This document shows, in pieces, positions 1 to 36,096 of a stretch of 36,096 nucleotides of DNA (position 1 is the stretch's first letter; each line of letters starts with the position of its first letter). The notes below the pieces were generated by a model. It saw only the letters and a list, made by a program, of their open reading frames with translations. It was not told the origin of the DNA and made no database searches. The position numbers and the translations under genes were made by a program. The DNA is from Microcaldota archaeon (GTDB lineage Archaea; Micrarchaeota; Micrarchaeia; Anstonellales; Anstonellaceae), in NCBI GenBank assembly GCA_026413965.1, contig JAOAJY010000002.1:76273-112368 (forward strand), written 5' to 3'.

Positions 1-2
1 CC

Positions 3-686
3 GCAAACCAGCGCATAATTTCCATAGAGGACACGCGCGAGCTTACCCTGCCACACTTCCTGCAGTGGATTCCCATGGTCACCAGGGAGCCCAATGCCGA
101 GGGCAAAGGCGAAGTCACCATGCTGGATTTGCTTGTCAATTCATTGCGCCAAAGGCCTGACAGGATAATAATGGGAGAGGTGCGCAAGCAGAGGGAGGCT
201 GAGATACTCTTTGAAGCCATGCACACCGGGCATTCAGTTTATGCCACGCTGCATGCGGACAACGCAGCAGAGACAATAACCCGGCTCACCACTCCCCCAA
301 TTTCCATGCCAAAGGAGACTCTCTCCTCTCTTGCAGGCATCGTGGTGCAGTTCAGGCACAGGAGGCTTAACATAAGAAGGACTTTGGAGTTCGCAGAGGT
401 GCAGAAAGGCGGGGAGATAAACACTCTTTACAGGTGGGATTTGAAGTCCGACAAGATAATTGAGGTCGGGAAAATGGTCTCGCTCTCCTCCACCCTCTCG
501 CTTTACGCAGGCCTCACCCAAAAGGAGATTGAGCAGGATGTTGCAGACAAGGCGAAAATACTTTCTTGGATGGTCAAGAAAGGCTACAAAGGCGTCAATA
601 CCGTCGGCACCATTGTTTCGCATTACTATATGAACCCGGAGGAAATCTACTCGCTTGCCTCAAAGAACGCGGAATGGCGCGAATGA
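3..686 (+). CDS. Type II/IV secretion system ATPase (VirB11/CpaF/GspE family), C-terminal part; truncated by the left edge
   Basis: Frame is open from nt 3, upstream of the listed ATG: ANQRIISIEDTRELTLPHFLQWIPMVTREPN...LLVNSLRQRPDRIIMGEVRKQREAEILFEAMHTGHSVYATLHADNAAETITRL, typical of the Asp-box/Walker B/His-box region. Confidence 0.93.
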   Translation, partial: ANQRIISIEDTRELTLPHFLQWIPMVTREPNAEGKGEVTMLDLLVNSLRQRPDRIIMGEVRKQREAEILFEAMHTGHSVYATLHADNAAETITRLTTPPISMPKETLSSLAGIVVQFRHRRLNIRRTLEFAEVQKGGEINTLYRWDLKSDKIIEVGKMVSLSSTLSLYAGLTQKEIEQDVADKAKILSWMVKKGYKGVNTVGTIVSHYYMNPEEIYSLASKNAEWRE

Positions 687-707
687 ATGCTTTGGTTTGG
701 TGTTTTG

Positions 708-3242
708 ATGGAAAGCTCCAAAGATGGCGCTTTTCCGGATTTTGCGCAGCTTTGCCAAGAAGCCCGCAAAGTGGAGAAGAACCTCCTTCAAATCTCTCAA
801 GAGAAAATATCCGGCTCGCTTTACCAGGATTCATTCTCAATTTACCCAAAGGAGATGCAGGAATACACCTACGCATACCTTCTTTCAGAGGCAAACAAGA
901 TTGAGCGCAAGGTTTTTGCCCAAAGGTACAGCATGCAGCTTCCTCCATTATCCAAAGAAGCCCAAAAGCAGGAGGCTCCGCAGCCATACCCAAAGCAAAG
1001 CGAGCCTGCCCCTCCGCTTTCAGCCGCCAAATCCAAGCCAGAGCTTCCGCTTGCTGGCATCATCCCAAACGTCCTTCCGAAAATGCCTTTGATGAAAAAA
1101 GAGGGCATAAAGCAAAAAGAGGCAAAGGCTGATTCCTCTCCAATGCCTCCTTTGCCGCCTGCCAATTTGAAAGGGGAGCGGCAAGAGGAGGAAAATGAGC
1201 TTCAGCCCCCTAGCCCTCCTGTTCAGGCGCCAAAACCGCCCATTCAGCCAGCCAAAGAAGAGGCAGAAAAGATTCAGCCTGCTTCTCCAAAGATTAAAGA
1301 GGCAGAAAGCAGGCACTCTTCCCTTCAATCCATTCCTGAGGAAGAGGAGGCTTTGCCCTCGCTTGAAGAAGTCCCGCTACCAAGCCTTGAGGCAAAGGAG
1401 CAGGAGGATGGAGAAGAGAAATCCGGCAAAGCAGCCGCGCCAGTTGCGGCAGAAAAGCAAGCTCCTCCCCAGCCTCCCAAATTGCCCTCTCGGCTTCGCG
1501 CGATAATAGAAGAGAAGCTGCGGAAAGAGGAGGAGCAGAAAAAGGAGGAAAAGATAGAGATAGAAATCCCCCAGCCGCCGCAAGAGCCAAAAGAGGAAAA
1601 GGAAGAGGCTCCTGCTGTTGCGCTTAGCGCAAAAGAGCGCCTGCTTGAGAAGCTCAAAAAAGCCCAGGCATCCCAGCCGCCAGTGCCGCCGCAAGAGCCA
1701 AAAGAGGAATTCCAGCCTGAGCCAAGGCAAGCCCTGCCAAAAGCAGGCAGAAAAGAGAAAGCCAAAGAGGCAGAGCCGCAAGCTGCCCTGCCTGAAGCTG
1801 AAGGAGTTGGCGGAGGCATTCTGATAAAGCCGATATTCTCAGAAGAAAGCATTGCCCAGAAAGATGAGGATCAAGAAAGCGAGAGGCTAAAAAGAATCCA
1901 GCGCATAATTGAGGAGCTCTCTTCAGACAAGCGCAAGGCAAAAGCCCAAGCCATCCAGCCTGAAAGCAAGCCGCTGGATTTTGGCAATAAAGCCGGCAAA
2001 AAGCAGCCTCCGCAAGAGCAGGAAATAAAGCCTGATGAGGAGAAAGCCAAAGAGGAGCCCAAGGCTGCAAAGCAGCAGAAAAAGGAAAAAAGCCAAAGAA
2101 AATCGCCCCCTGCTGCTCAGGCTGAGGCAGAAAGGAAGGAAAAAAGCCAAAAAGGAGGAAGAAAAGCCAGCCAGCAAAAGCCCAAGCCAGAAGAGGAAAA
2201 GCCGCCCTCCAAAGCGCAATCTTTCAAGCAAGCTCCTGCCTCCAGCCCAGAGGATGAGGGCAAACAGGCGCCATTTGAGCCGCCATTGGCAAAGCCTGCG
2301 CAGGCCCCATATGCCCAAAAAAGCGCGCCCCAGCCTTATTCAAGCTCAAGCGAGCCTAAGGCGCAAGGACCCTTCAGGATACTCCCAGGCGGCATAATAC
2401 TTCCATCCTCCCAATTCGCGAAAACCTATGTTTCTCCTGCTCGCAGGATTTCCGCAGGACAAGAGGCTGAAGTCCAGAAGGAAGAGCCAAAGCCTGCCTC
2501 TTCTATTCAGCCCCTGCAAAAAGCTCAAGAAGGCCCGCAAAGCGAAAGCAAATCCAGCCAGCAGGCAGCCAGCATTGCCCCGCAGCCAAGCCCCTCCTCA
2601 AAAGAAAGCTCTCCTTCAGCCTCTTCCCCGTCCAATAAAAAAAAGAAGCTTGAGAAAGCCGTCCCAAAAAAAGAGGTCTTGGATGAAGCGGTGGAAAGGA
2701 AAAAATCGCCTGAGGAAATCAAAGAGGAAATAAGAAGAAAAAAGAATGCCGAAAAGCTGGCTTCCCTTGCCAACAAAGCAAAGGAGGCCCAGCAACCCTC
2801 AAGCCAGCCTCCAAAGCCTCTGCCAAAGACAAGGGAGATTGCAGGGCAAGCTGAGCTTCCCAAAGAGGATGAAAGCGAAATCTCAGTCCCCCTTCCACCA
2901 AAGGAAGAGGAGCTTGAGGATGTGCCCATCCCTCCTCCTGAGCTGTATGAGGCGGCAAAGGAGGAATTCAAGGCAAAAGCGGCACTTGAGGAGAAAAAGG
3001 AGCAGATAAGCCAGTACGCCAAGGTTGAGACAGAGGAGATGCTTGAGTCTTACGCGAAAGAGAATTTCATATGGCTTTATGAGATATACAAGATGGGCGG
3101 CATGACTAGGGAGGACTTCCTGCAAAAAGTCCGCGAAAAGATAGCTGAGGAGAAAGGCGAAAGCCAGGCAAGGCCCAGCCTGCCAGAAGCCTCCAACCCT
3201 GCGTTCCAAAAGCTGAACCGGGAAATTGAGAAGGAAAAATAG
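708..3242 (+). CDS. Large Pro/Lys/Glu/Gln/Ala-rich low-complexity protein in the pilus/secretion cluster
   Basis: Long ORF (track start 687; ATG at 708 preferred because it follows GGTTTGGTGTTTTG). Short ordered N- and C-termini flank a long PPQ/KEE/PKP-rich middle. Lies between the ATPase and the TadC-like genes. Confidence 0.75.
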   Translation: MESSKDGAFPDFAQLCQEARKVEKNLLQISQEKISGSLYQDSFSIYPKEMQEYTYAYLLSEANKIERKVFAQRYSMQLPPLSKEAQKQEAPQPYPKQSEPAPPLSAAKSKPELPLAGIIPNVLPKMPLMKKEGIKQKEAKADSSPMPPLPPANLKGERQEEENELQPPSPPVQAPKPPIQPAKEEAEKIQPASPKIKEAESRHSSLQSIPEEEEALPSLEEVPLPSLEAKEQEDGEEKSGKAAAPVAAEKQAPPQPPKLPSRLRAIIEEKLRKEEEQKKEEKIEIEIPQPPQEPKEEKEEAPAVALSAKERLLEKLKKAQASQPPVPPQEPKEEFQPEPRQALPKAGRKEKAKEAEPQAALPEAEGVGGGILIKPIFSEESIAQKDEDQESERLKRIQRIIEELSSDKRKAKAQAIQPESKPLDFGNKAGKKQPPQEQEIKPDEEKAKEEPKAAKQQKKEKSQRKSPPAAQAEAERKEKSQKGGRKASQQKPKPEEEKPPSKAQSFKQAPASSPEDEGKQAPFEPPLAKPAQAPYAQKSAPQPYSSSSEPKAQGPFRILPGGIILPSSQFAKTYVSPARRISAGQEAEVQKEEPKPASSIQPLQKAQEGPQSESKSSQQAASIAPQPSPSSKESSPSASSPSNKKKKLEKAVPKKEVLDEAVERKKSPEEIKEEIRRKKNAEKLASLANKAKEAQQPSSQPPKPLPKTREIAGQAELPKEDESEISVPLPPKEEELEDVPIPPPELYEAAKEEFKAKAALEEKKEQISQYAKVETEEMLESYAKENFIWLYEIYKMGGMTREDFLQKVREKIAEEKGESQARPSLPEASNPAFQKLNREIEKEK

Positions 3243-3244
3243 CC

Positions 3245-3275
3245 AGATATAAAAAATATATAGTGCTATAGTGTA
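3245..3275 (+). promoter_or_regulatory. Possible archaeal TATA-box region upstream of the first TadC-like gene
   Basis: AT-rich 'gatataaaaaatatatagtgctatag' in the gap between CDS 708-3242 and 3297-4229. Confidence 0.35.
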
Positions 3276-3296
3276 TTGCCTAAAGGTTGTGGTTGA

Positions 3297-4229
3297 ATGG
3301 CGCACCCGTTGCAGAAGCCAGAAAGCAAGCCCAAAGCCAAAGCGCCGCAACCTTTCATATCCGCTCCAAACCGCGAGCCAGAAGCCCCAAAAGACCCAGT
3401 GTTCCTCAGGAATTTCTTCATCCAAGTGGCATCGCGCTTTCCAGAGCTAAAAAGTCAGCTTGTCCAGGCTGACATGTTCTTCACGCCTGCCGGATATGTC
3501 AAAACAGCAATGGTCTCGGCAATATACATAACCGCAGCGGTGCTGGTCGGCTTTGCCATGCTTTTGCAAAAAAGCGAAATGCTCTTGCCTGCGCTTGTTT
3601 TCCTTTTGCCGATAGTCTATGTCCTCTCATTTTTTTATGCAATGTCCTACCCGCAGGTCAAGGCTAGGATAAGGGCGAAGAAAATGGAGCAGGAATTGGT
3701 CTTCGCAGGAAGGCATATGCTGATTGAGCTCAAAAGCGGGGTGCCTCTTTTTGACGCCATGCTTGGCATAAGCCGGGATTATGGGGAGGTGTCCTCAGAA
3801 TTCAACAAGATTGTGGAGAAGGTGACCTTGGGGGTTCCGCTTGGAGCGGCTTTGCACGAGGTGGCTGAGAACAACCCATCCCCTTATTTCAAGCGCATGG
3901 TTCTGCAGATGGCAAATTCGCTTGCCTCAGGCTCAGATGTGGCCTATGCTTTGGAGTCCTCGCTTGACCAAATCTCCAAAGAGCAGATAATAGAGCTGAA
4001 GGCGTATGGGCAGAAGCTGAACCCGATTGTGATGTTTTTCATGATATTCGGGATAATCATGCCTTCGCTTGGCGTGGCTTTTGTGATAATCTTGGCTTCA
4101 TTTTTGGGAAGCTCCGCATTCCAGTTCAGCTCCTCTGCCCTTTTCGGCATCCTTTTGGTCGTCGGGCTGGTCCAATTCCTGTTCCTTTCAATGGTTGAGA
4201 ATTCCAGGCCAAAATTCGACATTGTTTAG
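3297..4229 (+). CDS. Type II secretion system F (TadC/FlaJ-like) platform membrane protein
   Basis: Motif 'MEQELVFAGRHMLIELKSGVPLFDAMLGISRDYGEVSSEFNKIVEKVTLGVPLGAALHEVAENNPSPYFKRMVLQMANSLASGSD' plus paired C-terminal TM helices. Confidence 0.9.
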   Translation: MAHPLQKPESKPKAKAPQPFISAPNREPEAPKDPVFLRNFFIQVASRFPELKSQLVQADMFFTPAGYVKTAMVSAIYITAAVLVGFAMLLQKSEMLLPALVFLLPIVYVLSFFYAMSYPQVKARIRAKKMEQELVFAGRHMLIELKSGVPLFDAMLGISRDYGEVSSEFNKIVEKVTLGVPLGAALHEVAENNPSPYFKRMVLQMANSLASGSDVAYALESSLDQISKEQIIELKAYGQKLNPIVMFFMIFGIIMPSLGVAFVIILASFLGSSAFQFSSSALFGILLVVGLVQFLFLSMVENSRPKFDIV

Positions 4230-4238
4230 GGGTTTGCT

Positions 4239-5303
4239 ATGATAGGCGCTTACGAAATCATTGGGCGGCTTTTTTCAAGGCAGCAGATGCGCCGGCTGGG
4301 CTCTTTTTTGGAGTCAAGCGGGCTTAGCATCATTCCAGAGGCTTTCGCAGGCTTCATCGTGATAATATGCCTGCTTTCCTCCGCGCTGCTTTACCTTTTG
4401 CTAATCTCAATAGGCGAGCTGAGGAACTTCCTTTTCAGGCTTGTGTCTTTTGTCTCTTTTGACTTGGTTCTCTACAGCCCATGGTTCTTCCAAGCCTTTG
4501 TGGCGGCTTTCTCCCTTGCGGCAGCAACAGCAGGCATCTGCCTGGTCTCCTATGTGGCGCTTCTTCTCATGGCAGAATCGCGCAGGAGGAAAGTGGAGGA
4601 AGTCCTTCCGGATTTCCTTTCGCTTTCGGCCTCAAATGTAAGGGCAGGAATGACGATAGACCAAGCGATGTGGTATGCCGCAAAGCCGGAATTCGGCATC
4701 CTCTCTTATGAGGTTTCCATAGTCTCAAAGAAGACCTTCGGCGGCGTGCCTTTCAACACCGCGATAGACTACCTTGCAGAGCGGTTCAACTCCAAGCCTG
4801 TCAAAAGGGCAGTTGCTCTCATAAAGCAAGGCATGGCTTCAGGCGGGCAGCTTGCCGACATACTGGAGAGGACGGCAGAGGATTCAAGGCACATGCAGAT
4901 GCTTCGCAAAGAAATCTCAGCATCTCTTCTGATGTATGTCATCTTCATAATATTTGCAGGCGCGATAGGCACTCCATTCCTTTTCGCAATCTCAGGCAAG
5001 CTGGTGCAGATGCTGGAAGGGGTATTTTCCTCCCTCCCGGCGCAGCAGCCTGCCAGCAGCAGCATCGCCTCGCCTTACATCATGCCTTCAAAGCCTCCTG
5101 TCTCCTCAGAAGATTTCTTCATCTTCACCATGCTGAGCTCCATAATGACTGCTGTCTTCTCAGCCATGATAATAGGCGTGATATCCAAAGGCGGAAAGAA
5201 GGACGGCGTGCCTTATGTCCCGGCCCTAATCATATTTTCTCTGGCTGTGTTCTTTTTGGTCAGCTGGGCTCTTGACAGCATGCTTTCAAATATGTTTGTG
5301 TGA
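4239..5303 (+). CDS. Second type II secretion system F (TadC/FlaJ-like) membrane protein
   Basis: 'VEEVLPDFLSLSASNVRAGMTIDQAMWYAAKPEFGILSYEVSIVSKKTFGGVPFNTAIDYLAERFNSKPVKRAVALIKQGMASGGQLADILERTAEDSR', with multiple TM segments. Confidence 0.9.
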   Translation: MIGAYEIIGRLFSRQQMRRLGSFLESSGLSIIPEAFAGFIVIICLLSSALLYLLLISIGELRNFLFRLVSFVSFDLVLYSPWFFQAFVAAFSLAAATAGICLVSYVALLLMAESRRRKVEEVLPDFLSLSASNVRAGMTIDQAMWYAAKPEFGILSYEVSIVSKKTFGGVPFNTAIDYLAERFNSKPVKRAVALIKQGMASGGQLADILERTAEDSRHMQMLRKEISASLLMYVIFIIFAGAIGTPFLFAISGKLVQMLEGVFSSLPAQQPASSSIASPYIMPSKPPVSSEDFFIFTMLSSIMTAVFSAMIIGVISKGGKKDGVPYVPALIIFSLAVFFLVSWALDSMLSNMFV

Positions 5304-5356
5304 TAATCAACTGCAAATGCTCAAAAGAGGTGGTTGTTGTGTTGGATTTGGGGAAC

Positions 5357-5929
5357 ATGCGCGGGCAGGCAGCAATGGAGTACCTTATGACATATGGCTG
5401 GGCTTTGCTTGTGATTGTGATAGTCATAGCGATACTTCTGATAATAAATCCGTTCTCTGCGCCTCAAGGCTGCAGATTTGACCAATTGGGCTTCACATGC
5501 TCCAACCCTCTGATTGACACCAATGGAAAGCTGTTTTTGAAGATAACAAACGGGAACAACAACGCAGTCAACATATACAAGATAATATGCACGCAAGACA
5601 AATCGGCTGTGCCGCAAATAGGGACTCCTTGGGCATCTCCTGTGTTTCTGGCAAGGAATGCGGAGATGGACACAGGCTCCCTGAGCGCATCCAATGCCAT
5701 AATTTGCCAGAAGGCATCTGGCGGGGCATTCACTTCAGAAGCAGGGCTGGAGTTCATAGGGAAAGTCTGGGTGTTTTACAAAAATGAGGAGGATGGAGCC
5801 AACTATCCATACAGGACCGCAAGCGCAAACGTTGTCACCAAGACCGTGAAAGCCACAGCCACTGGCGGCTCTGGAGGAGGAACAGGGGGAGGAACAGGAA
5901 CCGGCTCTGGCTCACGCTCTGAGTCGTAA
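5357..5929 (+). CDS. Archaeal type IV pilin-like protein with class III signal peptide
   Basis: MRGQAAMEYLMTYGWALLVIVIVIAILLIINPF matches the class III (QxxxEY plus hydrophobic helix) signal; Gly/Thr/Ser-rich C-terminus. Track start 5300 is probably too early; start is uncertain (GTG/TTG at 5339/5342 are alternatives). Confidence 0.88.
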   Translation: MRGQAAMEYLMTYGWALLVIVIVIAILLIINPFSAPQGCRFDQLGFTCSNPLIDTNGKLFLKITNGNNNAVNIYKIICTQDKSAVPQIGTPWASPVFLARNAEMDTGSLSASNAIICQKASGGAFTSEAGLEFIGKVWVFYKNEEDGANYPYRTASANVVTKTVKATATGGSGGGTGGGTGTGSGSRSES

Positions 5930-5956
5930 CTCCCTTTTCTTTTTTCTATTTTTTTT
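5930..5956 (+). terminator. T-rich intrinsic archaeal terminator-like tract
   Basis: 'ctcccttttcttttttctattttttttcgg' directly after the pilin stop. Confidence 0.5.
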
Positions 5957-5966
5957 CGGTGGGATT

Positions 5967-7715
5967 TTGAAATGGGCTAAGACCAGTCTTGCAATAATAT
6001 TCCTTATTCTTTTCATTCCTATCCTGGCTTTCACCTATCTTGATTTGTGGGGAGAGGCGCTTTCAAATCCAGACACTCCCAATCTGCCTTACATGGCGTT
6101 CCGCTCCCTCCTGCGCATGCTGGCCGCTTATTTTCTTGTGGTCGTGTTCGGCTTGACATACGGAATAATAGCCGGGCTTTACAGAAGCGCAAGGATGCTC
6201 ATGCTCCCTCTTCTTGACATAATGCAATCCATCCCTGTGCTTGGCTATCTTCCGCCAGCCATACTTCTTTTCTCCAACTCCCTTCCAGGCGAGCTTGGGT
6301 ATGAGATAGCCTCAATCTTCTTGATATTCTCGGGCATGGCGTGGGCAGTCACCTTTTCGGTCCTTGGCGCAGTGCGAAGCATCCCAAACGACATCCGGGA
6401 GGCTTCAAATGCTTTCGGGCTGCATGGGTGGAAATACGTTCGGCATGTGGTCTTCCCAGCCATTTTCCCTGCCTTCATGACAGGCTCCATTCTTGCCTGG
6501 GGAGGCGGCTGGTATTTCCTGGTGGCTGCTGAAATGCTCTCATACGGAGGCTCCACTTATGCTCTTCCAGGCATAGGCTCCTTTCTTGGCTCAGCAGTCT
6601 TCACCCAAGGCAACATGCCCTCTGCGATATTGGGGCTGGCTGTTTTTGTGGCAATCGTGTTCGCAATAAACGCATTTGTCTGGAAGCCGCTTTCAGAGTA
6701 CTCAAAGTACTTCAACCTGCAGACCATGCTTTCCGAGGGAACCCAGCCTCCAGTGCATTCCGAATTCGGGCCAGTGAGGCATTTGATTTATTTTTTCGAG
6801 AGCCTCAACAAAAGATACGGAGACGCCCTGGACTCTTTGGCTGAAAAAGCCTCGCGGACTTATGGCAGGGTTTTCAGGTTCCTTGAGCATGTCCCGAAAA
6901 AAAGGCGCAGGACTTCCCACAGCATCCTGACTTTTCTCATCTATGTTTTCCTCTTCGCTTCAGTCATGTCGGTGTTCGCTTTTTTTGTGGCATATGCCCT
7001 TTCTGTCCTGCCTTTGGAGGATTTGTCGCGCGTTTTGGCGACCAGGCAGGAGATAATGCAGCTGCCCATTTTGGGCATCTATTCCATGGCGCGCATATTG
7101 GCTGCTTACTTGATTGCGCTTTCTTGGACTCTTGTGGCAGGAATCCTGGTGGCTCGCTCGGAGCGGCTATACAGCATCTTCATGCCCATATTTGACATAG
7201 GCCAATCCACTCCTGCTTTGGCCCTATTCCCATTCATTGTCGCCCTTGTGATTGCCTCGCTTGGAGGAAGCGAGCTTTCAGTGAATATTGCGGCGATACT
7301 TCTTCTTCTGACAGGCTCGCAGTGGTATCTGCTTTTCAATATAGTGGGCGCAGTGCGAAGCATTCCAGGAAACATATTGGAGGCAAGCAGAGCGTTTGAC
7401 CTGAAAGGATGGAATTTCTACTCTTCAATAGTTCTTCCTGCCATAATACCTGGCATTCTGCTTGGCAGCATCCAGGCTTGGGGAGGAGCTTGGAACGCGC
7501 TTATAGTGAGCGAATATATAAATTACGCTGGGCAGACATATTCCGTTCCGGGTCTGGGTTCTTTTCTCACCAAAGCCACAACAGACCCCAATCCCGAGCC
7601 CTGGCTAATAACCCTCACGGTCGCAACCATGAGCGCATTGGTTTTGCTTATGAATTATCTTGTCTGGAGGCCCCTGTTCAATTATGCGGAGAGGTTCAGG
7701 TTTGAGAATGTCTAA
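5967..7715 (+). CDS. ABC transporter permease with two fused BPD_transp_1 domains (nitrate/sulfonate/taurine-type)
   Basis: 582 aa with duplicated halves, each carrying an EAA-loop-like 'GAVRSIPNDIREASNAFGLHGWKYVRHVVFPAIFPAFMTGSI' / 'GAVRSIPGNILEASRAFDLKGWNFYSSIVLPAIIPGILLGSI'. TTG start. Confidence 0.92.
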   Translation: MKWAKTSLAIIFLILFIPILAFTYLDLWGEALSNPDTPNLPYMAFRSLLRMLAAYFLVVVFGLTYGIIAGLYRSARMLMLPLLDIMQSIPVLGYLPPAILLFSNSLPGELGYEIASIFLIFSGMAWAVTFSVLGAVRSIPNDIREASNAFGLHGWKYVRHVVFPAIFPAFMTGSILAWGGGWYFLVAAEMLSYGGSTYALPGIGSFLGSAVFTQGNMPSAILGLAVFVAIVFAINAFVWKPLSEYSKYFNLQTMLSEGTQPPVHSEFGPVRHLIYFFESLNKRYGDALDSLAEKASRTYGRVFRFLEHVPKKRRRTSHSILTFLIYVFLFASVMSVFAFFVAYALSVLPLEDLSRVLATRQEIMQLPILGIYSMARILAAYLIALSWTLVAGILVARSERLYSIFMPIFDIGQSTPALALFPFIVALVIASLGGSELSVNIAAILLLLTGSQWYLLFNIVGAVRSIPGNILEASRAFDLKGWNFYSSIVLPAIIPGILLGSIQAWGGAWNALIVSEYINYAGQTYSVPGLGSFLTKATTDPNPEPWLITLTVATMSALVLLMNYLVWRPLFNYAERFRFENV

Positions 7716-7724
7716 GGTGCGGCT

Positions 7725-8522
7725 ATGTTTGTCCCTGAGATAGAAGTGCGGCATGTGTGCAAGGAGTTTTCAGAAGGGAGGACCAAAGTGAAGATACTCG
7801 ATGACATCTCATTCTCAATATCAGAGCACGAGTTTGTCTGCGTCCTTGGCCCGTCAGGATGCGGCAAATCCACCCTGCTTCGCATCATTGCTGGGCTGGA
7901 GAAGGCAAGCAGCGGCTCGGTGCTTTTCCGAGGAAAGGAAATAAGCGGCCCCAATCCGCGCATCTCCGCCATGATTTTCCAGACATTCGCTCTTTTGCCT
8001 TGGAGGACAGTTTATGAGAACATAGAGCTTGGGCTGCAGTCAATTGGGGTTCCAGCCGAAAAAAGAAAGCCGATTGTCTCCAAATACATCAAGCTGATGG
8101 AATTGGACGAGTTTTCCGATTCCTTCCCATTTGAGCTTTCAGGCGGCATGAAGCAGAGGGTGGGCATTGCGAGGGCGCTTGCGGTGGAGCCACGCATACT
8201 CCTGATGGACGAGCCTTTCTCCTCGCTGGATGCCATGACTGCGGACCAGCTTAGGCGGGATGTGCTTGAGATTTGGAGCGACTCCAAGATGGCGACCAAC
8301 ACATTTCTTATGATAACGCACTTGATTGACGAGGCGGTATTGATGGCAGACAGGGTGATTGTCCTTTCAAAAAGGCCAGCCAAGGTCATAGGGGACATTC
8401 CGATTGACATTCCGCGCCCCCGCCACGATTATGTTCGGAGCAGCGAGTTTTACGAGATGTGCGACATGATAAGGAGGATGATTTCCTACAGCACAGGAGG
8501 AAAAGAGGCGGAAAAGAGGTAA
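7725..8522 (+). CDS. ABC transporter ATP-binding protein (nitrate/sulfonate/taurine-type)
   Basis: Walker A 'GPSGCGKST', signature 'LSGGMKQRVGIARAL', Walker B 'ILLMDEPFSSLD'. Confidence 0.95.
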   Translation: MFVPEIEVRHVCKEFSEGRTKVKILDDISFSISEHEFVCVLGPSGCGKSTLLRIIAGLEKASSGSVLFRGKEISGPNPRISAMIFQTFALLPWRTVYENIELGLQSIGVPAEKRKPIVSKYIKLMELDEFSDSFPFELSGGMKQRVGIARALAVEPRILLMDEPFSSLDAMTADQLRRDVLEIWSDSKMATNTFLMITHLIDEAVLMADRVIVLSKRPAKVIGDIPIDIPRPRHDYVRSSEFYEMCDMIRRMISYSTGGKEAEKR

Positions 8523-8527
8523 TCGGC

Positions 8528-9928
8528 ATGAAAGCGAGGATAGAGGAGGATTTCATAGGCAAAGTGGAGGTTCCATCCGAGGCTTATTATGGCATATTCA
8601 CTGTGAGGGCTTCGCGCAATTTCCAGATATCCGGCAAGCGCCCTCCACGGCAGTTCATACGCATGCTTGCCTTGGTAAAAAAAAGCGCGGCAGAGGCGAA
8701 TGTGGCGACAGGCTCCCTGCCTGTTAAGATAGGCTCAGCCCTTGCGAAAGCAGCAAGCGAGGTTGCAGAGGGCAAATTCGACTCCCAATTCATACTTGAC
8801 GCATACACTGCCGGGGCAGGCACCCCGTTCAACATGAACATGAACGAGGTGCTTGCCAACAGGGCAGAGGAGATTCTTGGCGGAAAAAAGGGGCAGTACA
8901 AGCTGGTGCATCCGAACAACCACGCCAACATGTCGCAGTCATCAAATGACGTCATTCCTGCTGCCATAAGGCTGACACTGATTTCGCTTTCTGCCCCGCT
9001 GCTTCATTCGGCGGGAGAGCTTGCGGCAGCACTTGACAGAAAATCTCGCGCCTTCTCAAAAACAATAAAAGTGGGCAGGACCCATCTGATGGATGCCGTG
9101 CCGCTCACAGTGGGGGATGAGCTTTCGGCTTTTTCATCTGCCCTGCGGCTTGATGCCGGAAGGATTGAAAAGGCAGTTGAGAGCCTCAGGGAGCTCAATC
9201 TTGGCGCAACGGCAATAGGCTCAGGGATCAACACCCATCCTGCCTACAAGCGCATAGTCGCAAAAAGGGTTGCCCACAACACTGGCATCAGGGTAAGGGA
9301 AGGCAGCAATCTTTTCAGGCTCACATCCCAGGCTTCAGATTTCCTGGAATATTCAGCATCCTTGCGCGGCTTGGCAGTCACCATCCACAAGCTGTCAAAT
9401 GACCTGAAGCTTCTTTCGTCAGGGCCAAACACTGCGATAGGCGAGTACATTCTGCCAGAGGTGGAGCCTGGCTCATCAATCATGCCAGGCAAAGTCAATC
9501 CCTCCATACCCGAATGCGCAGAAATGGTCTCCAACAGGGTTTTCGGCAACGACCAGTCTGTTCTTATGGCGGCAGCAGGCGGACAGCTTCAGCTGAATGT
9601 ACAAACGCCTCTGATTCTGGAGTGCCTATCCGAATCCAGCGTCATCCTTGCCAACGCATGCGGCATGCTCAAAGCCTACTGCATAGATGGTTTGAGGGTG
9701 GACAAAGAAAAGATTCGCAAGCACCTTGACGCCTCCCTAATATCAATAACTGCGCTTGCCCCGTATTTCGGGTATCCCAAAATGAGCCAGCTGGTCAAGC
9801 GCGCGCAGGAGGAAGGAAAGCCCATAAAGCAGCTGGTTGTCTCAGAAAAGCTGCTGACAGAAAAGCAGTATGACCGGCTCATGTCTCCATCAAGGCTCAC
9901 CAGGCCAAGCAAAAAGGAAAAGCTATGA
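8528..9928 (+). CDS. aspA: Aspartate ammonia-lyase-like enzyme (fumarase/aspartase superfamily)
   Basis: N-term 'RIEEDFIGKVEVPSEAYYGIFTVRASRNFQISG' and signature 'GSSIMPGKVNPSIPE' are aspartase-like. ATG at 8528 preferred over track start 8459, which overlaps the ATPase gene. Confidence 0.82.
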   Translation: MKARIEEDFIGKVEVPSEAYYGIFTVRASRNFQISGKRPPRQFIRMLALVKKSAAEANVATGSLPVKIGSALAKAASEVAEGKFDSQFILDAYTAGAGTPFNMNMNEVLANRAEEILGGKKGQYKLVHPNNHANMSQSSNDVIPAAIRLTLISLSAPLLHSAGELAAALDRKSRAFSKTIKVGRTHLMDAVPLTVGDELSAFSSALRLDAGRIEKAVESLRELNLGATAIGSGINTHPAYKRIVAKRVAHNTGIRVREGSNLFRLTSQASDFLEYSASLRGLAVTIHKLSNDLKLLSSGPNTAIGEYILPEVEPGSSIMPGKVNPSIPECAEMVSNRVFGNDQSVLMAAAGGQLQLNVQTPLILECLSESSVILANACGMLKAYCIDGLRVDKEKIRKHLDASLISITALAPYFGYPKMSQLVKRAQEEGKPIKQLVVSEKLLTEKQYDRLMSPSRLTRPSKKEKL

Positions 9929-11268
9929 CCTGCCCCAAACCCGCTTTATTTGCCATTTTTGCCTCTTCATTGCTCTTTTCCTCAGGATATTCTGATGTGC
10001 TGGTGGTGTCAAATGCCCAATCGCCCATCTCAATCCAGGTTGCAAATTATTTTTCCCAGCAGCGCAACATAACGCGCCAGCTTGCAGTCAGCATGCCTCT
10101 TTCTGACAAGATAAGCTTTTACGAGCTCAACCAGTCCTTGATTGCCCCGCTGAAATCTTATCTTAATGGCTCAAAAGGCGAAATCAACTACATTGTGCTT
10201 TCAAAAGGCATACCGCTGTACACAGATGGCAAGGATGTTTTTTCCTCAGGCAACTCAATAGAGGGCGCAGATGCTTCCTCAGTGGACAGCGAAATAGCGC
10301 TCATAGATTCGCCATTCGAGCAATACATGGGAAAAGCAGGCGCAGCCCCAAACCCATACTACGGGCAAAGCGAGCCTTTTTCCAAAAAGAAATTCGGGAT
10401 TTATCTCGTCTCCCGCCTGGATGGATATGGTTTTGAGGACATAAAAGGCATGATTGACCGGTCAGCATCCATAAGCAAAGAGGAGCTTGCCTCAGGGCAG
10501 CATGTCTTTTTGGGCTTCCAGGGAATTTATGCCAGGCAGCTTGAAGCTGCCAGCCAGCAGATAGGCAAAGCCGGACTGAGAGCAGAATTGCTCCAGGCTC
10601 CTTATGCCGATGAGGTGCGCTCAGGCATAGCGCATGCAAAAAGCAGCCCCGGAAAAATCTCCATCTACGACACGTTCGGCTGCTACAATCTTGGGGGCTG
10701 CAACGCAAGCTATTTCGGCATTCCCAATCTCAGCTGGGCAAATGGCTCGCTTGTCTCCATAAAATATTCCTTTTCTTCCAAGACAGCCAGCCCGCCTTCC
10801 CAAAGCTCTTCCTGGATGCCACGCTCGCTGATAGCAGATTACATCCATCAAGGGGCAACTGGAGGGTTGGGATATGCTGTGGAGCCCATGTCCAGCCAAG
10901 TCTCCAATCCGGAGTATCTGGCAAAAAGCTACCTTTCCGGAAGGAATCTTGCGGAGATACTCTGGAGCAGCGTGCCTTCGCTCTCCTGGTCTGCTGTGGT
11001 TTATGGAGACCCAAAGGCGCAATACCCGAAGTTCAGCCAAAGCACCCTCAATTCTTCTGCAAAACAAGCCAAGCCGGCTTTGCGCGCCTGCAAAAGCCTC
11101 AGCAAAAGCCAGCCAAATGAGGCAGGCTTGATTGCAGCCCAAAATTACGCTTTTCCATCAGGCGCAAAGACAGAAGATGAAGGGGATATTCTCATCCCAA
11201 GCCAGCAAGGGCTTCTTGTCGCGCTTGCCGCCTCTTTGGCAATCCATCTTGTTTCCAGATTTTATTGA
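9925..11268 (+). CDS. TIGR03790-family-like exported protein, predicted signal/TM segments
   Basis: 'DVLVVSNAQSPISIQVANYFSQQRNI...INYIVLSKGIPLYTDG' resembles TIGR03790; ATGA overlap with the upstream CDS; hydrophobic N- and C-termini. Confidence 0.65.
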   Translation: MTCPKPALFAIFASSLLFSSGYSDVLVVSNAQSPISIQVANYFSQQRNITRQLAVSMPLSDKISFYELNQSLIAPLKSYLNGSKGEINYIVLSKGIPLYTDGKDVFSSGNSIEGADASSVDSEIALIDSPFEQYMGKAGAAPNPYYGQSEPFSKKKFGIYLVSRLDGYGFEDIKGMIDRSASISKEELASGQHVFLGFQGIYARQLEAASQQIGKAGLRAELLQAPYADEVRSGIAHAKSSPGKISIYDTFGCYNLGGCNASYFGIPNLSWANGSLVSIKYSFSSKTASPPSQSSSWMPRSLIADYIHQGATGGLGYAVEPMSSQVSNPEYLAKSYLSGRNLAEILWSSVPSLSWSAVVYGDPKAQYPKFSQSTLNSSAKQAKPALRACKSLSKSQPNEAGLIAAQNYAFPSGAKTEDEGDILIPSQQGLLVALAASLAIHLVSRFY

Positions 11269-11320
11269 AAAAGAAAGCCAGATTTTCTTCTGTCCGAATT
11301 TTCAAAGGCATGGCATTAGT

Positions 11321-11331
11321 CTTTTATATCT
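11321..11331 (+). promoter_or_regulatory. TATA box for a probably near-leaderless transcript
   Basis: 'cttttatatc' lies about 20-25 nt upstream of ATG 11350. Confidence 0.5.
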
Positions 11332-11349
11332 TATTCAAGTAAGTAGGGC

Positions 11350-11829
11350 ATGCAGAGGGCTTGGCGCGCTTTCGCTCTTATCTTGCTTTTGGTCTCTCCA
11401 GGCTTGTCAGCCACCTCTCCGCCCAACAAAGTCACTGCAGCAATAAGCGCTTTGTGCTCGGACCTCACATCCCTTCTTCCAGTTGTCAGCATGCTCATGG
11501 TGGTTTTGGGCTCAGTGGTTTATGCTGCAGGGCAGATGATGGGGGCTGAAACCCGCGCAAGGGCAAACGTGTGGGCAACAGCTGCCCTCACAGGGGCAAT
11601 AATCGCCTTGCTGATAAGCACAGTCACCCCGCCTGTTCTGAGTGCAATGTATGGCAAGACTGTGAGCTGCACAGGCGCAGCTCCTGCTCCACCACAAAAC
11701 AACTGCGGGACAGTCAACTGCAGCGGAAGCACACCAAAATGCTGCTCTTCTGGCAGCTCTTATTGGTGCTGCTCTTCAAGCCAATCCTGCGGTTCTTCAA
11801 CCAGTCCGTGCGTAGGCGCCGAAACTTGA
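11350..11829 (+). CDS. Small two-TM (VirB2/TrbC-pilin-like topology) protein with Cys-rich C-terminal tail
   Basis: Signal/TM, then 'LLPVVSMLMVVLGSVVYAAGQMMGAETRARANVWATAALTGAIIALLISTV', then 'NNCGTVNCSGSTPKCCSSGSSYWCCSSSQSCGSSTSPC'. Confidence 0.7.
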   Translation: MQRAWRAFALILLLVSPGLSATSPPNKVTAAISALCSDLTSLLPVVSMLMVVLGSVVYAAGQMMGAETRARANVWATAALTGAIIALLISTVTPPVLSAMYGKTVSCTGAAPAPPQNNCGTVNCSGSTPKCCSSGSSYWCCSSSQSCGSSTSPCVGAET

Positions 11830-11852
11830 AGCCTGCTTGAAATCAGGCTTCA
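11827..11852 (+). terminator. Perfect 9-bp hairpin overlapping the stop codon
   Basis: TGAAGCCTG - CTTGAAAT - CAGGCTTCA; the TGA stop is the first three bases of the stem. Confidence 0.45.
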
Positions 11853-11883
11853 GTCTGCAAAGCACTCTTCCAGCTTTCCGCCA

Positions 11884-11897
11884 AGCTTTTAAATACT
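11884..11897 (+). promoter_or_regulatory. TATA box upstream of psmA
   Basis: 'gcttttaaatactcc', typical archaeal box A. Confidence 0.5.
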
Positions 11898-11971
11898 CCT
11901 TTCATCAATAGAGGCGTAATTTGGGAAAAGAGGGGACTTTTTGATGGTCTTCTTTATCTAGAGGTGAAGAT

Positions 11972-12679
11972 ATGTATCCTCCGCAGCAGCAGGCATATGA
12001 CCGGGCAATAACGGTCTTTTCCCCTGACGGAAGGCTATTCCAGGTGGAATACGCAAAAGAGGCAGTCAAGAGGGGCGCGACTGCGATAGGCATGATTTTT
12101 GACGAAGGCGTGATGCTTATGGCTTACAAGAATGCGCCCTCAAAGCTGCTTGTCCCGGAATCCATGAGGAAGATTTTTGAGATAGACAAGCACATAGCCG
12201 CAACAGCATCCGGCTTGATTGCAGACGCCAGGAGGCTGGTGGATTTGGCGCGCCTGGAATCCCAGCGGCACCGCCTTGCCTATTCTGAGCCTGCCTCGGT
12301 TGAGACCATTTCAAAAGAGCTTTGCGACTTGATGCAGGTTTATACGCAATACGGGGGCATAAGGCCCTTCGGGGTATCTTTGCTTGTGGCAGGGATAGAC
12401 AGCCAGCCGCGGCTTTATGAGGCAGAGCCCTCAGGCGCCCTCACAGGATATCTTGCGGATGCGATAGGAGCAGGCAAGAAGGAAGTGGAGGAATTTTTTG
12501 AGAAGGAATACGAGCCAAAGCTTTCGCAGGACGAGGCGATATCCTTGGCGATAAAGGCGCTTAGGAAATCCGGGGACTTGCAAATCAAGCCAGAAACGCT
12601 TGAGATAGCGGTTGCGACCATGAAAAAGAAGGAGTTCTCCATCCTCTCCCAAAAAGAGGCTGAAAAATACATCAAGTGA
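11972..12679 (+). CDS. psmA: Proteasome alpha subunit
   Basis: 'QQQAYDRAITVFSPDGRLFQVEYAKEAVKRGATAIGM', the canonical alpha-subunit N-terminus. Confidence 0.97.
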   Translation: MYPPQQQAYDRAITVFSPDGRLFQVEYAKEAVKRGATAIGMIFDEGVMLMAYKNAPSKLLVPESMRKIFEIDKHIAATASGLIADARRLVDLARLESQRHRLAYSEPASVETISKELCDLMQVYTQYGGIRPFGVSLLVAGIDSQPRLYEAEPSGALTGYLADAIGAGKKEVEEFFEKEYEPKLSQDEAISLAIKALRKSGDLQIKPETLEIAVATMKKKEFSILSQKEAEKYIK

Positions 12680-12691
12680 AGATGGTTTCTG

Positions 12692-13384
12692 ATGGCAACG
12701 CTTGACAATTCAGTCATTGCCCACATTGACATAAACGGGGAAAGGTACGAGATTGTTGTGGATCCTGACCTGGCTTACCAGTACAGGACAGGCCAGAAAA
12801 AGGAGCTGAACAACGTGCTGACTGTGGAGGAAGTGTTCAAGAGCTTCCGGAATGGAGAGAGGCACACCTCAAGCTCTCTTCAGAAGGCTTTCGGGACCAC
12901 TGATGTGTTCTCAATAGCCGACCGCATACTCAAAAAAGGCGAGCTTTCGCTTACAACCGAGCAAAAGAGAAAACTGCTTGCGGACAAAAAAAAGCAGATT
13001 GTGGCAATCCTCATGCGCGAATGCATTGACCCCCGCACAGGGGCTCCGCATACGCAAATGAGGCTGGAGCAGGCGATTGAGGAGTCAGGAGTCCATATTG
13101 ACGGCATGAAGGACGCGCACGAGCAGCTGGAAGAGGTCATAAAAGCCCTTCGCCCAATAATCCCTCTCAAATTTGAGAGGGTGAAGATAGCCGCCAAAAT
13201 ACCTCCAAGCTTTGCCCAGAAGATATACGGGATGCTCAAAGGCTACGGCATCCAAAAAGAGGAGTGGGCAAGCGACGGAAGCCTCATAGTGGTGATAGAG
13301 ATGCCTGCTGGCGTCCAAGGGGAATTCTACGACCGTCTGAACAAGGCAACCGGCGGGTCGGCTGAAACGAGGATAATCAAATGA
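12692..13384 (+). CDS. Ribosome maturation protein SBDS/Sdo1 homolog
   Basis: 'NGERYEIVVDPDLAYQYRTG...LTVEEVFKSFRNGERHTSSSLQKAFGTTDVFSIADRILKKGELSLTTEQK'. Confidence 0.95.
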   Translation: MATLDNSVIAHIDINGERYEIVVDPDLAYQYRTGQKKELNNVLTVEEVFKSFRNGERHTSSSLQKAFGTTDVFSIADRILKKGELSLTTEQKRKLLADKKKQIVAILMRECIDPRTGAPHTQMRLEQAIEESGVHIDGMKDAHEQLEEVIKALRPIIPLKFERVKIAAKIPPSFAQKIYGMLKGYGIQKEEWASDGSLIVVIEMPAGVQGEFYDRLNKATGGSAETRIIK

Positions 13385-13992
13385 ATGGTGATGAATTGGA
13401 AGGAAGGATAGTGATGCCTGGCGAGCTTCTTTCAGACAAGCCAGAGAGGATAAGCTATGCTTTCGTGGACAAGGGAAAAACCTACTCCACAGTGGTCGGG
13501 CTTTTCAGCAACGGCAAGCTTGTCCCGCTTGAGGGCCCCTATGAGCCTGTGCCAGAGGATGTGGTGGTGGGCATCATAACAGAGGTCAAGTTCGCAGGCT
13601 ACAGTGTTGAGGTCAATTCGCCCTTCCCAGCATTCCTCTCCTCCCGGGAGATAAGGGAAAAGTTCGAGATGGGCGATGCGATTTTGGCAAAAGTGCTGTT
13701 TGTGGATGAGGTGCGCTCAATAGAGCTTGCGGACGCCAAAAAGCTTCCTCCTGGAAGGCTGGTCAAAGTATCCTCTGTGAAAGTCCCGAGGATAATAGGC
13801 AAGAAAAACTCCATGATCGACATGATAAAGTCAGCGACAAAATGCGAGATTTTCGTTGGGAGGAACGGCTATATTTGGATAGCAGGGAGCGGCAATGCCA
13901 ATCTTGCGGAAAAAGCGATAAGGCTGGTGGAGATTCAAGCCCACACAAGCGGCCTTACCGACAGGATTGCCGCTTTTTTGAGAGGAAAGTGA
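13381..13992 (+). CDS. rrp4: Exosome complex RNA-binding protein Rrp4
   Basis: Position in superoperon; S1/KH-like 'VGIITEVKFAGYSVEVNSPFPAFLSSREI...VPRIIGKKNSMIDMIKSATKCEIFVGRNGYIWIAG'. Confidence 0.95.
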   Translation: MNGDELEGRIVMPGELLSDKPERISYAFVDKGKTYSTVVGLFSNGKLVPLEGPYEPVPEDVVVGIITEVKFAGYSVEVNSPFPAFLSSREIREKFEMGDAILAKVLFVDEVRSIELADAKKLPPGRLVKVSSVKVPRIIGKKNSMIDMIKSATKCEIFVGRNGYIWIAGSGNANLAEKAIRLVEIQAHTSGLTDRIAAFLRGK

Positions 13993-14002
13993 TGGTGGTT
14001 GG

Positions 14003-14755
14003 ATGAGCTCAGCAGGAAAGCCTGCCCTCTTGGTTGATGGCAAGAGGCTGGATGGCAGGGGTTTGGAGGATTTGAGGGAAATAAAGATAGTCGCCAGGGT
14101 CCTGAATGATGCGGACGGCTCTGCCTACATAGAGTGGGGCAAAAACAAGATACTTGCGGGGGTTTACGGCCCCTCGGAGTGCATACCGCGCCACGACCAG
14201 TCGCTTTACCGCGCAGTGGTCAGATGCAGATACAACATGGCTCCTTTCTCAGGGATGGAGGAGCATGGCAAAAGCGGGCCGAGCAGAAGGAGCAAGGAGC
14301 TCTCCAAGGTCATAAAGGAGGCTTTTGAGAACGTCATAGTTCTTGAGAATTTCCCAAAGACGCAGATTGAGATTTTCGTGGAGGTGCTGCAGTCTGACGG
14401 CGGGACGCGGTGCGCGGCAGTCACTGCGGCAGCGGTCGCTCTTGCGGACGCAGGCATTCCAATGAAGGACTTGATAAATGCGGTCGCTGTCTGCAAGATA
14501 GACGGGCAGATGGCGGTGGACCCAGCGAAAGAGGAAGACAATTACGGAGAGTCCGACATGCCAATCGCCTTCTCCCCGCGCACAGGCGAGATACTGCTTT
14601 TCCAGATGGATGGCATGCTCTCAAAGGATGAGATTGAGAAGGGCTTTGCGCTTGCAAGGAAAGCCTCTGAAAAGATACGCAAGCTTCAGGTGGAGGCAAT
14701 AAAGAAAGTTTATGAGGAGCCGCGCGAGGAAAGGTTTCTTGTCATAAGCAAATGA
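14003..14755 (+). CDS. rrp41: Exosome complex exonuclease Rrp41
   Basis: 'RLDGRGLEDLREIKIVARVLNDADGSAYIEWGKNKILAGVYGP', RNase PH family. Confidence 0.96.
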   Translation: MSSAGKPALLVDGKRLDGRGLEDLREIKIVARVLNDADGSAYIEWGKNKILAGVYGPSECIPRHDQSLYRAVVRCRYNMAPFSGMEEHGKSGPSRRSKELSKVIKEAFENVIVLENFPKTQIEIFVEVLQSDGGTRCAAVTAAAVALADAGIPMKDLINAVAVCKIDGQMAVDPAKEEDNYGESDMPIAFSPRTGEILLFQMDGMLSKDEIEKGFALARKASEKIRKLQVEAIKKVYEEPREERFLVISK

Positions 14756-14765
14756 TTTTTCAGGT

Positions 14766-15548
14766 GTGGATATGGATTCATTGAATGAGATAAAGCGCGA
14801 CAGCCTAAGCGCCCTGCTTGCCGCAGGCAAGCGCGCAGACGGCCGCGGGATGCTGGACTACCGCAAGATAGCCATCCAGCCAGCCCCTCTGCAGAATGCT
14901 GAGGGCTCGGCGATTGCCGCAATAGGCAAAAGCCAAGTCATGGCTGGGATAAAGTTCGACATAGCCGAGCCTTTTGCCGACAGGCCAAATGAGGGGGTGC
15001 TTTCAACCTCCGCTGATTTGCTGCCTCTGGCTTCCCACCTGTTTGAAAGCGGGCCTCCAGGAGACGACTCAATAGAGCTTGCAAGGGTGGTTGACCGGGG
15101 AATCCGCTCTGCCAATGTGGTGGATTTGGAGTCCTTTTTCATAGAGGACGGCAAAGTCCTTGCCCTATACCTTGACATCTACGTGCTTGACCACGACGGA
15201 AATCTGATAGACTGTTCCGCCCTTGCCTCCATGGCTGCTCTGCTTTCCGCAAGAATGCCCAAGATAGAGGGAGGCAAGATAATCCGCGGAGAGTTTTCAG
15301 GAAAGCTCAAGGTGAATGAGAAGGTGGTGAGCTGCACATTCGGCAAGCTTGGGGAGAAAGTGTTCTTGGACCCCTCGCTTGATGAGGAGAAGGGCATGGA
15401 TGCGCGGCTGACTCTTTCCACCACGCCTTCCCATCTTTGCGCTGCGCAGAAGGGAGGCTGGGGGACCTTTTTGGAAAAGGACATATTGGACGCATTCGAC
15501 ATCGCGTTGCAGAAAGGAAAGGAGCTTCGCGCTCTTCTTCCTGGCTGA
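14766..15548 (+). CDS. rrp42: Exosome complex subunit Rrp42
   Basis: 'LLAAGKRADGRGMLDYRKIAIQPAPLQNAEGSAIAAIGKSQVMAGIKFD', RNase PH family, directly after rrp41. Confidence 0.95.
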   Translation: MDMDSLNEIKRDSLSALLAAGKRADGRGMLDYRKIAIQPAPLQNAEGSAIAAIGKSQVMAGIKFDIAEPFADRPNEGVLSTSADLLPLASHLFESGPPGDDSIELARVVDRGIRSANVVDLESFFIEDGKVLALYLDIYVLDHDGNLIDCSALASMAALLSARMPKIEGGKIIRGEFSGKLKVNEKVVSCTFGKLGEKVFLDPSLDEEKGMDARLTLSTTPSHLCAAQKGGWGTFLEKDILDAFDIALQKGKELRALLPG

Positions 15549-15558
15549 TGGTGGTTTG

Positions 15559-15801
15559 ATGGCAGACAGGAATGTCAGGTACGGTGCTGAGATACGCAAG
15601 CGGGCTGAGAAAGTGGATGCTGTGCGGCGCTCGACTTTCATCTGCCCCTCTTGCAGCAAAAAGAAAGTCAAGCGCAAGGGCAATTCTCTTTGGGCCTGCA
15701 AAAGCTGCGGCGCGGTTTTTGCAGGAGGCGCATTTTCCCTTGCCACCCCGACAGGCATGGTTGCCGCAAGGATGATTGAGGAGTACAAAGCCAAAAAGTG
15801 A
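15559..15801 (+). CDS. rpl37ae: Ribosomal protein L37Ae (eL43)
   Basis: 'RYGAEIRKRAEKVDAVRRSTFICPSCSKKKVKRKGNSLWACKSCGAVFAGGAF', zinc-ribbon CxxC pairs. Confidence 0.95.
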   Translation: MADRNVRYGAEIRKRAEKVDAVRRSTFICPSCSKKKVKRKGNSLWACKSCGAVFAGGAFSLATPTGMVAARMIEEYKAKK

Positions 15802-15810
15802 GTTGGTCGT

Positions 15811-15948
15811 ATGTATATCTGCTCCAACCGGAAATGCAACAAAAAGATTGAGTCGCTGGACTCAAAATTCACCCGTTGCCCCCACTGCGGGCACCGCGTG
15901 CTTTACAAGGTCCGCCAGCCAATTGCGCGCGAAGTCTCCACCGACTGA
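15811..15948 (+). CDS. rpo12: DNA-directed RNA polymerase subunit P (Rpo12), 45 aa; absent from supplied ORF track
   Basis: Translated by eye: MYICSNRKCNKKIESLDSKFTRCPHCGHRVLYKVRQPIAREVSTD*; zinc ribbon and conserved 'CPHCGHRVLYKVR'. Confidence 0.93.
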   Translation: MYICSNRKCNKKIESLDSKFTRCPHCGHRVLYKVRQPIAREVSTD

Positions 15949-16443
15949 GTGGTCGCGGTGCTGATAACCACGTCAAAAAAGCCATCTTTGAGCTCAAAGA
16001 AATTGGCGAGGGTGCTTTTTGCCGCCATTCCAGGCTCCTCGCTTGAGTTCAGGGGCAAGCGCTCCCTTGAGAGGCTCATGCTTAAGGCAAAAAAGTCAAA
16101 GATGGCTCGCTTGTGCGCCATATACCAAAAGAATGGCGAGCCATGCCAGCTGAGGTTCATGCGCATATCCGAAGGCGAATGCAGCTGGCTTGGCGATTCC
16201 ATATCAATAAGGAAGGTTTTTCGGCTGAAGATGCCCAAAAGAGGCCAGAAAGCCGCAAGCCTGCGAATCGCAGGCAGCATGTCAGGAAAGCTCCGCAGGC
16301 TTTTTGGCATAAGCAGCCAGGCCGGGCAAGAGTGCAGAGAGAAGGCGGAGGCTGCAGTCAAGTCCTCTGCCAGCAGGCTTTCGGTGATGCTGGATGGGGA
16401 AAAGATGCTTGAGCTTGGTGTGAGGTATGTCAAGCAAAGGTGA
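15949..16443 (+). CDS. Archaeal Brix-domain (Imp4-like) rRNA processing protein
   Basis: GTG start directly after rpo12 stop; 'LITTSKKPSLSSKKLARVLFAAIPGSSLEFRGKRSLERLMLKAKK'; conserved neighborhood. Confidence 0.8.
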   Translation: MVAVLITTSKKPSLSSKKLARVLFAAIPGSSLEFRGKRSLERLMLKAKKSKMARLCAIYQKNGEPCQLRFMRISEGECSWLGDSISIRKVFRLKMPKRGQKAASLRIAGSMSGKLRRLFGISSQAGQECREKAEAAVKSSASRLSVMLDGEKMLELGVRYVKQR

Positions 16444-16684
16444 GATTGGCGCAGAGGCGCAAATAATCCTGCATTTCCCCTCAAAAAAAGAGGCGAGGGC
16501 AGCTTTTTTTGCCCTCAAGGCTGAGGAGGAGTTTTCCCACAGGGGAATCTCCCAGGTCGCAATTGATGGCGCGCATCTGAAAATCCTCATAAAAGCGCAA
16601 GATCCTGTTTCCCTCAGGGCATCCTTGAATTCCTACCTCCGATTAGCGCAGGTTATTAAATCTGTCGAGCAAGATACAGAATAA
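16427..16684 (+). CDS. pcc1: KEOPS complex subunit Pcc1
   Basis: 'AQIILHFPSKKEARAAFFALKAEEE...VAIDGAHLKILIKAQDPVSLRASLNSYLRLAQVIKSVEQ'; conserved neighborhood. Confidence 0.85.
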   Translation: MSSKGEIGAEAQIILHFPSKKEARAAFFALKAEEEFSHRGISQVAIDGAHLKILIKAQDPVSLRASLNSYLRLAQVIKSVEQDTE

Positions 16685-16705
16685 AACATGTGAAGGGGGA
16701 TATTG

Positions 16706-17062
16706 ATGGCAGAACCTATCAGGAATGTGGAAGCTCTCCAAAAGCAGATAAACGAGCTGCAGGAGCTGCAGCGGCAGCTTCAGTTCATATCCGCGCAGAG
16801 GCAGCAGCTGTCCATCCAGATAGAGGAGATAAAGCTTGCGGAAGAAGAGCTTTCCAAATCAGAAAAGAGCGTTTATCGCATGGTTGGGCCTTTGCTTTTT
16901 GAGACCACCAAATCAGAGGCAAGCGAGGATTTGAAGGGAAAAAAAGAGCTTTTTGAGATGAGGGCAAATTCGCTTGCGAAGCAGGAAGAGAGGCTCAAGC
17001 CGAGGTTTGAGGAGCTCAGGTCAAGCCTGGAGAAAGCCTTGCAGGCGCAGGGCAAAAAGTAG
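16706..17062 (+). CDS. pfdB: Prefoldin beta subunit
   Basis: 'ALQKQINELQELQRQLQFISAQRQQLSIQIEEIKLAEEELSKSEKSVYRMVGPLLFETTKSEASEDLKGKKELFEMR'. Confidence 0.93.
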   Translation: MAEPIRNVEALQKQINELQELQRQLQFISAQRQQLSIQIEEIKLAEEELSKSEKSVYRMVGPLLFETTKSEASEDLKGKKELFEMRANSLAKQEERLKPRFEELRSSLEKALQAQGKK

Positions 17063-17068
17063 ATTCTC

Positions 17069-18064
17069 ATGCCTAAGGCAGCTGCAAAAGAGGCAGAGCA
17101 ACTGCCTGCCATCCTTCGCCGATTGCGGAGAAAAAGGTGCATCCTGACTTTCCACTCTCTTGGGGATGCGGATGCGGCTGGCGCGGCTATTGCCCTCAAG
17201 CGCCATTTGGGAAGCAATTGCACAATCGCCCCTCCAGACAAGCCCAGCTCCTCTGCGCGAAGGCTTTTGGAGGCCACCCATTCCTCCATCACCATGTTCC
17301 ACGAGCTGAAATTCTCCGGGAATGAGGCGGTGGTGGCTCTGGATTCTGCCTCCCCCTATCTCATGCGGCATCTTGCAGGCACAACTCCTGATTTGATTAT
17401 TGACCACCATGCCCGCTTGGGAGGAGAAATCAAGGCGAAGGCGGAGATAAACGACCCTTCTGCCTCCTCCACCTGCGAAATTTTGGCTTTGTCGCTTCTG
17501 CCCAAAGACAAAATCTCCTGCATTTCCCTGCTTGCAGGCATAATAGCCGACAGCGCGGGCTTCAAATACGCCACCCACAAGACTTTCCAGGCAGCCTCCT
17601 TTTTGCTGAAGAATTCAGGCCTTGGGTACGGAAGCATCCTTTCGCTTTCCTTCGCGCCTGAGACTTTGGGGGAGAGGATTGAGTCCTTGCGCTCCTGCCA
17701 AACCGTCTCTGCCGAAAGGATTGGGGAATACATAGTCGCCACCGCGACCGCAAAATCCCACGAGTCGCATTTTGCCGACGCGCTCATCCACCTCGGTGCA
17801 GACTTGGCTTTCGTTGGCTGCAAAGGAGAGGATGGAAGGATTTCTGCCAGGATGCGGGAATCGCTCAAAGGCAAAGTCCATCTTGGGGAAATCATGGCTG
17901 AGGCAGGAAAAGCGCTTGAAGGCTCAGGCAGCGGGCATGAGCTTGCGGCAGGGGCGTCAGGCAAGAGGGAAAGCCTCGAGTCTGCGATGAGCGTCTGCCT
18001 CAAGCTCTCAGAGCAGCAGATTCTTTCAAGCGAAAGCGGGAAAATACGCAAGATAGAGTGGTGA
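17069..18064 (+). CDS. DHH/DHHA1 family phosphoesterase (RecJ-like exonuclease superfamily)
   Basis: 'FHSLGDADAAGAAIALKRHLG', 'VALDSASP', 'LIIDHHARLGG', C-terminal DHHA1-like 'GSGSGHELAAGASGK'. Confidence 0.88.
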   Translation: MPKAAAKEAEQLPAILRRLRRKRCILTFHSLGDADAAGAAIALKRHLGSNCTIAPPDKPSSSARRLLEATHSSITMFHELKFSGNEAVVALDSASPYLMRHLAGTTPDLIIDHHARLGGEIKAKAEINDPSASSTCEILALSLLPKDKISCISLLAGIIADSAGFKYATHKTFQAASFLLKNSGLGYGSILSLSFAPETLGERIESLRSCQTVSAERIGEYIVATATAKSHESHFADALIHLGADLAFVGCKGEDGRISARMRESLKGKVHLGEIMAEAGKALEGSGSGHELAAGASGKRESLESAMSVCLKLSEQQILSSESGKIRKIEW

Positions 18065-18825
18065 TGCCTTTGCCTGACTACGATGCGCAGCATCTATCTT
18101 ATGATTTGATTTACAGAGGCTACTCTGAGGACCTGCCGTTTTACCTGTCAGAGGCAAAGAAAGCCAAAGGTCCGGTGCTTGAGGCAGGCTGCGGCACAGG
18201 AAGAATCCTGCTTGCCCTTCTTGAGGCAAATGTTGATGCTTATGGGATAGACGTCTCTCCAAAAATGATAGCCCGCCTGAAAAAGAAAGCCTCTGAGAAA
18301 GGGCTTGACGTAAAAGGAAGGGCGAAAGTGGCAGACATGCGCAATCTCAAGGCAAAATCCAAATACAGCCTAATAATCGCGCCCTTCCGCGTTTTCTTGC
18401 ATCTTATTTCGCAGAAGGACCAGCTGTCCGCCCTAAGGAGCATGAGGAGAGCTTTGAGGAAAGGCGGAAAAGCCATCCTGAATTTTTTCCTTCCCTCCGC
18501 TTCCTTCATCGCCAAAAATTATGGCAAGAAAATGATTTGGCGTCCTGCTTTGCAAGGCAAAGCTCCAGCCAACCTCAAGCTGAGGGTGGAGGATGCCATA
18601 GCCTATGAAAGCGAGCCTGACCAGATAATCCGCATCCGCCAGTCGGTCTTCTCAGGGAAAAGGAAGCTGGCAGAATACTCCTTCAGGCTGGCCTTGGTGT
18701 ACAAAAGGGAATTTGAGCTTCTTTTGAGGCTCGCAGGATTTTCAAAGTGGAAAGTCTATGGCGGATTTAAAAAAGGCAAGCTCGCATCCTCAAAGCAGGA
18801 GATGGTGTGGGAGGTTTTCAAGTAG
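18064..18825 (+). CDS. Class I SAM-dependent methyltransferase
   Basis: Motif I 'VLEAGCGTGRILLALLEANVDAYGIDVSPKMIARLKKK'. ATG at 18064 preferred over the listed GTG at 18058. Confidence 0.88.
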   Translation: MPLPDYDAQHLSYDLIYRGYSEDLPFYLSEAKKAKGPVLEAGCGTGRILLALLEANVDAYGIDVSPKMIARLKKKASEKGLDVKGRAKVADMRNLKAKSKYSLIIAPFRVFLHLISQKDQLSALRSMRRALRKGGKAILNFFLPSASFIAKNYGKKMIWRPALQGKAPANLKLRVEDAIAYESEPDQIIRIRQSVFSGKRKLAEYSFRLALVYKREFELLLRLAGFSKWKVYGGFKKGKLASSKQEMVWEVFK

Positions 18826-20142
<1,317 letters not shown>

Positions 20143-20169
20143 AAGCTTGCGCCGCAATAGGCGCTGCGC

Positions 20170-20241
20170 GCCTCCGTAGCTCAGTGGCAGAGCGCGTGCA
20201 TGGTAAGCACGAGGTCGCGAGTTCAATCCTCGCCGGAGGCT
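20170..20241 (+). tRNA. tRNA-Thr(GGT)
   Basis: Cloverleaf: acceptor GCCTCCG/CGGAGGC, D arm GCTC..GAGC, anticodon arm CGTGC-ATGGTAA-GCACG, T arm GCGAG-TTCAATC-CTCGC; followed by TTTTT; no encoded CCA. Confidence 0.95.
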
Positions 20242-20277
20242 TTTTGAACAACTTTGTATAGCTGCGCAAAGATGGGG

Positions 20278-20350
20278 GCTGCTCAACGATATATAAAGAA
20301 CTTTGAGCAGCTTTTTAGCGAAGTATATTGTTGCGCGCCTAGCTGCTCAA
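20278..20350 (+). repeat. Three-segment inverted repeat capable of two mutually exclusive hairpins
   Basis: GCTGCTCAA (20278-20286), TTGAGCAGCT (20303-20312), AGCTGCTCAA (20341-20350). The middle segment can pair with either flank (9 or 10 bp). Confidence 0.6.
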
Positions 20351-20494
20351 TAGCAAAAGGCATGCCTTCTCATGCTCCATGTGGAATGAGGCTCCTCCAT
20401 ACGCTTGGCGCAAAATCCAAGCCATAGAGGACGGAAACATGCCCTGCTGCCAATAGCAATCAGGATGAGCAGCATTTCGTGCAGGCGCATGCGA

Positions 20495-21556
20495 TTAGCA
20501 TATTCTCGGGAGCTGCTCGCCGCTGGGCATATCTATGATGCGGCTTGTTCCGACAGCGCTCTTCAGAGTCACAAGGCCAGCTGAGCCTTCGGCAACTTTT
20601 CCGATTTTGCTTGCGCTGCGCCCAAGAGGGTGCGCCCTCATTATGTCAAGAGCCTTTGCCGAATCCTTTTCCGGAACAAATGCTATGAACCGGCCTTCGT
20701 TTGCAACATATATGGCGTCCAGCCCTAGCATTTCGCATGCGCCGCGCACCTCCTCAGCTACTGGGATTGAGGCTTCCTCGATTTTGATGCCTCTTTTTGC
20801 GGTTTCGGCAATTTCGACCAGCGCGCACCCAAGCCCGCCGCGCGTAAGGTCGCGCATGCAATGGATCTCAACTCCAGCTTCAAGAAGCTCCCCAACCAAG
20901 CCCGCCACGCACGCGCAGTCGCTTTCTATGGTGCTTTCAAATTGGAGCCCCTCACGCACAGCCATTATTGCCGTTCCGTGCCTTCCAATGTCTCCGCTGA
21001 GCAGTATTGCATCGCCAGGCTGTATGCTTGCAGGCTCTATGCTAAGGGCGTGTTCGATGACTCCGATTCCAGCAGTATTGACAAACATGCCGTCCCCTTT
21101 GCCCTTGTCCACAACTTTTGTGTCGCCAGTCACTATGCTTACTCCAGCTGCAGATGCGGCTTCCTGCATAGAGCTGACCACTTTTGAGAGGGTTTCGATA
21201 GGCAGCCCTTCTTCGAGGATGAACGCTGCGCTGATGTAGAGAGGCTTTGCTCCGCACATGGCAAGGTCGTTTGCGGTGCCATTTACTGCAAGCTTGCCGA
21301 TGTCTCCGCCTGGAAAAAACAGCGGCCTCACCACGTATGAGTCAGTGGTGAAGGCCAGCAGCCTGCCTCCAGCCTCAACCACAGCGCCGTCGTGCCTTGC
21401 CCCCAGCTGGCGGCTGCCGAAGACTGGCAGGAAAAGTTTCTCGACAAGGCTGCTCATCAGCCTGCCGCCGCCTCCGTGCGCCAAAAGGATGTGCTCCCTG
21501 CCAGCTGAAGGAGCCGGGCAGGCAGAAGGGAATCCCTTTCTTTCTTCCTCCATCAT
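20495..21556 (-). CDS. hypE: Hydrogenase expression/formation protein HypE
   Basis: '[17 protein letters not shown]...[54 protein letters not shown]' and C-terminal PRIC. ATG 21556/21553 preferred over track start 21574. Confidence 0.97.
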
Positions 21557-21557
21557 T

Positions 21558-22688
21558 TCACCCTCTTTTCCCATCCAAGCTTTCGGCTGCTTCTGCCTTT
21601 TGCTTCATGAAGCGGTAGCGGAAGTAGGCCGCGCACGCACCCTCAGATGAGACCATGGTCGCTCCAAGAGGGGTTTCGGGCGTGCAGCGCTTGCCGAACT
21701 GCGGGCATTCGAAGGGCTTTCTTATGCCCTGCAGCACCAGCCCGCTTATGCACTCTGGATGCTCCTCGGCGGACTTGGAGGCAAGCCCGAAGCGCTTTTC
21801 CGCGTCGTAAGCAGAATATTCCTCTGCCAGCCCCAGCCCGCTGGCAGGTATGCTGCCCACGCCACGCCATTTGCGGTGCACGATGCAAAACACCCTGCGC
21901 ATCAGCTCTTGCGCATGCCTGTTGCCGCCCCTGCGCACTGCGCGGGCATACTGGTTTTCAACTTCTGCCCTGCCTTCCTCAAGCTGCTTGACGCACATGT
22001 AAATGCCTTCCAATATGTCAAGAGGCTCAAATCCAGTCACCACTATGGGCACCTTGTGCTTTTGCGCTATAGGCTCGTATTCCGCATAGCCCATCACCGC
22101 GCATACGTGGCCTGCCGCAAGGAATCCCTGCACCCTGCTGTTTGGCGAGGAGAGGATGGCTTCCATTGCTGGGGGAACAAGCGCGTGGGAAACAAGGAGG
22201 GAAAAATTCTTGAGCCCCTCCTGGCTTGCCTGGAAAACTGCCGCGGCATTCGCAGGCGCCGTGGTCTCAAAGCCAACTGCGAAGAAAACGACTTCTTTGC
22301 CTGGGTTTTCCTTTGCTATCTTCACCGCATCAAGAGGAGAATATACTATCCGCACGTCGCCGCCTTTCGCTTTCACTGAAAACAGGTCCTGGCTTGTGCC
22401 TGGCACGCGCAGCATGTCGCCAAACGAGCAGAAGATGACATTTTGGCGAGAGGCTATTTCTATCGCCTTGTCAATCGTCTCTAGTGGCGTGACGCAGACA
22501 GGGCAGCCTGGGCCATGTATAAGATTTATGTGGTGCGGGAGCAGCTGGTCTATGCCGAATTTGACGATTGAATGCGTCTGGCCACCGCACACCTCCATGA
22601 TGCTCCATTGCCTTGAGGTGATGCGCCTGATTTCGCCTGCCAGCCTCCGCGCTGCCTCTCCATCGCGGTATTCATCAATGAACTTCAT
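21558..22688 (-). CDS. hypD: Hydrogenase formation protein HypD
   Basis: '[48 protein letters not shown]...[12 protein letters not shown]'. Confidence 0.97.
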
Positions 22689-22939
22689 CCATTCGCCTCC
22701 TCAAGCTCGCGGAGCTCGTCCATGCGCTTCAGGTGCGCAAAGACCTTTCTAGCCTCTTCTTCATCTATGGTGCTGATTGCGAATCCCACATGCACCAGAA
22801 CATAATCGCCGACCTTTGCTTCAGGGCAGCATAGAAGGCTCACCTCCTTTATTATGCCCCCGAAGCTGACCTTTCCAGTCCGATTCTTCGAATTGCCTTC
22901 CGCGATGCTCAGGAGCTTCCCAGGTATTGCAAGGCACAT
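22685..22939 (-). CDS. hypC: Hydrogenase assembly chaperone HypC
   Basis: [15 protein letters not shown]...[21 protein letters not shown]; start set at the conserved MCLAIPGK. Confidence 0.95.
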
Positions 22940-22943
22940 CGCA

Positions 22944-25253
22944 TCACCCATCAGCCATATGTGAAGCAGCCACCAGTTGCCCGAGCGCTATTCCTCCATC
23001 GTTCGGAGGAACGCGCTGGTGCCAATATGGCCTGAAGCCATTCTCAGCAAGGAGCTTTATAGTCCTCTCGGTCAAGTATTTGTTCTGGAAGCAGCCGCCG
23101 CTCAAGACCACTTTCTCCTCAGCCGCCTGCCGAGCAATCTCGACTATTGCCTCAGCAAGCGTGTTATGGAATTTTGCCGATATGTCGCCTACAGGCGCGC
23201 CGTGAGCCGCTTCGCTGATTATTTGGCGGACCATAGGCTCCCAGTCCACAAGCAGCGCGGATTGGCTGCCTCCATTGCTCTTTTGTTTGATGGCGAAGGC
23301 ATAATGGGCATCAGTCTCAATTCCGTCCAGCGCAAACTCGAGCTCCATCGCAGCCTGGCCCTCAAAAGCCGCCTGCTGACGCATCCCGGTTATTGATGAA
23401 ACCGCATCAAACAGCCTGCCTGCGCTTGAGGTTAAGGGAGAGTTTATCCTCTTCCCAAGCATAGCCTTCAGAATCCTGCATTCAGCAGCAGTGAAGGACC
23501 GCACAGGCGCAAGCGAGCCGTTCTCAAACAATCTTTCGCCAAAAATCCCGTGCAGCAAGCCAATGGCTGAGCGCCTAGGCTCCATCACGGCTTTCTCTCC
23601 TCCTGGAAGAGCGAAGGTGCGCAGATGCCCTATGCGCTGGAAAGACGAGGCTGTCGCAAGCAGGAACTCGCCGCCCCATATGCTGCGGTCCGGGCCCAAG
23701 CCTGTGCCGTCCCAGGAAACGCCCAGGACCTGCCCGTCAAGCTCATTTTCAGCCATGCATGAAACGACATGCGCAAAATGGTGCTGCACTTTTGTTATGC
23801 CCAGCTGCGATTTCTCCGCAAACTGCGTTGGCAAGTAATCTGGATGGAGGTCGCACGCAATGGAAGAGGGCTGGATTGCGTATAGCCTTCTGAAATCATC
23901 CTGGGCCTTCTTGAATGCGCAAAATGCCTGTTCGTTCTCCAAATCTCCTATGTGCTGGCTGATAAACGCATAGCTGCCTGCAGAAACTGCGATTGTGTTT
24001 TTCAGGTGCGCGCCTACTGCGAGCATGGCAGGCATTTCCCTCTTAAGGGTGATGGGCAGCGGCGCATAGCCTCTGGCGCGCCGCAGCACAAGGCAGCGCC
24101 CGGCCATCATGCGCACCAACGAGTCATCCACGTGGCGCGCAATAGGGCGGTTGTGCACTAGAAACAAGTCGGCGATCGAGCCAAGCCGTTTGAGCGCCTC
24201 CCGCTCGTCCGTGCATATTGTTTCGCCAGAGATGTTGCCGCTTGTCGCCACCACGGGAAAGCCAAGCTCCGCCATGAGCAAATGGTGCAGGGGGGAATAG
24301 GGGAGCATGGCGCCAAAGCAAGGGTTGCCAGGCGCAACTGCGCCGGCAATCCCTCCGCTTTCCTTCCTGCGCTTGAGCAACACTATGGGCGATTCTGGCG
24401 ATAGCAGCAGCCGCTCCTCTAACGCGGAGATATGGCAGTGCTCTGCCGCAGCTTCAAGCGATGGGAACATGAGCGCAAACGGCTTTTGCTCGCGCCGCTT
24501 GCGAGCCCGCAGACGCGCCACGGCATCCTCGCTGCGCGCGTCAGCTATCAGATGGAATCCTCCAATGCCCTTCAAGGCTAGCACCTTTCCTTCGCGGACT
24601 GCTGCCGCAGCTTGGCGGAGGGCATCGTCGCCCTCGCTGCGGATTTTTCCGCTTCCGCTCCACAGCTCAAGCCTTGGGCCGCACTTGGGGCAAGCATTCG
24701 GCTGCGCATGGAAGCGCCTGTCAAGAGGATTCTCGTATTCTTCCCTGCACTGGCCGCACATCTCAAATCCCTTCATGGTGGTGTTTTGGCGGTCATAGGG
24801 AAGCGCCTCTATGATGGAAAATCTCGGGCCGCAGTTGGTGCAGTTGGTGAATGGGTAGCGGTAGCGTCGGTTGGAGGCATCAAAAATCTCGCGCAGGCAA
24901 TCGCCGCATGTCGCTATGTCGGGCATGATGAAGGCAGTTTTTGCGCCGCTCCCGCTGCTTTTTCTTATCTCAAAATCCTTGTAGCCGGCAGGGTCAAGGA
25001 ATGAGTGCTCGAGGCTGTGTATGGATGCGCGCGGCGGCTTTTCAGTTTGCATGCGCAAAAGGAAAATATCAAGCTGCCGCCGCCCTCCCTCTACCTCGCA
25101 AAACACGCCTTGCGGGGAATTGATGACCCAGCCTTTGAGCTCCAGCTCTGAGGCAAGCCTGAATATAAATGGCCTGAAGCCTACGCCCTGCACTGCCCCG
25201 CGCACGGCGAGCCGCAAGCGGCAGATTCCTCCCTGTGAAGTGTCATGGCGCAA
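22944..25253 (-). CDS. hypF: Carbamoyltransferase HypF
   Basis: Acylphosphatase domain 'GAVQGVGFRPF', zinc fingers 'CGDCLREIFD...CTNCGPRFSII...CGQCREEY...CPKCGPRLEL', YrdC-like and Kae1-like ('HHFAHVVSCMAEN') domains. TTG start uncertain. Confidence 0.96.
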   Translation of the reverse strand: MRHDTSQGGICRLRLAVRGAVQGVGFRPFIFRLASELELKGWVINSPQGVFCEVEGGRRQLDIFLLRMQTEKPPRASIHSLEHSFLDPAGYKDFEIRKSSGSGAKTAFIMPDIATCGDCLREIFDASNRRYRYPFTNCTNCGPRFSIIEALPYDRQNTTMKGFEMCGQCREEYENPLDRRFHAQPNACPKCGPRLELWSGSGKIRSEGDDALRQAAAAVREGKVLALKGIGGFHLIADARSEDAVARLRARKRREQKPFALMFPSLEAAAEHCHISALEERLLLSPESPIVLLKRRKESGGIAGAVAPGNPCFGAMLPYSPLHHLLMAELGFPVVATSGNISGETICTDEREALKRLGSIADLFLVHNRPIARHVDDSLVRMMAGRCLVLRRARGYAPLPITLKREMPAMLAVGAHLKNTIAVSAGSYAFISQHIGDLENEQAFCAFKKAQDDFRRLYAIQPSSIACDLHPDYLPTQFAEKSQLGITKVQHHFAHVVSCMAENELDGQVLGVSWDGTGLGPDRSIWGGEFLLATASSFQRIGHLRTFALPGGEKAVMEPRRSAIGLLHGIFGERLFENGSLAPVRSFTAAECRILKAMLGKRINSPLTSSAGRLFDAVSSITGMRQQAAFEGQAAMELEFALDGIETDAHYAFAIKQKSNGGSQSALLVDWEPMVRQIISEAAHGAPVGDISAKFHNTLAEAIVEIARQAAEEKVVLSGGCFQNKYLTERTIKLLAENGFRPYWHQRVPPNDGGIALGQLVAASHMADG

Positions 25254-25283
25254 TTTTTCCCCCGAAAATGTTTGGGCTCAATT

Positions 25284-25294
25284 GCATATAAATG
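25284..25294 (-). promoter_or_regulatory. Candidate TATA box for the hypFCDE operon
   Basis: Minus strand reads 'CCCATTTATATGCAATT', about 35-40 nt upstream of the hypF start. Confidence 0.4.
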
Positions 25295-25368
25295 GGTTTC
25301 TGGAAAGCAAGGCAGCCTATTCAAACCTCTATAGCCATGCCAATTCACGACCAAGCCGAGTGGTGCTT

Positions 25369-25485
25369 CTACAACTGCCGCTGCAGTTGGAGAATCCTGG
25401 CCCGCAGGGCCATGATTTTCTTGAAGAAGTCAAGAAGCAAAGCAGGGCTCTTTCTCCATTCTTCCAAAGGCTTTTTCTCCTTCAA
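25369..25485 (-). CDS. Possible small (~38-40 aa) basic/amphipathic helical protein, translationally coupled to the nuclease-like gene
   Basis: Distal part of minus ORF 25369-25572 reads 'VLKEKKPLEEWRKSPALLLDFFKKIMALRARILQLQRQL*', with a TTG overlapping the upstream TGA. Confidence 0.3.
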   Translation of the reverse strand: MKEKKPLEEWRKSPALLLDFFKKIMALRARILQLQRQL

Positions 25486-25778
25486 AACCAATACCTTTCC
25501 ACCCTGTAGCGCCTGGCCTTCCTTTTTGTTTCTCTTTGGAGCTGGGAGAGGCGGGCTGCGCCGGTTTTGCACTCAACATGCCTCCAGGGCCCCTTCCTTC
25601 CTGTGAAATCATCCACCTTCCTCTCCATCCAGTCGCTTCCTCGGCCGCTTCTTTTGACCTCGTTTCCCCTCATGGTGCTTTTCATCATGCCTATCTCTTC
25701 AGCAGCGCGCCCGCGCATGCTATTGGCTTCAAGCCTGCCTCTCTTGGCGATTCCGCCCAAAATGTCAAGCCACCCCAT
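25482..25778 (-). CDS. Small PD-(D/E)xK nuclease-like protein (98 aa)
   Basis: MGWLDILGGIAKRGRLEANSMRGRAAEEIGMMKSTMRGNEVKRSGRGSDWMERKVDDFTGRKGPWRHVECKTGAARLSQLQRETKRKARRYRVERYWF; GSD...ECK plus 'TGxARLSxLQ'. ATG at 25778 is preceded by GAGGAGTGAT. Confidence 0.7.
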   Translation of the reverse strand: MGWLDILGGIAKRGRLEANSMRGRAAEEIGMMKSTMRGNEVKRSGRGSDWMERKVDDFTGRKGPWRHVECKTGAARLSQLQRETKRKARRYRVERYWF

Positions 25779-25799
25779 TCTATCACTCCTCAGAATCAA

Positions 25800-25822
25800 A
25801 TTGGACTTATATATTTTTAAAC
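25800..25822. promoter_or_regulatory. Shared divergent AT-rich promoter region
   Basis: 'attggacttatatatttttaaacac' lies between the minus start at 25778 and the plus start at 25843 and contains TATA-like boxes on both strands. Confidence 0.45.
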
Positions 25823-25842
25823 ACTTCTTACAACATAAGCCC

Positions 25843-27747
25843 ATGCAAAATCCAAAACACCCTAGAGCAGTTGCCGTTATTGCTGAAGGGCAGCAGATAG
25901 GCACTCTTGCAAGGCGCAAAATCAACGCATTCAGGAAATTCCTGCTTCACTCTGAGGAATATCCTCCTGAGGTTAGGAAGGAGTGGAAAGAGCACAGAAA
26001 CAAACCCAAAGAAAGCCTGCTTATGGCATACATACACGAATGCGGGCGGCTCAGCAGGGAAATTGAGGAAGCCCACGAGAGGCTCAAGCCTGAGCTTTCG
26101 CGTATGGAAAGCGAGGCAAGCGAACTGTCAGCCACCATCGCCAGGCTGGAGGCCGAGGCATACAGGCTCAAAAAATCCGCCAGCAAGCTTTTCAGCCAGG
26201 CGACAGCAAGCAGCCAGCAACACATGGCAGAAGAGCCGGAAAAGGTGCTGGAGCAGCTGAGCAAGGAATCCGAAAGGTTCAGGAACGTGAATTCAGCGAT
26301 AGAGAATCTTGGCAGGCAGCTGATGGCAGAGGCAGAGGGGGGCAAGTCCGAGCTTCTCTCCAATTTCCTGTCTGCCTTCGGAAAAGAGATTGACGAAAAA
26401 TTCGCAAATGCCATTGCGAATGAAATCTCAAGCCTATCTGGCCAGATTGGGCATGAGCTTATGCGGAGGGCAGTGCGGATATTCATGGAGATGTCCCCTG
26501 ATTATGCTTTGATAGAGGGCTGCAGAAGCATACTCAAAGACGGCACCCCCTTCCAGATTTTCTCCTTCCATGCGCGAAGGGAGGCTTTGGAGGAGGACTT
26601 GGAGAAGGTTATGCGCTCCTCCATGCCGCATGCTGACAGAGTGAAGGCTGAGGAGCTTTGCAAAATGGTGGCATACTATGAGAAAAATGTGCGGGACTCG
26701 CTGAAAACAATCGATTATTTCATTTCTAGGGCTGAGGAAAAGTCCAAGCATGTCCGCGCCACCATCAAAAGCATGAATGCGCCCGGCGCGGTGATTTTCT
26801 CAGACAACATGCGAGAAGTTTCCGATGAAGAGGCTTTTTTCCTGGTTTTGCGCCTTGAGGAGGAAGCCAAATCTTTGGATTTGGCAATCAGCCTTGCGAA
26901 AAAAGCCAAGAAGATTCTCGAGTCGGTCCACCTGCAGCAGTTTTCAAGAATCAGAAGCTTTGCAAAGTACCTTGAGCTGATAGACGAGATAGATGTTCTT
27001 GAAAACAAGGCAAAAAGCCTATCAGAAAAGCTTGCCTCCTCAGGCTATATTGTTGCCAAATCAAAATCTGAGGCTTTGTCGCGCAGGCTTTCCCAAGTAA
27101 GGCAGGCGAAGGAGCGCGCCCAGCTTGCGCTTGACCGGCTGGCTGAAAAAAGGAAGGCAGAGGAAAATCTCCAGCGCATAAGGTCAAACTCAGCTGATGA
27201 GAGGCTCAAGCGGTATCTTGAAAAGATAGAGTCAGAAGAGATTCAGAAATCAAGCGACATGTTTTCTTTCCGACCATACTTTTTCCGCAAGGAAGGCTCA
27301 AGCCCAGCTGCCTCAGACCAGCACCAGCTTTGCTGGGAATTTGTCTTGTCAGCGCGAAGCAAGTTCAGCGATTTCCTAAGCAAATACCCGCACATGGAGG
27401 CAGCTTTTGACAAAACCCTGTTTTCCCTGGCAGAGCTTTTTGTAGAGTCTGGCTTCAGGCTCACCCGAGACAAGCTCACATCAGCCTTCAAAGGCAGGAC
27501 AAGGCAGCAATACTTGCCAAACGCGAATGCCTCCGTGGTCCGGCTGGGGATGGTCGGCTCCAATGAATACCGCTTCATAATTGACATATCCGACAGCAGG
27601 CAGCCAATAATTCTGATGGCTGGCATAAAAGCTGACAGCAGGCGCTTCATGAAGAGGCTGGTGCAGGGAGGCTACCAGTCCGAGCGCTCCAAGGCGATGC
27701 AGGATGGCAGGGCAAGCCTGTTCCTGCTGCTTTCTGGAAGCAAATAA
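25843..27747 (+). CDS. 634-aa coiled-coil-rich protein of unknown function
   Basis: ATG 25843 (MQNPKHPRAVAVIAEGQQIG...) follows the promoter-like region. Long heptad-like E/K/L/A-rich segments and a distinct C-terminal part. The track extension to 25567 overlaps the divergent nuclease gene. Confidence 0.75.
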   Translation: MQNPKHPRAVAVIAEGQQIGTLARRKINAFRKFLLHSEEYPPEVRKEWKEHRNKPKESLLMAYIHECGRLSREIEEAHERLKPELSRMESEASELSATIARLEAEAYRLKKSASKLFSQATASSQQHMAEEPEKVLEQLSKESERFRNVNSAIENLGRQLMAEAEGGKSELLSNFLSAFGKEIDEKFANAIANEISSLSGQIGHELMRRAVRIFMEMSPDYALIEGCRSILKDGTPFQIFSFHARREALEEDLEKVMRSSMPHADRVKAEELCKMVAYYEKNVRDSLKTIDYFISRAEEKSKHVRATIKSMNAPGAVIFSDNMREVSDEEAFFLVLRLEEEAKSLDLAISLAKKAKKILESVHLQQFSRIRSFAKYLELIDEIDVLENKAKSLSEKLASSGYIVAKSKSEALSRRLSQVRQAKERAQLALDRLAEKRKAEENLQRIRSNSADERLKRYLEKIESEEIQKSSDMFSFRPYFFRKEGSSPAASDQHQLCWEFVLSARSKFSDFLSKYPHMEAAFDKTLFSLAELFVESGFRLTRDKLTSAFKGRTRQQYLPNANASVVRLGMVGSNEYRFIIDISDSRQPIILMAGIKADSRRFMKRLVQGGYQSERSKAMQDGRASLFLLLSGSK

Positions 27748-27760
27748 GCAGGCATGCCCA

Positions 27761-28999
27761 TCATAGCGTCACAGTTTCTCCAAGCGCAGGGGCATATGCG
27801 TCAAACCCCTCAACTTTCAGCTCCTCAGCAAACTGCTGGCATTTGTCGCCATGCACGCAGAAGACTTTCTGCGGGCGCATTCTCTCCACCAGCTCAAAAA
27901 GCTCCTTTCTGCCCGCATGAGCAGAAAAATCAAGGTAGGCATAAGAAGCCTTGGGCTTTATCTTCACCCCGTCATACTCCACATAGCCGTAATTGAGGAG
28001 GTTGTGCCCATTGGTCCCTTCAACGCAGTAGCCGGTGAAAATCGCCTTTGACTCATGCCCCATGCGGAGAAGGTAGTGCATCGCCGGGCCTCCTTGCAGC
28101 ATCCCTGCGGTCGCTATCACCACGCCTGGCTTTTTGAGCACCGCCTCCCTCATGCGCTTGTGGGTGACTGGCTTGCAGGTCTCCAAGTCATGCCTGAAGC
28201 GCTTGAAATCCTTCATGTAATTTGAGAAGCGCGAGAGAATCTCATTCACCTCCAAGCCCATCCCCTCTATCCATATGTCGCAGTCCTTGTCAAGCGAGCG
28301 TATTATCCTTATCAGCTCCTGGGTCCTGCCTATCGCGAAGGCTGGGAACAGGACTGTCCCGCCATTCTCAAATGTCTCCTCAATCTGCCTTCCAAGCTCA
28401 ATCTCAAGCTCCTTTCTTGGCGGATGGTCCCTGTCTGCATAGGTGCTCTCGATTATGAGCGCCTCCGGCTCCTTGGGCGGAAGCTCTGAGGCAAAAGTGG
28501 TCTTTGTCTCTTCGCCTTTGAAGTCCCCTGTGTAAACCACACGCCCTTCGCCTGTCTGCAAATCCACCATGGCTGCCCCCGGTATGTGGCCTGCCTGGTA
28601 AAAAGCCAAGGAAGATCCGCCAAGCTCGTGCTGTTTTTTGTATGAAAGAAGAGTGGCGCTCTCCTTCATCTTCTTTATGTGGGCAGGGTGGTAAGGGTAT
28701 TCGCCTCTTTTTGCCATGATTCTCAAGGAGTCCGCAGTTATCAGCTCTGACATGGCAAGCGTGGGCGGCGTGCAGACCATCTCTGGCCGGGCGTTTTTGA
28801 AAAGAAAGGGCGCGAAACCCGAGTGGTCAAGGTGAGCATGCGACAAGACCACATAATCCGGGCTTTGCTTTGGCTCAAGAGGGTAAGCCTGGGAGTCGTG
28901 TATCTTCAAGCCGCAGTCAAGCATTATCCTTTCTTCTGCCTCAACCATTATCGCGCTTCTTCCAACCTCTTGCGCAGCCCCAAAAAATCCCAATTGCAT
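27761..28999 (-). CDS. Beta-CASP metallo-beta-lactamase RNase (CPSF73-like, without KH domains)
   Basis: 'VVLSHAHLDHSGFAPFLF' (HxHxDH), 'VVYTGDFKGEETKTTFASELPPKEPEALIIESTYADRDHPPR', 'TVLFPAFAIGRTQELI', C-terminal 'LDFSAHAGRKELFELVERMRPQKVFCVHGD'. Confidence 0.92.
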   Translation of the reverse strand: MQLGFFGAAQEVGRSAIMVEAEERIMLDCGLKIHDSQAYPLEPKQSPDYVVLSHAHLDHSGFAPFLFKNARPEMVCTPPTLAMSELITADSLRIMAKRGEYPYHPAHIKKMKESATLLSYKKQHELGGSSLAFYQAGHIPGAAMVDLQTGEGRVVYTGDFKGEETKTTFASELPPKEPEALIIESTYADRDHPPRKELEIELGRQIEETFENGGTVLFPAFAIGRTQELIRIIRSLDKDCDIWIEGMGLEVNEILSRFSNYMKDFKRFRHDLETCKPVTHKRMREAVLKKPGVVIATAGMLQGGPAMHYLLRMGHESKAIFTGYCVEGTNGHNLLNYGYVEYDGVKIKPKASYAYLDFSAHAGRKELFELVERMRPQKVFCVHGDKCQQFAEELKVEGFDAYAPALGETVTL

Positions 29000-29093
29000 G
29001 CCTAAATAGCTCCGGCAAGCATTTAAACACTCTCCCCATCCCCAGAATGCGCAAGAGGGTTAAGCTATTAAAAGTTGAGCGCGTATTGGGTTC

Positions 29094-29981
29094 ATGGACG
29101 AGCTGACTTTTCTTGACTTGGCCATCTTGAAAAAAATAGACGCCGAGTCCTCGGTTGAGAAGTTCGGAAGCATAATAAACACCTCTTTTTTTGAGACCGC
29201 CAACCTCCTTGGGACAATCAAAATCAAAGGCTACATAAACATAGAGTCCTCAGTGGGGGGAATAAGCAGGGTCATGCTCACAGACGCAGGCTCAAGCATA
29301 CTGCAAGTGGCAGAGCAGAAATCCAAAGAGCCGATGGAGCCTCTTGACTATGCCATACTGCACGCCCTTGCTTCAGGCGCAAAAGACCCGGAGTCAATAC
29401 AGAAGTCTTTGAATGTCAGGAATGCGGATTTGGCGTATCACCTCAACAAGCTGATCGTCCAAGGATTCATGGATTATGAGATAAGGGCGGCAAAAGCCAA
29501 TTTTGTTCTCACAGAGCATGGCTTCAACATCACAGGCGCGGTCAGAGTGCAAAAGCCTCCTGCCCAGCCCAAGCAGCCCATCACCCTTGCGGATTTCGTG
29601 GAGAAAGAGGCGCAGGATAAGGAGAGCGCAGGCTCTTTCCCCCAGCAAGCGCAGCATTCTCAACAGCCATCCGCCCCTCCATGGGCAGGCCTTCCTGGGC
29701 TGGATAAAGAGGGGCAAAAAGAGGAAGCGCAACATATCGCGCAGGAAGCCAAGAAGGATGATGGGCGCAAAGAGAAGGAAAGCGCCAAGCAGGAGGAGAA
29801 GCACAAGAAAGGGCATAGGCAGCCTAGCCCTGAGGAAGCCAAAAGGGCTGAGCTTTGGAGAAGAAGATTGTCCAAGCTGGAGTATTATGTTTTGGAATAC
29901 GCCCCGTATTTTCTTTTGTTCCTGGTGGTCTTGGGCATTTTCCTTGGGGCAATATACCTTTCCCTGTCCAAAATAGCTTAG
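29094..29981 (+). CDS. Tandem winged-helix-like N-terminus, charged linker and C-terminal TM helix
   Basis: Two HTH-like repeats (aa ~1-80 and 85-160), Pro/Gln/Lys/Glu linker, then 'YAPYFLLFLVVLGIFLGAIYLSL' at the C-terminus. Confidence 0.65.
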   Translation: MDELTFLDLAILKKIDAESSVEKFGSIINTSFFETANLLGTIKIKGYINIESSVGGISRVMLTDAGSSILQVAEQKSKEPMEPLDYAILHALASGAKDPESIQKSLNVRNADLAYHLNKLIVQGFMDYEIRAAKANFVLTEHGFNITGAVRVQKPPAQPKQPITLADFVEKEAQDKESAGSFPQQAQHSQQPSAPPWAGLPGLDKEGQKEEAQHIAQEAKKDDGRKEKESAKQEEKHKKGHRQPSPEEAKRAELWRRRLSKLEYYVLEYAPYFLLFLVVLGIFLGAIYLSLSKIA

Positions 29982-29999
29982 GCAAAAGCAGGCGATATA

Positions 30000-30629
30000 T
30001 TGGGCGCAGCAGATTTTTCGGTGCTTTCCAAATACAAAATACCCTTCCCCAAGTTCGCAATCGTCCAGCCTTCTGAGGACCCGGCGCCTTACGCAAAAAA
30101 GCTGGGCTTCCCGCTTGTGATGAAGGCGCTCTCCCCGCAGGTGAGCCACAAGACCGAGAGGGGCGGGGTGATTTTGGGTTTGGTGAGCGCCAAGCAGGTG
30201 CAGGAAGCCAAATCCGAGCTGTTGAGGCGCTATCAGGGGGTGGAGATTGAGGGGCTGCTTCTGCAGAGGATGGTCTTGGGCAAAGACTCAGTGGAGCTTA
30301 TAGTGGGCGGCAAGAGGGACGAGCAGTTCGGCCAGATGATAATGCTTGGGATGGGCGGAATATTTGTGGAAGTGATGAAAGACGTGTCTTTCAGGATTTG
30401 CCCTATTGAAAAGGAGGATGCGCTGCAGATGATGCGCGAGCTTAGGGCATACCCAGTGCTTTCAGGCGCGCGCGGCAGGAAGCCTATTGATGAGAAGAGG
30501 CTGGCTTCAGTCCTGCTGAATGCCTCCGAGCTTCTGGTCAAGGAGGACCCGGATGAGTTTGACATAAATCCGCTGATTGCCTGGCATGATGGCTGCATGG
30601 CAGTGGATGTCCGCATAATGAAAAAGTGA
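30000..30629 (+). CDS. acdB: ADP-forming acyl/acetyl-CoA synthetase beta subunit (ATP-grasp)
   Basis: 'KYKIPFPKFAIVQPSEDPAPYAKKLGFPLVMKALSPQVSHKTERGGVILGL...GKDSVELIVGGKRDEQFGQMIMLGMGGIFVEV'; TTG start. Confidence 0.92.
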   Translation: MGAADFSVLSKYKIPFPKFAIVQPSEDPAPYAKKLGFPLVMKALSPQVSHKTERGGVILGLVSAKQVQEAKSELLRRYQGVEIEGLLLQRMVLGKDSVELIVGGKRDEQFGQMIMLGMGGIFVEVMKDVSFRICPIEKEDALQMMRELRAYPVLSGARGRKPIDEKRLASVLLNASELLVKEDPDEFDINPLIAWHDGCMAVDVRIMKK

Positions 30630-30633
30630 GAGG

Positions 30634-32061
30634 ATGAAAATCCCAAAGAAAATAAAGAACCTGGATGCGGTCTTCAACCCGTCAAGCATAGCTGTCATAG
30701 GCGCAAGCAGGGAGCCAAACAAAATAGGCCATGTGATAGTCAAGAACTTCATCGACGGAGGGTTCGCAGGCAAGGTTTATCCAGTGAACCCAAATGCTGA
30801 GGAGATACTCGGGCTTCGCGCCTACCGCTCTGTCCTTGACATAAAGGAGAAAGTGGATTCCGCGGTGGTTGCGGTCCCTGCTGTGCATGTCGCCTCTGTC
30901 CTTGAGGATTGCGGAAAAAAAGGGATAAAGGGAGTGGTCCTGATAACCGGAGGCTTTTCAGAGGTCGGCAAGCGCGAGGAGGAGGAGAAAATAGCAGCCA
31001 TTGCCAACAGGTATGATATTGCGCTGATTGGGCCAAACTGCATGGGGGTCATAACTCCTGCCACCAGGGTGGATTCTGTCTTCCTGCCCATCTACAAGCT
31101 GGGAAGGCCAAGGGTTGGGGGGATATCCTTCATAAGCCAGTCAGGCGCAGTGGGAGGCTGCATAGTGGATCTTGCCGCAAGGGCCGGAATAGGCATGAGC
31201 AAATTCGTCTCATACGGCAACGCCGCGGTCATAAACGAATGCGATTTGCTTGAGTACTTGGCTTACGACAAGGAGACTGAGATAATAGTGGCGTATCTTG
31301 AAGGGGTGAAAGACGGGAAGAGATTCCTCAAGGTCGCAAAAAAGATAACCCGCAAAAAGCCGATCGTGGTGATAAAGGCAGGCAAAAGCCAGGCAGGGGC
31401 TGAAGCCGCAAAATCCCACACCGGCTCGCTTGCCGGAAGCGCAGAAGCCTACAGCGCGGCTTTCAAGCAGGCTTCTTTGATAGAGGCGCAGACTTTGGAG
31501 CAGCTTTTTGACTTCGCCAAAATATTTGACCAGGTCCTGCCCTGCGGAAACAGGGTTGGGATAATCACGAACGGAGGCGGGATGGGCGTTTTGGCCACAG
31601 ACTCGCTTGAGGAGGAAGGCCTCCAGCTTGCCAATCTTTCTGAGGAGACCAAAAAATCCTTGTCGGCAGCCTTGCCGCCATACGCCAACATACGCAACCC
31701 GCTGGACATAATTGGCGATGCGGACTCGCACAGGTACGAAGTGGCAATAAACGCCATGATGAAAGACGAGAACATCGACATCATACTTCTCATAATCCTC
31801 TTCCAGACAGTCGGGATTGACAGCTCGGTTGTCAATATAGCCATCCGCGCATCCGACCAGAGAAAAAAGCCCATAATAGCAGTCTGCACAGGGGGCGAAT
31901 ACACCGAGATGCACAAAAGAATCCTGGAGTCTTATGGAGTCCCGTCCTACTCTTCGCCCTCCTCAGCCATGCGGGCAATCTCCAAATTCATGCAATATGC
32001 TGCCCACTACTCAAAATACAACCAGATGGCATGCCCTGCGCAGCTTAAGACAAAAAAATAA
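30634..32061 (+). CDS. acdA: ADP-forming acyl/acetyl-CoA synthetase alpha subunit
   Basis: 'NLDAVFNPSSIAVIGASREPNKIGHVIVKNFIDGGFAGKVYPVNPNAEEILGLRAY...GPNCMGV...SQSGAVGG...KSHTGSLAGS'. Confidence 0.93.
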   Translation: MKIPKKIKNLDAVFNPSSIAVIGASREPNKIGHVIVKNFIDGGFAGKVYPVNPNAEEILGLRAYRSVLDIKEKVDSAVVAVPAVHVASVLEDCGKKGIKGVVLITGGFSEVGKREEEEKIAAIANRYDIALIGPNCMGVITPATRVDSVFLPIYKLGRPRVGGISFISQSGAVGGCIVDLAARAGIGMSKFVSYGNAAVINECDLLEYLAYDKETEIIVAYLEGVKDGKRFLKVAKKITRKKPIVVIKAGKSQAGAEAAKSHTGSLAGSAEAYSAAFKQASLIEAQTLEQLFDFAKIFDQVLPCGNRVGIITNGGGMGVLATDSLEEEGLQLANLSEETKKSLSAALPPYANIRNPLDIIGDADSHRYEVAINAMMKDENIDIILLIILFQTVGIDSSVVNIAIRASDQRKKPIIAVCTGGEYTEMHKRILESYGVPSYSSPSSAMRAISKFMQYAAHYSKYNQMACPAQLKTKK

Positions 32062-32070
32062 AGCCAAGAC

Positions 32071-32778
32071 CTATCGCTTTTTCCCCTTCTTCTCCCGCAT
32101 CTCTTTTTGCCGGGCATGCTCTTTTTTCGCCTTTTTGTATTCCCAAAGGGAGTAAAGCGAGGCGAAGATGGCAATCAGCACAATGGGCAGAAGCACCAGC
32201 CAAAGAAGAAGGTCTGCAGGGGAGAACAGCGACACTAAGGCAAGCACTCCGCATATCCAAAACATCTTGCCGGCAAGCTTGTTGGTCTTCTCCCAAATCT
32301 TCTCATCCGCCAGCGTCCATGGGGTGCGCACCCCTATGAAATAGTTCCTCTTGGTGAAGTTGAGCATGTAGCCCACATAGAAGAAAAGCAGGGATATTGA
32401 CGGGATTATTATTACGATTGGGTTGAAATTCTGCCAATTCACAAAGCCGCTTGGCAGGTTTGGCAGCAGGGTGGCGATGTAAATTACTCCCATGACAAAC
32501 ACAAGGACAACCTTGAATCCCCAGAACTGGTCGGCGAATTCCTCAATGTTGTGCTTGTAGACTTCTATTTTCGGGATGGCAAGCAGAACAAGATACACAA
32601 GCAAGGTAAGCATGGGTATGCTGTAAATGCCTATGGTTTTGCTCACCGTCCCTCCGCTTCCTGCCCACCAATAGCCGGCAAGCTCTCCCCTTTCGTCGGT
32701 TATGACCATGTTTTCAGCGCTAAGCGCAATCGCAAAAATCACAAGTATTATGGAAATCGGAAGTATTTCCCGGTACAA
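32071..32778 (-). CDS. SdpI-family (DUF1648/SdpI-like) membrane protein
   Basis: Multiple TM; 'FTKRNYFIGVRTPWTLADEKIWEKTNKLAGKMFWICG' is SdpI-like. TTG at 32778 preferred, preceded by GGAGGTGATGGG. Confidence 0.85.
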   Translation of the reverse strand: MYREILPISIILVIFAIALSAENMVITDERGELAGYWWAGSGGTVSKTIGIYSIPMLTLLVYLVLLAIPKIEVYKHNIEEFADQFWGFKVVLVFVMGVIYIATLLPNLPSGFVNWQNFNPIVIIIPSISLLFFYVGYMLNFTKRNYFIGVRTPWTLADEKIWEKTNKLAGKMFWICGVLALVSLFSPADLLLWLVLLPIVLIAIFASLYSLWEYKKAKKEHARQKEMREKKGKKR

Positions 32779-32848
32779 CCCATCACCTCCCGCATTCTTC
32801 ACTCCCCTATACAAATGCAAAGAATATAAATAAGAGCATTTAGGCAGG

Positions 32849-33382
32849 ATGAATAGCATGCGAAAAGCCTTTCCGAAAGAGGCTGCCTATCTTGCAGGGG
32901 CAATTGCCATAACTGTGGCTTCTGCCTACCTTTTCTCAAAATTCGAGTTTCTCAGGCAGCTTGGGTATGCTGGAGCATTCCTCATCTCCTTGATATCAAG
33001 CGCCTCTGTGCTGTTTCCTGTGCCTGGGGTGGCTGTGGTTTTCGCCATGGCTTCCTATCTTGACCCCCTTTTGCTTGGCATTGCGGCAGGCATCGGGTCA
33101 GGGCTTGGGGAAATCTCAGGGTACATGGCAGGCTATGCCGGGCACAGGGTGGTGGAGAATGCCAAGACTTACAGGCTCCACAAGGAGAAAATTGAGAAAT
33201 ACGGGGCTGCCGCGATTTTTGCCCTCGCGCTTCTTCCCAATCCAGCGTTTGACTTGGCAGGCATTGCGGCAGGGGCTCTGAGGATGCCTGCCTGGAAATT
33301 CCTGCTTTCCGCAATGGCAGGCAAAGTCATTCGCTATGTCGCCATTGCCTACATAGGCGAGGCGGCTGCGCCTTACTTCTGA
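32849..33382 (+). CDS. VTT/DedA (SNARE-associated-like) membrane protein
   Basis: 'LISLISSASVLFPVPGVAVVFAMASYLDPLLLGIAAGIGSGLGEISGYMAGYAGHR...YGAAAIFALALLPNPAFDLAGIAAGALRMPAWKF'. Confidence 0.85.
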   Translation: MNSMRKAFPKEAAYLAGAIAITVASAYLFSKFEFLRQLGYAGAFLISLISSASVLFPVPGVAVVFAMASYLDPLLLGIAAGIGSGLGEISGYMAGYAGHRVVENAKTYRLHKEKIEKYGAAAIFALALLPNPAFDLAGIAAGALRMPAWKFLLSAMAGKVIRYVAIAYIGEAAAPYF

Positions 33383-33399
33383 AAGCCAAAGCGCAGCAG

Positions 33400-33515
33400 T
33401 GGGCCGGAAGAGATTTGAACTCTTGACCTTTCGATTTCAAAGCCTGCCTGAAAGCCATGCGAGGCTTCCTGAGGCATATCAGTCGAACGCTCCAACCAGG
33501 CTAAGCTACCGGCCC
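33400..33515 (-). tRNA. tRNA-Ile(GAT) containing a 41-nt intron at 37/38 (intron 33436-33476)
   Basis: Exons: GGGCCGGTAGCTTAGCCTGGTTGGAGCGTTCGACTGATA + ATCGAAAGGTCAAGAGTTCAAATCTCTTCCGGCCCA. Acceptor, D, anticodon and T stems pair; anticodon loop CTGATAA. Confidence 0.92.
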
Positions 33516-33619
33516 AAAGCCAAATTCTTCTGCCCATGATAATTAAAAAGGCTTGCCGAAAACAGTGGCAGAAGCCGCACGCTTTTAAATTCTTAAAGCC
33601 AGATTTTCCTTAGGTTTTT

Positions 33620-34825
33620 ATGCCAGAATTAATGGCGCAAAAAAGAGCGGAAGACTTGCGCAGGCAATCCGATTTCAATGCGCGCTTTCTTGGAAAAAAT
33701 TGGGAGGACTGGGCTTTCCAGTCAATGCAAAAAATCTGCGCGCAAAAAGAGGGCGAATATTCAAAAGACGGATACGCCGTGAAAATATCCCGAGAGGAAA
33801 TCCGCCTTTTGAAGGAGGGCAAGGAGATTGCCGTCTTCCCCAAAAGCCAAGCCAGCAAGCCCGCCAGCGCCCAAGATGCGGTTGATGCGGTCAAAATTGC
33901 CCAGGTTTTGCTTGGCGTGAAAGTTGATGGCATGTGGGGGCAAATCACCCAAAGAGCTTATCGGTCGCAAAATTTCCCTCAGCAGCATATTGACCAATTG
34001 GGCCAGTTTTTGACCAAACCAGCACCTAACTTATCACCTAACTTATCGTTTGTTGTGCCTGTCAAAAATACAAAAATCACAAGCCAGCAAGAGCCCAGCC
34101 AAAGGGAAATATCTCCTGCCAACCTAATGGCTTTTGACAAGCTGGTGGAAGCTGTTTCGCAGGAGATAAAAAAGCACAGCAAAAGGGGGATTGATGAGAT
34201 AAGGGAGTTCGTGTCCTCCTCGCTGCGCTTTTACTTGAACGCCTCTTCAAAAGGGCTCGCCTCAAAAGACTATCTTGTGATGGTGAATTCTGACTGGTCA
34301 AGGGGCGAGAAGCGCTTTTTTGCGGTGAATATGAGGAAGCTATTTGAAGGGCGCGCAGATTTCCTGGAGTATGCGGAAGAATGCGCCTTGGGGAAGGCTA
34401 ACCGAATGTTTTTTGGAGGCTGCAGGCTGGGCGGCAGGCATACAGGGCCAAGGTGGCAGCATGGGGCTTATATTTTATACGGGCTTGAGGATGGGAAGAA
34501 ATTTGAAGACGACCCAAGAAGAGGCGCCTCAAGGCTTTTCTACGACAACACTTTCATCCATAAAATAAGGGCGGTGCTTCATCCTTTCTCAAAGCCCAAC
34601 CAGCAATACACAGGAGGCTGCGTCGCAGTGGGCGGAAATATAACTGTTTTGCCAGGAGACAGCAGCAAAGTCAAGCGGAGGACAAGCGATATCTTGGAGC
34701 ACATAGGGCAAAACCATGAAGGAGCAGGATTTTTCGTCTACTCTGCAAATCGCAATTCAAAATTCGACTACGTCCCTGCGGGGAATTTTGAAAGGATTTT
34801 GAGGGAACTTGCCAGCGGCTTTTGA
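33620..34825 (+). CDS. YkuD_2-like (murein L,D-transpeptidase-like) protein with N-terminal PG-binding-like repeat
   Basis: PG_binding_1-like 'VKIAQVLLGVKVDGMWGQITQRAYRSQ'; catalytic-like 'KANRMFFGGCRLGGRHTGPRWQHGAYILYGLEDGKKFEDD...IHKIRAVLHPFSKPNQQYTGGCVAVGG'. No obvious signal peptide. Confidence 0.6.
   Translation: MPELMAQKRAEDLRRQSDFNARFLGKNWEDWAFQSMQKICAQKEGEYSKDGYAVKISREEIRLLKEGKEIAVFPKSQASKPASAQDAVDAVKIAQVLLGVKVDGMWGQITQRAYRSQNFPQQHIDQLGQFLTKPAPNLSPNLSFVVPVKNTKITSQQEPSQREISPANLMAFDKLVEAVSQEIKKHSKRGIDEIREFVSSSLRFYLNASSKGLASKDYLVMVNSDWSRGEKRFFAVNMRKLFEGRADFLEYAEECALGKANRMFFGGCRLGGRHTGPRWQHGAYILYGLEDGKKFEDDPRRGASRLFYDNTFIHKIRAVLHPFSKPNQQYTGGCVAVGGNITVLPGDSSKVKRRTSDILEHIGQNHEGAGFFVYSANRNSKFDYVPAGNFERILRELASGF
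34023..34046 (+). repeat. Tandem 12-nt duplication inside CDS
   Basis: 'cacctaacttat' x2, giving in-frame APNLSPNLS. Confidence 0.8.
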
Positions 34826-34878
34826 GCGATGAGTTTATAAACACGTTTTTACATATTATACCATTCAAGGTAATCCCA

Positions 34879-35628
34879 ATGAGGCACCAAAGCAAAGCCT
34901 GCTGCATATTGCTTGCCGCTGCCCTGGCGCTCTCTTCCTGCAAGAATGGCGAATCGCAGGCAGGCAAGGGCATGCAGCAGCCCAAGAAAGACACTGTTGC
35001 CTGGGCTGCGCCGCAAAAATATGCCCACATGCGCCCGCTTGTTGAGCGCTCTTTGCAGGAGGTCAACCGCCTTCTTCCAGACAGCTGCAAAACCTCTGAG
35101 GTGAAAGTGGTTGAGGGCGCTGCTCCGGATTACGCAGGCAGCTGGACAGTTTTCTACACGCCTTACCCATCGCCAACAATAGTCCTTGGAAGCTCATTCC
35201 TCTCTGATTCCGCGCTTGCCAAGCTGGTCATTTTTCATGAGCAATCCCATGCCTTCTTTGACTTTTCAGCGCCTCAAGAAGCCAAAAGCAGGATGGAGCG
35301 GCTTTTTTTGCAGGCTATGGGCTCCAAAAAGCCATCAGCCTCGCAAGACATCGCGCTTGAGAAAGAGCACCCGATTTTTCCCCTTTTTGATGAGTCAAGC
35401 TACTGCAAAGGCAAAAGCCCGCAGCTTGGGCATCCTTATGATGGCGCATCTGAGCTTTTCGCATCCGCATCCGCAGTCCTCCGCTTCTTCCCCTCTGAGT
35501 TCCTCTCCAGGCTGCGCAGGCTGGAGCAAGAAGACAAATCAGCCTCAAAAACCGCCAAGGAGATAGCGCGAGCTGTGCTTGAAATCTGGAAAGGCTCAAA
35601 TGTTCTCAGCCTTCCTGAGCTGGAATAA
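34879..35628 (+). CDS. Putative lipoprotein zinc metallopeptidase-like protein (HExxH)
   Basis: MRHQSKACCILLAAALALSSCKNG lipobox-like signal; 'KLVIFHEQSHAFFDF' HExxH; downstream 'DGASELFASASAV' with a possible third ligand Glu. Confidence 0.65.
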   Translation: MRHQSKACCILLAAALALSSCKNGESQAGKGMQQPKKDTVAWAAPQKYAHMRPLVERSLQEVNRLLPDSCKTSEVKVVEGAAPDYAGSWTVFYTPYPSPTIVLGSSFLSDSALAKLVIFHEQSHAFFDFSAPQEAKSRMERLFLQAMGSKKPSASQDIALEKEHPIFPLFDESSYCKGKSPQLGHPYDGASELFASASAVLRFFPSEFLSRLRRLEQEDKSASKTAKEIARAVLEIWKGSNVLSLPELE

Positions 35629-35635
35629 GCAAGCC

Positions 35636-35854
35636 TCAGCCTTCTGGCTTTTCCTGCCGCCGCCCGCCTCTTCCTCCATTATTGATCTCATCCTCGTATC
35701 TTTTCACAATCTGCGAGATGGTCTGCTCAACTGAAGACAAAGCCGCGACCGATATTTTCAGGATGAATGCGGTCACCTTCAAAGCCTGGATTCCGAAAAA
35801 CCTCAAAATCTTCCCAAGCCTCCTCAAAGCAATATCGGTATTGTCAGCCCTCAT
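35636..35854 (-). CDS. Small hypothetical protein (72 aa)
   Basis: MRADNTDIALRRLGKILRFFGIQALKVTAFILKISVAALSSVEQTISQIVKRYEDEINNGGRGGRRQEKPEG; upstream AGGAGGAAAGATGGTGGG. Confidence 0.45.
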   Translation of the reverse strand: MRADNTDIALRRLGKILRFFGIQALKVTAFILKISVAALSSVEQTISQIVKRYEDEINNGGRGGRRQEKPEG

Positions 35855-35966
35855 CCCACCATCTTTCCTCCTTTTTCTGCCATATTTTTCGCCCCAATAT
35901 TAATATGCCCTATGCCAGCCTTCCCCTTCTTTCCAATAGCCAACCCGCCCACCATTCCCATCGCAA

Positions 35967-36096
35967 TCTCCAACCCTTGTTTTTCTGGATGTTGAGTTGC
36001 AATAGGAAATAAGGCAAAAGGAAATTTCCCGCTACGACAAGTTTCAATCCTTGTTTTTCTGGATGTTGAGTTGCAATGGGTGATGGGGTCATTTAC
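35967..36096 (-). CRISPR. Leader-distal end of a CRISPR array, cut by the right edge
   Basis: 37-nt repeat at 36041-36077, minus orientation ATTGCAACTCAACATCCAGAAAAACAAGGATTGAAAC. Degenerate copy at 35967-36003; 37-nt spacer 36004-36040; partial spacer 36078-36096. Confidence 0.85.

Follow-up and report, generated by a model that had tools for sequence, protein, structure and literature searches.

A divergent YkuD_2 (L,D-transpeptidase-like) protein with a PG_binding_1-like motif in a Micrarchaeota genome and its possible action on bacterial peptidoglycan

The window, meaning the whole stretch of 36,096 nucleotides analysed, is taken from the end of a 112-kb contig of a micrarchaeal genome of 0.77 Mb. 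An open reading frame on the forward strand (33620–34825, ATG start, 401 aa) was confirmed as given in a first-pass annotation made from the letters alone, and its product is referred to here as P0001. A TATA-like TTTTAAATT is present ~30 nt 5′ of the frame, and an in-frame TAG at 33611–33613 closes the frame upstream, leaving no room for an extended N-terminus that could hide a signal peptide. The sequence elements cited in that annotation (QVLLGVKVDGMWGQITQRAY, HTGPRW..GAYILYGL, AVLHP and GGCVAVGG) were all found in P0001. The features of the locus are as follows.

32849–33382, forward strand: VTT-domain membrane protein (PF09335, E = 8e-16), conserved upstream neighbour in G000 (the genome of P0001), G007 and G004
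33400–33515, reverse strand: intron-containing tRNA, tRNA-Ile(GAT)-like (RF00005, 55.9 bits), between the VTT and YkuD_2 genes
33620–34825, forward strand: P0001, divergent YkuD_2 (L,D-transpeptidase-like) protein, assigned from the frame, its orthologues and profile scores
33668–33988, forward strand: N-terminal region with a PG_binding_1-like motif (VKIAQVLLGVKVDGMWGQITQRAY; core DGMWG, codons from 33926), a motif also seen in relatives
34115–34822, forward strand: C-terminal YkuD_2-like catalytic domain, residues about 166–401, from alignments and profiles
34559–34561, forward strand: codon of His314 (NTFIHK), most likely catalytic His, from profile alignment, 20 residues before the Cys
34580–34582, forward strand: codon of His321 (AVLHP), the candidate named earlier and now the alternative catalytic His, from MAFFT alignment, spacing 13
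34619–34621, forward strand: codon of Cys334 (YTGGCVAV), predicted nucleophile, from alignment

Orthologues of P0001 were located in two Micrarchaeota genomes of the same genus, each 3′ of the same VTT-domain gene, and these two, the Lac Pavin MAG JAPLWZ and SKW198 JAOAJL (Candidatus Micrarchaeota archaeon), show the same gene order as the window (acetyl-CoA-synthetase-like subunits, SdpI-like, VTT, YkuD_2). The same tRNA adjoins the orthologues in L023 and L024; the window copy, labelled Ser(gga) by ARAGORN, agrees in sequence with the relatives' tRNA-Ile(GAT), and the label was read as the product of a misplaced intron. With this intron-containing tRNA-Ile, a proteasome alpha subunit encoded in the window and the conserved micrarchaeal gene order, the contig was judged genuinely archaeal from its gene content. 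The order is VTT, tRNA-Ile, YkuD_2 in the genome of P0001 and in G004, and VTT, YkuD_2, tRNA-Ile and then a further gene, P0003, in G007. The YkuD_2 gene is thus found on differing sides of tRNA-Ile by species (L023, L024 and the window), a hint that the VTT/tRNA-Ile locus may be a variable slot. P0003 (L024, 5827–6942) has an N-terminus resembling that of P0002, the G007 orthologue of P0001 (31% over 75 residues), and a C-terminus that is NlpC/P60- or CHAP-like by eye only (DCYTFA ... HWGILA); no Pfam match was obtained for it, and relatives were found in two other same-genus genomes.

Family assignment was made through relatives. Searched alone, P0001 gave no match in Pfam, NCBIfam, PHROGs or PDB and did not reach the PF13645 (YkuD_2) cut-off in a direct Pfam search; PF03734 (YkuD) had no match in its genome. 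The Pfam comparison proposed in the first-pass annotation (PF13645, PF03734 and PF01471) was accordingly negative for P0001 itself but positive for its relatives with PF13645. The orthologue P0002 was recovered from P0001 at E = 3e-4 (pairwise 5e-11) and led on to P0005 of G004 (52% identity to P0002 over the catalytic domain), which scored 23.5 bits against PF13645 (E = 4e-5; cut-off 27), and the same-genus protein P0006 scored 70.6 bits (E = 1.4e-19). With a profile of eight other micrarchaeal YkuD_2 domains, built without P0001, P0001 scored 45.8 bits, compared with at most 6.2 in 1000 shuffles. With seven bacterial members in the profile and the two genus orthologues taken out, the score was 20.3 versus 9.4 for shuffles, and when the whole archaeal family was left out it was 12.2 versus 6.6, the link then being weak; the alignment behind these two scores contained a bacterial row, that of Fusobacterium, trimmed at the wrong end, which was corrected for the tree. 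The catalytic-domain profile gave only chance matches against PDB sequences. Because the relatives match PF13645 and P0001 is recovered by profiles that leave it out, homology to YkuD_2 is considered firm on sequence grounds, and the assignment first made by eye holds.

YkuD and YkuD_2 genes are sporadic in Micrarchaeota: PF13645 was matched in 8 of 301 genomes, PF03734 in 11 of 301, and a nine-row profile in 10 of 296, a count that includes the genome of P0001 and G007, both of which are rows of that profile. Within the genus of P0001 the nine-row profile found a YkuD_2 gene in four of ten genomes. One YkuD_2 gene, in G027, is split over two frames (L021/L022, C3:68457–68977) by a frameshift or an assembly error. 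A phylogeny, as had been recommended, was computed from 16 rows; P0001 grouped with P0002 and P0005 (97/96) on a long branch (1.62), and the six proteins of its archaeal family grouped at 88/93. Archaeal and bacterial rows separated in this tree without deciding the direction of transfer, the bacterial rows being seven sequences that all come from plasmid records. Judged from the family distribution and this small tree, the catalytic domain is probably of bacterial origin ultimately. A viral endolysin origin was also considered and dropped for want of support, as no relative of P0001 that the scans could find was encoded in the viral contigs.

Cys334 aligns with a Cys that is invariant across the archaeal alignment and across those bacterial rows that were correctly aligned. 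The family His pairs with His314 in the HMMER alignment and with His321 in the MAFFT alignment; His–Cys spacing is 19–20 in genus relatives, 10 in G010 and G011 and about 22 in bacteria, and His314 was favoured because its spacing of 20 is close to that of the genus relatives and the bacteria. His314 is therefore most likely the catalytic His of an ambiguous pair, and of the His/Cys pattern originally described the Cys in GGCVAV stands while the His is better placed at His314 than at His321. The catalytic His is kept throughout the aligned archaeal set except in G022, where locus L019 holds a strong YkuD_2 match (E = 7e-40) with Glu at the aligned position (RGILIEDG) that is possibly inactive or altered. 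The Arg usually expected after GC is missing from P0001, as had been remarked; bacterial YkuD_2 sequences also lack it (GCPA or GCFA), so its absence is normal for the family. In the P0001 clade (G000, G007 and G004) the family motif AHG reads ALG, with His replaced by Leu, and the conserved SN motif is lost; both losses are confined to this clade and, taken with the long branch of P0001, suggest that activity or substrate may have changed. An AlphaFold model of P0001 from a three-sequence alignment was unusable (pLDDT 31), and one of the catalytic domain of an orthologue from a shallow alignment reached pLDDT 51; in a Foldseek search with this weak orthologue model L,D-transpeptidases headed the list, the best at E = 0.063 and none significant, an outcome taken as at most consistent with the assignment.

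In the N-terminal region a DGxxGxxTxxA core motif is preceded by a helix-like stretch. The DG..G..T..A pattern was produced by 47 of 200,000 shuffles of P0001, is found once across the window's six reading frames, and reappears at the corresponding site of P0005 and, in part, in P0004. PF01471 (PG_binding_1) had no profile match at threshold in the genome. What was initially called a peptidoglycan-binding repeat is thus a PG_binding_1-like element as claimed, but a single, half-domain-sized copy below profile thresholds, and it is best described as a supported motif rather than a proven domain. The lack of a clear signal peptide was borne out by a 12-aa hydropathy scan of the first 60 residues, in which no hydrophobic segment was seen (maximum 0.16); P0001 lacks both a signal peptide and a transmembrane segment and has no export route that could be recognised. 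Most of its relatives likewise have no signal peptide, and P0006 carries a lipobox-like signal.

Across the 20 genomes of the host family, 18 contain one Mur_ligase_M protein. These matches were rejected as signs of murein synthesis since both of the proteins examined resemble FolC and have a FolD-like gene next to them; a MurC–F set is thus not apparent in these incomplete MAGs, and murein synthesis by the host itself is unlikely from its gene content. The FolC-like nature of the sole Mur-ligase match supports the earlier description of the host as an archaeon without murein. No PF04984 contractile sheath was found in the 20 genomes. One same-family genome (G013, L045, 1357–2454) encodes a protein with two PG_binding_1 matches, a C-terminus that is lysozyme-like by eye, and no obvious signal peptide.

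PF13645 is described as the 'murein L,D-transpeptidase catalytic domain family protein' of Bacteroidota, Fusobacteriota and Pseudomonadota. P0001 shares with it the domain order around the site, the R(A/T)xxxH ... xGC[IVPF] pattern, the missing Arg and a His–Cys spacing of about 20, and differs in its sub-threshold Pfam score, in the AHG His and SN motif absent from its clade, in having no N-terminal signal where several bacterial members have an evident one, and in its extra N-terminal region with the PG_binding_1-like motif. To PF03734 (B. subtilis YkuD, LdtMt, DpaA), of a related clan, it would be linked by the Cys/His chemistry expected of the family, but it lacks the GC-R pattern and, as noted, a match to that profile. 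Homologues of modular peptidoglycan hydrolases have been reported in almost 5% of the archaeal genomes covered by a published survey, with a recognised signal peptide in about a third and none in most, and Halogranum has peptidoglycan hydrolases that kill a halophilic bacterium, as was shown for Woldo, which has a Tat signal peptide (PMC12352652). P0001 resembles Woldo and Danwoldo as a domain of peptidoglycan-processing type and patchy distribution in an archaeon, and resembles most of the surveyed homologues in having no recognised signal peptide, whereas Woldo and Danwoldo belong to another catalytic class (M23, glucosaminidase) and the main text of that study mentions neither YkuD nor transpeptidase (PMC12352652). 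Murein-like lytic transglycosylases of DPANN (Pacearchaeota/Woesearchaeota) are comparable as murein-acting domains suggesting bacterial hosts or prey, but are glycan-cleaving, come from other lineages and, in one study (PMC8204110), are very large proteins (PMC8204110, PMC9723730). A search of open-access papers found no description of an L,D-transpeptidase from Micrarchaeota.

With about even confidence, we infer that P0001 is a bacterially derived, diverged L,D-transpeptidase/endopeptidase-like enzyme that would most plausibly act on bacterial peptidoglycan. Of the options listed in the first-pass annotation, horizontal transfer together with action on a bacterial wall is favoured. The catalytic domain would have come from bacteria and been retained and diversified in one Micrarchaeota family. 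At its active centre, Cys334 paired with His314 (or, less probably, His321) would react with a stem-peptide carbonyl of peptidoglycan, giving a thioester whose acyl group would then be handed on to either an amine or water. As the host does not appear to produce murein, the enzyme would most probably work on peptidoglycan belonging to a neighbouring or host bacterium, which it may reach by non-classical release or cell contact, the N-terminal motif perhaps aiding docking. Counted in favour of this reading are the PG_binding_1-like motif of P0001 and P0005, the G013 protein with its lysozyme-like end, the sporadic distribution of the genes and the bacterium-killing archaeal hydrolases, most of which have no recognised signal peptide; the absent export route and sheath, the long branch, the lost AHG His and SN motif and the lack of a direct Pfam match count against it.

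The main rival, which we regard as possible though clearly less probable, is that a YkuD_2 scaffold with its Cys/His centre has been repurposed as a cysteine acyltransferase or peptidase acting on the archaeon's own molecules, such as proteins of the S-layer or cell surface, lipoproteins or an amide in the cytosol. Such a role would suit a protein that, with most of its relatives, has no signal peptide, that has lost the AHG His and SN motif in its own clade only, and that is encoded in a conserved chromosomal neighbourhood rather than on a mobile contig in a host with no apparent murein synthesis; it fits less well with the PG_binding_1-like motif of P0001 and P0005, with the lipobox-like signal of P0006, which suggests extracellular use in the family, and with a patchy occurrence in the genus that is unlike a housekeeping role. 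Improbable, in our estimate, is an acquired gene in decay, once a bacterial L,D-transpeptidase homologue and now drifting with no function: the long branch, the lost conserved positions and the uncertain catalytic His would agree with it, but the frame of 401 codons is intact, the Cys and a His are kept at ~30% identity to the orthologues of two further species, and the neighbourhood is retained. Contamination or mis-binning, which a bacterial-type enzyme in a MAG might bring to mind, was rejected on synteny as hardly credible, given that three independent assemblies place the gene next to the same archaeal neighbours, that its contig bears archaeal markers, and that its GC3 of 0.55 is near the 0.58–0.65 of the adjoining genes.

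If P0001 does act on murein, that would point to bacterial partners of these very small archaea and pose a further question, namely by what route proteins lacking signal peptides leave the cell. The enzyme class of L,D-transpeptidase fold is in any case placed in Micrarchaeota, archaea with no apparent murein synthesis, and P0001 extends recent evidence of archaeal peptidoglycan-processing enzymes. A wider and rather speculative extension is that some Micrarchaeota deploy diverse signal-peptide-less peptidoglycan-acting proteins, through an unknown export route, to attack or attach to bacteria; this set might comprise YkuD_2, PG_binding_1/lysozyme-like and, by eye, NlpC/P60-like proteins, partly encoded beside tRNA-Ile, and would, if true, imply bacterial hosts or prey.

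Downstream of P0001 a lipoprotein-like gene (34879–35628, forward strand) encodes a lipobox-like LALSSC and HEQSHAF (HExxH); it has relatives in several Micrarchaeota, those of G007 being on other contigs, and a weak NCBIfam LppK match. An operon partnership of the two genes was rejected, as the best G007 relative of the lipoprotein is on another contig. At the contig end (35964–36080) two copies of a ~40-nt repeat with 74-nt spacing are CRISPR-like.
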